DNA from: Bacteroidales bacterium
GTDB lineage: Bacteria > Bacteroidota > Bacteroidia > Bacteroidales > Muribaculaceae
Direction: 5' to 3'
DNA length: 52,395 bases
Assembly: GCA_020859845.1 (NCBI GenBank)
Contig: JAJBVL010000011.1
Coordinates: 1 to 52,395, forward strand
Positions 1 through 52,395 of the stretch are shown one piece after another (the stretch's first letter is position 1; each line of letters begins with the position of its first letter). Under the pieces are notes generated by a model. The model worked only from the letters and a program-made list of their open reading frames with translations, made no database searches and was not told the origin of the DNA. The position numbers were made by a program, and so were the translations under genes.

Positions 1-77
1 TCGGCAAAAAGTGCCACCGAGCTTAGCAAAAGGATGACCAGGGTAAAAACAGCCTGAGCCAATTTGTACTTTTCCAT
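1..77 (-). CDS. Secreted repeat-family protein, N-terminal fragment cut by window edge
   Basis: Only the first 25 codons are in the window; the gene runs off the left edge. The start is the ATG at 75-77. The visible peptide is a signal sequence ending SSVALFA, differing from the start of the protein at 1080-2186 at only a couple of residues. Bases 1-101 repeat 2110-2210 with few changes, including the untranslated stretch before the ATG. It is therefore a third member of the tandem family, downstream of the other two on the same strand and now separated from them by an insertion sequence. The function of the family is unknown to me. Confidence 0.8.
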   Translation of the reverse strand, partial: MEKYKLAQAVFTLVILLLSSVALFA

Positions 78-162
78 TTTATTAATTCCAATGATATAAT
101 GAAGTGATTTAAACTAATTTTCAAAAGTTAAAATAGATGTCAAGATATTAAAATACAGCGTA

Positions 163-1077
163 CTTCCGCAGAAATTCGCTATATTAGAGTTACCACACTT
201 TAATCTATCGAACCAATGCCGAAATACACTGTACTTGACAAAGATACAAAAAAAAACGAAATAATGCCCTATCTCAGCGTCGCAAAAAGAGGATATGTTA
301 GCCAAGACTGTCTTATTGAAGTCGTCAATGCGATTCTCCATAAGCTCAAGAGCGGTTGCCAATGGCATCAGCTCCCGGTGGGGCATCTCTTTGGGGAGGT
401 AATCCTGAGCTGGAATGCGGTCTATCATCATTTTAGGAAATGGTGCAGACTCGGGGAGTGGCAGTCCATGTTTGCATCGCTTGTCAGCAAATACAAACAT
501 CTGCTTGATATGTCCGTCACAAATATAGACGGGTCTCCTACTCCTGCCGTAAGAGGCGGAGAATGTGTTGAATATCAAGGACGGAAGAAGAGAAAGACCA
601 CCAACTCGCTTTATCTCACCGATAGGCTGGAGGTGGCTTTGGCAATGTCCGAACCGCAGAAGGGCAACCATGCGGATATCTACCAAATCAAGGAGCGGGT
701 TGACGAACTGGCGGCTCAACTTAAAGATTGCGGGTTGTCCACCGACGGGCTTTTCAACAATGCCGATGCTGGATTTGATTCCCGAACTTTCCGCAATGCC
801 TTGGGTGGGTATGGCATCATAGCCAATGTCTGTCCGAATCCAAGAAACGCAGAGCCGAAAGAAGATTACCTCTTCGATGAGGAGCTTTATAAGGAACGAT
901 TCGTAATTGAACGCACCAATGCTTGGATGGACGGTTTCCGCTCCATCTTGACGAGATACGACACGACTGTTTCCAGTTGGAAAGGCTGGAACTATCTCGC
1001 TTTTGTGGTGGCGTTCCTTAAAAAAATTCACAAATCACAAAAGTTTAAATGAGTTCAATATGTAAATTCTGCTTAAG
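163..1077 (+). mobile_element. IS5-like insertion sequence between two paralogues
   Basis: A single transposase gene fills most of this stretch. The ends are provisional. One candidate inverted-repeat pair is imperfect: CTTCCGCAGAAATT reading in from 163, and CTTAAGCAGAATTT reading in from 1077. A shorter perfect pair, ATTTAAACT at 107-115 and its complement at 1042-1050, overlaps the end of the transposase gene and so is less convincing as a right end. I see no clear target-site duplication. The element lies in the gap that normally separates tandem family members, where an undisturbed gap is only 24 bp. Confidence 0.6.
216..1052 (+). CDS. IS5-family DDE transposase
   Basis: This is a 278-residue DDE transposase, the only gene of the element. 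The N-terminal part has the helical WHQLP-type region of IS5-group enzymes. The catalytic triad is readable as Asp105 in NIDGSP, Asp184 in NADAGFD, and Glu232 in VIERTNAW. The C-terminal half carries the FVIER..AW..F block typical of the family. The reading frame is intact with no stop or frameshift, so the enzyme may be functional. It is transcribed against the surrounding secreted-protein genes. Confidence 0.85.
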   Translation: MPKYTVLDKDTKKNEIMPYLSVAKRGYVSQDCLIEVVNAILHKLKSGCQWHQLPVGHLFGEVILSWNAVYHHFRKWCRLGEWQSMFASLVSKYKHLLDMSVTNIDGSPTPAVRGGECVEYQGRKKRKTTNSLYLTDRLEVALAMSEPQKGNHADIYQIKERVDELAAQLKDCGLSTDGLFNNADAGFDSRTFRNALGGYGIIANVCPNPRNAEPKEDYLFDEELYKERFVIERTNAWMDGFRSILTRYDTTVSSWKGWNYLAFVVAFLKKIHKSQKFK

Positions 1078-1079
1078 GG

Positions 1080-2186
1080 TTAGTAGTAAACATAAAATGC
1101 TACTGCGCTTACATCCGTCAGTTGGGATAATTTAACCGCGTTTAACCAATTAGAATTGAGTCCAATCACCTTCCATAAATAGAACATTTGTTCGAATGTA
1201 GCTACTTGAGTCATACTTTCATCTAACCCGTAGGTCACGTAAAGTCCAGTTTTATGTGGAGAATTCTCAGGGCCAAAATACTTCGTTTCTCCAATTGTGC
1301 AAACGGTACTAGATAGGGAATTAAAATCAGGGGAAAGACCCTCATTTACTTGATAATAGGATTTAGGAGGAATTGACACTATCCTTTGTGAATATGTGAC
1401 AGTAGTGGTGGAATTGGAAGAACTACCTCCCACATTTACCCCATTGGCTAAAGTACCTACGGCCCCTCCTACTCCCAAGGCTCCAGCCACACTACCTAAG
1501 TTGACAGCGCCTCCTGTACTCTTTCCCTTAGTGGATATTGAGGTGGAGGGGGTATACAGTGGAGTTGCTTTACCATTCACCTTAATGAATGTATTTGCTA
1601 AGTCCACATAGATAGTTTGATTAGTAAGATTCCATATATAGGGAATCAGACGGGACTTTCCAAGATAATCGTCTTTAGAAAAATCTATTTCGCTTAAATC
1701 GCTTTGAGTAATATAACTAATCCAGACCCTTCCATCTGTTACCACCGAGTTGTCCGTCACTCGGTATTGCCCAATTCCTGCTTTGGCTTTTTTGTCCTTA
1801 GGCTTGTCGGCAAACTTAAAGTATTCTCTGCTATAACGCTGGATAAACTCTCTATTTATAGCGTCAATCGAATCTTGGTCTAAGACAGGCTCTATGGTGA
1901 CTACCTCTGAAGAGGGAGCAGCCTGATTGGCTTGAGCCTCGAAGGTTTCTTTCTCGCCGTTCTCGTAGTTGATGGCGAGGACATCGGCTTGGGCAACTGT
2001 GTAGGTAGGGCCATCAGGATTTGAGGCCTTCTTGTATTTGATTTCCGTCAGTGTAATCTCCGTCACCTTGCCGTTAATCACGTCGCCATTGCGCATTACG
2101 ATGATATCGTCGGCAAAAAGTGCCACCGAGCTTAGCAAAAGGATGACCAGGGTAAAAACAGCCTTAGCCAATTTGTAATTTTCCAT
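1080..2186 (-). CDS. Secreted protein of tandem paralogous family (copy 2)
   Basis: This 368-residue protein has a signal peptide (about 1-25, ending VALFA). A conserved module follows: DDIIVMRNGDVINGKV and ITLTEIKYKK, about residues 26-85. That looks like a small beta-rich domain often seen in secreted Bacteroidetes proteins. A KPKDKKAKAGIGQYRV linker, a diverged central stretch and a glycine/serine-rich segment (LGVGGAVGTLANGVNVGG) come next, then a C-terminal domain. It is closely related to the gene at 2211-3344, with near-identical and very different blocks alternating. The gap to that gene is 24 bp, so they are probably co-transcribed. An envelope location is inferred; no enzymatic motif is visible. 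Confidence 0.8.
   Translation of the reverse strand: MENYKLAKAVFTLVILLLSSVALFADDIIVMRNGDVINGKVTEITLTEIKYKKASNPDGPTYTVAQADVLAINYENGEKETFEAQANQAAPSSEVVTIEPVLDQDSIDAINREFIQRYSREYFKFADKPKDKKAKAGIGQYRVTDNSVVTDGRVWISYITQSDLSEIDFSKDDYLGKSRLIPYIWNLTNQTIYVDLANTFIKVNGKATPLYTPSTSISTKGKSTGGAVNLGSVAGALGVGGAVGTLANGVNVGGSSSNSTTTVTYSQRIVSIPPKSYYQVNEGLSPDFNSLSSTVCTIGETKYFGPENSPHKTGLYVTYGLDESMTQVATFEQMFYLWKVIGLNSNWLNAVKLSQLTDVSAVAFYVYY
1741..2131 (-). repeat. 391-bp near-identical direct repeat (second copy at 2899-3289)
   Basis: Bases 1741-2131 match 2899-3289 at a constant offset of 1158 bp with only scattered substitutions. The repeat encodes the conserved N-terminal module and linker of both paralogues. 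It stops inside the signal-peptide codons, where the two genes become different. A second similar block covers the Gly/Ser-rich segment (around 1400-1560 and 2552-2718). The sharp switches between near-identity and divergence suggest recent duplication or gene conversion limited to these modules. Confidence 0.8.
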
Positions 2187-2210
2187 TTTATTAATTCCAA
2201 TGATATAATG

Positions 2211-3344
2211 TTAGCGTTTTTGAAAATCTCCTGAAACAACGCAGATAGCCTCTGTACTTATATCAGTCAGATGTGAGAGATTGACCGTATTGGCAAACCA
2301 ACCGCGATTAAGCCCAATCACTTTCCATAGATAGAAATTTTGCTCCAAGACGGATGTTTGCGTCATACCTTCATCTAATCCGTAGGTTAAGTAAAGTCCC
2401 ATTTGATGTGGGGAGTTGTCTGGCTCAAAATATATAGTTTCTCCTACAGTGCAGTTAGTACCTATGCTTACCATATGATCAACAGGTAACCTATATTCCA
2501 TTTGATAATTAGATTTTGGAGGAATAGGTACGATTCTTTGGGAATAAGTAACTGTGGTGGTGGAATTGGAAGAACTACCTCCAACATTTACTCCATTAGC
2601 TAATGTGCCTACTGCCCCTCCTACTCCCAAGGCTCCAGTAACACTTCCTAAGTTGACCGCACCTCCTGTAGTCTTACCACTGGAGGATATTGTTGTGGAG
2701 GGGGTATACAGTGGGGTTGCTTTTCCATTGTTCCTTATGAAAGTGTTCTCTAAGTCAACATAAATAATATGGTCAGTAAGATTCATTATTACGGGTAGCG
2801 GTGTGCTACTGCCATACATTAATGTATTTTTGGTCCTAAAATCAGCCTCGCTTACATTACCCATGGGAATATAATAAATACGTATCACACCATCTGTTAC
2901 CACCGAGTTGTCCATCACTCGGTATTGCCCAATTCCTGCTTTGGCTTTTTTGTCCTTAGGCTTGTCGGCAAACTTAAAGTATTCTTGGCTATAACGCTGG
3001 ATAAACTCTCTATTTATAGCGTCAATCGAATCCTGGTCTAAGACAGGCTCTATAGTGACTACCTCTGAAGAGGGAACAGACTGATTGGCTTGAGCTTCGA
3101 AGGTCTCTTTCTCGCCGTTCTCGTAGTTGATGGCGAGGACATCGGCATGGGCGGCTGTGTAGGTAGGGCCATCAGGATTTGAGGCCTTCTTGTATTTGAT
3201 TTCCGTCAGTGTAATCTCCGTCACCTTGCCGTTAATCACGTCGCCATTGCGCATTACTATGATATCGTCGGCAAAAAGTGCCACCGAGCAGGCCAAAATC
3301 ATACATAGGGATGCGACGGCTACATAGATATTTTTACTTTTCAT
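2211..3344 (-). CDS. Secreted protein of tandem paralogous family (copy 3)
   Basis: This 377-residue protein shares the DDIIVMRNGDVINGKV module, the KPKDKKAKAGIGQYRV linker and the Gly/Ser-rich segment with the 1080-2186 product. Its signal peptide is unrelated in sequence (MKSKNIYVAVASLCMILACS). Its C-terminus also diverges and ends in SGDFQKR. It lies 44 bp downstream of the 3389-4036 gene on the same strand. It is the first of at least three family members in a row. The family function is unrecognised; a surface or periplasmic location is inferred from the signal peptide. Confidence 0.8.
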   Translation of the reverse strand: MKSKNIYVAVASLCMILACSVALFADDIIVMRNGDVINGKVTEITLTEIKYKKASNPDGPTYTAAHADVLAINYENGEKETFEAQANQSVPSSEVVTIEPVLDQDSIDAINREFIQRYSQEYFKFADKPKDKKAKAGIGQYRVMDNSVVTDGVIRIYYIPMGNVSEADFRTKNTLMYGSSTPLPVIMNLTDHIIYVDLENTFIRNNGKATPLYTPSTTISSSGKTTGGAVNLGSVTGALGVGGAVGTLANGVNVGGSSSNSTTTVTYSQRIVPIPPKSNYQMEYRLPVDHMVSIGTNCTVGETIYFEPDNSPHQMGLYLTYGLDEGMTQTSVLEQNFYLWKVIGLNRGWFANTVNLSHLTDISTEAICVVSGDFQKR

Positions 3345-3388
3345 TTTTAAGAATAATGGGGATGAATATTTTTAAGAAGAAAGGGGGA

Positions 3389-4036
3389 TTAATATTCTAC
3401 GTACCCTTTGCCATAGCAGTAAGAGCACATTTCATGACGGTGGCCAGTAGGAACCTGTTGATTGCATTGACCGCACCATTTCTTCTGTCCGGAACTGGGG
3501 TGAAGACGTATCACTTGCCCAGTGCCATTACATACGGTGCATTTATGCTGGGAACGGGTCGATGAAGGTGTTGTAGTGGTGGCAGGAGTCGCAGGTACAT
3601 ATACTCCTCCTCCATTACCATTCCCTACAGCAGGAGCGTTAGGGTCGCGGATAAGAGATGAAGTGGCTTGGCTTGTGGGAGCGGTAGCCTTGCGAAAAGT
3701 ATAGACCACAGAGCCATCACTATTGGTCATCTTCAACTCGCTTTTGTCGGAGTTGAATCGGAAGAATGATGGGTATCCAAGATACGACCCACCCTTATAT
3801 GTGGTTTGCTGGGAGTCTGAACTTGTTTTCTTCAGTGTGCCATGTCCAACTCCGACTCCTGAGTTGTCGCACTCATAACAGATATCACCGATGAACTTTA
3901 CGAATTGTCCTCCTGAGATGTTATCAGTTTTAGTTGTGCCATTTTGGGTAATGGATACCAACCGATAATAACAAAGGTTCTCTGCATGACTAACAAAGCC
4001 AACGGCAATCATTATGAAAAGAAGTAAAATCCGCAT
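3389..4036 (-). CDS. Secreted protein with DnaJ-like cysteine motifs
   Basis: The protein has 215 residues and a signal peptide (about 1-18). The central part is rich in polar and beta-prone residues, followed by a low-complexity Pro/Thr linker. The C-terminal 50 residues hold three paired-cysteine motifs: CTVCNGTG, CGQC, and CSYCYGKG. The first and last fit the CxxCxGxG zinc-binding repeat of DnaJ. A J-domain is absent, so this is not a co-chaperone in the usual sense. Zinc binding, or disulphides if it is periplasmic, is inferred. Its stop codon is 1 bp from the start of nothing else: the upstream gene ends at 4038, so the two are almost certainly co-transcribed. Confidence 0.7.
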   Translation of the reverse strand: MRILLLFIMIAVGFVSHAENLCYYRLVSITQNGTTKTDNISGGQFVKFIGDICYECDNSGVGVGHGTLKKTSSDSQQTTYKGGSYLGYPSFFRFNSDKSELKMTNSDGSVVYTFRKATAPTSQATSSLIRDPNAPAVGNGNGGGVYVPATPATTTTPSSTRSQHKCTVCNGTGQVIRLHPSSGQKKWCGQCNQQVPTGHRHEMCSYCYGKGYVEY

Positions 4037-4037
4037 A

Positions 4038-4520
4038 TCAAAAACTTACTTCAAAGTTAGACTTATTGATCCGTGTCCAATACTGAGAGGAAGTTGTCGG
4101 ATTTTGAACAAAGGTGCTCCAATCTGACGAAAAAGCAAAATAATCTGTTTGAGTAATTCGTCCTATACCTATTCCAAAATCATAGGTTACAGTGTAGAAA
4201 TTATAGCCATTACTTTGACGCAAATATTTGAGAGGGGCACTTTGGTAACCGGTAGCGTAACCCAATATTGCTGATCCTATCACCTTGTTGATAGTCTTGG
4301 CTTTCTTTTCATAATAATTTGGATCCTCCAAGATTTTCTGCTTGACATCGCTAACAACTGTATGATCAATGATCTTCAAAGTGCCATTGTCATTGACAAA
4401 GATAAAGACAGAGCAATTAGTTTGTGGTGAGGAGCCTGCTGGAATATAAAACAATGCTTGGGCTTTCACGGACACTATCCCCAGAATAAGGAAAGTGAGG
4501 AGAAGATATACTTTCTTCAT
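4038..4520 (-). CDS. Small secreted protein, unknown function
   Basis: This 160-residue protein has a clear signal peptide (MKKVYLLLTFLILGIVSVKAQ). The mature part has no motif I recognise; it contains many Asn, Ser and aromatic residues, suggesting a compact extracytoplasmic beta-rich fold. It is the first gene of a leftward run that continues into the DnaJ-cysteine protein and the paralogous family. About 70 bp upstream of its start sits a strong terminator-like hairpin (4590-4625), so readthrough from further upstream may be controlled. Confidence 0.65.
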   Translation of the reverse strand: MKKVYLLLTFLILGIVSVKAQALFYIPAGSSPQTNCSVFIFVNDNGTLKIIDHTVVSDVKQKILEDPNYYEKKAKTINKVIGSAILGYATGYQSAPLKYLRQSNGYNFYTVTYDFGIGIGRITQTDYFAFSSDWSTFVQNPTTSSQYWTRINKSNFEVSF

Positions 4521-4589
4521 ATCGTTTAATGAGTTGAGCCTATAGTTCCCCTGATTAAGCAGTAAATGAATGGTTTATCTATGGCGCAT

Positions 4590-4625
4590 AAAAAACGTGG
4601 GAAACTTAATCCTGCTTATCCCACG
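4590..4625 (-). terminator. Intrinsic terminator or attenuator on minus strand
   Basis: On the minus strand the sequence forms CGTGGGA, a 16-nt loop, TCCCACG, then six Ts (4595-4590). This is a classic intrinsic terminator. Two alternative pairings compete with it. CTGCTTATCC (4664-4655) is fully complementary to GGATAAGCAG (4621-4612), which overlaps the stem. A second CGTGGG (4678-4673) could pair with the same 3' arm. Confidence 0.7.
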
Positions 4626-4837
4626 CTTGAGGCCTTCGCAATGCCCGTCATAAAGGATAAGCAGTCGGTCAGCCCACGTTGGATTATAGATAGCCTAAAG
4701 ACAAGCCGCATTGCTGCGACCTGCCTTGGCGTATATAATCAGCCTGAGCGTTACCGCTGCACTATCTTCTTTATGACCATGAAAGTTGCGAAGTTTCAAG
4801 CGCAGAAGACAGCGTTTGGATTAACGCTTATTATATG
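4590..4837 (-). ncRNA. Candidate small RNA or attenuated leader, about 250 nt
   Basis: A TAAATTTG box at 4851-4844 predicts a transcript starting near 4837, and the terminator ends it near 4590. The stretch has no convincing reading frame, and several short self-complementary segments (for example GATAG with CTATC, and a 10-bp helix described under the terminator). It could be an independent small RNA or a regulated leader of the secreted-protein genes starting at 4520. I do not recognise it as tmRNA, RNase P RNA or SRP RNA. A Bacteroidetes 6S-type RNA is possible but not shown. Confidence 0.45.
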
Positions 4838-4843
4838 TCAATG

Positions 4844-4851
4844 CAAATTTA
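4844..4851 (-). promoter_or_regulatory. Bacteroidetes -7 box (TAAATTTG)
   Basis: TAAATTTG on the minus strand is a full match to the TAnnTTTG -7 element. The -33 region is weak: the nearest TTG lies at an off-optimum spacing of about 22 bp. It would drive the candidate RNA. Confidence 0.45.
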
Positions 4852-4905
4852 GAAACAAAAGTTCATATTTCAGCAATATTATCGGTATTTTTTCCAGAAT
4901 TTGCG

Positions 4906-4945
4906 AGCTTCCTCCTCTGCGGCCGCTGCCGCAGAGGAGGAAGCT
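4906..4945. terminator. Perfect 18-bp hairpin downstream of GH3 gene
   Basis: Left arm AGCTTCCTCCTCTGCGGC (4906-4923), loop CGCT, and right arm perfectly complementary (4928-4945). It begins 41 bp beyond the stop codon of the leftward GH3 gene. No T-tract follows on either strand, so a simple intrinsic terminator is not certain; it may stabilise the mRNA 3' end. Confidence 0.6.
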
Positions 4946-4986
4946 GGGGGTGAATCGTTTAATGTTGATGTGAAGATTTACTTGGA

Positions 4987-7323
4987 TTACTTGTTGGGGG
5001 TATCCCAGCGGAATGTGGCGATGCAAGGCACGTTGATAGTCTGGTCGCCTACTTGGAAGCGGAAGTCGCCCTCTTCGAGGATCCAATGACCATCGTAGCC
5101 CACAAACGCCATGTCGCTGCCCTTGAGCTTCAGTTCTACCGTCTTGGTCTCGCCAGGCTTAAGGCTCACCTTGTCAAAGCCGCGCAGACGACGCACGTCG
5201 GGCGTAAGCGAAGCCACCAGGTCGCTGCTGAAGAGCAGGACGCTTTCCTTGCCCTCCATCGAGCCATTGTTGGTCACATCGACTGAGAAAGTAAGCACGT
5301 CGTCGGCTGTGAAGTTCTGGCGGTCGCAACGCAGGTTGGAGTAGGCATAGTCGTTGTAGCTAAGTCCGTAGCCAAAGGGCCAGAGCACCGACACCTGAGC
5401 GTCGTAGTTGTAGGCTCCTTCCATAGCTTTGCCAATATGCTCGCAGGGTTTGTAGTCGTAGCAGATGAGCGAGTTGATGTCGCGAGGATACGACACCGAC
5501 ATCTTGCCGCTGAAATCCACTTCGCCAGCCAATAGGCGAGCCAAAGCGTCGCCGCCATAGTTGCCGGGCAGCATGATGTCGACCACGGCTTGAGCCAGAG
5601 GCTCAATCTCATTGATTATACGGGTGCGACCTTCGTTGAGCACGAGGATGATAGGCTTCTTGGTGGCCGCCAGAGCCTTGACGAGGTCGAGCTGGTTGCG
5701 CGAGAGGGTAAGGTCGTTAAGATTGCCAGGGGTCTCGCAATAGGAGTTCTCGCCCACGCATGCTATGATATAGTCAACGTCTTGAGCTGCAGCCACAGCC
5801 TTCTCAATCTCAGGAGCGTTTTCTTCCCACCAGTTGCCACCCTTTTTGTAGGTGACGCCTGGCTCATACATCACGTTGGCAGTGCCAAACTGATTTTGGA
5901 GCGCCTCCAAGATAGTATGATATTGGTCAGTGAAGTCGTCAGCACGGTCGCCTTGCCACGAGTAGGACCATCCGCCATTAAGCGTGCGCATTGAGTTGGC
6001 GTTGGGGCCAGTGACGAGTATGCGCTTGCCAGCAGGAAGGGGCAGGAGATTGTCTTGATTCTTCACCAAGACGAGCGATTCCTCGGCAGCCTGCAGGGCA
6101 TCGGCGGCAAACTCCTCGGAACCAAACAGTGGGAAGTCGGCCACGTTGTAGTATGGTTTGTCAAAGAGGTTGAGGCGATACTTCATACGGAGCACACGCG
6201 CCACGGCGTCGTCGATACGGCTCATAGGCACTTCACCCTCCTGCACCAGCTCGATTAGCAGCGGACAGAAGTCTACGTTGTAAGGCTCCATGGCCATGTC
6301 GATACCAGCGTTAATGGCCAACTTGATAGCATCTTTCTTATCCTTGGCTATGTGGTCGCGTTGCCACAGGTTGTTGATGTCGGCCCAGTCGGTCACCATC
6401 AGGCCGTCCCAGTTGAGGTCTTCCTTGAGCCACTTGGTGAGCAACTCGTAGTTGGCGTGGAAGGGGAGGCCATTGTTCATAGCCGAGTTGACCATTACCG
6501 AAAGCGCGCCATTGCGCACCATCTCCAGATAGGGTGCGAAATGCTTCTCTCGGAGGTCTTGCTCTGTGATGGATGAGGGAGTGCGGTCCTTGCCGCTCAC
6601 AGGCACTCCGTAGCCCATGTAATGCTTCATGCAGGCAGCCACGCGCTCATCGGGGATGGCGTTGGGATTGTCGCCTTGGAAGCCGAGCACGGCCTCGCGT
6701 CCCATCTCGGCGTTGAGGTAGCAGTCCTCACCGTAATTTTCCCACTGACGTGGCCAGCGAGGATCGCGCCCGAGGTCGGTCACAGGGGCGTAGGTCCAAG
6801 GGATGGAGCCCGCTTTGGTCTCGTAGGCTGAGATTTCGGCGCCGCGGCGCGTGAGGTCGCGATTGAAGGTTGCTCCCATGTTGACACCCTGCGGGAAGAA
6901 TGTGCCTCCGATAGTATAGGTAGTGCCATGTATTTGGTCTACACCATATACACAAGGGATACCCATAGTCTCCATCGACTTCTCTTGAATGCGAGTGATG
7001 ATTTCCTGCCACTTTTCGGGCGTCTGAGCCACACCCATCGGCACGTTGAGGATAGAGCCCACCTTATATTTGCCTATCACCGTGTCGAGCATGGCTTCGT
7101 TGAGTTGGAAGCCTAGGTCTGGATTGGCGCCCCAGTCCTGAAGCACGTCGATAGTGATTTCACACATTTGACCCACTTTTTCTTCAAGGGTCATCTTCTG
7201 AAGCCAGTCCTGTATCTGAGCTTCAATTTGGGGGTCGGGAGTGATGGCTGGAGCCACTTGCTGCGCTGTTGCTGAGGTTAGGGCCATCCCCAATCCCAGT
7301 GTTAATGCTGCTACATTTCTCAT
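4987..7323 (-). CDS. bglX: Glycoside hydrolase family 3 beta-glucosidase, secreted
   Basis: This 778-residue enzyme has a signal peptide (about 1-20) and should act in the periplasm or at the surface, releasing terminal beta-linked glucose or xylose from plant oligosaccharides. The N-terminal GH3 barrel spans about 35-390. It contains KHYMGYG near 233 and the nucleophile Asp312 in LMVTDWAD. The alpha/beta C-terminal domain follows (about 420-650; [14 protein letters not shown] supplies the likely acid/base region). A fibronectin-III-like end completes it (about 690-775). Length and domain order match BglX-type enzymes. Substrate cannot be fixed from sequence; no SusC/D genes adjoin it. Confidence 0.9.
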
Positions 7324-7347
7324 TGCAATGAATGTTTGATTAAAGGG

Positions 7348-7515
7348 TTATTTCAGAGTTTCTGTCATTTGAGGGGCGAATATCGCATCCACACGAAGAG
7401 AGTCGCCGCTATACACTATGGTGCGCGGCGAGGGTATAATCTGTCCTGTGCTGGTGTAAGAGCCAAGGCAGATAAGAAGACTGAGGACAAGCGAAAGGAG
7501 AGAGCGGAGTATCAT
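7348..7515 (-). pseudogene. 55-codon secreted peptide, possible GH20 N-terminal remnant
   Basis: The ATG at 7513-7515 opens a 55-codon frame with a good signal peptide (MILRSLLSLVLSLLICLGS). Only about 35 residues follow, starting GQIIPSPRTIVYSGDSL. That opening resembles the IIPxP start of the GH20b domain of secreted beta-hexosaminidases, after which such enzymes run several hundred residues. Here the frame ends almost at once, 24 bp before the GH3 start. It could be the leftover head of a deleted hexosaminidase or a genuine small secreted peptide. It sits between the DUF1460 and GH3 genes on the same strand. Confidence 0.45.
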
Positions 7516-7540
7516 GGCTAAATAACCTTTGTCGACTTTT

Positions 7541-8428
7541 TTAATCTTTGAGGCGCACCACGCGTATGCCCGAGGCGTTTTTGGTGCGAGTGAGGTAGTC
7601 GGCAAGAGGCACTTTGTCGATTATCACCTTGCCGGCTTTGGAGGAGGCATGAAGCAGATAAGGCACCTTCTTCTCGATGACGATAAAGCCCATGTGCTGC
7701 ACATCGAGGCCCGGCGTCTTAGAAGTGATGGCTACGATGTCGCCTTCTTGGAGCTTAGCCTCTCTGATAGATCCTGGCTTGATGTAAGGAAAACGGTGAG
7801 AGCGATACCCTATCTCGGCGTTTTTGATACGCTCAAATTGGAGGCTGTCCTTCAGCGCAGGATATTGGTCGCGGTTGAGGCTCATATAGTCGAGCGTCTT
7901 CACTTGGTAGCTGGGACTGGCGATGCGAGCCGTCACCTCCTCTATCAGTCCACGATGAGAATTGTCGACCACCCAGTCGCTGAAGTAGTGGAGGCGCGAG
8001 GCGTAGTCGGTGCAGGTGGCGTTGCGATAGCGCAGGCGCTCGAGATTGTATACATAGTCGCGCCACGATGAGCGATTCTCATCGGCGGTGATGGCCAGGG
8101 CGAGCACTGTCTCTACAAACGAAGTGCAATCAAACTCATCTATGTCGATAGTGACCATCTCGGGGTCGCCTTCCAGAGTGGCCGCTTGATACGGAGCATC
8201 GAGAAACAGGCGCGCTATCTCGGGGATGCGTTGCTGAGCGTTGCGAGCCTCGCGCGAGGTCTCGGCTATGAGAATCTCGGTGATGCGTGTAGTGTCGGAA
8301 GCTTCGTTGTGAAACCTCACACGCCCTGTAGCTCCTCCGGTGATTTGTGCTGACGTTGAGAGGCTTTGGGTGGCGATGAAAAGGGCTGCCAAGGCGGTTA
8401 TAAGAAAGCGGATAGAGAGTCGTTGCAT
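7541..8428 (-). CDS. DUF1460 N-acetylmuramoyl-L-alanine amidase-like protein
   Basis: This 295-residue protein has a signal peptide (about 1-28). It matches the DUF1460 family, papain/NlpC-P60-like cysteine hydrolases reported or predicted to cleave muropeptides. The predicted nucleophile is Cys101 in DEFDCTSFVET, and the catalytic His is in the later GLDVQHMGF block. Length agrees with the family. It is expected in the periplasm, in cell-wall turnover. It is the first gene of a leftward run towards the GH3 enzyme and has a good promoter at 8450-8481. Confidence 0.8.
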   Translation of the reverse strand: MQRLSIRFLITALAALFIATQSLSTSAQITGGATGRVRFHNEASDTTRITEILIAETSREARNAQQRIPEIARLFLDAPYQAATLEGDPEMVTIDIDEFDCTSFVETVLALAITADENRSSWRDYVYNLERLRYRNATCTDYASRLHYFSDWVVDNSHRGLIEEVTARIASPSYQVKTLDYMSLNRDQYPALKDSLQFERIKNAEIGYRSHRFPYIKPGSIREAKLQEGDIVAITSKTPGLDVQHMGFIVIEKKVPYLLHASSKAGKVIIDKVPLADYLTRTKNASGIRVVRLKD

Positions 8429-8449
8429 ATGAGTGATGATATTTATTTA

Positions 8450-8481
8450 CGAAAGTATACATTTTTTCAGACACTACCAAA
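8450..8481 (-). promoter_or_regulatory. Promoter for DUF1460 gene
   Basis: Minus strand: TTTG (8481-8478), 20-bp spacer, TACTTTCG (8457-8450). One mismatch to TAnnTTTG. It lies about 22 bp before the start codon at 8428. Confidence 0.6.
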
Positions 8482-8496
8482 AACATGATTAAAAAA

Positions 8497-8528
8497 TTTG
8501 GCCAAGCGAGATGAGTATATTAAATTTG
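8497..8528 (+). promoter_or_regulatory. Promoter for purine nucleoside phosphorylase
   Basis: TTTG (8497-8500), 20-bp spacer, TAAATTTG (8521-8528). Full match to the Bacteroidetes consensus, about 43 bp before the start codon and divergent from the DUF1460 promoter. Confidence 0.75.
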
Positions 8529-8571
8529 CAGTAGTAGCTCTTAGCATTAACAAAACAAAATATACTCTACT

Positions 8572-9387
8572 ATGATAACCAAAATTCAACAGACGGCAGA
8601 TTACCTGCGTTCGCGTATAGGCTCTCAGATGCCTTCCACAGCTATTATCCTGGGCACAGGCCTTGGAGCATTGGTCGACCATATCACCGATGGCGTGTAT
8701 GTGCCCTATAAAGAGATTCCTAATTTCCCTGTATCCACAGTCGAGGGGCATAGTGGCAATCTCATCTTTGGACGCCTGGGCCGACAAGAAGTGATGGCCA
8801 TGCAGGGGCGCTTCCACTACTATGAGGGCTATACGATGCAGGAGGTGACATTCCCCATACGAGTGATGCAAGCTCTGGGAGTCAAGACGCTGCTGGTGAG
8901 CAATGCCGCTGGAGGTATGAACAAGGAGTTTCGTATCGGCGACTTGATGATTATCACCGACCATATCAACCTTTTCCCTGAGAGCCCTCTTCGTGGCAAG
9001 AACTATGAGGAGCTGGGTCCGCGCTTTCCCTCGATGACAAAGGCTTATAGCCGCGAGCTAATCGACCTCGCCGACAAGATAGCAGAGGAGAAGGGGATAA
9101 GGGTGATGCACGGAGTTTACGTAGGCACCCAAGGCCCCGCCTTCGAGACTCCGGCTGAATATGAATACTTTCGCATCATTGGTGGCGACGCTGTGGGCAT
9201 GTCGACAGTGCCCGAGGTGATTGTAGCCGCGCATGCTGGCATGAGAGTGCTGGGTGTGTCGATTATCACAGACCTGGGAGGTAAGGAGATCACCGTAGAG
9301 CCATCGCATGAAGATGTGCAGGCCGCTGCCGCTGAGGCTCAACCACGAATGATGGAGATTATGCGTGAACTTGTTGGGCAGTTGTAG
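8572..9387 (+). CDS. punA: Purine nucleoside phosphorylase, type I
   Basis: This 271-residue cytosolic enzyme splits purine nucleosides with phosphate into base and ribose 1-phosphate (purine salvage). Key motifs: ILGTGLGAL (phosphate loop, about 26-34), GRFHYYEGY (about 80), SNAAGGMN (about 114-121), GPAFETPAE, and GGDAVGMSTVPE. The last two bind base and ribose. Length and motif order fit the trimeric PNP-II/inosine-guanosine class, as do the neighbours found elsewhere in Bacteroidetes. The start is supported by the promoter 43 bp upstream. thiL follows after 80 bp, probably in one transcript. Confidence 0.93.
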   Translation: MITKIQQTADYLRSRIGSQMPSTAIILGTGLGALVDHITDGVYVPYKEIPNFPVSTVEGHSGNLIFGRLGRQEVMAMQGRFHYYEGYTMQEVTFPIRVMQALGVKTLLVSNAAGGMNKEFRIGDLMIITDHINLFPESPLRGKNYEELGPRFPSMTKAYSRELIDLADKIAEEKGIRVMHGVYVGTQGPAFETPAEYEYFRIIGGDAVGMSTVPEVIVAAHAGMRVLGVSIITDLGGKEITVEPSHEDVQAAAAEAQPRMMEIMRELVGQL

Positions 9388-9467
9388 CCTTATTATAGAA
9401 AGACAGAATATAGAAAGACAGAAAGGTAGTAGGACAGACTACTTGATAAAAATACTATTACTATAGA

Positions 9468-10526
9468 ATGGAAAAGACTACTGAAATATCCCAATTGGGA
9501 GAGTTTGGTCTTATCGACCGACTGACGCGCGACATAACGTTTCACAACAAGTCGACCGTGAGAGGTGTGGGCGACGATGCCGCTGTGGTGGAATATCCCG
9601 ACACTGAAGTGGTAGTGACCACCGACATGCTGCTTGAGGGTGTTCACTTCGACCTCACTTATGTGCCTCTCAAGCACTTAGGGTATAAGTCGGCAGTGGT
9701 CAACTTCTCGGATGTCTATGCTATGAACGCTCTTCCACGTCAGCTGACAGTGGGGCTCGGAGTGTCATCTCGGTTTACTGTGGAGCATCTTGAGGCTCTT
9801 TACTCGGGCATACGCTTGGCCTGCGACATCTATGGCGTGGACCTCGTTGGTGGCGACACCACAGCGTCGCGCTCTGGCTTGGTGCTGGCTCTCACTTGTA
9901 TCGGCGATGCTCCCAAGGGAGATATCGTGACCCGCGACGGCGCTAAAGACACCGACCTGATATGCGTCTCAGGCGACCTCGGCAGCGCTTACATGGGTCT
10001 ACAACTTTTGGAGCGCGAGAAGGTGGCATCGGCGGGCGATCCTGAGTTTATCCCCAAATTTGATGGCAAAGAGTATCTCGTAGAGCGCCAACTTAAGCCT
10101 GAGGCTCGCCGCGACATCATCGAAGAGCTTCACAAGGCAGGCATCAAGCCCACGGCCATGATGGATATCAGCGACGGACTCTCGTCGGAGCTGCTCCATA
10201 TATGCAAGGCAAGCCACACAGGTTGTCGCATCTACGAAGAGCGCATACCTATCGACTACCAGACAGCAGTGATGGCCGAGGAGCTGAATATGAACCTTGT
10301 GACCGCTGCTCTTAATGGTGGCGAGGACTACGAGCTCCTCTTCACAGTCCCTCTCCACTATCATGAAATGATGGAGAAGATGAAGGGCGTGAAGGTGATA
10401 GGCCACATCACTAAGGAAGACCTCGGATGCAGGTTGGTGACCCGCGACGGCGCCGAGATGGAGCTCCGCGCTCAGGGCTTCAACCATATGAGTAGCCCTG
10501 TAGCCGAGACCGAAGAGAAGCCTTAG
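9468..10526 (+). CDS. thiL: Thiamine-monophosphate kinase
   Basis: This 352-residue enzyme phosphorylates thiamine monophosphate to thiamine diphosphate, the active cofactor, using ATP. It has the AIR-synthase-like two-domain fold. The GVGDDAAVVE block is at about 33-42, the metal- and nucleotide-binding TTDMLLEGVHFD at about 55-66, and NFSDVYAMNA near 85. Later it has DLVGGDTTAS, MDISDGLSS and NGGEDYELLF, all standard ThiL landmarks. The upstream gap holds a short repeat of a TAGAAAGACAGAA unit. The next gene, nusB, has its own promoter. Confidence 0.93.
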   Translation: MEKTTEISQLGEFGLIDRLTRDITFHNKSTVRGVGDDAAVVEYPDTEVVVTTDMLLEGVHFDLTYVPLKHLGYKSAVVNFSDVYAMNALPRQLTVGLGVSSRFTVEHLEALYSGIRLACDIYGVDLVGGDTTASRSGLVLALTCIGDAPKGDIVTRDGAKDTDLICVSGDLGSAYMGLQLLEREKVASAGDPEFIPKFDGKEYLVERQLKPEARRDIIEELHKAGIKPTAMMDISDGLSSELLHICKASHTGCRIYEERIPIDYQTAVMAEELNMNLVTAALNGGEDYELLFTVPLHYHEMMEKMKGVKVIGHITKEDLGCRLVTRDGAEMELRAQGFNHMSSPVAETEEKP

Positions 10527-10571
10527 AGAAAAATATTGAGGCCAAAAGGACTGAAAGGCCAGAAATTTCAG

Positions 10572-10579
10572 TAACTTTG
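10572..10579 (+). promoter_or_regulatory. -7 box before nusB (TAACTTTG)
   Basis: A full TAnnTTTG match with no good -33 TTTG at the right distance. It places the transcript start after 10585, which rules out the upstream in-frame ATG at 10577 and supports the start at 10634. Confidence 0.5.
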
Positions 10580-10633
10580 CAGTCGAAACATCCAACTATA
10601 TACCCCTACACCCAAAAACAAAAGTACATTGTC

Positions 10634-12070
10634 ATGATAAATCGTGTGCTCATAAGGATAAAGGTAGTGCAGCTCCTTTACTCCTACTTCCTTACTCGCA
10701 GTGAGTTTAAAATCGAGAGCGCGCCCGAAAGCCCAGCCTCGCGCGATAAGCGATATGCCCACACCCTTTATCTCGACATGCTCCTCTTGCTCTTGGAGCT
10801 CGGTGGTATAAAAGTGGGGCAAAGAGAGTTGCCGTTGGCCATGAGCAAACTGGGCACCGACAAGCACCTCAAAGGCAACCGTATGGCCACCGCCTTGGCG
10901 TCCGACAACAATCTCCACGCCGTAGTCATGCGTGGCAATAGCAATATAGCCGACTTTGACGACGTGGCTCCTGGGCTCTACGAGGCCATCCTTAAGTCGG
11001 CAGCCTATCGTAGCTACAGCAAGCTGCAAGAGCGCAACCTCAAGGAGGACGTGGCCTTCTGGGTGACGGTGCTCAAGACGATGGTGAAGGACAATCCCCA
11101 GGTGATAGAGGCAGCACGTCGCAACCCCGACTTCACCATGGTGGGCTTTGAGCAGGGCGTTGACAAGGTGATTGACACCTTGGAAAACTTCAGCGACAAT
11201 CGTATGCTGCTGCCAGGTGCTCGCAAGGCGCTCAAGGACTCGCTTGACAAAGCCTATGAGCTCTACCATTCACTGCTCCTACTCTCGGTAGAGATAACGC
11301 GCATGCAGGAGCGTCGATTAGACGCTGCCCGTCATAAGTATCTTCCCACGCCCGAAGACCTCAACCCCAACATGAAGCTTGTCGACAATCCTCTACCTCG
11401 CTTGCTGGCTGAAAACCCCGATATGCAAGCCTATCTTAAGGATAACAAAGGGGCTTCATGGGCCGATGACGAGATGCTGATACGCTCCTTCCTCGACGCT
11501 ATCCTGCGAAGCAAGATATATCAAGACTATATCGCCAAGGAGACTACCACGTTTGCCGAGGATATTGACTTCTGGCGCTCAGTATATCGTCATATTATCT
11601 TGCCATCAGATGAACTGTCTGAGGCGCTTGAAAACAAGTCGCTCTACTGGAACGACGACCTGCAGATAATGGGTACCTTCACATTGAAGACTATCAAGCA
11701 GATAGCCAACACTGGCGGCGAAGGCAACGTCAGGCTCCTGCCTCAGTATAAGGACGAGGAAGATGCTCGCTTTGGCGAAGAGCTATTTAAATACGCGGTA
11801 GAAAATCGCGAGACTTATCGCGAATATATCGACCGCTTTATCAACGAGAAACACTGGGACACCGAACGCTTGGCCTTTATGGACATCGTCATTATGCTGA
11901 CGGCCATTTCCGAGCTTCTCAACTTCCCCAGCATCCCACTGGCTGTGACGCTCAACGAATACATAGAGATAGCCAACTATTACAGCACCCCACGCAGCGG
12001 CCACTTTATCAACGGCATCCTCTACTCCGTAATCACCTATCTCAAGGAGCAAGGGCTCCTAAGTAAATAA
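10634..12070 (+). CDS. nusB: Transcription antitermination factor NusB, long Bacteroidetes form
   Basis: NusB joins NusE (S10) in the antitermination complex on rRNA operons. The C-terminal ~150 residues show the NusB fold, with the conserved late helices INEKHWDTERLAFMDIVIML and FPSIPLAVTLNEYIEIANYYS. The 478-residue length is far longer than the ~140 of E. coli, but a long N-terminal extension is usual in Bacteroidetes. I chose ATG 10634 (MINRVLIRIKVVQLLYSY), the typical family start; the upstream in-frame ATG overlaps the -7 box. yajC follows after 65 bp. Confidence 0.9.
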   Translation: MINRVLIRIKVVQLLYSYFLTRSEFKIESAPESPASRDKRYAHTLYLDMLLLLLELGGIKVGQRELPLAMSKLGTDKHLKGNRMATALASDNNLHAVVMRGNSNIADFDDVAPGLYEAILKSAAYRSYSKLQERNLKEDVAFWVTVLKTMVKDNPQVIEAARRNPDFTMVGFEQGVDKVIDTLENFSDNRMLLPGARKALKDSLDKAYELYHSLLLLSVEITRMQERRLDAARHKYLPTPEDLNPNMKLVDNPLPRLLAENPDMQAYLKDNKGASWADDEMLIRSFLDAILRSKIYQDYIAKETTTFAEDIDFWRSVYRHIILPSDELSEALENKSLYWNDDLQIMGTFTLKTIKQIANTGGEGNVRLLPQYKDEEDARFGEELFKYAVENRETYREYIDRFINEKHWDTERLAFMDIVIMLTAISELLNFPSIPLAVTLNEYIEIANYYSTPRSGHFINGILYSVITYLKEQGLLSK

Positions 12071-12135
12071 AAGTCCCTTTACCCCTTTGGCAAATAAAAA
12101 ACGAACAATAGAATCAACAGAATAATAGAATAAAA

Positions 12136-12474
12136 ATGCTAAATCTTATCACACTACAAGCAGATGGTCAAGGCGCAGGCGCCATGAACCTTATTATGAT
12201 CGTGGCGCTCATCGCCATCTTTTACTTCTTCATGATACGCCCCCAGCAGAAGAAACAGAAGGAAATCAAGAAGTTTCGCGAAGGCATTAAGGTGGGCGAC
12301 AACATCATCACCGCAGGTGGCATCTATGGCAAGGTGCGCCGTATGGCCGACACGTTCATCGTTATCGAGGTGGCAAAAGGCGTTGAGATCAAGATTGACA
12401 AGAACTCAGTCTACCCCTCGGCTGCCGATGTGCCTCAGGACAACAACGGCAACGCCACCCCTGCCAACCAATAA
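12136..12474 (+). CDS. yajC: Preprotein translocase accessory subunit YajC
   Basis: This 112-residue single-pass inner-membrane protein associates with SecDF and the SecYEG translocon. A hydrophobic helix (NLIMIVALIAIFYFFMIRP, about 18-36) is followed by the signature RPQQKKQKE. The cytoplasmic SH3-like part follows: FREGIKVGDNIITAGGIYG, then IEVAKGVEIKIDKNSVYP. Length and motif order are normal. It sits between nusB and a YbbR-like gene, the usual Bacteroidetes order, and is probably in the same operon. Confidence 0.93.
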   Translation: MLNLITLQADGQGAGAMNLIMIVALIAIFYFFMIRPQQKKQKEIKKFREGIKVGDNIITAGGIYGKVRRMADTFIVIEVAKGVEIKIDKNSVYPSAADVPQDNNGNATPANQ

Positions 12475-12510
12475 ACCATCTTCATTCACGCAGCTCTATC
12501 TGCCACGCCA

Positions 12511-13491
12511 ATGGGCGAGCGCATCACACGCATAAAGCAATGGGTCAACACGGGCCTTCACTCAGCGCGAGGGAAGGACGTGTTGCTCTATCTTATGTTT
12601 GTCTGCGTGGCCTTTGTGTTTTGGGTGTTATTGTCGCTCGATAGCGAGCTGCAGCGCGATTATGACGTGCCGGTAGAGCTCGAAGCAGTTCCCGATAGTG
12701 TCACTCTCATAGGCTCCTTTCCATCCCACTTTAGCGCCGTGGTGCAAGCCAAGGGTGCCCAACTGCTGAGATTCAGCTGGGGCAAAATGCCTACGATGAA
12801 AGTAAAGTTTCAAGACAACGTAGGCCCTGACCACACTGTGGCCCTCTCCCGACTGAAAATTGATGGCCGCTTGCGCGATTATTTTGGCCAGGGAGTGCAG
12901 TTGATGTCGGTCAAGCCCGATTCGGTGAAGATAACTTATACCACCAATCCCGGGGTGAAGGTTAAGCTCAATATTGTGGCCGACATTCACCCCAATTATC
13001 AATGCATCCTTAGCGGCCCTATCCGAGCTAATGTCGACTCTGTGAAGGTATACTCTACAAGCGATATCCCCCGCACTCTGACGCAGGTCGATACCGAGCC
13101 AATCGTCAAGAGCGACCTGCGCGACACCGTGCGCTATGAGGTGAAGATTAAGCCGATAGCTGGCATGAGGATTATCCCCGACAGAGTGATAGTCACTGTG
13201 CCCATAGAGCCGCTCATCTCCAAGCGTCGCAACGTGCAGATAGAAGTGAAGAATCTCCCCGACGACTTGGGCCTTATCACCTTCCCTTCGCGTGTGGATG
13301 TCAGCTACCTTGTGCCAATGAGTTCTTACAACGACGACTTCCCGCTCAAGGCCTATGTCGACTTTGACGAGCTGGTGGGAGCGCGCTCATCCTCGCGTAT
13401 CAAGGTAAGACTCTCGCTGGCGCCAGCCTTCTACCACAATATAGAAGTGTCGCCCGACAGCGTGGAGTATATAATCGAAAAACATCAGTGA
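12511..13491 (+). CDS. YbbR-like domain protein
   Basis: This 326-residue protein has one N-terminal transmembrane helix (VLLYLMFVCVAFVFWVLLSL, about 24-43) and a long extracytoplasmic part. The part carries YbbR-type beta repeats (VPVELEAVPDSV, PDSVKITYT, IEVKNLPDDL). In Firmicutes the related CdaR regulates a diadenylate cyclase. No such cyclase is next door here, so that role cannot be transferred. It lies in the conserved nusB-yajC-ybbR-coaE block. Its stop overlaps the coaE start by one base (TGATG), which suggests translational coupling. Confidence 0.8.
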   Translation: MGERITRIKQWVNTGLHSARGKDVLLYLMFVCVAFVFWVLLSLDSELQRDYDVPVELEAVPDSVTLIGSFPSHFSAVVQAKGAQLLRFSWGKMPTMKVKFQDNVGPDHTVALSRLKIDGRLRDYFGQGVQLMSVKPDSVKITYTTNPGVKVKLNIVADIHPNYQCILSGPIRANVDSVKVYSTSDIPRTLTQVDTEPIVKSDLRDTVRYEVKIKPIAGMRIIPDRVIVTVPIEPLISKRRNVQIEVKNLPDDLGLITFPSRVDVSYLVPMSSYNDDFPLKAYVDFDELVGARSSSRIKVRLSLAPAFYHNIEVSPDSVEYIIEKHQ

Positions 13492-14081
13492 TGAGCCGTC
13501 GTAAGTTGATAGCCATCACTGGAGGCATAGGTTCGGGCAAGAGCGTTGTGTCGGAGGTGCTACGCGTCAAGGGGTATGCTGTCTACGACTGCGATAGCGA
13601 GGCAAAGCGCCTTATGGACTCCTCAGCCGAGATTCGACGCCGGATAGCTTCCGATGTTGACCCTAAGGCTATTCTACCCGATGGCACGATTGATCGGTGT
13701 CGACTTTCGTCAACAGTGTTTAGTGACGGCGAGGCTTTGGAGCGGTTAAACTCTATCGTTCACGGAGCAGTAAGAGCTGATCTCGAAAAGTGGAGCCGTA
13801 AGCAAGGCCCTCTTTGCTTTGTGGAGACTGCAATCCTCTACGAGAGCGGCCTTGACAAGATGGTAGATGAAGTGTGGGAAGTGAAGGCTCCCGAGGAGCT
13901 ACGCATCAAGCGTGTGGAACGTCGGAGCCATCTGACAAGAGCGCAGGTGGAGGCAAGAATCGCGGCTCAAAAGAATGGGGAGGTGGAGCATCCCCATCCG
14001 TGCACCTACTCTATCCACAACGATGAAATCCACGCTATGCTCCCTCAAATTCACAACCTTCTACATAAGACAACACGATGA
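13491..14081 (+). CDS. coaE: Dephospho-CoA kinase
   Basis: This protein catalyses the last step of CoA synthesis, ATP-dependent phosphorylation of the ribose 3'-hydroxyl. The P-loop GGIGSGKS lies at about 10-17. The acceptor-binding VYDCDSEAKRLM and the lid-region KRVERRSHLTRAQVEARI follow. The family length is about 200, matched here (196). I prefer ATG 13491 to the in-frame GTG at 13488, because it overlaps the preceding stop as TGATG. The last codons overlap the next gene as ATGA, so this is a tightly coupled operon. Confidence 0.92.
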   Translation: MSRRKLIAITGGIGSGKSVVSEVLRVKGYAVYDCDSEAKRLMDSSAEIRRRIASDVDPKAILPDGTIDRCRLSSTVFSDGEALERLNSIVHGAVRADLEKWSRKQGPLCFVETAILYESGLDKMVDEVWEVKAPEELRIKRVERRSHLTRAQVEARIAAQKNGEVEHPHPCTYSIHNDEIHAMLPQIHNLLHKTTR

Positions 14082-14599
14082 TCCCTAACCTCAACTTCTT
14101 AGCAATCGACTTTGAGACCGCCACTGGGCAGCGCCACTCAATATGCGAAGTGGGCCTTTGCGTGGTGGTGCATGGCGAGGTAATAGACACCCGCTCGTGG
14201 CTCGTACGGCCGCCCGACAATCGCTATTGGTGGGGCAACATCAGAGTGCATGGCATTCGCCCCGAAGACACCGAGGATGCCCCCGACTTTATAGCCGTGT
14301 GGGAGGAGATAGAGCGCAGCTACCTTGATGAGTTTGACACTATGGTGGCCCACAATGCCGCTTTCGACCGCGGTTGTCTTACAAAGGCCGCGGAATACTA
14401 TCATATCCATTTGCCGGAGCTGAAATGGCACTGCTCGTGCCTTACGGCGCGCCGCCTCTATTGCTTTACCAGCAACACCTTGAGCGCTCTCTGCGACCGT
14501 CTTGACATCCCTCACGGTCAGCATCACCGAGCCGGCGACGATGCCGAGATGTGTGCCCGTGTCTTCATCCGCGAGTGGGCCGACTCCCATACCTATTAA
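14078..14599 (+). CDS. DEDDh 3'-5' exonuclease, DnaQ-like
   Basis: This 173-residue protein has the exonuclease motifs of the DnaQ superfamily. Exo I is AIDFETATG (Asp11, Glu13), Exo II is MVAHNAAFDRGCL, and Exo III is HRAGDDAEMCA, with the His five residues before the Asp (DEDDh type). Such stand-alone enzymes trim 3' ends of DNA or RNA. Whether it serves Pol III proofreading or RNA turnover cannot be told. It overlaps coaE by 4 bp, ending the run. Confidence 0.85.
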   Translation: MIPNLNFLAIDFETATGQRHSICEVGLCVVVHGEVIDTRSWLVRPPDNRYWWGNIRVHGIRPEDTEDAPDFIAVWEEIERSYLDEFDTMVAHNAAFDRGCLTKAAEYYHIHLPELKWHCSCLTARRLYCFTSNTLSALCDRLDIPHGQHHRAGDDAEMCARVFIREWADSHTY

Positions 14600-14617
14600 T
14601 TCGTTTAATTAAGCCAG

Positions 14618-14635
14618 GGAAGAATTTTTTCTTCC
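14618..14635 (+). terminator. Short hairpin with T-rich loop after the exonuclease gene
   Basis: GGAAGAA, TTTT loop, TTCTTCC forms a perfect 7-bp stem about 20 bp after the stop codon. It is weak because the T-run lies in the loop, not after the stem. It may separate the housekeeping block from the sigma-factor genes. Confidence 0.3.
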
Positions 14636-14691
14636 TCGCGAGGTAATGATTTGCGATGGAGGTGGGTCTTCTATACAAACGGATTGACACG

Positions 14692-15186
14692 ATGCACTAT
14701 TCCAAACGAGAGTTTCAGGAGCTCTACCGCCGCTGCGCTCCTCAAGCCATGAGGATGGCCTTGAGCCTTCTCCACGACGAGGACGAAGCCCGCGACGTGG
14801 TGCAAGAAGTGTTTCTGAAGCTTTGGGAGACCCCGGTGGAGATGTCATCGCCCGACTCTTTCGTGACGAGAATGGTGCGCAACCGCTGCCTCAACCGTAT
14901 ACGCGATGCTGATACCCACCAGCGTATCCTTCAGGGCTACCCTTTGGGCGATATCAGCGAGGATGACCTCGCCGAAGCCGTCGAGCTCGAGGAGCAGATA
15001 CGCAAGGCTCTCGCCACGCTGCTGACACCACGCGAGCGCCAGGCTGTGGAGAAGGTCTTTGGCGAAGGCCTCAGTTACCGAGAGGCTGCCCAGCATCTTG
15101 AGGTATCCGTGGCTGCTATCAACAAATATCTTGTCAACGCTTTACACAAACTACGCAAACACCTTAACCCTCAACGCAATGACTGA
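14692..15186 (+). CDS. ECF-like RNA polymerase sigma-70 factor
   Basis: The protein of 164 residues has the two-domain ECF architecture. Region 2 spans about 10-75 (ALSLLHDEDEARDVVQEVFLKLWE, then SFVTRMVRNRCLNRIRD). Region 4 spans about 105-155 (LTPRERQAVEKVFGEGLSYREAAQHL). ATG 14692 (MHYSKREFQEL) fits the family start; an in-frame ATG at 14656 would add 12 residues. The gene overlaps the following membrane protein by 8 bp, the arrangement of a sigma/anti-sigma pair. The regulon is unknown. Confidence 0.85.
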   Translation: MHYSKREFQELYRRCAPQAMRMALSLLHDEDEARDVVQEVFLKLWETPVEMSSPDSFVTRMVRNRCLNRIRDADTHQRILQGYPLGDISEDDLAEAVELEEQIRKALATLLTPRERQAVEKVFGEGLSYREAAQHLEVSVAAINKYLVNALHKLRKHLNPQRND

Positions 15187-15904
15187 AGAACAGACATATC
15201 AACTTCTGGAGAAGATTTTCACTGAGCCTGAAAGTCTCACCCCCGGCGAGCTTCAGGCCATAGAAGGCTCGGAGAGGCTAAAGGAGCTATACAACACCAG
15301 TTGGCAACTCAAGCAGGCTCTTATTAAGCCTTCGGCTGAGGACCCTAATGCCATTGGCCCACAGGGGCGGGAGATCATAGACTTGGATAAGGAGTGGAAT
15401 CTGTTATCAGCTAAGATTGAAAGCCGCGAGCACAGCTGGATCCGTAGATTATTGGCAGTCGCCGCCATCTTCTTAGGTGTAGTGTGTGCTGGCCTTGTTG
15501 CCATACACCTACTATCGCCCTCGCAAGAGAGCAGCGCGCCTTATCCTTTGGAGGCTATACAGGAGGTGGCTCCTCTTGTGGATGATGGCGTGGAGGATGT
15601 CCATGCTCAGGTCTTGGTGCCTGCGCCGGAAGCCATAAAATCAGTTCCGACACCTGCTAAGGAAGAGGCTCCTAAATCGACTCCACGTCGAGCCTCTAAG
15701 GCCACAAAGCCAGATATGGTTGAGGTGCTTAGTCAAGCTCGGCAGGCTGAGGAGGCTTTAGATATGGACTTCTTGGCACGCAATCAGCAAGCCCGCGAGG
15801 ACAATATCCTCGCCCTTCAAGAGGCGGAGATGATAGCCATTGAGCACTTATGCAACCCCGACGAGATACCAGCCTCAATGCTGGCTTCATTGACCATCCC
15901 TTAA
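15179..15904 (+). CDS. Membrane protein next to sigma factor, putative anti-sigma
   Basis: The start is the ATG at 15179, overlapping the sigma-factor stop by 8 bp. The 241-residue product has a soluble acidic N-terminus (about 1-80), one transmembrane helix (LLAVAAIFLGVVCAGLVAIHLL, about 90-111), and an extracytoplasmic Pro/Ala/Glu-rich tail. This topology and position fit an anti-sigma factor. I see no ZAS zinc motif (HxxxCxxC), and the typical FecR domain is absent. Function is inferred only from position and topology. Confidence 0.6.
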   Translation: MTEEQTYQLLEKIFTEPESLTPGELQAIEGSERLKELYNTSWQLKQALIKPSAEDPNAIGPQGREIIDLDKEWNLLSAKIESREHSWIRRLLAVAAIFLGVVCAGLVAIHLLSPSQESSAPYPLEAIQEVAPLVDDGVEDVHAQVLVPAPEAIKSVPTPAKEEAPKSTPRRASKATKPDMVEVLSQARQAEEALDMDFLARNQQAREDNILALQEAEMIAIEHLCNPDEIPASMLASLTIP

Positions 15905-15919
15905 TAACTTAAATATATC

Positions 15920-16825
15920 ATGCTTATGAGAACTTTTAATATCCATCTTATAGCCTTGCTCTTAGCGCTAATGCCCACTGGGCTTTTCGCCCAAGATAAC
16001 GTAAAGAAGGCTTTTGCTTCGCTAATCGATAATCAGGTTGTGACTATCACCGAGAGCCACGAACTCACTCGCGAACCTACCACAAATGCTAAAGAGAGCC
16101 AATGTGATATCTATCATTTCTCCATGCCTGTGGCTTGTCAAAGTATTATTGACAACATTGTCAAGGCCTTTAACAAGGATGCCGAACGTTCCTATAGCTT
16201 CAACAAAGGGTTTACCGACCTCACCGATGAGCCACGTTATGTGGTGGTGGGGACAGAAGGCGACCGGACGATAAAGGTGACTGAGCCCAAGAGCGAGTTT
16301 ATCCACGCTCTCTTTCTTGCTCCAAAGTCGGAAGACCCTACAGGATCCTATCGCTATGCCTATGCTATCAATTGGAAAGAGGAGGATGGTAAGATAACAG
16401 GTATGCTGGCCATCACCTATGCCACTACGCTTCATGCGCGTCAGACGGTGATAAAGAATCGCCTCGGTAATACTCGAGATGCGAGGGATGCTGACCTGGA
16501 GGAGCAGCCTGCCAAAAAATCTAAGCCAACGAAGTGGGTAGATACATTTCTATCGCGCGTTGAAGCCCTCACTTATTGCACCGTTGATGGAAGTAAGATT
16601 GGATTTGCATCGGCTATTTATCGTTCTACTAATGAATTGGATTCAGACGCATTGGAGCCTTCTGCGCGTCCATCGTTAAAAGATCTCACTCTTGCCATCA
16701 ATGTGCTTCAAAGCATGCTGGATAGCAACAGATATGCCGACCCCACCCTTCAAGCTCTCCTTTCGTCGGCTCAATCCAATCTGAAGGATACCCTCAATCA
16801 AATGAATCCAGGGAGCGGGAAATAG
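15920..16825 (+). CDS. Secreted protein of the sigma-factor cluster, unknown function
   Basis: This 301-residue protein has a signal peptide (about 3-25, ending GLFAQ). ATG 15920 or 15926 could start it. The mature protein has no motif known to me. The periodicity suggests an alpha/beta fold, with a lysine-rich stretch around residue 195. It follows the putative anti-sigma gene by 15 bp and precedes the aspartic protease by 21 bp, so all four are probably co-transcribed. Confidence 0.6.
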   Translation: MLMRTFNIHLIALLLALMPTGLFAQDNVKKAFASLIDNQVVTITESHELTREPTTNAKESQCDIYHFSMPVACQSIIDNIVKAFNKDAERSYSFNKGFTDLTDEPRYVVVGTEGDRTIKVTEPKSEFIHALFLAPKSEDPTGSYRYAYAINWKEEDGKITGMLAITYATTLHARQTVIKNRLGNTRDARDADLEEQPAKKSKPTKWVDTFLSRVEALTYCTVDGSKIGFASAIYRSTNELDSDALEPSARPSLKDLTLAINVLQSMLDSNRYADPTLQALLSSAQSNLKDTLNQMNPGSGK

Positions 16826-16846
16826 TAACGATGTAAACTATGAGTA

Positions 16847-18076
16847 GTGAAGAGGGTAGGCTTTAGCATACTTGTAGCGTGGGTGGCCGTGGCAATGCTG
16901 GGGCTCCATAGTTGTAGGCATAGTGAAGCCTATGTCAAGGAGAGGATTGCGCAGGCCCAGAAGGCCCATTCGTCCAACCAGCCCACAGAGACCGTAGACG
17001 TCTGCCGTGAACTTCTTACTCACCGCGACGAGATGGGCATGTCCACCTACTTTGAGGTGTGTTTGATGCTATGCGACAACTTGAGCGCCTTGGGCCTTAA
17101 TAAAGAGGCTGCCGAGGCGCTCGGCCTTTATGTGATACCCTACCGACGCTATATGAGTAGAACACTGGAGGCTGAGTTTGCCACAAGGCTGTCTATCTAT
17201 CAGGCCTTGGCACCTTACGAGGTCAATGTCGTGGAGGCGTTTGGCGACGACGCCCTTATTTACTTCTCTTACGAGAAGATAGGTGAAAGCGCACAGCTGA
17301 TGATGCTGGAAGGTGTAGAGGTTAAGGGACAAAGGAGTAAAGCTTTGTTTGATACTGGAGCTGGCGTCAACGTCATCTCTGAGACGCTGGCCAAGGAGTA
17401 TGGGCTTAAGGTGTTTCCCTTCCGACTGACGGCGGCTGGGTATGGAGTGCAGCGTGCAAGGCTTGGCATCGCCGAGCGGCTGCAGGTGGGGGAGGTGACG
17501 CTCCGCAATGTCCCCTTCTTCGTCATGACAATGCGCTCTGGCCACGCTCAGGCCGACCAATATATGAAGCAATTGGGCTTGATTCTTGGTCGCCCATTTA
17601 TGGAAGCCCTGCGATATCTGACCATTGACTTTGTGAAGGGAGAACTGCGGGTAAGCAATCAGTCGCCAGTATCGGTCACTGCTGAGTCTAATCTTAGCTT
17701 AAACGCTTCGGGCAATTATCTTTTGAAATGCTCTTATAATGGTAAGTCTCTTCTAGCCATACCAGACACGGGTGATGCTTCTTATGGCGCCTTCTCCGAT
17801 GCCGACTATGAGGCCTTTCGCCACCTCTTGCCGGAGGATGCCGCGCCCGACACGATGCGTGTGGCAGGTATGGGTGGCTGGGAGCAAGACCTTTGTTATT
17901 ATCTTCAGGACATCCCTTTGACCATAGGTGACACTACGGTTGTAGTGCCAAAGATACCTCTATTGGTGGATGAGGCGTCGGCGAGGATAGGAAGCTTGCT
18001 GGGTCTTCAGACGTTGAGGATGTATCGTGTGTTGGCCATCGACCTTAAGAGGATGGCCGTAGAGCCTCGTCCATAG
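16847..18076 (+). CDS. Retropepsin-like aspartic protease, lipoprotein
   Basis: The start codon is GTG; the only nearby ATG (16840) leads into a stop. The 409-residue product has a signal sequence and lipobox ending at Cys23 (LGLHSC), so a lipid anchor is likely. Two aspartic-protease loops are visible: ALFDTGAGVNVIS (Asp169) and AIPDTGDASYGAF (Asp307). Each is followed by a hydrophobic psi-loop-like block. The two-DTG layout resembles a fused pepsin-like dimer, or bacterial retropepsins with a duplicated domain. Its place after a sigma and putative anti-sigma gene suggests proteolytic signalling; that is inference. Confidence 0.75.
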   Translation: MKRVGFSILVAWVAVAMLGLHSCRHSEAYVKERIAQAQKAHSSNQPTETVDVCRELLTHRDEMGMSTYFEVCLMLCDNLSALGLNKEAAEALGLYVIPYRRYMSRTLEAEFATRLSIYQALAPYEVNVVEAFGDDALIYFSYEKIGESAQLMMLEGVEVKGQRSKALFDTGAGVNVISETLAKEYGLKVFPFRLTAAGYGVQRARLGIAERLQVGEVTLRNVPFFVMTMRSGHAQADQYMKQLGLILGRPFMEALRYLTIDFVKGELRVSNQSPVSVTAESNLSLNASGNYLLKCSYNGKSLLAIPDTGDASYGAFSDADYEAFRHLLPEDAAPDTMRVAGMGGWEQDLCYYLQDIPLTIGDTTVVVPKIPLLVDEASARIGSLLGLQTLRMYRVLAIDLKRMAVEPRP

Positions 18077-18132
18077 GGGGAGAAAAGATTAAGGAAGCTC
18101 GCCTCATGTCGAGGGAACTTCCTTTCTTCTAG

Positions 18133-18210
<78 letters not shown>

Positions 18211-18252
18211 ATGTATTGTCGGCCCGCGAGAGTGCCTCGCGTTTTGACGGTG

Positions 18253-18283
18253 CAAAGTTACAACTTCCTTTTCAATCTGCAAA
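18253..18283 (-). promoter_or_regulatory. Promoter for tRNA-His
   Basis: Minus strand: TTTG (18283-18280), 19-bp spacer, TAACTTTG (18260-18253). Full consensus match, about 40 bp upstream of the tRNA. The rest of the 18077-18400 gap holds a weak hairpin near 18090-18128 and nothing else I can name. Confidence 0.7.
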
Positions 18284-18400
18284 GCTTTCTGCGAAGTTTT
18301 TTTCAGTAGATAATACAATATTTGTGGCCAAAAGGTTTGCTCGCATGGCATAAAAGGCTTAACTTCGCGCTACCAATTACCTTAATACACTTCTCTGAGC

Positions 18401-19501
18401 ATGAAATCTCATCCTTATGCTGTAACAGGATTGAAGACGCTGGCCCTCGGTCCGCTTCCTATGCCTATACATGGAGCTGCCGTGATGTGTCAGGCGGTGA
18501 AAAATAGCGTATTGATCAATGAGTCGCTTGATATGCGTTGGGTCAATCTGTCGACGTCGCGGTCGGTCGAGGAGGTCGGAACCTTTAGTATGATTAAGTG
18601 CTTGCGCATCTTGTCGCTATATATTCGAACTGCATGGATGTTAGTGAGTTGGCGTCCTCATCTTTGTTATCTGGCCACCACTTGTCATGGGATGGGCTTC
18701 TTGAAGGATGCGCCGGTGGTATTGCTCGCACGCTCCCTCTGTAGCCGCGTGGTGATCCACCACCACAATAAGGGGATGAGAAATGACCCTCGTTGGCTCA
18801 AGCTCCTGCAGCGATGGGTCTATAAAAATAGTCGCTTAATTCTCTTGTCGGAACGTCTCTTTGAAGATGTGGCCTCGGTGGTGGAGAGACATCAAGTGGA
18901 GATTTGTCCCAATGGAATTGAACTGGCTCGTGATTTTAGGGGGCAAGTGGTTGCATCATCCTCAGATATATTATTTATCGGCCACTTGTTGCCGAGCAAG
19001 GGCATTTATGTGTTGTTGGATGCTTTGAAGATGCTCAAGGATGAGGGACTGGAGGTGCACTGCAGGGTAGTGGGAGGAGAGAATGCGGCCTTTGTGAAGG
19101 TCGTTGAGAAAGCAGGCCTTTCAGATAGCGTAGAGATCTTGGGCTTCAAAGAAGGGGGAGAGAAGGATCAATTGTTTCGTGAAGCGGCCATAGTGGTGCT
19201 CCCCACACTCGACGACTGTTTCCCACTGGTGTTGCTCGAAGCTATGCGTGAAGGCAAGCCCGTGGTGAGCACGCGTGTGGGGGGCATCGAGGACATCGTA
19301 GAGGATGGAGTGACGGGCCTTCTCGTAGAGGCTGGCGACGCTCGCGCTTTGGCAGCTGCCTTGCGCCGTCTTCTTGACAATCCTCTTGAGGCGCAGCAGA
19401 TGGGGGCGACAGGCCGACGCCGTTTCGAGGACTGCTTTACCCACGAGCGCTTCGAAGAGCGCCTTCTGAGTATCCTCTTGAAGGTCGCCAGAGAGCCCTA
19501 G
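18401..19501 (+). CDS. Glycosyltransferase, GT4-type
   Basis: This 366-residue cytosolic enzyme has the GT-B fold. The N-terminal domain binds an acceptor (HGAAVMCQAVKNS, about 25-37). The C-terminal domain carries LFIGHLLPSKGIYVLLDAL and the nucleotide-sugar block LPTLDDCFPLVLLEAMREGKPVV, with the EX7E pattern. These fit GT4 retaining transferases, which build polysaccharide or lipid-linked sugars. Donor and acceptor are unknown. It stands alone between tRNA-His and radA, so it does not belong to an obvious polysaccharide locus. Confidence 0.85.
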   Translation: MKSHPYAVTGLKTLALGPLPMPIHGAAVMCQAVKNSVLINESLDMRWVNLSTSRSVEEVGTFSMIKCLRILSLYIRTAWMLVSWRPHLCYLATTCHGMGFLKDAPVVLLARSLCSRVVIHHHNKGMRNDPRWLKLLQRWVYKNSRLILLSERLFEDVASVVERHQVEICPNGIELARDFRGQVVASSSDILFIGHLLPSKGIYVLLDALKMLKDEGLEVHCRVVGGENAAFVKVVEKAGLSDSVEILGFKEGGEKDQLFREAAIVVLPTLDDCFPLVLLEAMREGKPVVSTRVGGIEDIVEDGVTGLLVEAGDARALAAALRRLLDNPLEAQQMGATGRRRFEDCFTHERFEERLLSILLKVAREP

Positions 19502-19545
19502 CCCTACTCAATACTCTAATGTGGGTGAATGGCGAGGATGTCGGC

Positions 19546-20913
19546 TTAGGCGAAGAGAAGGCGAAGGGCTGTCTCTACTTTGTTGACTTCCTCAATGGCA
19601 ATAGAGAAACGCGAGCGGTCTACGCCCTTAAGATTGTGGGGTGGCACGAGGATGCGCTCCATGCCTAGTTTCTCGGCCTCGAGGATGCGCTGCTCAAGAC
19701 GCGTCACGGGACGTATCTCCCCCGAGAGCCCCACCTCTCCAGCCATGCATGTGCGTCGCGAGATGGCCACGTCGATGTTGGAGGACAGGATGGCAGCTAT
19801 CACCGAGAGGTCGAGAGCAGGATCGTTGACGCGTAGCCCTCCAGCAATGTTGAGAAATACGTCCTTCTGCACAAGTTTAAAGCCAGCACGCTTCTCCAGC
19901 ACAGCCAGCAGCATGTTCATACGCCGCTGGTCAAAGCCGGTGACGGAGCGCTGCGGCGTGCCGTAGGCAGCGGTGCTCACCAGTGCTTGCGCTTCGATGA
20001 GGAATGGTCGCAGACCTTCCATAGTCACACCGATGGCTACGCCCGATAGCTCTTCGGGACTTTGCGAAAGAAGCATCTCAGAGGGATTGGTCACCTCGCG
20101 CAGCCCTCGCTGACACATCTCATAAATACCCAGTTCGGAGGTGCTCCCAAAGCGGTTTTTGATGCCGCGCAGGATGCGATACATGTAATGGCGATCGCCC
20201 TCAAATTGCAATACCGCGTCTACAATATGCTCCAACACCTTGGGCCCAGCAATAGAGCCCTCCTTGTTGATATGGCCGATGAGAATCACGGGGACGTTGC
20301 TCTCCTTGGCGTAGCGCAGCAACTGGGCAGAGCACTCGCGCACCTGGCTTACGCTTCCAGGAGCAGAGTCGAGCATCTCGGATGCGATGGTCTGGATGGA
20401 GTCGATGATGATGAGCTGAGGCTCCACCTCGGCTATATGAGTGAAGATGCTTTCGAGCGAGGTGTCGCAGGCTATGAAGACATTGTCGCTCATGCGGCCT
20501 ATGCGATCGGCACGCATCTTGAGCTGGGCGGCGCTCTCCTCGCCGGAGATGTAAAGTATGCGACGGCTCTTGATGGAGAGAATGTTTTGAAGTACGAGGG
20601 TCGACTTGCCAATGCCTGGCTCGCCTCCTATCAAGACCAGCGACCCTGTCACCAAGCCGCCCCCCAGCACGCGGTTGAGCTCGCCGCTGGGCATGGGTAT
20701 GCGTTGCTCTTCGCCGCCTTGGATAGCCGAGACGGGGACAGCGTGTTGATGGTCGGCGCGGCGCCCCGACGTCTTGCCTTTCTGAGAGGCCGTGGGTACG
20801 CGTTCTTCGAACATGGTGTTCCAGGCGCCGCAGTTGGGGCAGCGGCCTTCCCATTTGGGGCTGTCGGCGCCGCACTCTGTGCAGTACCAGCGGGTTTTTT
20901 CGGGCTTTGGCAT
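19546..20913 (-). CDS. radA: DNA repair protein RadA (Sms)
   Basis: RadA is a RecA-related branch-migration ATPase acting on recombination intermediates. The 455-residue length is normal. An N-terminal zinc finger uses C11, C14, C25 and C28 (CTECGADSPKWEGRCPNCG). The Walker A motif is GGEPGIGKST, and the RadA signature KNRFGSTSE follows. A Lon-like C-terminal domain (DLSVIAAILSSN to the end) completes it. The gene converges with the glycosyltransferase and overlaps no neighbour. The SpoU methyltransferase gene ends 15 bp upstream of its start, so they share a transcript. Confidence 0.94.
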   Translation of the reverse strand: MPKPEKTRWYCTECGADSPKWEGRCPNCGAWNTMFEERVPTASQKGKTSGRRADHQHAVPVSAIQGGEEQRIPMPSGELNRVLGGGLVTGSLVLIGGEPGIGKSTLVLQNILSIKSRRILYISGEESAAQLKMRADRIGRMSDNVFIACDTSLESIFTHIAEVEPQLIIIDSIQTIASEMLDSAPGSVSQVRECSAQLLRYAKESNVPVILIGHINKEGSIAGPKVLEHIVDAVLQFEGDRHYMYRILRGIKNRFGSTSELGIYEMCQRGLREVTNPSEMLLSQSPEELSGVAIGVTMEGLRPFLIEAQALVSTAAYGTPQRSVTGFDQRRMNMLLAVLEKRAGFKLVQKDVFLNIAGGLRVNDPALDLSVIAAILSSNIDVAISRRTCMAGEVGLSGEIRPVTRLEQRILEAEKLGMERILVPPHNLKGVDRSRFSIAIEEVNKVETALRLLFA

Positions 20914-20928
20914 AGGGTATAGATGAGG

Positions 20929-21687
20929 TTATCGGTTGCGGAATGCGTAGAGGGTGATGGCTGTGGCCGTGGCTACGTTGAGCGACTCGGATGTTGGCCT
21001 TTCGGGAGGCCAGGAGGGAATGAGGAGTTTTTGGCTAATCAAGGCCTCAACTTGGGGAGAGAGGCCGTGGCCTTCGCTGCCCATGACGATGATGGCGTTA
21101 CTGGGGAGAGAAGCCGCCGGGAGGGGTGTGCCATCGAGGGCCATGCCCACAATGGTGGAGTCGTAGGTGGAGAGAACAGATGCCAAGTCGCAGTACACTG
21201 GCCTTACGCGTGAGATGGCACCCATGGTGCTCATCACCACCTTGGGGCTATAGGCATCGGCTGTCGTCGGGGAACAGAGCAAGAGCGAGATGCCAAACCA
21301 GTCGGCCGTGCGTATTATCGTACCCAGATTGCCAGGGTCTTGCACCCCGTCAAGCGCCAAGATAAGACCGGTGGGTAGTGGAGTGGGGAGAGCCGAACGG
21401 TCGGGGAGTTGATAGACAGCAATGACGTTGGGGGCGGTGGAGAGCGACGTCATTCGCTCCATCATTGCAGGCGTGGCCAACAGCGGCTCCTGACACCAGC
21501 GGCTTACCTTCCCTCCATACTCTTCCCACCACTGACGGGTGGAAATAAGATGTACGAGAGGGAAAGCTGCCAAGGTGTCGAGCACACACTTCGTGCCCTC
21601 GGCCTTAAAGGCCTGAGCCTGACGGCGCTGCTTGGCGCCGTCGAGGCTGTAGACCATTTTACGTATTGCTTGACTTACTTCTTGCAT
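20929..21687 (-). CDS. SpoU/TrmH-family RNA 2'-O-methyltransferase
   Basis: The protein is a SPOUT-fold SAM-dependent methyltransferase acting on tRNA or rRNA. The N-terminal substrate domain has YSLDGAKQRRQAQAF. The conserved SPOUT motifs are LALDGVQDPGNLGTIIRTA (motif 1), VMGSEGHGLS (motif 2) and SESLNVATATAITLYAF (motif 3), which form the trefoil knot. ATG 21687 (MQEVSQAIRK) is preferred; the longer frame from 21714 would overlap the upstream ATPase gene by 17 bp. It could be RlmB- or TrmH-like; the sequence does not decide. Confidence 0.85.
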   Translation of the reverse strand: MQEVSQAIRKMVYSLDGAKQRRQAQAFKAEGTKCVLDTLAAFPLVHLISTRQWWEEYGGKVSRWCQEPLLATPAMMERMTSLSTAPNVIAVYQLPDRSALPTPLPTGLILALDGVQDPGNLGTIIRTADWFGISLLLCSPTTADAYSPKVVMSTMGAISRVRPVYCDLASVLSTYDSTIVGMALDGTPLPAASLPSNAIIVMGSEGHGLSPQVEALISQKLLIPSWPPERPTSESLNVATATAITLYAFRNR

Positions 21688-21697
21688 AGCTGAATCT

Positions 21698-22912
21698 TCA
21701 ATAAAGGAGGCCAAACATCCATAGGGGAATGCGATTGCCGTAGCCTATCTCTATATCATCAACAGCCAAGTAGCTGTCTTTGATGTCGGCTATTTGATTA
21801 AACTTCTTGTTCTTGCCTCCCACCTCGAAGAGCCAGCGGTTGTCGACTCTGAAGTCGCCTTTTTCAGGCATGCTCACTTTGTGAGAGTTGCTGAGCTGGT
21901 TGAGGAAGAAGGTCTCACGCAGACACCCCACGTCGACTTGGGGCGATAGTGCCCACATAAGATTGGTGTTATTGAGAAATATCTTCCCTGGGAGGGTAAG
22001 ATTCTTATAGTTTTTGGGCTTGTTGGAAAAGAGCGCCAATATCCCAGCCTTGTCCAGAAGGTTAAGCAGCTTTAGGCCGAGGTCGCGAGAGGTCTCTATC
22101 GACCGGAAGAGGTCGCTGACGTTGGGCGTCAGAGGCACTCTCTCGGCGATGACCATCAGCAGAGTCTTGGCTTTCTGGAGGGTGGGATAGCTTATCTCTT
22201 CCACCGATGGGATGTCGACATCTATCACTGTGCGCACCACTTCCTGTAGTCGCTGGAGGTAATCCTCATCAGCATCGCGATAGAAGGGGTAGTAGCCTTG
22301 TTGGCAATAGCGCTCGAAGAGAGGCAATATCTTGAAGCGTGAGGTAATCTCCATGGCTATACCTATGTGGTCGTTGAGCAGGTCGGGGAGGGCAGTAGGC
22401 TCCATGTATTGTATGCCCTCAAGAGCCAGATATTCTCTAAACGACATACCGTCAAGACGGTAGAGGGTTTGCCGCCGCGACAGGTCGCCAACCGAATGAT
22501 CTACGTTGAGCAGCGAGCTGCTAGTGTAGACAATCTTCAAGTCGGGATAGCCATCGTAGAGCGTCTTGAGAGTCTGTGCCCAGTCGGGAAACCGGTGTAC
22601 CTCGTCAAGAAACAGTCGCGACATGCCACGCGCATAGGCATAATCCACCAGATCCATCAATGAATTGGACTTAAACCACAGGTCGTCAAGCGAAAGGTAT
22701 AAGGCTTCATCGGGATTGGAGCATTGCTCTTTGATTGTCTGGAGCATAAGGGTGGTCTTGCCCACACCGCGAGCACCCTCAATGCCTATCAACCGTGGCT
22801 TCCAGTTGATTTTTGAGGATAGATACCTTTTAAAGCGAGTATCCGTATATCTTAACTTCCTGTAGTATAAGTCTATTTGCTGCTGATAAAGCGAGGTTTC
22901 CATAAGGGGCAT
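21698..22912 (-). CDS. AAA+ ATPase with DUF4143-type C-terminus
   Basis: This 404-residue protein belongs to a broad prokaryotic family of AAA-like ATPases (AAA_14 plus DUF4143). The Walker A motif is EGARGVGKTT (about 45-54) and Walker B is RLFLDEVHRF (Asp103, Glu104). The C-terminal half ends in a basic region with VDNRWLFEVGGKNKKF, which resembles the nuclease-like DUF4143 end. The biological role of the family is poorly known. The promoter lies at 22923-22954 and directly abuts an array of nine 33-bp repeats. The SpoU gene follows 10 bp after its stop. Confidence 0.85.
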   Translation of the reverse strand: MPLMETSLYQQQIDLYYRKLRYTDTRFKRYLSSKINWKPRLIGIEGARGVGKTTLMLQTIKEQCSNPDEALYLSLDDLWFKSNSLMDLVDYAYARGMSRLFLDEVHRFPDWAQTLKTLYDGYPDLKIVYTSSSLLNVDHSVGDLSRRQTLYRLDGMSFREYLALEGIQYMEPTALPDLLNDHIGIAMEITSRFKILPLFERYCQQGYYPFYRDADEDYLQRLQEVVRTVIDVDIPSVEEISYPTLQKAKTLLMVIAERVPLTPNVSDLFRSIETSRDLGLKLLNLLDKAGILALFSNKPKNYKNLTLPGKIFLNNTNLMWALSPQVDVGCLRETFFLNQLSNSHKVSMPEKGDFRVDNRWLFEVGGKNKKFNQIADIKDSYLAVDDIEIGYGNRIPLWMFGLLY

Positions 22913-22922
22913 TTTTACGCCA

Positions 22923-22954
22923 CAAAGGTAATCATTCGCTTTTGAAAATGCAAC
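22923..22954 (-). promoter_or_regulatory. Promoter of the ATPase gene, overlapping a degenerate repeat
   Basis: Minus strand: GTTG (22954-22951), 20-bp spacer, TACCTTTG (22930-22923). The spacer and the -33 element fall inside a decayed copy of the 33-bp repeat (22935-22953). The start codon at 22912 is 11 bp beyond the -7 box, so the leader would be only a few bases. Confidence 0.65.
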
Positions 22955-23220
22955 TTTTAAACAGAAAATCGCATTTGAAAAAGTAAAATATACACTAAGA
23001 TTCGCATTTGTAAGTGCGAAATAGGGGAGTAGATTCGCATTTGGAAGTGCGAAATAAGAGTGCAGATTCGCATTTGGAAGTGCGAAATAGGAGTGGATAT
23101 TCGCATTTTGAAGTGCGAAATAGGAGTGCAGATTCGCATTTTGAAGTGCGAAATAGGAGTGGATATTCGCATTTGGAAGTGCGAAATAGGAGTGGATATT
23201 CGCATTTGGAAGTGCGAAAT
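22935..23220. repeat. Array of nine near-palindromic 33-bp repeats
   Basis: Units start at 22935, 22968, 23001, 23034, 23067, 23100, 23133, 23166 and 23199, exactly 33 bp apart. The core is TTCGCATTTGGAAGTGCGAA, a near-palindrome with 9-nt arms containing one G-T pair and a 2-nt loop. Variation falls mainly in the two loop bases and the linker. Seven copies are clean; the two nearest the ATPase gene are degenerate but still in phase. The array also reads as an open frame of 11-residue repeats on the minus strand (MRISTPISHFQ), a by-product of the 33-bp period. It is not a CRISPR: there are no unique spacers. Confidence 0.9.
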
Positions 23221-23230
23221 ATGGGAAAGT

Positions 23231-24331
23231 CTAAGGTTTTAGAGTGGAGAGATAATAGCAGGGGGAGTGGTATTGATTCAAGCGTAGAGTATCTTGAGCC
23301 ACGTTGAGATTATGGAGATTGAAGAGTGGAAGGGCGTTGGCCAAGAATTGACGGCGTTGCTGCTCGGCGATGCCTGAAAGAGGTTGTTGGGCATCGCGCA
23401 GGGTAAACCCATCGGTATGGCCGTTGAGGGGAGAATACACAAAGACGAGTTGATAAGAAGCTTCATCGATAGATGGACGCCCCAGCTGGTCGCGACTAAG
23501 ATGTAGGCGCACCATCGCCCCTCCGCGGGTGTCAACCGTCCGCATGGCCGAGATGAAGTTGCCCAAGGAATATATCAGAAATTGGCGCTGTCCAGTGGAG
23601 TCGGTTGAGAGTTCCATAGGTTGCACCACGTGGGGATGGCTGCCGATAATCATATCCACGCCCAGCTCCTTAAGATAGCCTGCAAGCGACTGCTGCGAGC
23701 GCGAGGGCAAGAGATGGTATTCCTCGCCCCAATGGACGGCTACGGCTACGAGCTCCGCTCCTAGATTGCGAGCTTCAGCAACGTCGGAGGCCATCAGCTG
23801 GCGGTCGATATAGTCGACTATAGCCTCGCCCTGCACTGTAAAGCCATTAGTGCCGTAAGTATAATTGAGTATTGCCACCTTGAAGCCTCCTACGTCGACA
23901 ATCATTGGGGAAGATTGGGAGCGATGGTGGGTGTCGTGATAAATACCCGTATGGGGTATGGAAAGGCTGTCGAGAGTAGTGATAGTGCGATGCAGCCCAC
24001 GGTCGCGGCGGTCGAGTATGTGGTTGTTGGCGCAGAGAAGCAGGTCAAAACCCACATCGCGAAGGGCCTCTGCATAGCTATCTGGAGCGCAAAAGGCAGG
24101 ATAGCCTGTAAAGGGGGCGCCGCCGAGAGGGGTTTCCAAATTGGCCACTGCATAGTCGGCCGAGGCTATGTAATCGGCTATGCTATCAAAGTAGTGGGCG
24201 TAAGAATAACTGTCGTCGGACGCATTGCGTGCCGACGACAGTTGTGCTTGGTGCTGCATAGCGTCTCCCACCCATACCATGGAAGCCGAGTCGGGAGCGA
24301 GGAGCAGGGAGGATAAGAGCAGGCCGAGCAT
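23231..24331 (-). CDS. CapA/PgsA-family metallophosphatase-like protein
   Basis: This 366-residue protein belongs to the CapA (poly-gamma-glutamate synthesis) family, a calcineurin-like fold. Visible metal-site motifs: VWVGDAM near the N-terminus, ANLETPLG, CANNHILDRRDRG, VAVHWGEEY and IGSHPHVVQP. A short hydrophobic N-terminus (MLGLLLSSLLLAP) suggests export. The family occurs widely outside polyglutamate producers, so the exact substrate is unknown. It is last in the panC-panD-ffh-folD-capA operon, 4 bp after folD. Its 3' end is next to the 33-bp array. Confidence 0.85.
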   Translation of the reverse strand: MLGLLLSSLLLAPDSASMVWVGDAMQHQAQLSSARNASDDSYSYAHYFDSIADYIASADYAVANLETPLGGAPFTGYPAFCAPDSYAEALRDVGFDLLLCANNHILDRRDRGLHRTITTLDSLSIPHTGIYHDTHHRSQSSPMIVDVGGFKVAILNYTYGTNGFTVQGEAIVDYIDRQLMASDVAEARNLGAELVAVAVHWGEEYHLLPSRSQQSLAGYLKELGVDMIIGSHPHVVQPMELSTDSTGQRQFLIYSLGNFISAMRTVDTRGGAMVRLHLSRDQLGRPSIDEASYQLVFVYSPLNGHTDGFTLRDAQQPLSGIAEQQRRQFLANALPLFNLHNLNVAQDTLRLNQYHSPCYYLSTLKP

Positions 24332-24335
24332 ACCG

Positions 24336-25208
24336 TCAGCGCTGGCGAGCAGCCTGGAGGGTGTTGCGCATCAGGGAGACGATGGTCATGGGTCCCACGC
24401 CTCCAGGGACTGGCGTGATGGCGCCACACTTGGGGGCCACTGCGTCGAAATCAACATCGCCGCGCAGACGAAAACCGCTCTTGCGTGTAGCGTCGGGGAC
24501 GCGGGTAGTGCCTACGTCGATCACCGTGGCGCCGGGTTTCACCATATCCTCGGTGACAAAGCCAGGGACTCCGAGGGCCGCGATGATGATATCGGCCTCG
24601 CGGCATATTTCCTTGATGTCGCGCGTGGCGCTATGGCACACGGTGACAGTGGCGTCGCCAGGCTGATGTTTTTGCATCATCAGTGTCGCCACGGGCTTGC
24701 CTACGATATTGCTACGGCCAAGCACTACGCAGCGAGCGCCCTTGGTGGGAATCTGATAGCGCTCCAAGAGCATCATGATGCCAGCTGGGGTGGCCGATAC
24801 GAAGCAAGGGAGGCCTATCGACATGCGGCCTACGTTGATGGGGTGGAAGCCGTCGACATCCTTGCGATAGTCGATGGCCTCAATGATGGCCTGCTCATTG
24901 ATATGGCGCGGCAAGGGAAGCTGCACGATAAAGCCATCTATGTCGGGGTCGGCGTTGAGCTCGGCAATGGTCTGCAAGAGGCGCTCCTGGGTGACGTCGT
25001 CCTCAAAGCGTATGAGAGTCGACTTGAAGCCACACTCTTCGCAGGCTTTAACTTTGTGGGCCACGTAGGTCTCGCTGCCACCATCGTGGCCTACGAGCAC
25101 GGCTGCCAAGTGGGGACGTTTCTTGCCGTTAGCTACCATCTGCTCAACTTCTTGAGCTATCTCGGCCTTAATCTCAGAGGCCACTTTCTTTCCGTCGATT
25201 ATTGTCAT
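24336..25208 (-). CDS. folD: Bifunctional methylenetetrahydrofolate dehydrogenase/cyclohydrolase
   Basis: FolD interconverts 5,10-methylene-, 5,10-methenyl- and 10-formyl-tetrahydrofolate with NADP, supplying one-carbon units. The 290-residue length is typical. Motifs: [17 protein letters not shown] with the catalytic Lys, [10 protein letters not shown] (FolD signature), [17 protein letters not shown] (nucleotide-binding turn) and the C-terminal [10 protein letters not shown]. All expected residues are visible. It lies 14 bp after ffh and 4 bp before capA. Confidence 0.94.
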
Positions 25209-25222
25209 AGGGGGTAGTGGGT

Positions 25223-26557
25223 TTATTTGCGTCCTTTGGGGAGGCCACGCATCATCTGCATGGGGTTTTTCATTGTGGAGACGGTCTTCATCATCTTGCG
25301 CGTCTGCTCAAACTGCTTCATGAGGCGATTTACCTCTTGGAGCGTGGTGCCTGAGCCTTTGGCTATGCGCTGGCGGCGGCTAGCGTTGATGATTTCTGGA
25401 TTGGCGCGCTCTTTCTTGGTCATGGAGTGGATGATAGCCTCGATGCTCTTGAAGGCATCGTCGTCGATGTCGATATCCTTGATGGCCTTGCCTACGCCGG
25501 GTATCATTGAGGCGAGCTCCTTGATGTTGCCCATCTTCTTGATTTGCTCTATCTGAGAGAGGAAGTCGTCAAAGTTAAACTGGTTTTTAGCCAGCTTGCG
25601 TTGGAGCTTGATAGCCTCCTCCTCGTCGTAGGCGCGCTGCGCTTTCTCTACGAGGGTTACGATATCTCCCATGCCGAGGATACGGTCGGCCATACGTGCG
25701 GGATGGAAGGGATCGATGGCATCGAGCTTCTCGCCCGTACCCACAAACTTGATGGGCTTGGTGACCACAGTGCGAATCGACAGGGCTGCACCACCGCGTG
25801 TGTCGCCATCGAGCTTGGTGAGCACCACTCCGTCAAAATCGAGGCGGTCGTTAAACTCCTTGGCAGTGTTGACAGCATCTTGGCCAGTCATGGCATCAAC
25901 CACAAACAGAGTTTCCTGAGGCTTGATGGCCTTCTTAATGGCCTCAATCTCGTCCATCATCTCCTTGTCGATGGCCAGACGCCCAGCGGTGTCGACTATT
26001 ACGAGGTCGAGGTGGTTGGCCTTGGCATATTCTATACCGCGCTTGGCGATGCCTACAGGATCCTTTACATCGTCCTCAGCGTAGACAGGCACGTCGATCT
26101 GCTGCGCCAATACTCGTAGTTGCTCAATAGCCGCGGGACGATACACGTCGCAAGCCACCAGCAGAGGACGCTTGGCCTTCTCGCTCTTGAGCTTGCGAGC
26201 GAGCTTGCCCGAGAATGTGGTCTTACCCGAGCCTTGAAGGCCCGACATAAGGATAACCGTGGGGTTGCCTGAGAGGTTGAGAGGGGCGGTGTCGCCACCC
26301 ATGAGGGTAGTGAGCTCGTCGTGGACTATCTTGACCATCAGCTCTTGGGGCTTGATGGCATTGATCACGTTTTGACCTAAAGCTTTGGTCTTGACGGTGT
26401 CGGTAAACTGCTTTGCCACCTTGTAGTTGACATCGGCGTCAAGCAGAGCGCGGCGCACATCCTTGAGGGTTTCGGCCACGTTGATTTCGGTAATTTTGCC
26501 TTGTCCTTTGAGGAGCTTAAAGCTGCGTTCAAGGCGTTCGCTTAGGTTTTCAAACAT
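25223..26557 (-). CDS. ffh: Signal recognition particle GTPase Ffh
   Basis: Ffh binds signal sequences and 4.5S RNA and docks ribosomes to FtsY at the membrane. The N domain (about 1-90) has the conserved [11 protein letters not shown]. The G domain has GLQGSGKTT (G1, about 107-115), [18 protein letters not shown] (G3) and TKLDG (G4). The methionine-rich M domain (about 320-444) contains MKNPMQMM. Length is slightly below the 450 of E. coli. It lies in the panC-panD-ffh-folD-capA transcript, 37 bp after panD. Confidence 0.95.
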
Positions 26558-26594
26558 ATATGGGGAGGGGATGAGTGTTGTTGTTGGGAGGGGA

Positions 26595-26942
26595 TTAATC
26601 GAGGCGGTTGTCGGCGTTGGGGAAGAGGACGATTGGGCGGAATGAGCGAGCTTCGTCGGGGGTGAGGGACGCGTAGGTCATGATAATGACGATGTCGCCG
26701 GGCTGCACCTTGCGCGCTGCCGCGCCGTTGAGACACACCATGCCAGAGCCTCGAGGGCCGGGGATGGTGTAGGTGTCAAAACGTTCGCCGTTGTTGTTGT
26801 CCACTATAAATACACGTTCGCCGGGTAGAATGTTGGCAGCCTCCATCAAGTCTTCGTCGAGAGTGATGCTGCCAATGTAGTCGAGGTTGGCCTCCGTGAC
26901 GCGTAGGCGGTGTAGCTTGGATTTTAATACCTGTATCAGCAT
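26595..26942 (-). CDS. panD: Aspartate 1-decarboxylase
   Basis: PanD makes beta-alanine from aspartate for pantothenate synthesis. The 115-residue proenzyme self-cleaves at Gly24-Ser25 ([10 protein letters not shown]), turning Ser25 into the pyruvoyl cofactor. Lys9, Tyr22 and Tyr58-region residues known from E. coli are kept. The start overlaps the end of panC by 7 bp, so the two steps of the same pathway are translationally coupled. Confidence 0.95.
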
Positions 26943-27790
26943 TTATGGGATGGGTATTTAATGTTGTCGATAAGACGCACGTCGCCACAATATACTGTGA
27001 TACACCCCACTGGCTCTTGGCTCTGTTGCCAGTCGCTGATGGGCTGCATAGTGGCGCCGTCGACGATTTCGTAGTATTCCACTTCCATGTGAGGGAAGGA
27101 GTTGACCGTGTCTACTACGTAGCGCTTTGTTTCGTCTACCGTATGGGTAGCGGCCCAGTCGAGGCTGCTTTGAAGAGTGCGATGGATGGCAGGAGCTATC
27201 TCTCGTTGCTCGGGGGTGAGGCGCACGTTGCGGCTCGACATGGCCAGGCCGTCATCATGGCGCTTGATGGGGCAGGGTACAATCTCAAGGTCAAATCCTT
27301 CGAGCTCCACCATGCGACGTATGACGGCTATCTGCTGGAAGTCTTTTTCGCCAAAGTAGGCGCGAGTGGGGTGTGTCATTTCAAAAAGGCGGCTCACCAC
27401 TTGAGCCACGCCGTTGAAGTGGCCGGGACGCATGGGGCCTTCCATCACTTCGGCCACGGGTCCGAGGTCAAACACTCGCGTGTCGGGCTCAGGGTACATC
27501 TCATCGACTGTTGGCACGAAGGCTATATCCACTCCGGCATCGGCAAGACGCTGGCAGTCGGCCTCCTCCGTGCGCGGATAAGTGGCCAAGTCGGTGGGGT
27601 TGTTAAACTGGGTGGGGTTGACAAAGACGCTTACCACCACCACGTCGTTGTCGCGGCGAGCGCGCTCAACGAGTGAAATATGGCCGTCGTGAAGTGCGCC
27701 CATTGTGGGCACAAGCCCTATTGACAGGCCCTGTTGGCGTGCAGCGGCCAGACGAGAGCGCAGATCATCGACTGTGCGGATTATTTCCAT
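26936..27790 (-). CDS. panC: Pantothenate synthetase
   Basis: PanC ligates pantoate and beta-alanine with ATP, through a pantoyl adenylate. The 284-residue length matches the family. Visible motifs: [10 protein letters not shown] (HxGH nucleotide-binding block, about 28-37), [21 protein letters not shown], and [13 protein letters not shown] (the KMSKS-like loop). It begins the leftward operon and has a promoter shared back-to-back with recR. PanB is not in the window. Confidence 0.95.
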
Positions 27791-27830
27791 CTTAATGTCT
27801 GTTTGGTTGTCTATATAGTTTTTGACGGTG

Positions 27831-27861
27831 CAAAATTACATATAATTTGAAAGATAGCAAT
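27831..27861 (-). promoter_or_regulatory. Promoter for panC operon
   Basis: Minus strand: ATTG (27861-27858), 19-bp spacer, TAATTTTG (27838-27831). Good match to TAnnTTTG, 40 bp before the panC start. Confidence 0.65.
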
Positions 27862-27884
27862 AACCCGATGTGGCAGAAAAGTGT

Positions 27885-27892
27885 TACTTTTG
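27885..27892 (+). promoter_or_regulatory. -7 box before recR (TACTTTTG)
   Basis: A full TAnnTTTG match. There is no TTTG at 20 bp spacing. Transcription would begin near 27899, only about 9 nt before the recR ATG, so the message may be nearly leaderless. Confidence 0.4.
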
Positions 27893-27907
27893 CAAGACTT
27901 TTAGGAT

Positions 27908-28522
27908 ATGGAACAAGAATTTACATCTACGCCACTCGAGACGGCCGTGCGAGAGCTGTCACGATTGCCAGGAGTGGGACGTAAGACAGCCCTCCGACTT
28001 GCCCTCCACCTGCTGCGGCGCCCCGAGGATGAGGCCGTAGCGCTGGGCAATGCTATCATCTCGCTACGCAAGGAGATATGCTACTGTAGGGAGTGTCACA
28101 ACATCTCGGAAAGCGAGCTATGTCCGATATGCGCCTCCCCTCGGCGCGACCACTCTACGATATGTGTGGTGGAGACGGTGCGCGACGTGATGAGCGTGGA
28201 AGCCACCGGCCAGTACAATGGCGTGTATCACGTGCTTGGGGGTGTCATTTCGCCAATGGATGGTGTGGGGCCCGAGGTGCTTGAGATTGACTCTCTGGTG
28301 GAGCGTGTGGGCAAAGGTGATGTGAAGGAGGTAATCTTAGCCCTCGGAGCAACAATGGAGGGCGACACTACCAACTTCTACATCTATCGCCGACTGGGAC
28401 GCGTGGCTGGATTGAAAATCACTCAATTGGCTCGTGGCATGGCTATAGGCAACGAGCTTGAATACACCGATGAGATCACCCTTGGGCGGTCGTTGCTGCA
28501 GCGGACGCCATTTATGGTGTGA
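27908..28522 (+). CDS. recR: Recombination mediator RecR
   Basis: RecR forms a ring with RecO and RecF to load RecA on gaps. The 204-residue length is standard. The N-terminal HhH motif is [17 protein letters not shown] (about 20-36). A zinc finger follows, with C60, C63, C72 and C75. The Toprim domain contains [28 protein letters not shown] and [14 protein letters not shown]. It precedes an acetyltransferase gene after a short repetitive gap and is divergent from panC. Confidence 0.94.
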
Positions 28523-28524
28523 AT

Positions 28525-28571
28525 GACAGAGAGATAGAATTTAGAGAGACAGAATTTAGAGAGACAGAAGA
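28525..28571. repeat. Short tandem repeat (AGAGAGACAGAATTT-type, about 3 units)
   Basis: The gap between recR and the acetyltransferase gene is three near-copies of a 15-bp unit. A related unit (TAGAAAGACAGAA) occurs twice before thiL near 9400-9425. They look like slipped-strand repeats; no function is visible. Confidence 0.55.
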
Positions 28572-28576
28572 GAAGA

Positions 28577-29080
28577 ATGATACGCTTGAGAGCATTAGAG
28601 CCCGAGGATGCCTTGACCCTCTATCGCTGGGAAAATAACCCTAGGCTATGGGAGGTGGGGAGCGTGATGGCGCCCGTGTCGTTGGCGCAGATAGAGAATT
28701 ACATCGCCACCTACGATAGCAATCCCTTTGGAGCAGGAGAGCTGAGGCTCATGGTCGAAGATGAGACCACAGGCCTTACTGTGGGAGCCATTGACTTGAC
28801 AGAGGTCGACGCCGTCAACCGCCGCAGCGGATTAGGCCTTTTGATAGCCAGCGAGTATTCGGGGCAGGGCTACGGCCATAGAGCGGTGGAAGCGCTCGAA
28901 AACTATTGCTCAGAGCGATTGGGCTTGCATCAATTGTGGTGTGTAATAGGATCGGAGAACACTGCTTGTAGAGCTCTCTTTGAGGGTCTCGGATATAAGA
29001 TATCGGGACGCCTGCGTTCATGGCTGCGTCATGGGAGTAGCTATGAGGATGCCTTTCTTTATCAAAAGTTATTACTCTAG
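28577..29080 (+). CDS. GNAT-family N-acetyltransferase
   Basis: This 167-residue protein is of the RimJ/RimL-like type (Acetyltransf_3). The N-terminus is IRLRALEPEDALTLYRWENN. The acetyl-CoA pyrophosphate loop is LIASEYSGQGYGHRAVEALENY (Q/RxxGxG/A), and late conserved residues lie in VIGSENTACRALFEGLGYK. Substrate is unknown: a ribosomal protein N-terminus, antibiotic or amine are all possible. It runs in the recR transcript and converges with the DUF6377 regulator. Confidence 0.82.
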   Translation: MIRLRALEPEDALTLYRWENNPRLWEVGSVMAPVSLAQIENYIATYDSNPFGAGELRLMVEDETTGLTVGAIDLTEVDAVNRRSGLGLLIASEYSGQGYGHRAVEALENYCSERLGLHQLWCVIGSENTACRALFEGLGYKISGRLRSWLRHGSSYEDAFLYQKLLL

Positions 29081-29106
29081 AGTGGGAGCCCAACCGAGAT
29101 TGAGGC

Positions 29107-30669
29107 TTAGCGCGAGTCAATGGCCAAAATGTCGGCCTCGAAGGTGTCGCGGCGTATGGCTTTGTTTTTTAATCGGTTGCGATAGGTATAGATGGTATAG
29201 ACACTATAGTTGAGGATTTGGGCAATGCGCGTGCTCTCCTCGATTCCCAGGCGCATGAAGGCCAGGATGCGCAGGTCGGTGTTGAGCTCGCCTGGCTTTT
29301 CGAGCACTATCTGTTCATCGGGCTTCAGAAGCTTGTTGACAGAGTCGACAAAATGGGGATAGATGTGAAGAAAAGCGTTGTCAAACACCTCGTAAAAATC
29401 CTTGCTCTGATTCTCAATAAACTTGCCCGAGCGAGTCATCTTATAAAGGTCGTCGACCTTGCCCATGCTTATCTTGCGATTGGCAATCTTGCAAAACTGG
29501 TTGAGCTTGTCCATATAGATAGAGCAGAGATTCAGAAACTGGCTGATATACACCTCCTTAATATGATTGCTCTCCTTGAGAGAGCGTTGCAGCTCATGGT
29601 CGAGCAAAATCTGCCTTCTCAGGAAGATAAGCACGATGGTGAGAGCCAGCAGGGCGATGGCCATGCACAAGATACCAAGCCATGTGCGGCGATGGGAGGC
29701 TGCAAGCTCGGCTTCATGGACATTCTCGATCACGGGCATCATCTGGGCCGTCTCGATCATGCGCGACGAAGCTCCACACTCCACTGCATTGTTGAGCGCT
29801 GCGTAGAGGTAGCGGTGGGCTGCCTCCACTTCGTTGTGCTCAAACATCTGTAGACCCAAATCCTGTAGAGAGGTCACTTCAAGAGTGGCGCTTTTGACAT
29901 CCGATATTGCAGATAGAGCCAGATAGTAGATGCGGTCATAGGGACGTTCCATCACGCGCGATATATCGGCCACGATATGTGCTGCGCGTCCATAGGTGTT
30001 GTCGAGTTCTGAGAGGTCGGCGAGAAGGTCTTTAAGTACAGCCTCAGCCTTGGCGTACTGACCCGTATAGAAATAATATTCTCCTTGGTTAAGACGATAC
30101 TTGTGGGTGCCTTCCGACACCACCTCGAGATATCTACGCTGACACTCTATGGCTTGCTCCAGAAAGTACTGCCTCACCTGAGGGAAGGTGGGATAGAAAG
30201 CTGCCAGATAGGAATACATTTGGCGCCCAGAATCGTAATAGATTTCTCGGCGGTGGGGCGACAAAAGCAGAGTGTCGATAGCCTTATATTCTTCGAGGGC
30301 ATCGCCCACAAAGCCTGCCAGGGGTAGAAGCATGGCTCGGTGGAGACGATAGATGATGGTGCGGTCCTCATCGCCCAGCTCTTTAGCGCGATCAAAGGCC
30401 AAGGAATAATAGAAGAGCGACGAGTCGTTGCGAAACGATGTGTAAGCTCTTGCCAGAGCCTCTATGCGTGCTATGCTGGTGGTGTCGGCAATGTAGCGTT
30501 GATATAGAGAATCTATGCGCGCCAGGCGCTGGTTGATGTAGTGTTGGCGTTGCTTGAGCTCCTCATCAAGCCGCTCCACAGTGGAGCGAAGTTCTGAGCG
30601 CGACACTTCGATGGCCATTGCCACAAAAGAGCCGAGACACAGCGAGAGGGTGAGAAGGATGCGGAGCAT
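29107..30669 (-). CDS. DUF6377-like TPR transmembrane regulator
   Basis: The 520-residue protein has a signal peptide (about 1-19). A long helical, TPR-like extracytoplasmic region follows (about 25-330), then one transmembrane helix (LGILCMAIALLALTIVLIFL, about 336-355). The cytoplasmic part includes a coiled helix and a C-terminal DNA-binding-like segment. The C-terminal block GELNTDLRILAFMRLGI then YTYRNRLKNKAI fits the LuxR-like HTH of DUF6377 proteins. It may sense a periplasmic signal and bind DNA from the membrane; that is inference. It is last in the leftward run from 35404. Confidence 0.75.
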   Translation of the reverse strand: MLRILLTLSLCLGSFVAMAIEVSRSELRSTVERLDEELKQRQHYINQRLARIDSLYQRYIADTTSIARIEALARAYTSFRNDSSLFYYSLAFDRAKELGDEDRTIIYRLHRAMLLPLAGFVGDALEEYKAIDTLLLSPHRREIYYDSGRQMYSYLAAFYPTFPQVRQYFLEQAIECQRRYLEVVSEGTHKYRLNQGEYYFYTGQYAKAEAVLKDLLADLSELDNTYGRAAHIVADISRVMERPYDRIYYLALSAISDVKSATLEVTSLQDLGLQMFEHNEVEAAHRYLYAALNNAVECGASSRMIETAQMMPVIENVHEAELAASHRRTWLGILCMAIALLALTIVLIFLRRQILLDHELQRSLKESNHIKEVYISQFLNLCSIYMDKLNQFCKIANRKISMGKVDDLYKMTRSGKFIENQSKDFYEVFDNAFLHIYPHFVDSVNKLLKPDEQIVLEKPGELNTDLRILAFMRLGIEESTRIAQILNYSVYTIYTYRNRLKNKAIRRDTFEADILAIDSR

Positions 30670-30678
30670 GAAGGGAGG

Positions 30679-31485
30679 TCAGAGGGCATTGACAGCATGG
30701 CGTAAGGCCACCAGGCGCTCCAGGAGGCTTGGGAGCTTGTCGAGGGGCAGCATGTTGGCGCCATCGCTTTTAGCAATCGCTGGATTGGGATGAGTCTCCA
30801 TGAAGAGGCCATCAACGCCTACAGCTACGGCGGCGCGTGCCAAGGTCTCAATCATGTGGGGCTGACCGCCCGTGATGCCCGCTGCTTGATTGGGCTGCTG
30901 GAGCGAATGGGTCACGTCGAGGATTACGGGGCATCCAAACTCTTGCATCGTTGGCAAGCCGCGATAGTCCACCACAAGGTCTTGATAGCCGAAGGTGACG
31001 CCGCGCTCCGTGATGGCCACATCGTTGTTGCCAGCGTCGCGCACCTTTTGCACGGCAAACTTCATAGCTTCCGGCGACAGAAACTGCCCTTTCTTTATGT
31101 TGACGCTGCGCCCGGTAGCGGCAGCGGCCACCAAGAGGTCGGTCTGGCGGCATAGGAAGGCGGGTATCTGGAGGATATCTACGTATTGAGCTGCCAGGGG
31201 GGCTTCTTGGGCGCTATGGATGTCGGTGACAACGGGTATACCAAATGTGTCGCGTACCTTGCGTAGGATCTTCAAAGCTTTCTCGTCGCCGATGCCAGTA
31301 AAAGAGTCGATACGTGAGCGGTTGGCCTTGCGATAGGAGCCTTTGAAAGCGTAGGGGATACCAAGACGCTGGGTGGTGGCAACGATGCTTTCGGCTATGT
31401 CAAGAGCCATTTTTTCGCCCTCGATGACGCATGGGCCAGCGAGCAGAAAGAAGAGTGGCGACTGTGGGAGGCAAGAAAGGGTCAT
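30679..31485 (-). CDS. kdsA: 3-Deoxy-8-phosphooctulonate synthase
   Basis: KdsA condenses phosphoenolpyruvate and arabinose 5-phosphate into KDO 8-phosphate for lipopolysaccharide. The 268-residue length is normal. Motifs: LLAGPCVIEGE, KGSYRKANRSRIDSFTG, VTDIHSAQEA, IQIPAFLCRQTDLLVAAA, KKGQFLSPEAM and DVTHSLQQPN, with a C-terminal METHPNP. The Asn in KANRSR and the Cys in GPCV bear on metal dependence. It lies downstream of rsmE with a 35-bp gap. Confidence 0.94.
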   Translation of the reverse strand: MTLSCLPQSPLFFLLAGPCVIEGEKMALDIAESIVATTQRLGIPYAFKGSYRKANRSRIDSFTGIGDEKALKILRKVRDTFGIPVVTDIHSAQEAPLAAQYVDILQIPAFLCRQTDLLVAAAATGRSVNIKKGQFLSPEAMKFAVQKVRDAGNNDVAITERGVTFGYQDLVVDYRGLPTMQEFGCPVILDVTHSLQQPNQAAGITGGQPHMIETLARAAVAVGVDGLFMETHPNPAIAKSDGANMLPLDKLPSLLERLVALRHAVNAL

Positions 31486-31520
31486 ATTGAGCTGGGGAGG
31501 ATGTTAAAAGGGTAAAAGTC

Positions 31521-32249
31521 TTAAGAAGAGAGGGCCTCGCGGGTGTGGATTATGGCCAGAGCCATCAGAGCGGCGGTCTCCGTGCGTAGGCGGCTGGGGC
31601 CTAAGCTCACAGGCTGCCATCCAGCCTTGAGAGCCTCCTCCACCTCGGCTGGCGAGAAGTCGCCCTCGGGGCCGATGGCTATTGCTACGCTTGAGGGCGT
31701 GGAGTCAGAGAGGCTTGAGCTATATGCCGTGGCCAAGTGGATGCGCTCGATTGTCTTGTCGCAATAGCAGATGAAGCGTTGGGCAGCCTTCTCTTCTTGG
31801 ATATAGCGAGCGAAAGGGGTGAGCGGGTCGATAGCGGGGAGCAGGGCTTTGAGGCTTTGTTTCATGGCCGAGACGGCAATCTTGACGAGGCGCTCCTCCT
31901 TGAGCTCGCGTCGCTCGGAGTGGTTACATAGCAGGGGCACTACGCGGTCTACTCCCATCTCGGTGAGTTTCTCCACCATCCACTCCATACGGTCTACGCT
32001 CTTCGTAGGGGCCACGGCCAACGTGATAGAGGGAGTCCACGTCTTTGGTTCTCGACGCTGTGAGAGGATTTCCACCATCGTATGGCGCTGGTGAGGAGCC
32101 ACTATACGACAGCTGTAGGCCATACCTCGACCGTCTACCACCTCTATCTCGTCGCCAACACCGAGGCGCAACACACGGGTACAGTGGGCAGAGTCGCTCT
32201 CGGGGAGGGTCAAGGTCTCTGCAATGTAGGGAGCATAGAAACGTATCAT
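31521..32249 (-). CDS. rsmE: 16S rRNA m3U1498 methyltransferase
   Basis: RsmE methylates U1498 of 16S rRNA with SAM. The 242-residue protein has the N-terminal PUA-like part (YAPYIAETLTLPESDSAHCTRVLRL) and the SPOUT C-terminal domain. Characteristic segments are KSVDRMEWMVEKLTEMGV, IAIGPEGDFSPAEVE and SLGPSRLRTETAALMAL, which form the knot. Its start overlaps the bifunctional nuclease gene by 4 bp. Confidence 0.92.
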   Translation of the reverse strand: MIRFYAPYIAETLTLPESDSAHCTRVLRLGVGDEIEVVDGRGMAYSCRIVAPHQRHTMVEILSQRREPKTWTPSITLAVAPTKSVDRMEWMVEKLTEMGVDRVVPLLCNHSERRELKEERLVKIAVSAMKQSLKALLPAIDPLTPFARYIQEEKAAQRFICYCDKTIERIHLATAYSSSLSDSTPSSVAIAIGPEGDFSPAEVEEALKAGWQPVSLGPSRLRTETAALMALAIIHTREALSS

Positions 32250-32851
32250 TGCTGGGCGCGCTTCTTGTCGATAATAGCCTTAATGTGGGCAGCTTCTTCG
32301 TAGTTTTCGTCAACGATAAGCTGTTGCAGGAGGCGCTCAAGCTCTTCGACGGCCATATTTTCGGGCTTGGGCTCGGAGGAGGGAGTCTCGTGGCTTTCGG
32401 CTTCTGGCTCTTCGGTCTGTTCCTCCATGATAAATCCAGTCTCATCGAGAATCTGGCGCGTAGTGTAGATAGGGGCGCCTGCTCTCATGGCAATAGCAAT
32501 GGCATCGGATGTGCGCGAATCGATGATCACTTGCCGCTGTCCGTCGGTGAAGGTGAGCTCGGAAGAGAAGATGCCATCCTCAAAGCGGTAGATAAACACC
32601 TCCAAGAGCTTGATGCCAAAAGCATGAGCGAAGCTCACAAAGAGGTCGTGGGTGAGGGGCCGTGGAGGCGTGATGCTTTCCATGCGCATGGCTATCGACT
32701 GGGCTTCTACAGCGCCAATCACTACGGGTATACGATAAGGGCCATCTACTTGAGCCAGGATAAGAGCGTAGGCTCCCGACTGTATTTGGCTATAGGAAAT
32801 ACCGAGCACCTTGAGCTTCACTCGGTTGTTGAGGTTGTTGTCACTATCCAT
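32246..32851 (-). CDS. Bifunctional nuclease (DUF151) domain protein with UVR motif
   Basis: This 201-residue protein has an N-terminal BFN/DUF151 domain (about 8-140). It includes LKVLGISYSQIQSGAYALIL, PVVIGAVEAQSIAMRM and IDSRTSDAIAIAMR. A C-terminal UvrB/UvrC-type helical hairpin follows (ELERLLQQLIVDENYEEAA, about 165-195). The family is annotated as a possible DNase/RNase, on limited evidence. The acidic linker between domains is Glu/Pro-rich. It overlaps rsmE by 4 bp and follows mnmA after 27 bp. Confidence 0.85.
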   Translation of the reverse strand: MDSDNNLNNRVKLKVLGISYSQIQSGAYALILAQVDGPYRIPVVIGAVEAQSIAMRMESITPPRPLTHDLFVSFAHAFGIKLLEVFIYRFEDGIFSSELTFTDGQRQVIIDSRTSDAIAIAMRAGAPIYTTRQILDETGFIMEEQTEEPEAESHETPSSEPKPENMAVEELERLLQQLIVDENYEEAAHIKAIIDKKRAQQ

Positions 32852-32878
32852 GGTAGCGTCTTAGAGCTAATGATGAGG

Positions 32879-33964
32879 TTAATTAGGGAGGTGGAGAGCA
32901 CGGCCTGTGATGATGCCGCTGCCATAACAGATGGAGGCTTCGCGGTCGTAGACCACGCCAAACTGTCCTGGAGCAATGCCCTGCACCTTTTGCTCGCTCT
33001 CTATAAAGTATTCTCTCGGAGCGAGGCGCGTTAGGGTGCCAGGAAGAAACTCTGGGGAATGGCGGTTCTTAAACATTATAGGTACTGCTTGACACTCTTC
33101 GCCAAAAGGGTCGCCGCTTATCCAGTGCATCTCGTCGAGGTGGAGCAGGCGTCCATATTGTCGCTCGGTGTCGTAGCCGCGCGACACGTAGACCACATTG
33201 TCGGCAACGTTTTTCTTCACCACATACCAGGGGCCGCCACTCAGTCCTAAGCCTTTGCGCTGGCCTATGGTGTGAAACCAGTATCCACGGTGCTCACCAA
33301 TCTTCTTGCCGGTCTCTATCTCTACGATGGGGCCAGGGCGTGTGCCCAAATGCTGGCGTATGAAGTCGTTGTAGTCAATCTTTCCCAGAAAGCAGATGCC
33401 TTGACTATCACGTCGATAAGCGTTGGGAAGGGCAGTAGAGATGGCAATCTCTCTGACTTTAGCCTTGGGCATATCGCCTATGGGAAACATGAGATGGCAG
33501 AGCTGGTCGTAGCTGATCTGTGCCAGAAAGTCGGTCTGATCTTTCACGGGGTCGACCCCCGTGCCCAGATATGTGATGCCATCGCGCTCGCGGATAGTGG
33601 CGTAGTGGCCAGTGGCGGTCTTGTCGAAGAGATGGCCCCATCGCTGCTCAAAGTAGCCAAACTTTATCATCTTGTTGCACATGATGTCGGGGTTGGGAGT
33701 CAGGCCCTCACGCACTGTGCGCAGGGTATAGTCCATCACCGTGTCCCAGTATTCCTGCTGGAGCGACACCACGTCGAAGGGCAATCCGAAGCGCTGGGCT
33801 ATGTATTGACACATCTCAATGTCTTCCTCAGCCGAACAGTCGCTTGAGCCGTCGTCCATTCCTATGCGGATATAAAAGAGGTGTAGGTCATGACCCTCCT
33901 CCATGAGCTTGTGGATGGCCACGGCGCTGTCAACGCCCCCTGATATCAAAGCGGCAATCTTCAT
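32879..33964 (-). CDS. mnmA: tRNA-specific 2-thiouridylase
   Basis: MnmA adds sulphur to U34 of Lys, Glu and Gln tRNAs, using ATP and persulphide sulphur. The 361-residue length fits. The PP-loop is SGGVDSAV (about 8-15). The first catalytic Cys is in NPDIMCNKMIKF, the second in RDSQGICFLG. A GLSGGPWYVV block and a beta-barrel C-terminus with VYDREASICYGSG follow. It lies in the DUF5106-DoxX-mnmA run, 3 bp after doxX. Confidence 0.94.
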   Translation of the reverse strand: MKIAALISGGVDSAVAIHKLMEEGHDLHLFYIRIGMDDGSSDCSAEEDIEMCQYIAQRFGLPFDVVSLQQEYWDTVMDYTLRTVREGLTPNPDIMCNKMIKFGYFEQRWGHLFDKTATGHYATIRERDGITYLGTGVDPVKDQTDFLAQISYDQLCHLMFPIGDMPKAKVREIAISTALPNAYRRDSQGICFLGKIDYNDFIRQHLGTRPGPIVEIETGKKIGEHRGYWFHTIGQRKGLGLSGGPWYVVKKNVADNVVYVSRGYDTERQYGRLLHLDEMHWISGDPFGEECQAVPIMFKNRHSPEFLPGTLTRLAPREYFIESEQKVQGIAPGQFGVVYDREASICYGSGIITGRALHLPN

Positions 33965-33967
33965 GAT

Positions 33968-34477
33968 TTATACCTCCTCCAGCTCCTCCTTCTCGTCTTT
34001 GCCATGACGGTCTATGATGAATATAGAGATGAAATAGTCGAGGGAGATTTTGCCTGGGCCTGCCAGCAATATGAAGACGTAGATGCCTATAAACATGATG
34101 GGGAGATAGCCTGGCTGGGTAGAGTCAATGCCATAGATCGACGTATCGGGGAGGAGGTCGTGGAGGATATAGTATTCAGCGGCTATCATCGAGAGGATAG
34201 GAGGGATGGTGGAGAGGCGCGTTAAGAATCCTACCATGATGAGTAGCGAGCAGAGTATCTCGTTGATGATCATGAGGATGAGACATGCCTCGGAGCTCAT
34301 CCCCAATATTGTGGGGAAGGAATGGCATATTGTGGAGTAGCTCACCAGATGGCGGATGCCAAACTGCATGAACATTATCCCTACAAAGAGGCGCAGGAAT
34401 AGGCGCGCCATATTGCTGTAAGTAAAGCCAGTACATCTCACGAAGAGATCCATCATCAGGTGCTTAAAGCGGTTCAT
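33968..34477 (-). CDS. DoxX-family membrane protein
   Basis: This 169-residue membrane protein has four predicted helices, near MARLFLRLFVGIMFMQFGIR, CLILMIINEILCSLLIMVGF, a central helix and YLPIMFIGIYVFILLAGPGK. That is the DoxX four-helix layout, and LAGPGKISLDY is a family landmark. DoxX proteins are linked to thiol and redox balance, which suits its partner at 34514-35404. It ends in a charged tail (KDEKEELEEV). The actual role here is not shown. Confidence 0.75.
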   Translation of the reverse strand: MNRFKHLMMDLFVRCTGFTYSNMARLFLRLFVGIMFMQFGIRHLVSYSTICHSFPTILGMSSEACLILMIINEILCSLLIMVGFLTRLSTIPPILSMIAAEYYILHDLLPDTSIYGIDSTQPGYLPIMFIGIYVFILLAGPGKISLDYFISIFIIDRHGKDEKEELEEV

Positions 34478-34513
34478 CGTTGGGGTGGCAGGGGAAAGAG
34501 ATTAGTGGAAGGG

Positions 34514-35404
34514 TTAAAGTCGCGACAGTATCTCCAAGGCTCCTTCTTGATTGATGTTCTTCACCTGGATCACGTTTTGGTCGTCCAGGAAATAGAAGGA
34601 AGGAGTATACTTCACATCATAGAGTTGCTCGAATTCGGTCGAGGCACCCACGATCCAGTTGTCGGGGTAGTTGGCCACGGAGCGGAGCCATTCGTCGGTG
34701 GGCTCTCCAGGATAAATGCTGACGATACGCAGCACCCCCATGTCAATCAGGCGCGAGGCGTTGATGTTGGCGTGGAGACGTGTGCGCAGCAGGGAGCAGT
34801 CGGTGCAGTCGGGGGTGTGAATAAAGATGAGCGTCACTTCTACCAGAGAGTCGCGGCTGAAGACCTGGGTCTGTCCTTGACGGTCTACGTAGGTGAAGTT
34901 GGGCGCTTCTTGGCCCACCTGCGTGACGTTGAGTTTTCGTAGCAACGCGGCGTAAGGAGCGCGCTCAGCCTCTGGCACACGCTTGTTGGCGATAAACGGC
35001 TGTAGGAAGTAGGTAAGGATAAGGTCGGAGGTGAAGCGCCCAGAGTCGCCATAGAGATATTGGTAAGCTTTCTCGGCCATAAAAAGCTGGTCGGAGGGCT
35101 GACGGTCGAGCTCCTTCATAAACTTGTTGACGCTGGCCTTTACCACATCGGCCGATGCATAGGGCATAAACGACAGGTAGCTCTCAAAGGCTTCGGCCAT
35201 TTTGGCACGCGAAGAGAAGGCCTTCTTCAGGTCGCAGAAGTCCCAATAGTGGGTGATGAAAAAGTTGGAGCGCCCTTCGAGGGTACTTATAGAGTCGGGG
35301 ACGAGAGGCAAGGGAAAGTAGGTGGTAGTCTCTTGGGCTTTAAGACCTAACGAGGCGCCCAAAAAGATGATAGCTAAGGATAGACGATACAGGAGTCTCA
35401 TCAA
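34514..35404 (-). CDS. DUF5106/thioredoxin-like secreted protein
   Basis: This 296-residue protein has a signal peptide (about 1-23). The N-terminal DUF5106-like domain covers about 30-160 (RSNFFITHYWDFCDLKKAF). A TlpA/AhpC-like thioredoxin domain covers about 165-296, with VGQEAPNFTYVDRQG and a redox motif CTDC in HTPDCTDCSLL. It is expected in the periplasm as a thiol-disulphide protein. It heads the leftward operon that continues with doxX and mnmA. The promoter box is at 35505-35512, about 100 bp upstream. Confidence 0.82.
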   Translation of the reverse strand: MMRLLYRLSLAIIFLGASLGLKAQETTTYFPLPLVPDSISTLEGRSNFFITHYWDFCDLKKAFSSRAKMAEAFESYLSFMPYASADVVKASVNKFMKELDRQPSDQLFMAEKAYQYLYGDSGRFTSDLILTYFLQPFIANKRVPEAERAPYAALLRKLNVTQVGQEAPNFTYVDRQGQTQVFSRDSLVEVTLIFIHTPDCTDCSLLRTRLHANINASRLIDMGVLRIVSIYPGEPTDEWLRSVANYPDNWIVGASTEFEQLYDVKYTPSFYFLDDQNVIQVKNINQEGALEILSRL

Positions 35405-35504
35405 GCAGGGGTATGAAGTGGGTTGTTTGCTGGGTAGATAGAAAGAAATAAAAAGAAACGACTGTCGGGGCCAGGCGTTAAGACTGGCATACAGTTTGCA
35501 ACAA

Positions 35505-35512
35505 CAAAGTTA
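35505..35512 (-). promoter_or_regulatory. -7 box for the DUF5106-doxX-mnmA operon (TAACTTTG)
   Basis: A full TAnnTTTG match on the minus strand. No clear -33 element is visible. The 35405-35691 gap also contains the clpB upstream region, where I find no full consensus promoter on the plus strand, only a weak TACAGTTTG near 35490. Confidence 0.45.
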
Positions 35513-35691
35513 CTCATTCTCTATCGAAACTGAAAATGAAAGCGAAGAAAAACGGCTCTTAAACACAAAAAATAGAGCCAAAACACCTCAACTATTAACC
35601 CACGGCGGTTGTTAACTAAGATAAAATAGGGTTTTAATCTATTCAACCTACTATATAACGACAACGACTCACAAATTTCAACATCAGCTAT

Positions 35692-38280
35692 ATGAATTTC
35701 AACAACTTTACCATCAAGTCGCAAGAAGCCATCCAGAAAGCGGTGGAGATAGCCAAGGCGAGTGGCAATCAAGCCATAGAGCCTGTCCACCTGCTCAAGG
35801 GCATCATGTCCGAGGGTGAATCTCTTGTGAAGTTTATATTTGCCAAGGTTGGGGCAAATGTGGCGCTTATCACTCGCCAGGTGGATGCCGCCATAGCTTC
35901 CGAGCCTAAGGTGAGCGGTGGAGAACCATACCTGAGCCGCACCTCCAACGACGTGCTCCAGAAGGCTCTCGACATAGCCAAGAAGCAAGGCGATGAGTAT
36001 GTCACTCTTGAAGCCCTGCTGATGGCCATATTCGACATCAAGTCGTCGGCCTCTACCATCCTCAAGGATGCTGGCTTGACGGCAAAGGAACTCCAAAGCG
36101 CTATCGATGAGCTCCGTAAGGGTAAGAAGGCCACCGACCAGAGCGCCGAAGAGACCTACAACGCTCTCAGCAAGTATGCCATCAACCTCAACGAGCGCGC
36201 ACGCTCGGGCAAGCTCGACCCAGTGATAGGCCGCGACGATGAGATACGCCGTGTGCTCCAGATCCTGAGCCGACGCACCAAAAACAATCCTATGCTCGTG
36301 GGCGAACCGGGCACTGGCAAGACGGCCATCGCCGAGGGCTTGGCGCAGCGCATTGTGCGTGGCGACGTGCCTGAGAATCTGCGTACCAAACAGATCTTCT
36401 CGCTCGACATGGGAGCCTTGGTGGCTGGCGCCAAGTATAAGGGCGAGTTTGAGGAGCGTCTGAAGGCTATCGTCAACGAAGTGACACAGAGCGATGGCGA
36501 GATTATCCTCTTTATCGATGAGATCCATACCCTGGTAGGGGCCGGCAAGGGCGAGGGCGCCATGGACGCCGCCAATATCCTTAAGCCGGCCTTGGCTCGC
36601 GGTGAATTGCGCTCTATCGGCGCCACCACGCTCGATGAATATCAGAAATATTTTGAGAAAGACAAAGCCTTGGAGCGCCGTTTCCAGAAGGTGATGGTCA
36701 ACGAGCCCGACGAGATGAGCGCCATTGCCATCATGCGTGGCTTGAAGGAGCGCTACGAAAACCACCACAAGGTGCGCATCCGCGACGAGGCGATTATCGC
36801 TGCCGTCCAGCTCTCGGTGCGCTACATCACCGACCGTTTCCTCCCCGACAAGGCCATCGACCTTGTAGATGAGGCTGCATCCAAGTTGCGCCTGGAGATC
36901 GACTCTTTGCCCCAAGCTCTCGATGAGATTACACGCAAGATAGCTCAAAAGGAGATAGAGCGCGAAGCCATCAAGCGCGAGGGCGACAAGGACAAGGTGA
37001 AGGAGATAGAGCGCGAGTTGGCTCAGATGCGCGAAGAGGAGAAGGAATACACTGCCAAGTGGAAAGCCGAGAAGGACCTCATCAACAAGATACAGCAAAA
37101 CAAGATTGACATCGAGCAACTCAAGTTTGAGGCCGAGCGTCTGCAGCGCGAGGGCGACTATGCCAAGGTGGCTGAAATCACCTACTCCAAGGTGCCTGAA
37201 AAGGAGAAGGAGAATGCCACTATCCAAGAGCAGCTCAAGATGATGCAGGGCGAGAAGGCTCTCATCAAGGAGGAAGTCGACGCCGAGGATATCGCCGACG
37301 TAGTAAGCCGCTGGACTGGCATCCCAGTCAATAAGATGATCCAAAGCGAGAAGGAGAAGCTGCTCCACCTTGAGGAAGAGCTCCACAATCGTGTGGTGGG
37401 TCAAGAAGAGGCCATTCGCGCCATTGCCGACGCCGTGCGTCGTAGTCGCGCTGGCCTTAACGATCCGCGTCGTCCTATTGGCTCATTTATATTCTTGGGC
37501 ACCACCGGTGTGGGTAAGACAGAGCTTGCCAAGGCCCTGGCTGAGTACCTCTTTGACGACGAGAACATGATGACGCGTATCGACATGAGCGAGTATCAGG
37601 AGAAGCACACCGTAAGCCGACTCGTGGGAGCGCCTCCGGGATATGTGGGCTACGACGAAGGTGGTCAGCTCACGGAGGCTGTGCGCCGCAAGCCCTATAG
37701 CGTGGTGCTCTTCGACGAGATTGAGAAGGCTCATCCCGACGTGTTTAACATCCTGCTGCAGGTGCTCGACGATGGCCGACTGACCGACAACAAGGGCCGA
37801 CTGGTCAACTTCAAAAACACTATCATCATCATGACCTCCAACATGGGCTCCAACGTGATCCGCGAGAACTTTGCTAAGCTCGACAAGGACAATCGCGACG
37901 AGATCATTGAGAAGACCAAGGGCGAGGTGATAGAGCTGCTGAAGACCCATATCCGTCCAGAATTCCTCAACCGTATCGACGAGACTATCATGTTTACCCC
38001 GCTCAACGAGAAGGAAATCGAGGAGATCGTGGGCTTGCAGATACGCTCCATCCAGAAGATGCTGGCCACCAACGGAGTGACTCTCGAGGTGACCCCCGCC
38101 GCCCTGCATTATCTGGCCGAGGAAGGTTACGACCCAGAGTTTGGCGCACGTCCTGTAAAGCGAGCCATCCATCGCCTGGTGCTCAACCAGCTCTCCAAGG
38201 ATATCTTAGCCCAAAAGGTGGATAAGGATCGCCCGATAGTAATCGACGTGAAGGATGATCAGCTCATCTTCAAGAACTAA
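35692..38280 (+). CDS. clpB: ATP-dependent disaggregase ClpB
   Basis: ClpB is a hexameric AAA+ chaperone that pulls proteins out of aggregates with DnaK. The 862-residue length is typical. The Clp N domain covers about 1-145. AAA-1 follows, with Walker A GEPGTGKT (about 205-212). Then comes the coiled middle domain (about 400-530) with long charged helices. AAA-2 has Walker [11 protein letters not shown] (about 604-613), and [10 protein letters not shown] is Walker B. The C-terminal D2-small ends [12 protein letters not shown] terminator follows at 38329. An antisense frame of 627 codons opposite it is only a codon-use shadow. Confidence 0.96.
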
Positions 38281-38328
38281 TCCCATCGGCAACAACCCCA
38301 ACAACCTCAACAACTCCAATAACCACAA

Positions 38329-38380
38329 GGTCTTAACCGGCTCTAAGGGCCGTAAGCCAAAGCCGGTTAAGACCCTTTTA
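38329..38380 (+). terminator. Terminator after clpB
   Basis: GGTCTTAACCGGCT (38329-38342) pairs perfectly with 38361-38374. The loop contains GGGCCG, and the T-run CTTTT follows. Strong intrinsic terminator 48 bp after the stop. Confidence 0.8.
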
Positions 38381-38416
38381 AACGATATAAACTGTCTTAA
38401 TCTCTTAGTTACTATT

Positions 38417-38881
38417 ATGAAAAAGTTGATATTTCTTCTCGCGGCACTCCCCCTGCTCTTAGCATCGTGCCATGACGACAAAGACCTCCCAAAGGTCAAC
38501 ATTAGCATAGACTACTCCAATGCTGTGCAGCTCGATGGCACCATCTACGTAGTGCAGGGCGACACGCTTGTAATCGACGCCGTAAACGTCACCCCCGAGC
38601 GCGAAGGCGCCAAGGTGGGGCTGGGTTCGGTCACTTACTTCCTCGATGGGTGGATGATAGGAGTCAATCCTGTGTCGCCTTTCGGTGCCAATATCGTCAC
38701 CACCGATCTTGCCACGGGCAATCATATCTTGGCTCTCGAGATGCCTGTGCTGGAAGTGGGGTGTGAATTAGCCACTGGCTACATCACCGTACCCCTCACT
38801 ATAGTGGCCACGGCCGACGACATCCCTTCAGGGACCACTCAGGCCGCAATCCCCCTTACACCGTCGATTCATGAAGACTAA
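38417..38881 (+). CDS. Small lipoprotein, unknown function
   Basis: The true start is ATG 38417. The longer frame from 38255 runs through the clpB terminator and is unlikely. The 154-residue product has a lipobox ending at Cys18 (LLLASC). The mature part is predominantly beta-type, with GDTLVIDAVNVTPE and GNHILALEMPVLEVG, resembling an Ig-like or carbohydrate-binding fold. No named family is recognised. It has its own terminator at 38925. Confidence 0.65.
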   Translation: MKKLIFLLAALPLLLASCHDDKDLPKVNISIDYSNAVQLDGTIYVVQGDTLVIDAVNVTPEREGAKVGLGSVTYFLDGWMIGVNPVSPFGANIVTTDLATGNHILALEMPVLEVGCELATGYITVPLTIVATADDIPSGTTQAAIPLTPSIHED

Positions 38882-38924
38882 CATTCAACTTTGATTACCG
38901 AAAACACACTCTTTTTATTATTTC

Positions 38925-38958
38925 AAAAGGCGCTGACCGCTGAGGTCGGCGCCTTTTT
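38925..38958. terminator. Terminator after the small lipoprotein
   Basis: AAAAGGCGCTGACC (38925-38938), loop GCTGA, then GGTCGGCGCCTTTT with one G-U pair, followed by Ts. It also works for the converging nucleoside phosphorylase gene through its A-run. Confidence 0.8.
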
Positions 38959-38975
38959 GTGGAACGGAGCCTTAG

Positions 38976-39854
38976 TTAGAAGTTGGCGGTGATGAGGCGC
39001 TTCACGACGGTCTCCACGAGGTCGGCCATGGCGGTGCGATAGTTGGGGGTGGCGTCTTGACACACACGGTTGGCGATGATGGAGCAGACGGTCATTGCGC
39101 GATGTCCCAGGAGGCGGCTGAGGCCTTGCAGGGGAGCGCTCTCCATCTCGTAGTTGGTGATGGGCTGCCCATGCCAGCGGAAGGTCTCGATGCGTTCGTT
39201 AAGGTCGGGGTTGGCCAGAGGGAGGCGTAGCTTGCGACCTTGCGGCCCGTAGAATCCCACGGCCGTAAGGGTCTGGCCCAGCACCATGTCGTCGCCAGCT
39301 ATATGCTCAACGAGGCCTTCGTGCGAAGCCACTACATAGGGGTGGGCCCATGTGGGATTCCAGCCCACATGGTGGCAGAAAGCGCGCTCAAATTCGAGGT
39401 CGGCCACTCGGTCGCGTCCCTCGTAATAGTTGAGTACGCCGTCAAACCCTATAGAGCGTTGTGCAACGACGGAGGTGCCCAGAATCAACTCAGGCTGGAG
39501 GGCGCCCGAGGTGCCGATGCGCACCATGTTGAGGCTGCGGTGGGTGGGCTTTATTTCGCGTGTCGCGAAGTCGATGTTGGCCAGTGCGTCGAGCTCGTTG
39601 ATGACGATGTCGATGTTGTCGGGGCCTATACCATGGCTAAGACACATGATGGGACGCCCGTCGAGAGTGCCACCGATGGAGTGAAACTCGCGGCTCGCTA
39701 CGTCGAAGGTGCGAGTGTCGAAGTGCTCGGCCACCATATTGACGCGTCCAGGATCGCCCACCAATATTATATGGTCGGTGAGTTGCTCGGGGTGGAGGTG
39801 GAGGTGAAATACGGTGCCGTTGGGGTTGATGAGTAGTTCGGATGCTGGTATCAT
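38976..39854 (-). CDS. Nucleoside phosphorylase, uridine phosphorylase type
   Basis: This 292-residue cytosolic enzyme has the PNP-UDP fold. It carries ILVGDPGRVNMVAEHFD (phosphate-binding Arg), GTSGALQ, and FRWHGQPITNYEMESAPLQGL. The last contains the ribose-binding MES-like ExE. The gene is longer than E. coli Udp (253) and lacks its exact base-binding segment. Uridine or purine specificity is therefore unsettled. The first 30 bp upstream hold little. It converges with the lipoprotein gene. Confidence 0.82.
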   Translation of the reverse strand: MIPASELLINPNGTVFHLHLHPEQLTDHIILVGDPGRVNMVAEHFDTRTFDVASREFHSIGGTLDGRPIMCLSHGIGPDNIDIVINELDALANIDFATREIKPTHRSLNMVRIGTSGALQPELILGTSVVAQRSIGFDGVLNYYEGRDRVADLEFERAFCHHVGWNPTWAHPYVVASHEGLVEHIAGDDMVLGQTLTAVGFYGPQGRKLRLPLANPDLNERIETFRWHGQPITNYEMESAPLQGLSRLLGHRAMTVCSIIANRVCQDATPNYRTAMADLVETVVKRLITANF

Positions 39855-39962
39855 AGTGGATGGGATTTTTTACAAATATAGGAAAAAATGTGGGAAACAA
39901 GGCTCAGAATGAGGATATTTATTGCCAGGAAGAAAAAATATGGCGATTTTTAGTGCTCAGGT

Positions 39963-39994
39963 GTTGGTGGAATGAAAAAATAGTCTTAAATTTG
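39963..39994 (+). promoter_or_regulatory. Promoter for rpmH
   Basis: GTTG (39963-39966), 20-bp spacer, TAAATTTG (39987-39994). Good Bacteroidetes match, giving a leader of about 72 nt before the rpmH ATG. Confidence 0.7.
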
Positions 39995-40072
39995 CACCGC
40001 GTTTTGCGTACCGGGTTGCTTGTTGGCGCCCATCGTACCAAGAATAATAACAAATCAAAACATACCACGGTA

Positions 40073-40228
40073 ATGAAGAGAACATTTCAACCATCTAACA
40101 GAAAGAGAGTTAATAAGCATGGCTTCCGCGAGCGCATGTCGACAGCTGATGGCCGCAAGGTGTTGGCCCGTCGTCGCGCCAAGGGTCGCCGTCGCCTCAC
40201 TGTAAGCGATTCGATCGCCAGCAAGTAA
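40073..40228 (+). CDS. rpmH: Ribosomal protein L34
   Basis: L34 is the small basic 50S protein; 51 residues here. The sequence [18 protein letters not shown], then [19 protein letters not shown], is diagnostic. A longer frame is open upstream, but the ATG at 40073 is the family start and lies after the promoter. In many bacteria rpmH lies beside rnpA; here a tRNA-Ser gene follows instead. Confidence 0.96.
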
Positions 40229-40246
40229 AATTCTTTTTGCAGAAGG

Positions 40247-40278
40247 CTTGCAAGTTTGAGATATTCTTCTTAACTTTG
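40247..40278 (+). promoter_or_regulatory. Promoter for tRNA-Ser
   Basis: CTTG (40247-40250), 20-bp spacer, TAACTTTG (40271-40278). It lies 54 bp before the tRNA. Confidence 0.65.
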
Positions 40279-40331
40279 CACCGCAATTAGCCGAAGAGCC
40301 CTCGTCAGTCGGGGTCTTAGTAGGCGCCACT

Positions 40332-40418
40332 GGAGAGGTGGGTGAGTGGCTGAAACCACCAGTTTGCTAAACTGACGTAGGAGCAATCCTACCACGAGTT
40401 CGAATCTCGTCCTCTCCG
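40332..40418 (+). tRNA. tRNA-Ser (GCT anticodon)
   Basis: Acceptor GGAGAGG/CCTCTCC with discriminator G. The anticodon loop has GCT inside CAGTTTGCTAAACTG. A long type-II variable arm (GTAGGAGCAATCCTAC) and a T-arm with TTCGAAT follow. CCA is not encoded. Confidence 0.94.
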
Positions 40419-40420
40419 CT

Positions 40421-40454
40421 AAAGCCCTCTCAGACAGCTTTCTGAGAGGGCTTT
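40421..40454. terminator. Terminator after tRNA-Ser
   Basis: AAAGCCCTCTCAGA and its perfect 14-nt complement with a 6-nt loop; ends in CTTTT. It can act in both directions. Confidence 0.8.
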
Positions 40455-40591
40455 TATGCCCTAAACAAGCGCAAAACGGATTTGTCATATTGTCGCCAAG
40501 TTGGAAGTACTAACAAGTTGGAGTGCGCTTAAGTCTCGTTGTAAGGTAGCTACTTTCTACCATGCCCTGTATCCAAGTCAAAAATGTCTAT

Positions 40592-41029
40592 ATGAAGCAA
40601 TCAAAAATACCACTAATAATAGCTTTTGTCCTCACGGCTGTAAGTGGGGTGTTTTGCCACGTTATCAATGACGGCTCCCCGACTGATCACCACGTTTGGG
40701 TGAAGTTTCAAGTGCTTCACATTATTATAAGCGTGCTTTTCGTTGTCCTCACCTTCAGGCATATCAAGCTTTTCAAGAAATGGTTTTCCAGATGGGACAA
40801 GAAAGCTCTGCAACACAAAAGCAAGAACACAATCTTTGTTTCTCTGGTGTTGCTGCTGCTTGTAATATCAGGCCTTGCCCTTCTATTCATTGAGGGTGGT
40901 GATTCTGCTGTAGGGCTGTGGCACTATCGTCTCGGGGTGCTGTTCATGGCCCTCTGCGGTTTTCATAGCATTCGCCGTCTTCGCAAGAAATTCATGACCA
41001 AGCGTCGGTTTCAGCTCACTCTTCGCTAA
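40592..41029 (+). CDS. DUF4405-family membrane protein
   Basis: ATG 40592 (MKQSKIPLIIAFVL) is preferred, since it begins the first membrane helix; the frame opens at 40562. The 145-residue product has about four helices. A His between helices 1 and 2 (VKFQVLHIIISVLF) and another in FRHIKLF recall the haem-binding histidines of DUF4405 proteins, which resemble the cytochrome-b part of formate dehydrogenase or NapC partners. The C-terminus is very basic. No redox partner is next to it, so its role is open. Confidence 0.7.
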   Translation: MKQSKIPLIIAFVLTAVSGVFCHVINDGSPTDHHVWVKFQVLHIIISVLFVVLTFRHIKLFKKWFSRWDKKALQHKSKNTIFVSLVLLLLVISGLALLFIEGGDSAVGLWHYRLGVLFMALCGFHSIRRLRKKFMTKRRFQLTLR

Positions 41030-41111
41030 CTTCGCCTATTCTTCGTCAAAATAAGCTGGCCAAACCCCGACATGACCCAAACACTGTTCCCTCTCTCAGG
41101 GTTATTTCTTT

Positions 41112-41282
41112 ATGAGGAAATTTGTAAAACCGACGCAAGAGGAGCTGCGGCATAGGCTCACACCCCTACAATGGGAGGTCACGCAGAACAGCGCGACGGA
41201 ACGTCCGTGGCTCAACGAGTACAATGAGGAGTTCCGACCGGGCATCTATGTTGACATCACAACCGGTGAACCACTATTCTAA
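41112..41282 (+). pseudogene. msrB fragment (methionine-R-sulphoxide reductase N-terminus)
   Basis: A 56-codon frame ([55 protein letters not shown]) reproduces the conserved N-terminal half of MsrB. It stops exactly where the zinc- and catalytic-cysteine part (CGWPSF, RYCIN) should begin. The enzyme cannot work without these. The following 80 bp do not continue the protein in any frame that I can read. Confidence 0.75.
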
Positions 41283-41363
41283 CTGGTCTGGAAGACTGTT
41301 TTAGCCAGGTTTCTTCGGGTGGTCGAGGCTGCGGCGGCTCCCTCACTTTTCGACTTCTGACCG

Positions 41364-41504
41364 ATGAAACCGAGAACCGCAATACAAAAGGAGGTGGCGC
41401 AGGCATTAAAGAGGCTTGCGCCCCTCACCCTGGCGCAGAGCCGGGAGATAGTCCGCGAGGCCGTGCCGCGCTCCGCCCGCCGAGCCGTAACCCTTTTCTA
41501 TTAG
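41364..41504 (+). pseudogene. 46-codon fragment resembling conjugative-element protein start
   Basis: The frame MKPRTAIQKEVAQALKRLAP then RRAVTLFY resembles the first residues of PcfJ-like proteins from Bacteroidetes conjugative transposons, which start MKPRTxIQK. It ends at a TAG after 46 codons and does not go on into the usual several-hundred-residue protein. The GC content is higher than in the flanks. The assignment rests only on the opening motif and is tentative. Confidence 0.4.
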
Positions 41505-41636
41505 GCCATGTAGTCGGCATAGTCCTTTTTGCCCATCGCTGATTTCCAACATTGACCCGCTGTCTGTTCACCTCTCCCAAGCTCGAGAACAGTAAAAATT
41601 TTACGGGTTATTGGTTCTGATATTCGGGATTTTAGT

Positions 41637-41644
41637 TACCTTTG
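41637..41644 (+). promoter_or_regulatory. -7 box (TACCTTTG) upstream of KilA-N gene
   Basis: Full TAnnTTTG match, 38 bp before the ATG at 41682; the -33 element is poor. Confidence 0.4.
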
Positions 41645-41681
41645 CAATCAAACGTACCGAAATCGGTATAATTAAACTGCA

Positions 41682-42314
41682 ATGGCAAAAATAACCGTAC
41701 AGCATACTGACATCACGGTCGTCAATATCCATGACCAAGATTATATTTCGCTCACAGACATGGCTAATGCTAAGGAGAGCGAAAGCCGTGCTGCCGACAT
41801 CATCAAGAATTAGTTACGCAATCGCTATACAATCGAGTTTCTCGGCACATGGGAGATAATTCACAATCCCAATTTTAAAGTGGTCGAATTCGACCACTTT
41901 AGAATACAGGCCGGGTTGCCAAGTTTCGTGCTAAGTGTGTCGGAATGGATTGAGGCAACCAAGGCAATAGGTCTCGTAGTGAAGAAAGGACGCTATGGAG
42001 GCACTTTGATACCTCCGGCCATCACCACCCAACAAGCCTCGATTGTCTACGCCAACGAGGCCGACGTGCTCAACGTGGCAATGTTCGGCAAGACCGCCAA
42101 GCAGTGGCGCGAGGAAAATCCTGACAAGAAGGGCAACATACGCGACTACGCCACCATCAACGAGCTTATCTGCCTCTCCAATATGGAGAGCCTCAACGCT
42201 GTGCTCATCGACCAAGGACTGCCGCAGCACGAGCGTCTAATCAAGCTCAACGAGATAGCTATCAACCAAATGCGCATACTCGAACAGGGAGGCGACCGCA
42301 AACTGCTAAAATAA
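41682..42314 (+). pseudogene. KilA-N domain gene broken by in-frame amber and internal deletion
   Basis: Read from ATG 41682, the frame encodes the KilA-N start (MAKITVQHTDITVVNIHDQD, then SLTDMANAKESESRAADIIKN). It meets TAG at 41811-41813, where the family has Trp (IIKNWLRNR). In the same frame after the stop it continues LRNRYTIEFLGTWEIIHNP to codon 210. After KGRYGGTL the usual FEFASWIS.. core is missing and the text jumps to QQASIVYANEADVLNVAMFGKTAKQWREENPD. So about 50-60 residues are gone. This DNA-binding protein is common in Bacteroidetes mobile elements. It cannot be whole; the second part (41880 onwards) could be expressed alone. Confidence 0.8.
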
Positions 42315-42344
42315 ATTCACCCCCTGCTAATTCTTTAAAGGACT

Positions 42345-42391
42345 ATAACTCACTACATCACACTGAATTGATGCAGTGAGTTATAATTTTT
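42345..42391 (+). terminator. Terminator after KilA-N gene
   Basis: ATAACTCACTACATCA (42345-42360) pairs with 42369-42384 with one mismatch, 8-nt loop, then AATTTTTT. Confidence 0.8.
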
Positions 42392-42425
42392 TCGTTTTCC
42401 TGTAAAAAATATATTTGCAAAATAA

Positions 42426-42457
42426 TTTGGTTTATAAAATAAACCGATATAACTTTG
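42426..42457 (+). promoter_or_regulatory. Promoter with embedded palindromic operator
   Basis: TTTG (42426-42429), 20-bp spacer, TAACTTTG (42450-42457): full match. The spacer contains GGTTTATAAAATAAACC (42429-42445), a perfect 7-bp-arm palindrome. A protein bound there would block RNA polymerase. Likely ligand: the winged-helix regulator at 43159. Confidence 0.8.
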
Positions 42458-42497
42458 CAGCGTCGTTCAGTTCGAGCGACGTTTATTTGACCTTAAT

Positions 42498-42514
42498 GGT
42501 TTATAACGCAAACC
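42498..42514 (+). promoter_or_regulatory. Second operator-like palindrome
   Basis: GGTTTATAACGCAAACC matches the first operator with the second arm imperfect (5 of 7). It lies between the promoter and the start codon at 42533, in the leader. Confidence 0.5.
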
Positions 42515-42532
42515 ACTTACACTATATAAAGC

Positions 42533-43162
42533 ATGGAAGAAAAGAACATCAGCTCTCAAGAGAGCATGGCTATCATCTCTGAGATGATAGAGCGCTCGAA
42601 AAACCGCCACTACCTCGGTGACGGCAATATCCTTCTCCTATGGGGCTATACCGTTGTTGCGGTAGCCGCCCTCGTGTGGATACTTCTGGCCATCACCCAT
42701 TACCCCGCGATGAACTGGTTCTGGTTCCTCATCTGGATTGTCGGAGGTATCGCTACCCCGATAATGGTTCGCAAGCGTCGCGATAAGCGAGGGGTCACAA
42801 CCTACGCTGACAACCTCTGCAACGCGCTGTGGTCGATAGTCGGTTACAGTGCGATAGCGCTCACCTTCCTCTGTGTAGGCTTTCTTCTCGTCGGCGGCAA
42901 GGACAGTTGGAGCGCAATGCTGTTGCTGCCCTTAGTCATAGTCAGCATTGCTGAAATAATGCAGGGGGTGGTAATGTGCGAACGTTCACTTATTGCAGGT
43001 GGGGCTATCGGACTATTGTGTGGTTTGTTCACGTCATGTTGTATTGCTGGAGGCGTGACTCTGTCCGCACATTGGTACATGCCCATGTTCATCATCGCGT
43101 TTGCTGCCATGATGATAATTCCCGGCCATGTGCTCAACTGTAAAATCCATCGCAAGAAATGA
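42533..43162 (+). CDS. Multi-pass membrane protein, unknown function
   Basis: This 209-residue protein has about six transmembrane helices after a soluble N-terminus (MEEKNISSQESMAIISEMIER). The first are near LLLWGYTVVAVAALVWILLA and WFWFLIWIVGGIATPIM. It ends in a basic tail (CKIHRKK). No family is recognised. It overlaps the winged-helix regulator by 4 bp, and the promoter carries palindromes. This arrangement, a membrane protein plus a small HTH protein, is typical of self-regulated two-gene units. Confidence 0.75.
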   Translation: MEEKNISSQESMAIISEMIERSKNRHYLGDGNILLLWGYTVVAVAALVWILLAITHYPAMNWFWFLIWIVGGIATPIMVRKRRDKRGVTTYADNLCNALWSIVGYSAIALTFLCVGFLLVGGKDSWSAMLLLPLVIVSIAEIMQGVVMCERSLIAGGAIGLLCGLFTSCCIAGGVTLSAHWYMPMFIIAFAAMMIIPGHVLNCKIHRKK

Positions 43163-43440
43163 AAGAACTTGACCCATTGCTGCACTCTCAGTTGAGGTTG
43201 GCCGTGATGTCAATTCTTATGAATGTGGAGGAGGCCGATTTCTCCTATCTCAAAGAAATGACCAATTCCACAGCTGGAAACCTCAGTGTGCAACTTGACA
43301 AACTTTCCACCTCCGGTTACATCGACGTGGAGAAAGGATTTGTCGGGAAGAAAACACGCACCACTTGCCACGTAACCGAGAAAGGCCGAGCAGCGTTTGA
43401 ACAATACGTTGAGGCCATCAAAACGCTATTGAACCTTTAA
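43159..43440 (+). CDS. Winged-helix transcriptional regulator (HTH_34-like)
   Basis: This 93-residue protein is almost entirely one winged-helix domain. The recognition helix region is NSTAGNLSVQLDKLSTSGYI and the wing is VGKKTRTTCHVTEKGRAAF. It is smaller than MarR or PadR. It overlaps the membrane-protein gene by 4 bp, so they are co-translated. By location it should bind the GGTTTAT palindromes and repress its own unit; not shown. Confidence 0.82.
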   Translation: MKELDPLLHSQLRLAVMSILMNVEEADFSYLKEMTNSTAGNLSVQLDKLSTSGYIDVEKGFVGKKTRTTCHVTEKGRAAFEQYVEAIKTLLNL

Positions 43441-43526
43441 CGCGACTTCCCCTGTCATTTACCGCCCAATCTTACCCGGCATTCCACTTGATAGGAAGAT
43501 GGCTTGTACATTTTTTTGCTCAGAAA

Positions 43527-43558
43527 GTTGTAGGTCTTTGCAAAAGTTGCTAATTTTG
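43527..43558 (+). promoter_or_regulatory. Promoter for yaaA
   Basis: GTTG (43527-43530), 20-bp spacer, TAATTTTG (43551-43558). It supports the start at 43636. Confidence 0.7.
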
Positions 43559-43635
43559 GTTTTCTCCGCAAAAGCTGTTTCTACTTGATTAGATTAAGGC
43601 CTTTTTTAGAAGGTGACATTAATATTATCTTCATT

Positions 43636-44382
43636 ATGCAGATATTGATAGGTTGCGCCAAGATAATGACTGGGAAAGTCCCAAGAGAGATTCCTGGCCT
43701 TACCGTGCCATTATGGCAGGAGGAGGCCCAAAAGCTGGCGGCTGATTTGGCGAGGTATGCTCCTGAGGAGCTGATAACGATGCTGAGATGCAACAGGCAG
43801 ATAGCCCTGGAGAATTGGCATCGTTATCGCGACTTCGGGAGTCCCGATACGTTGTGTCCGGCTGTGTTCAGCTACGACGGAATGGTGTTTCAACGGCTGG
43901 CTCCCGAGACGATGAGCGATGCTGAACTGGCCTACGCCAACGACCACCTACTGATAGGCTCCTTCCTTTATGGACTTTTAAGACCACTCGACAAAGTGAA
44001 TCCTTATCGACTCGAAGGCGACGTCTCGCTTCCAGTTGCCGATCATTTATCTATGTTTGACTATTGGAAACCACGGCTCACCGACTATCTTATCCAACGC
44101 GTGAAGGCCGACGACGGTGTGCTGGTCAACCTGGCCAGCGCAGAGTTTAAGCGCCTCTTCGACTGGCGTCGCGTAGCTAAGTCGGTGACTGTGGTCACTC
44201 CCGATTTCAAAGTAGAGGAGGCGGGTAGAGAAAAGAATGTCACCATCTACGCCAAGATGTGCCGAGGAGCCATGACGCGCTGGATACTCCTCAATCACCC
44301 TTTTATACCTGTGGAACTCACGGCCTTTGAATACGAAGGCTTTCACCACGTGCAGAATTTTAAATTTGTGTGTCATGCATAA
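43636..44382 (+). CDS. yaaA: YaaA/DUF328 peroxide-stress protein
   Basis: This 248-residue protein belongs to the YaaA (UPF0246) family, which in E. coli lowers intracellular free iron during peroxide stress and binds DNA. The start ATG 43636 (MQILIGCAKIM) is the family start; the frame reaches back further to 43585. Conserved blocks: YDGMVFQRL, FLYGLLRPLDKVNPYRLE, VNLASAEFKRLFDW and KMCRGAMTRWILLN. The next gene starts 8 bp inside its end. Function is inferred from the family. Confidence 0.88.
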   Translation: MQILIGCAKIMTGKVPREIPGLTVPLWQEEAQKLAADLARYAPEELITMLRCNRQIALENWHRYRDFGSPDTLCPAVFSYDGMVFQRLAPETMSDAELAYANDHLLIGSFLYGLLRPLDKVNPYRLEGDVSLPVADHLSMFDYWKPRLTDYLIQRVKADDGVLVNLASAEFKRLFDWRRVAKSVTVVTPDFKVEEAGREKNVTIYAKMCRGAMTRWILLNHPFIPVELTAFEYEGFHHVQNFKFVCHA

Positions 44383-45112
44383 TCCTCATCCCTATATGGT
44401 GGTATACGAGGATCAAGAGATGCTGGTGGTCGATAAGCCGGCAGGGCTGGCTATGCATCCTGGGCGTGGCCATTCGGGGGATACTTTGGTGGAGGAGGCG
44501 GATGGCCTACCAGTGCATCGACTTGACCACGACACGAGCGGCCTCGTTGTGCTGGCCAAGACCCCCGAGGCCTGCGCTGCCCTATGTCGACAAGCCGAGG
44601 AGCATTCTTTAAAGCGCCGATACACAGCTGTGGTGTGGGGTAACCTCCCCGACGACTTTGGGACAATAGAGGCCAACATAGGCCGCGTCTCCAAGCGGCG
44701 CAGCGCTATGGGGGTGTTTCCAGCCGGTAGCGGGGTAGGGAAGGAAGCTTTGACAGCTTATAAGGTGCTTGAACGCTATGGAGCGTTGACCCTCGTAGAG
44801 TGTGAGCTCCTGACAGGGCGGCACCATCAGATCCGGGCCCATATGCGCCACATCGGCCATCCTCTCTTTGGCGACCGTATATATGGAGGCCGAAAGATTT
44901 GGGCCGAAGAGCCTTCAGAGGCCTTTAGAGCGTGGGTGGACAATTGCTTGGCTCTATGTCCTCGGCAGGCACTTCATGCCGGGAGCCTCACACTGAGCCA
45001 TCCCTCTACAGGTCAAGAGATGACCTTCACTTCGCCGCTGCCTGAGGATTTCCAAGCCTTGCTGGCCGAGTGCCAGTGCTGGCGCAGCCATTCGCGGACT
45101 GGCTCGTCGTAG
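44375..45112 (+). CDS. RluA-family pseudouridine synthase
   Basis: RluA-type enzymes isomerise uridines in rRNA or tRNA. The start is ATG 44375, 8 bp inside yaaA; the frame from 44327 is not needed. The catalytic block is HRLDHDTSGLVVLAKT (Asp in HRLDHDTSG), near residue 49. Other motifs are EDQEMLVVDKPAGLAMHPG, LTGRHHQIRAHMRHIGHPLFGD and LHAGSLTLSHPSTG. There is no S4 domain, so it is RluA/TruC-like rather than RluD. Its 3' end overlaps the acyltransferase gene on the other strand by 100 bp. Confidence 0.88.
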   Translation: MHNPHPYMVVYEDQEMLVVDKPAGLAMHPGRGHSGDTLVEEADGLPVHRLDHDTSGLVVLAKTPEACAALCRQAEEHSLKRRYTAVVWGNLPDDFGTIEANIGRVSKRRSAMGVFPAGSGVGKEALTAYKVLERYGALTLVECELLTGRHHQIRAHMRHIGHPLFGDRIYGGRKIWAEEPSEAFRAWVDNCLALCPRQALHAGSLTLSHPSTGQEMTFTSPLPEDFQALLAECQCWRSHSRTGSS

Positions 45113-46215
45113 AGCTTAAGCGACGCCCAAGCAATACCAATCACCAAGAAGAAGATGCTGACAGCCACCGCCACATGGGTGGCCACAGGGAGGTCTTTAT
45201 GGTCGGCTGCCCACTTCATCTGTAGATAGATCCACGGATAGTGGGTGATATACAGGGGATAACTAATGGCTCCGAGCCACCGGCACCATGCCGTGGTGCG
45301 TCGGTCGGTGGTCTGGCTTCCAGCGCCCATCACGAGGATGAATGGGAAGACAGCGATGACGGCAATGGTGCAGTAAAGGCCGTTGACCCATCCAAACTCT
45401 TCACGCCCCACGCAAGGCCATGCGAGGACCACAGCCACGATTACCGAACACCACCAGAAACCACCCCTCACGTTGAGTTTCCAGCCAATGCGCGACAGCA
45501 GCAAGCCGGCAAAGAAGGGGAAGAGGAGGCGCGAGATGCCGATGTAGATCTGGTCGGCCGACAGGCCAAAGCCTCCGATGAGTGTGAAAGCGGCCCATTC
45601 TCGAGCCTTGAGGAGGCCCCAAGTGTCGATGTTCATGGCCACATCGATAGTAAGGAAGGCTGAGAGCCCTACGAAGATTATCAGGCCTATGCGCGACAGG
45701 CGCCGTATAAACAGGGCATAGAGGATATTGGCCACATATTCCCACATCAACGACCAAGCAGCGCCGTTGAGAGGATTGACCTCTTGCCAGCCACGGATGT
45801 CGAGCGCAGGCGTCAGCGGCAACATGCAGCATCCAAGCAGAGCCACCATCAGCATTGTGTCGACCGACGTCTGGCCTACAAGCTCAAACCCTGGAGCGTC
45901 GCCGAAATAAAACAGCGCAGCGCCAATCAGCGTGCCCATGATCACCATGGGGTGAAGGCGAATGATACGGCGTTTGAAGAACCCCCATGTGCCCATCTTC
46001 TTGAATCGGTCGTCGTAGGCATAGCCTATCACATAGCCCGATAGAGCGAAGAAGAAGTCAACCGCCAGGTAGCCATGGTTGATTATCTGCTCCGAAGGGC
46101 CTGGTGAATACGTCTCAAACAAGTGGAAAGCCACTACAAGCATTGCGGCCACGCCGCGTAGGCCATCGAGGATCTCATATCTCGGCTTGGAAGCCAAATA
46201 AGTGTCAGGGGTCAT
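45013..46215 (-). CDS. Membrane acyltransferase family 3 (OafA-like)
   Basis: This protein has about ten membrane helices. It transfers acyl groups, usually acetyl, to surface polysaccharide or peptidoglycan. The start is ATG 46215 (MTPDTYLASKPRYEILDGLRGVAAMLVVAFHLFE); the frame open to 46440 runs into the AraC gene. Diagnostic blocks: LDGLRGVAAMLVVAFHLFE with the catalytic His, YLAVDFFFALSGYVIGYAY, RRIIRLHPMVI, and WSLMWEYVANILYALF. Its last 100 bp lie opposite the pseudouridine synthase gene. Confidence 0.88.
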   Translation of the reverse strand: MTPDTYLASKPRYEILDGLRGVAAMLVVAFHLFETYSPGPSEQIINHGYLAVDFFFALSGYVIGYAYDDRFKKMGTWGFFKRRIIRLHPMVIMGTLIGAALFYFGDAPGFELVGQTSVDTMLMVALLGCCMLPLTPALDIRGWQEVNPLNGAAWSLMWEYVANILYALFIRRLSRIGLIIFVGLSAFLTIDVAMNIDTWGLLKAREWAAFTLIGGFGLSADQIYIGISRLLFPFFAGLLLSRIGWKLNVRGGFWWCSVIVAVVLAWPCVGREEFGWVNGLYCTIAVIAVFPFILVMGAGSQTTDRRTTAWCRWLGAISYPLYITHYPWIYLQMKWAADHKDLPVATHVAVAVSIFFLVIGIAWASLKLYDEPVREWLRQHWHSASKAWKSSGSGEVKVIS

Positions 46216-46247
46216 TGAGAGAGTGTATAATGAATAATTTGTTAGGA

Positions 46248-46255
46248 CAAAATTA
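46248..46255 (-). promoter_or_regulatory. -7 box for the acyltransferase (TAATTTTG)
   Basis: Full TAnnTTTG match, 33 bp before the ATG; no good -33 element. Confidence 0.4.
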
Positions 46256-46303
46256 GAGTGAAAAAAGAGAGACTGATTTATGGATTGTCTGAAATTGTTG
46301 TCG

Positions 46304-46311
46304 TATATTTG
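46304..46311 (+). promoter_or_regulatory. -7 box for AraC gene (TATATTTG)
   Basis: Full TAnnTTTG match, 9 bp before the start codon at 46320. The leader would be nearly absent. The -33 region is weak. Confidence 0.4.
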
Positions 46312-46319
46312 CCGATGAT

Positions 46320-47156
46320 ATGAAAAGTAGCGCTTACAATTATATGTATGTGGCTGTAGCTCCACACGCACAAATACCTCTCCATAGCCACGACGAATGG
46401 GAGATAAGCACCGTACTCTATGGGCGAGGGCGGCGCACACTCGGCTCCTCTACCACGGCGTTCTCTTTAGAAGAGGTGGTGCTTGTGGGTCCTAAGATGC
46501 CTCACTGCTGGGAATTTGATTCTTCATGTGTGGATAGGGAAGGCCATATTGTCAACATCACCATTCAATTTCCCACATCATTCCTTCAGGGGCTCGCCTT
46601 GGCTTTCCCAGAACTGGAGGTAGAGGTGTTGCTTTCTGATCCCGATTCAAGAATATTTGTTGGAGAAGCAGCCGACGAGATGCGCAGTTTGATGATAAAG
46701 ATGAGGACATCTTCTCAAGAAAAGCGTGTAGGGATGCTTTCCAGAATTATTATGCTGGCGGCTACTGGAGACAGCCATAGAACTTCGTGGCACGAGCCTA
46801 ATGCTGACCAGCAGCGAATACAGTCGCTTGAGGCGTGGATGGCCTGCAACTTTGTGCGCCGTGTACGTGTTGATGAAGCGGCAGCGCATGTTGGTATGAG
46901 TCGTTCGTCCTTTTGCACATGGCATAAGCGGGCCACAAGCCTTACTTTTATTACAGCCCTTAACCAGTATCGCCTTCAACGTGTGGCTGCGCTGCTTTCT
47001 TCGCATACCTCGCCAGTAAGCGAGATAGCTTGGACGTGTGGATTCCAGAGTATCCCACATTTCAACCATCTTTTTCGTCGTCAGTATGGGTGTTCCCCTG
47101 AGGCCTACCGAGCTTCTCATTTTGGCACCTCTTCTAAGACGACAACCTCAGAATAA
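46320..47156 (+). CDS. AraC-family transcriptional regulator
   Basis: This 278-residue protein has an N-terminal cupin ligand domain (about 15-130: IPLHSHDEWEISTVLYGRGRR, then LVGPKMPHCW). A C-terminal double-HTH AraC domain follows (about 175-275: RVDEAAAHVGMSRSSFCTWHKRA, then VSEIAWTCGFQSIPHFNHLFRRQYG). The first HTH sits in MSRSSFCTWHKRA. It probably responds to a small ligand, perhaps a sugar. It is divergent from the acyltransferase gene, which may be its target. Confidence 0.9.
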   Translation: MKSSAYNYMYVAVAPHAQIPLHSHDEWEISTVLYGRGRRTLGSSTTAFSLEEVVLVGPKMPHCWEFDSSCVDREGHIVNITIQFPTSFLQGLALAFPELEVEVLLSDPDSRIFVGEAADEMRSLMIKMRTSSQEKRVGMLSRIIMLAATGDSHRTSWHEPNADQQRIQSLEAWMACNFVRRVRVDEAAAHVGMSRSSFCTWHKRATSLTFITALNQYRLQRVAALLSSHTSPVSEIAWTCGFQSIPHFNHLFRRQYGCSPEAYRASHFGTSSKTTTSE

Positions 47157-47162
47157 TCCCCC

Positions 47163-47573
47163 ATGGATAAGATATTTCTCCCGAGAGTAGATAGAGCCTA
47201 TAAGATATTTATGGCAATCGTTGTGGCATTAATGGTAGCCACATGTTTTCTTCCACACTTGCATGTGGTAGGTCCCATAATGACTATTGTGGTGGTGTGG
47301 CTCCTTTATGAAAGCACATATGGATTAAGGTATCGTATAGTGGGGGTGCGATTAATCATTAAGAGCTTTATGTCGATGTCCATTGATATAGGTTCCATCA
47401 AGTCGATCCGCTCGTGCAACAACGTCTTGTCGTCTGGCGGGGCTGCTTCTTTGCAGCGCCTGGAGATTGCCTATGGGAAATATAAACGCACTTATGTGTC
47501 GCCCGAGGATGAGCAGGGATTTATAGAGGCTCTCTTGAAGGTGAACCCCTCTATCAAGGTCAGAAAGTATTAA
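47163..47573 (+). CDS. Membrane protein with bacterial PH-like domain
   Basis: This 136-residue protein has two hydrophobic helices (IFMAIVVALMVATCFLPHL and IMTIVVVWLLYES, about 15-55). A bPH-type domain follows (about 58-134): LRYRIVGVRLIIKSFMSMSIDIGSIKSI, then YVSPEDEQGFIEALLKVNPSI. It fits the bPH_6 family in length and layout. It follows the AraC gene by 6 bp and is probably read with it. The function of the family is unknown. Confidence 0.75.
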   Translation: MDKIFLPRVDRAYKIFMAIVVALMVATCFLPHLHVVGPIMTIVVVWLLYESTYGLRYRIVGVRLIIKSFMSMSIDIGSIKSIRSCNNVLSSGGAASLQRLEIAYGKYKRTYVSPEDEQGFIEALLKVNPSIKVRKY

Positions 47574-47580
47574 ACGGGCG

Positions 47581-47859
47581 TTATTCGTAGACAACCTTCG
47601 TCCATTGGGTGATGGGTTCCCCCTCCCAGCAGATGGTGAATCCCTCGTAAACTTTGGGCACACGGACTGCATCGACAAGATGCCATCTGGGACGCCCGAA
47701 GTCATACGACTTCCCGTCGAGCAGCAACCGAGCTCCCACGTAGTCCCACTCGTAGTATCCGCCTCCAATGCATGTCTCGCCAGGCTGCAGGAGGTCTTTG
47801 TGCATGTTGACGTCGCCGAGCCTCAGCTCGCCATCGCCAGTAATAATAAATTTCCGCAT
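47581..47859 (-). CDS. Small cytosolic protein, unknown function
   Basis: This 92-residue protein starts MRKFIITGDGELRLGDVNMH and ends ITQWTKVVYE. It has no signal or helix, and looks beta-rich with many aromatics (GGGYYEWDYVGARLLLDGK). The 7-bp gap to the converging PH-domain gene is tight. I recognise a type of small conserved Bacteroidetes protein but no name. A TATATTTG box upstream (47918-47925) supports that it is expressed. Confidence 0.6.
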   Translation of the reverse strand: MRKFIITGDGELRLGDVNMHKDLLQPGETCIGGGYYEWDYVGARLLLDGKSYDFGRPRWHLVDAVRVPKVYEGFTICWEGEPITQWTKVVYE

Positions 47860-47917
47860 CTTGGAAAAGGTAACACTTGCTCTTTAAACCCATGGTAAGG
47901 GTAGATTGTTGGAACTA

Positions 47918-47925
47918 CAAATATA
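47918..47925 (-). promoter_or_regulatory. -7 box for the 47581-47859 gene (TATATTTG)
   Basis: Full TAnnTTTG match on the minus strand, about 58 bp before the start. No convincing -33 element. Confidence 0.4.
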
Positions 47926-47949
47926 ACAAATTCTCTTAATGTGAGCATC

Positions 47950-48471
47950 ATGGACAATGAGAAAGATATCATTCTGGAGCGAGTGTCGGTGAGAGAGTAT
48001 ACCGACGAGGCTATAACCCCCGAGCAGTGTGAGCGCTTACTGCGTGCTGCTATGGCAGCGCCCTCGGCCTGCAATCGTCAGCCTTGGCAGTTTGTGGTAG
48101 TCAACGATCATGAAATCTTGGGCCGGATTGCCGACGCTGAGCAGTATATGAAGATGGCGCGCCACGCGCCGATGGCCATCCTCGTCTGCGGCGACTTGGA
48201 GCTGGCGTTGCCGGGACGGGAAAGTGAGTTTTGGGTGCAAGACTGCTCGGCAGCCACCGAGAACATCCTACTTGAAGCACGCAATCTAGGCCTCGGTGCC
48301 GTATGGACAGGCATAGCTCCCATGCAGGAGCGTGAAGACTTCTTCCGACGCCTGCTCAATCTGCCTGCCAATATCACACCGCTTTGCCTAGTGGTCGTAG
48401 GCCATCCTGCTCGCGATCGCAAACCCCTCGACAAGTGGAAACCCGAGCGCATCCACTACAACGGCTGGTAG
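47950..48471 (+). CDS. Nitroreductase-family flavoprotein
   Basis: This FMN-dependent oxidoreductase has the family landmarks SVREYTDEAITPEQCERLLRAAMAAPSACNRQPWQFVVV and NLGLGAVWTG, with LNLPANITPLCLVVVGHPA. ATG 47950 (MDNEKDIILERVSVREY) is preferred to the GTG at 47941. The 173-residue length is short and typical of the smaller members. The reduced substrate is unknown. It is followed by an unusual palindrome. Confidence 0.85.
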   Translation: MDNEKDIILERVSVREYTDEAITPEQCERLLRAAMAAPSACNRQPWQFVVVNDHEILGRIADAEQYMKMARHAPMAILVCGDLELALPGRESEFWVQDCSAATENILLEARNLGLGAVWTGIAPMQEREDFFRRLLNLPANITPLCLVVVGHPARDRKPLDKWKPERIHYNGW

Positions 48472-48492
48472 GCCCCGACTTTGCACAAAAAT

Positions 48493-48546
48493 CAACTCGT
48501 AATGACAAAATCCGACAAAAATGCTTGATTTTGTCATTACGAGTTG
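48493..48546. repeat. 20-bp perfect inverted repeat
   Basis: CAACTCGTAATGACAAAATC (48493-48512) is perfectly repeated in inverse at 48527-48546, with a 14-nt loop. The 20-bp arms are unusually long. The right arm coincides with the spacer of the promoter at 48524-48555. As RNA it would be a strong hairpin followed by TTATTTTT, so it can end the nitroreductase message. Confidence 0.85.
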
Positions 48547-48555
48547 TTATTTTTG
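48524..48555 (+). promoter_or_regulatory. Promoter for the small membrane protein
   Basis: CTTG (48524-48527), 20-bp spacer, TATTTTTG (48548-48555). The spacer is the right arm of the palindrome. The transcript would start near 48562, after the in-frame ATG at 48544. Confidence 0.65.
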
Positions 48556-48579
48556 CGTATATTCCAAAAAGTGATATTT

Positions 48580-48780
48580 ATGGCTAAAAAGATTCTGGTA
48601 TATGTGTTGACTTCGCTGGCAGTCGCCGTGGTGTTCTGCTTCCTTATGTGGGTAATGCAGACAGTATTTGATGCCGAAAATGTCACTCCTCTTAAAGAGA
48701 CTGTCTTTACAGGGTTGATATTCGGCTTTGTTTTGACGGCCTACACCATGTGGCGCAGCCGTTTCTTCAAGAAATCATGA
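48580..48780 (+). CDS. Small two-helix membrane protein
   Basis: The 66-residue product (MAKKILVYVLTSLAVAVVF..) has two hydrophobic helices separated by a short acidic loop (DAENVTPLKETV). The C-terminus is basic (RSRFFKKS). ATG 48580 is chosen because the earlier in-frame ATG (48544) lies in the promoter. I do not recognise the family. Its promoter and the palindrome argue that it is a real gene. Confidence 0.6.
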   Translation: MAKKILVYVLTSLAVAVVFCFLMWVMQTVFDAENVTPLKETVFTGLIFGFVLTAYTMWRSRFFKKS

Positions 48781-48907
48781 TAGAGGAGATAGCCCCACGA
48801 GCTTATCTTTCATTCTTTTGAAGAGGTGGTTAAGAGGTTGCCAAGGGATCTTCGCTCGGAGCTGTCGCTGTGATTTTTCTTCTGAAGCGAATTTTTATGC
48901 TGAAAAA

Positions 48908-48939
48908 TTTGTGAGGGGGGGGGAGAATATGTAATTTTG
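48908..48939 (+). promoter_or_regulatory. Promoter for the propeller lipoprotein
   Basis: TTTG (48908-48911), 20-bp spacer, TAATTTTG (48932-48939). Full match. The rest of 48781-48979 shows nothing else that I can name. Confidence 0.75.
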
Positions 48940-48979
48940 CTTTCTCTTAACATTTGCATTAACTATAAATTTCATTTTC

Positions 48980-50179
48980 ATGAAAAGACTTCTAGGCATT
49001 GCCATTGTAGCAGCCGCTCTCTCCTCGTGTGGCGACAAGCAGACGGCCCAAAAGGGCGTGTCGCTTGACGATCAGCCAGTAATCGCTTTTACAGAAGAGC
49101 TCCCTTCAGGGGCGCTGACAGTGTTGGATTTAGGGAAGGTGAGCGATGCTCTCACCTTTCCTATCGATAGTCTTGTAGAGGGCATCAACATCCTCCAGCT
49201 CGCCAGCTCATCGCCTGAGGCTCTGGTTGGCGATGGCTGGGCCACGATAAGTCCAAACTATATAGGGTATAAGACGGAGCGTGGATTTAAGCTCTTCGAC
49301 AAGAAGGGACGCTTTATCTCCGACATTGGCCGTGTGGGCGAAGGCCCAGAGGAGTATCCCTTTGCTGCTTATTGCGCTCAGATTGATGAGAAGAAGGGGA
49401 GGGTGTATCTGCTGGGAATGGGCAATGCCTCCTTCATTTCGGAGTATGACCTTCAAGGAGGCTTCCAGCGTCGCATCCCGCTGCCTTACACCGTCCATAA
49501 AGGCAAGTTTTTCGTGGATGGCGACACTCTGACTGTGATTGATATGAAGTGGGTACAAGAAGACACTCCCGCTGCTTGGCGACAGGATTTTGAAGGCAAC
49601 AAGATAGACGAATGGCGTTCGCAGGCGACAAGTGTGGAGCCCGACTTCTCCAATGAGATTTACGCCGGAAGAAATGCTGGCGGGAAGGGCTTCAATGTCT
49701 ATACCTTCAACGTGACCAACAAAATAGACTCCCTTTATCACTTCACCCCAGATGGCGGTTTTCAGCCGGTGCTTACTGTTAAGCCTGTGGAGGGTAAAGG
49801 TATAGGCTATCACTCCTTCACCGAGCTGCCAGGGTATTACATCGTGACAATGTTTGGTCGGGAGGACCAAGGCAGCAATTATATTCTCAACCCCAACGAC
49901 CTTATCCTCCTCGACAAGAAATCGCTTAGAGGTTGCCAAGTCGACTTCGTGATTGAAGAGCTCGGAGGCCTTGGCTTCAAGGGATATGTCCATCTGCTCT
50001 CCACAGGGTATTTTGTCTACTGCGTGGAGCCTGGCGACCTTGCCGACCTTATCGATGAGACTATCTCCACCAATAAGAATCTCACTGACGAGCAAATAGC
50101 CCGAATGAGAGGCCTCACCGACGGCATCAATATGGAGGGCAACAACGTCATCATCTACGGCAAGGTGAAGGACAAGTAA
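48980..50179 (+). CDS. Six-bladed beta-propeller lipoprotein (DUF5128-like)
   Basis: This 399-residue lipoprotein has a lipobox at Cys17 (ALSSC). It matches the 6-bladed beta-propeller family of Bacteroidales. Repeated blade patterns are visible: KLFDKKGRFISDIGRVGEGPEEYP, then VYLLGMGNASFISEYDLQGGFQRR. These proteins are anchored in the envelope, and their function is not known. A tiny frame of 21 codons follows at 50193. A terminator lies at 50298. Confidence 0.8.
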   Translation: MKRLLGIAIVAAALSSCGDKQTAQKGVSLDDQPVIAFTEELPSGALTVLDLGKVSDALTFPIDSLVEGINILQLASSSPEALVGDGWATISPNYIGYKTERGFKLFDKKGRFISDIGRVGEGPEEYPFAAYCAQIDEKKGRVYLLGMGNASFISEYDLQGGFQRRIPLPYTVHKGKFFVDGDTLTVIDMKWVQEDTPAAWRQDFEGNKIDEWRSQATSVEPDFSNEIYAGRNAGGKGFNVYTFNVTNKIDSLYHFTPDGGFQPVLTVKPVEGKGIGYHSFTELPGYYIVTMFGREDQGSNYILNPNDLILLDKKSLRGCQVDFVIEELGGLGFKGYVHLLSTGYFVYCVEPGDLADLIDETISTNKNLTDEQIARMRGLTDGINMEGNNVIIYGKVKDK

Positions 50180-50297
50180 TAAAACTTTTTCAATGAATAT
50201 CAAGAGGTGGTATCTCGGCTTCTATAGTAGAAAATGCAAAATGTGTAGTCAGCAATGACAATCATTTTGAGGAAGCTAAAAGATGCGCCTTTATGCA

Positions 50298-50328
50298 TCG
50301 CGCCGGCCTCTCGGTCGGCGCGACTTTT
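50298..50328. terminator. Terminator between converging genes
   Basis: TCGCGCCGGCC, loop TCTC, GGTCGGCGCGA (one G-U pair), then CTTTT. It can serve the propeller gene on the plus strand. The rest of 50180-50366 holds only a 21-codon frame of little weight. Confidence 0.7.
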
Positions 50329-50366
50329 GGTTTGCAGTGAAAAAGCTGTCCTTTAGGGGAGATGGA

Positions 50367-51764
50367 CTATTTCTTGGTAAAGATATGGATTACGGTGGGG
50401 GTGGAGCCCTTGTCGACCACTACGTTTTCTATCTCGTCTTGGTCGATGGCGTTCATATCGTCCCAGGTGATTTCTTTGTCGTTGAGGTAAACCTTTACTC
50501 CTACAGGAGGCGTGGTTGATGAGGCCCCGTTTACCAAAGTGATTGTCTTAGTATTATTGCCGACCCGGTCGCTTTGGTTGGCGTTGACGGTGATGGTCTG
50601 GTTGTTGACTTTAACCGTCATACGAGCATTGTCTATAGGCTCATCGGTAGGGAAGGTACACATTATCATAGCGTCGCCGTCCGCCATAGTCGACGACATG
50701 ATTTTCGCGCTGTATTCTTTGTCGCCAATAAAGAGCTTGGCGTCAGCGACATTCATCGATTGGGTAGGACAGTCCACTGTAAGAGTGACTATCACCGAGC
50801 CCTCATTCTTAACGAATACTGCGTTTACAACCTTGTCTTGGTCAGAAGCAGTATTTTCTGTAACTTTGTCGGCGAGAGCCGGGGTGCTTCTGATGGCAGA
50901 AAGGGCAGCGTTGACTTGCGGAGTAGATACCACCGCGAGGGCCAGCAGCAAGGCTGGCACGAGGACGAGCGCCCGCAACCTGCGGCCTCGCCCGGGATGC
51001 TTAGAATACATCATGGTGAAACGATTTTTAAGTGAGCTATGATTGAGGCTGTCGGTCAGTGACGGGAATCGCGCACCGACAGCCTTTCTTATAAGCAATT
51101 GTTGATAAGAGATGAGGTCCATGCCAGAGTCGAGTACACCCATATCGGCTTGATATTCATGGTTGGCCATCACCTCACGGCGCATGAGCCACGCGGCGGG
51201 ATTCCACCATTCGAGAATTATCACCACTTGGGCTATCACTAAGTCAACCCAATGCCAGCTTCTGAGGTGTTGCAGCTCGTGGTTGGCAATCACTGAGCCA
51301 TCCTCCTCAAAGTCCTTGCGGCTCATCACCATATAGTGGAGCCAACTGAAAGGGGTGATGTCCGGCCGATTGGTCACCACCAGCGTAAACCTCCCATAAG
51401 GGCGCTTCTCGCTCCGCTGGATGAGCCACATTATCTTGGCTGCAACGAAGAGCGTGTTGAATGTCACGACTGCCATGCCAGCTACGTAAACCCATATCAA
51501 GTAAATAGGCCAGATGGAAGGAGTGGTGGTATTGACATCTGCTTTCACCTCTATTATAGTGATTGGGTGGGTGAATGCGTCGGGATGGCCCGAATGGCAG
51601 AGGCTCAATAAAGGAAACAATCCAAACGACACCGCATAGATACCCATAAGTATACAGCGGTTCATGGCATGTTGCTTTTCGCCCGAGAGCCACAGTCGAT
51701 AGGCCAAATAAAGTGCCAGCAGCACTATGCCGCTTTTAAGCGTGTATGCCAGAAGTTCACCCAT
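50367..51764 (-). CDS. M56-family metallopeptidase, BlaR1-like sensor
   Basis: The protein has an N-terminal membrane domain of about four helices. A zinc-protease motif HELQH follows in VIANHELQHLRSWHWVDL (about residues 172-189). The extracytoplasmic C-terminal half lacks the penicillin-binding domain of BlaR1. It carries a VKVYLNDKEIT block instead. Start ATG 51764 (MGELLAYTLKSG) overlaps the repressor stop by 8 bp; the frame reaches back to 51809. It should cut or release the BlaI-like repressor after a signal. That signal is unknown. Confidence 0.85.
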   Translation of the reverse strand: MGELLAYTLKSGIVLLALYLAYRLWLSGEKQHAMNRCILMGIYAVSFGLFPLLSLCHSGHPDAFTHPITIIEVKADVNTTTPSIWPIYLIWVYVAGMAVVTFNTLFVAAKIMWLIQRSEKRPYGRFTLVVTNRPDITPFSWLHYMVMSRKDFEEDGSVIANHELQHLRSWHWVDLVIAQVVIILEWWNPAAWLMRREVMANHEYQADMGVLDSGMDLISYQQLLIRKAVGARFPSLTDSLNHSSLKNRFTMMYSKHPGRGRRLRALVLVPALLLALAVVSTPQVNAALSAIRSTPALADKVTENTASDQDKVVNAVFVKNEGSVIVTLTVDCPTQSMNVADAKLFIGDKEYSAKIMSSTMADGDAMIMCTFPTDEPIDNARMTVKVNNQTITVNANQSDRVGNNTKTITLVNGASSTTPPVGVKVYLNDKEITWDDMNAIDQDEIENVVVDKGSTPTVIHIFTKK

Positions 51765-52185
51765 TGTTGTTGGAGTTGTTGGAGTTATTAGGGTTGTTAT
51801 CGCGTTCACGGCGTTTTTGCTCTACCATCTCCATGAGTTCGTGAAACTCTTCTTCGGAGAGGCAGTCGTCGTTGACCAGCGCCGAAACAGCGCCGAAATA
51901 GCTTCCACTGAAGTAGCTCTTGATTAGTTGGCCTAAGCTGCGGCGACGGAAGTCCTCCATTCGAGCCACGGCATAGTATTCGAAGTTGCCGCTCACTACG
52001 TTGTGGCTCACGAACCCCTTGGCCTCAAGACGTCGTATCACGGTGGCCACCGTATTGGCGTGGGGACGAGGCTCGGGGTAGAGTTCCACAATCTTTGACA
52101 GCAGCAAGGGGGCGTTGGCCCAGAGTAGCTGCATCAACTCCTCCTCCTTGGGAGTCAGTTGGTCTTTGGCGCTTGGTTTTCTCAT
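51757..52185 (-). CDS. BlaI/MecI-family transcriptional repressor
   Basis: This 142-residue protein has an N-terminal winged helix (LTPKEEELMQLLWANAPLLLSKIVELY, then NTVATVIRRLEAKGFVSHN). A dimerisation part and an unusual Asn/Ser-rich tail (NNPNNSNNSNNNG) follow. Its partner protease is immediately downstream with 8 bp overlap. Three palindromes ACTATTnnAATAGT before the gene are its likely operators. The pair resembles BlaR1-BlaI, but no beta-lactamase gene is in the window. Confidence 0.9.
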   Translation of the reverse strand: MRKPSAKDQLTPKEEELMQLLWANAPLLLSKIVELYPEPRPHANTVATVIRRLEAKGFVSHNVVSGNFEYYAVARMEDFRRRSLGQLIKSYFSGSYFGAVSALVNDDCLSEEEFHELMEMVEQKRRERDNNPNNSNNSNNNG

Positions 52186-52194
52186 CGCGTGTTG

Positions 52195-52288
52195 ACTATT
52201 TTAATAGTTTTGCCGCAAAGGTATATAAACTATTTTAATCGTCAAGCACACATCCTCTTCTTTAACCTCTCTTAACTATTAGAATAGT
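52195..52288. promoter_or_regulatory. Three BlaI-type operator palindromes
   Basis: Sites at 52195-52208 (ACTATTTTAATAGT), 52229-52242 (ACTATTTTAATCGT, one mismatch) and 52275-52288 (ACTATTAGAATAGT). They share ACTATTnnAATAGT. Starts are 34 and 46 bp apart. Site 3 overlaps a TAGTTTTG box (52285-52292) that could drive a gene to the right, beyond the window; 52299-52395 has no start codon that I can see. Confidence 0.8.
52216..52246 (-). promoter_or_regulatory. Promoter for the repressor-protease operon
   Basis: Minus strand: CTTG (52246-52243), 19-bp spacer, TACCTTTG (52223-52216). Operator 2 fills most of the spacer and operator 1 lies downstream of the start, as expected of autorepression. 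Confidence 0.7.
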
Positions 52289-52395
52289 TTTGTGCAGCGG
52301 AGCCTTGGCTCAGCTACGCAGAAAATCTTCTAATTTAGTGCACTGCTGTCCGGAGAAATTTTCCCTAACAAGGTTTAAATAATTAATAATTAATA

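Follow-up and report, generated by a model that had tools for sequence, protein, structure and literature searches.

A promoter-phased array of near-palindromic sites upstream of an AAA_14 ATPase gene in Bacteroidales: a putative self-specific operator array

Toxin-antitoxin and iteron Rep genes are repressed by their own DNA-binding products, which act on palindromic or tandem sites in the promoter, and the Orc1/Cdc6 and ORC initiators bind repeated DNA sites. The locus described here, from a 52,395-nucleotide stretch of a Bacteroidales genome (hereafter the window), shares features with both. It differs from the operators of toxin-antitoxin and iteron Rep genes in that the protein concerned, P0001, is a STAND-like ATPase, with up to nine sites at periods of 29, 32 or 33 bp and with many paralogues per genome that have differing sites. 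The likeness to Orc1/Cdc6 and ORC at origin boxes lies in the combination of an AAA+ module with a winged helix (2qby, 1w5t and ORC4 are among the matches of P0001); however, the P0001 sites are located in the promoter of its own gene and no origin is implied. CRISPR arrays also consist of regular short near-palindromic repeats, from which the present array is set apart by its phase with a promoter and the lack of unique spacers. The archaeal AAA+ ATPases SSO1545 (2fna) and PABY2304 (2qen), compared by protein alone, share 17% and 16% identity, respectively, with P0001.

P0001 matches the profiles of PDC-S01, a phage-defence candidate of PADLOC. One account gives PDC-S01 as an ATPase that carries a fused PD-(D/E)XK-type domain and ranks it fourth in frequency among defences across prokaryotes, most PDCs still awaiting validation (PMC12988326). 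In a survey of the rumen no other individual defence locus was as frequent as PDC-S01, which had 10,358 occurrences (PMC13356809). The available portions of these two papers mention no promoter array, self-binding or mechanism for PDC-S01, and no such arrays are described in the accessible portions of the open-access literature on DUF4143, PDC-S01, ATPase/winged-helix operators, repeats and defence. The kinds of component, a winged-helix ATPase and an operator array, are known, and a family-wide, promoter-phased and self-specific array appears to be undescribed in the open-access literature.

The array and the ATPase gene

Nine near-palindromic units, seven good and two degenerate, recur upstream of the ATPase gene at a period of 33 bp (Table 1). 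The claim of the earlier note that this period is unbroken is borne out by the unit starts and by TRF, which reported a repeat at 22998-23221 with period 33, 6.8 copies, 92% matches and a score of 364. An exact match to TTCGCATTTNNAAGTGCGAA is found in seven units, while the two gene-proximal units are degenerate (TTCGCTTTTGAAAATGCAAC and ATCGCATTTGAAAAAGTAAA). Column identity across the nine units is 0.78-1.00 in the core and 0.67 in one centre column, dropping to 0.44 in the spacer, in agreement with the conserved core and drifting centre noted before. Among the seven good units, the intervening sequences nearly repeat one another; a CRISPR array, which the earlier note had also discounted, was thus rejected for lack of unique spacers between the repeats. 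An ordinary Rfam element was likewise rejected, since the scan of the window returned two tRNAs alone at gathering score and no Rfam family for the array. When the TTCGCATTTNNAAGTGCGAA pattern was searched with up to three mismatches in the 2.9-Mb genome, it was confined to the array (a reversed-pattern control gave 2 places), and the repeat is hence not scattered through the genome. The array is flanked on one side by the ATPase gene and on the other by the 3' end of a PGA_cap gene (23231-24331, minus strand); the array (22935-23220) doubles as the 3' flank of the latter, which has the same direction as the ATPase gene.

Table 1. Coordinates of the ATPase gene, the promoter elements and the putative operators in the window
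Feature	Position	Strand	Remark
P0001, AAA+ (STAND-like) ATPase, 404 aa; AAA_14 domain	21698..22912	-	
-7 promoter box TACCTTTG (consensus TAnnTTTG)	22923..22930	-	end 10 nt before the start codon
Possible -33 element TTG, within proximal operator half-site	22951..22953	-	inferred from sequence
Operator 1, proximal, degenerate	22935..22954	.	dyad centre 14 bp upstream of the -7 box
Operator 2, degenerate	22968..22987	.	
Operator 3, TTCGCATTTGTAAGTGCGAA	23001..23020	.	pattern search of genome
Operator 4	23034..23053	.	pattern search of genome
Operator 5	23067..23086	.	pattern search of genome
Operator 6	23100..23119	.	pattern search of genome
Operator 7	23133..23152	.	pattern search of genome
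Operator 8	23166..23185	.	pattern search of genome
Operator 9, distal	23199..23218	.	pattern search of genome

The candidate -33 element was placed using the usual -33/-7 spacing.

P0001 is organised as an AAA_14 domain, a winged helix at about residues 262-315 (recognition helix 276-288) and a C-terminal alpha/beta domain; the bounds of the winged helix were taken from the secondary structure of the model and fixed after the first covariation ranking was known, L261 being counted outside. Searches gave matches to PF13173 (AAA_14) of Pfam with an E-value of 3.6e-26 and to six PDC-S01 models of PADLOC, the best with an E-value of 5.6e-22 (judged by E-value), and the PDC-S01 models match all 49 proteins of the alignment A2. 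The term 'DUF4143-type', applied to the ATPase in the earlier note, is apt for the family, since PF13635 is matched at E<=0.1 by 45 of 49 aligned AAA_14 proteins, but not for P0001 itself, which matches AAA_14 and has no match to DUF4143 at this threshold. Residues E333, D353, E363 and K369 are kept in a 12-member alignment of its clade, with E-x-G-G-x-x-K in place of the usual E-x-K of a PD-(D/E)XK-type domain. STAND, NLR and Avs structures are included among the structure matches of P0001.

The neighbours of the locus are chromosomal housekeeping genes (RadA, SpoU methylase, FolD and Ffh). The genome harbours 34 AAA_14 places above the Pfam cut-off, and its 28 AAA_14 genes at E<=1e-15 constitute the highest number among 34 genomes of the genus, the next being 10. 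Comparison of the array with plasmid and phage records gave no match; a viral contig of 436 kb carries one isolated pattern site (L167:2117-2136), within a rough chance estimate. The ATPase was absent near all 15 relatives of the PGA_cap gene, for which up to 1.5 kb was covered (less at contig ends), and no insertion boundaries of the ATPase locus were found in this comparison.

Arrays upstream of related genes and their phase with the promoter

A 32-33-bp repeat above the level of shuffles was found within 500 bp upstream of 14 of the 34 AAA_14 genes of the same genome, one contig-end gene being unscorable. The repeat sequences are private to each of these genes, except in L011 and L019, which share one; the paralogue at G000:C103:21504 has an array sequence of its own, TCGCAATTTTAGGCCGAATTTTGCGA. 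The repeat common to L011 and L019 looks to be of a different kind: 33-bp repeats GCGCTTCGCGC...AAAAGTCAA and 26-bp TGGGCGGCTGAGGCAGCCGC repeats occur near the clustered AAA_14 genes there (G000:C99), and possibly represent a separate repeat family.

The genus set comprised 123 AAA_14 genes, 122 from the genus search and one from the own-genome search; 29 of the 34 own-genome places fall in it, and the five outside it showed no 33-bp repeat above shuffles. Upstream sequences of 300 bp were available for 112 genes, 11 of the 123 being left out at contig edges. Tandem repeats with a lag of 31-34 and a score of at least 14 were present upstream of 40 of the 112. Among control ORFs of the own genome the count was 3 of 345, and none of 96 downstream regions had such a repeat (Fisher p 5e-24 for the upstream enrichment). 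The control ORFs include overlapping ORFs and the window, so that one of the three control matches is probably the window array itself. The arrays are thus enriched at AAA_14 genes over other ORFs. TRF detected 8 repeats of period 28-36 in a 378-kb control sample, none of them with a near-palindromic core as judged by eye.

Phylum-wide, AAA_14 matches were obtained in 54 of 118 genomes, and a tandem repeat with a score of at least 14 stands upstream of 9 of 29 loci (L363, which is among the 29, is uninformative owing to a wrong reading frame), with periods of 22, 23, 33, 34, 36 and 42. Because any such repeat is present at 9 of these 29 loci, the strict 32-33-bp form is established mainly for this order. 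A period of 22-24 bp instead of 32-33 was seen upstream of other AAA_14 genes, namely L036, L037 and G002:C4:54572, and L360, L364, L370 and L386.

The clade of P0001 itself was sampled by protein similarity alone from named genomes (80 loci), the order, the family and the genus, with four viral contigs in the second set only. Tandem pairs of near-palindromes spaced at 28-36 bp were then sought, with the 99% level of shuffles as the threshold. Among non-redundant members, 127 of 179 and then 163 of 231 (first pass) exceeded this level, and 68 of the 231 had no significant array. The 163 arrays have periods of 33 (105), 32 (45), 29 (12) and 30 bp (1). The 29-bp class, which includes L051 and L054, is phased to the -7 box like the others; helical phasing was rejected as the whole story, as such arrays exist and the period is not always close to whole turns. 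The arrays contain two to nine units, the nine of the window being the maximum in the first set, and most are short (two units in 68 of 127, three in 41). A lone operator in array-less members finds weak support (8 of 59 as against 2 of 59). The four viral-contig relatives had no array at score 14 (scores 9, 11, 9 and 12). On two viral contigs, L404 and L405, the AAA_14 gene belongs to the clade of P0001 (44% identity), and sites of the ACTTAACAGA type recur around the -7 box.

In 147 dyad-aligned arrays, the units of an array agree at an identity of 0.68-0.95 within 10 bp either side of the dyad, of about 0.6 at the two centre bases and of 0.3-0.4 in the spacer, a contrast that is partly one of construction, since the scan rewards core identity. 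The half-site has T at positions 2-4 and 9-10 from the centre, and positions 5-8 are variable between arrays and consistent within an array. The two arms are complementary at ±4 to ±8 in 32-41 of 50 arrays, where shuffles give an expectation of 13-22, the dyad centre having been picked by maximal symmetry; with the same choice of centre applied to shuffled units, 3.0 of 49 units are expected to reach 8 of 10 pairs and 14 do so. Arrays with fewer than six palindromic pairs were dropped from one analysis of the clade and kept in the covariation analysis of 125 representatives. Many arrays outside this clade show little or no dyad symmetry.

The -7 consensus reported for Bacteroides is TANNTTTGY (PMC12632263). 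A TAnnTTTG box is located within 120 bp of the start in 96 of 118 AAA_14 genes of the genus, as against about 9 in shuffles. The dyad centre falls 11-19 bp upstream of the -7 box, modulo the period, in 94 of 112 arrays and in 130 of 143 of the larger set, and the arrays are therefore phased with the promoter; placement at 11-19 bp holds directly, without the modulo, for 66 of the 112. At these distances the proximal operator tends to lie inside the -33/-7 spacer.

Covariation between the half-sites and the ATPase

Co-variation between repeat and ATPase, as anticipated by the earlier note, was observed, and is weaker in the smaller or stricter tests. In 42 arrays the similarity of the repeats rises with protein identity, with a mean of 19 above 60%, 12 at 50-60% and about 7 below (Mantel r 0.14, p 0.0015), and the sites therefore turn over fast. 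The family-wise 5% level is passed by 14 residue-base pairs when 125 representatives below 75% identity are used, and 8 of these pairs are in the winged helix, which accounts for 14% of the columns; its share of the ranked pairs is 11 of the top 20 (p 1.5e-5) and 17 of the top 40 (p 6.7e-6). The six passing pairs outside the winged helix as bounded involve L261, A92, I195, T114, K126 and P349.

Residue 277 of the recognition helix varies with half-site position 6, Arg occurring with G in 7 of 7 cases, Asp with C in 18 of 29, Asn with T in 34 of 44 (that is, with A on the partner strand) and Gln with T in 5 of 5, and Glu showing no preference (C5, T6, A9, G1). One turn further on, residue 281 varies with position 7 (Asp with C in 6 of 6, Asn with T in 5 of 5); the pair K281-position 7 passes family-wise in neither identity cut (<75%, <60%) of the larger set. 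Such residue-base pairings are familiar preferences. The protein of the window has Asp277, with C at position 6.

When the larger set is cut at 60% identity, the sole pairs to pass are those of L261 and F269 with position 8, D277-position 6 falling just short (8.0 against 8.1). No pair passes the family-wise threshold among 63 representatives below 60% identity, and one, N315 with position 2, passes among 28 below 50%. When 58 pairs from the first set were examined by paired contrasts, the top 20 held 4 winged-helix pairs against 3.0 expected, which is no enrichment, and D277-position 6 had a p of 0.034. Half-site similarity is related to winged-helix identity, given the rest of the protein, with a partial r of 0.081 (3 of 500 permutations), and the reverse partial is 0.044 (46 of 500).

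Predicted self-regulation and competing explanations

In our view the ATPase probably binds its own array and autoregulates, its specificity diverging between paralogues. The comparison supports this in the association, the period, the phase with the promoter, the symmetry within the clade, the private sequences and the covariation. The promoter-phased operator array and the covariation also argue for what the earlier note had proposed, an ATPase paired with a repeat whose binding site is two-fold symmetric.

Each near-palindrome would be read by the ATPase's own winged helix, presumably with one protomer per half-site because of the dyad and the residue-base covariation. Since the proximal site sits in the -33/-7 spacer, its occupancy is predicted to block RNA polymerase and repress the gene, while a promoter-overlapping site could instead serve as an activator. 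A spacing of 32-33 bp brings the sites round to nearly the same face after about three turns; this spacing, or that of 29 bp, would allow cooperative binding of the AAA+ protomers, and the extra sites would titrate the ATPase to a low, buffered level on its own promoter. This hold on the promoter may last until a signal alters the ATP state or oligomerisation, and the fast divergence of the half-sites would keep the roughly 30 AAA_14 ATPases of a genome from cross-repression. The array offers a predicted DNA ligand for each such PDC-S01 protein; the recognition code is predicted to involve residues 277 and 269 and perhaps 281, and the ATPase promoter should report the state of the protein. If self-regulation is true, single genomes would offer a ready-made collection of many self-regulating paralogues whose specificities diverge. 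A more speculative, and on balance unlikely, proposal is that of a DNA-anchored guard, in which the PDC-S01 ATPase would sit, as a cooperative oligomer, on the array of its own promoter, displacement or a change of nucleotide state on phage takeover would derepress the gene and release the activated ATPase, and the fast-evolving code would keep dozens of guards within a single cell independent.

The array may also be viewed as an assembly or nucleation platform, along which the STAND-like ATPase oligomerises for its main job, such as sensing phage takeover, with the promoter overlap being secondary. The presence of up to nine sites, beyond the need of simple repression, the STAND, NLR and Avs structures among the matches and the PDC-S01 match favour this reading; however, most arrays have two or three units (68 and 41 of 127) and promoter phasing (94 of 112) would be superfluous for a platform, which is accordingly judged to have a low probability. 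That a different, unlinked regulator binds the arrays, the ATPase gene being merely its target, is decidedly improbable: in its favour, binding by the ATPase is predicted from comparison, six of the 14 covarying pairs lie outside the winged helix and the stricter covariation tests are weak, but the paralogues of one genome differ in site sequence, so that one regulator could hardly serve them all, and the bases covary with the winged helix of the ATPase.

Tandem sites bound by an AAA+ protein with a winged helix would bear a broad likeness to iterons and ORC boxes, and a replication, partition or copy-number element of the iteron type could be envisaged; against it stand the housekeeping context, the 34 AAA_14 places in the genome and the array's lack of a match to plasmid or phage records. 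Nothing supports the copy-number role suggested in the earlier note, and we consider an element of this type extremely improbable. The units might act as hairpins in RNA or single-stranded DNA, as the arms pair and one strand of the unit folds as RNA at -7.4 kcal/mol; but the array is upstream of the -7 box of the ATPase gene, the strand common to both flanking genes has an A-C mismatch and folds worse (-5.4), and the sites are phased to the promoter. Mismatches in the arms are also without clear strand bias, with G-T 23 and A-C 17 in 50 arrays and 18 and 13 in the 38 kept, the count having been run with 12 of 58 arrays removed by hand as ambiguous and with none removed (50 after near-duplicate removal); the chance that hairpins explain the array is next to negligible. 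Neutral tandem duplication (a minisatellite) is hardly credible as the explanation, for although identical spacers in some arrays indicate that local amplification does occur, position, period, phase and covariation recur at many genes with unrelated repeat sequences.

Two minor observations concern other parts of the sequences. Further short tandem repeats, unlike the array in sequence, occur in the window at 3343-3396, 9394-9423, 28528-28569 and 38290-38328 (periods 26, 15, 15 and 9/18, respectively). Several AAA_14 genes on the contigs C111, C33, C25, C14 and C11 of G000 (L010, L013, L018, L028 and L037) start no more than a few hundred bases from contig ends, as if the assembly were broken at or near their upstream arrays.
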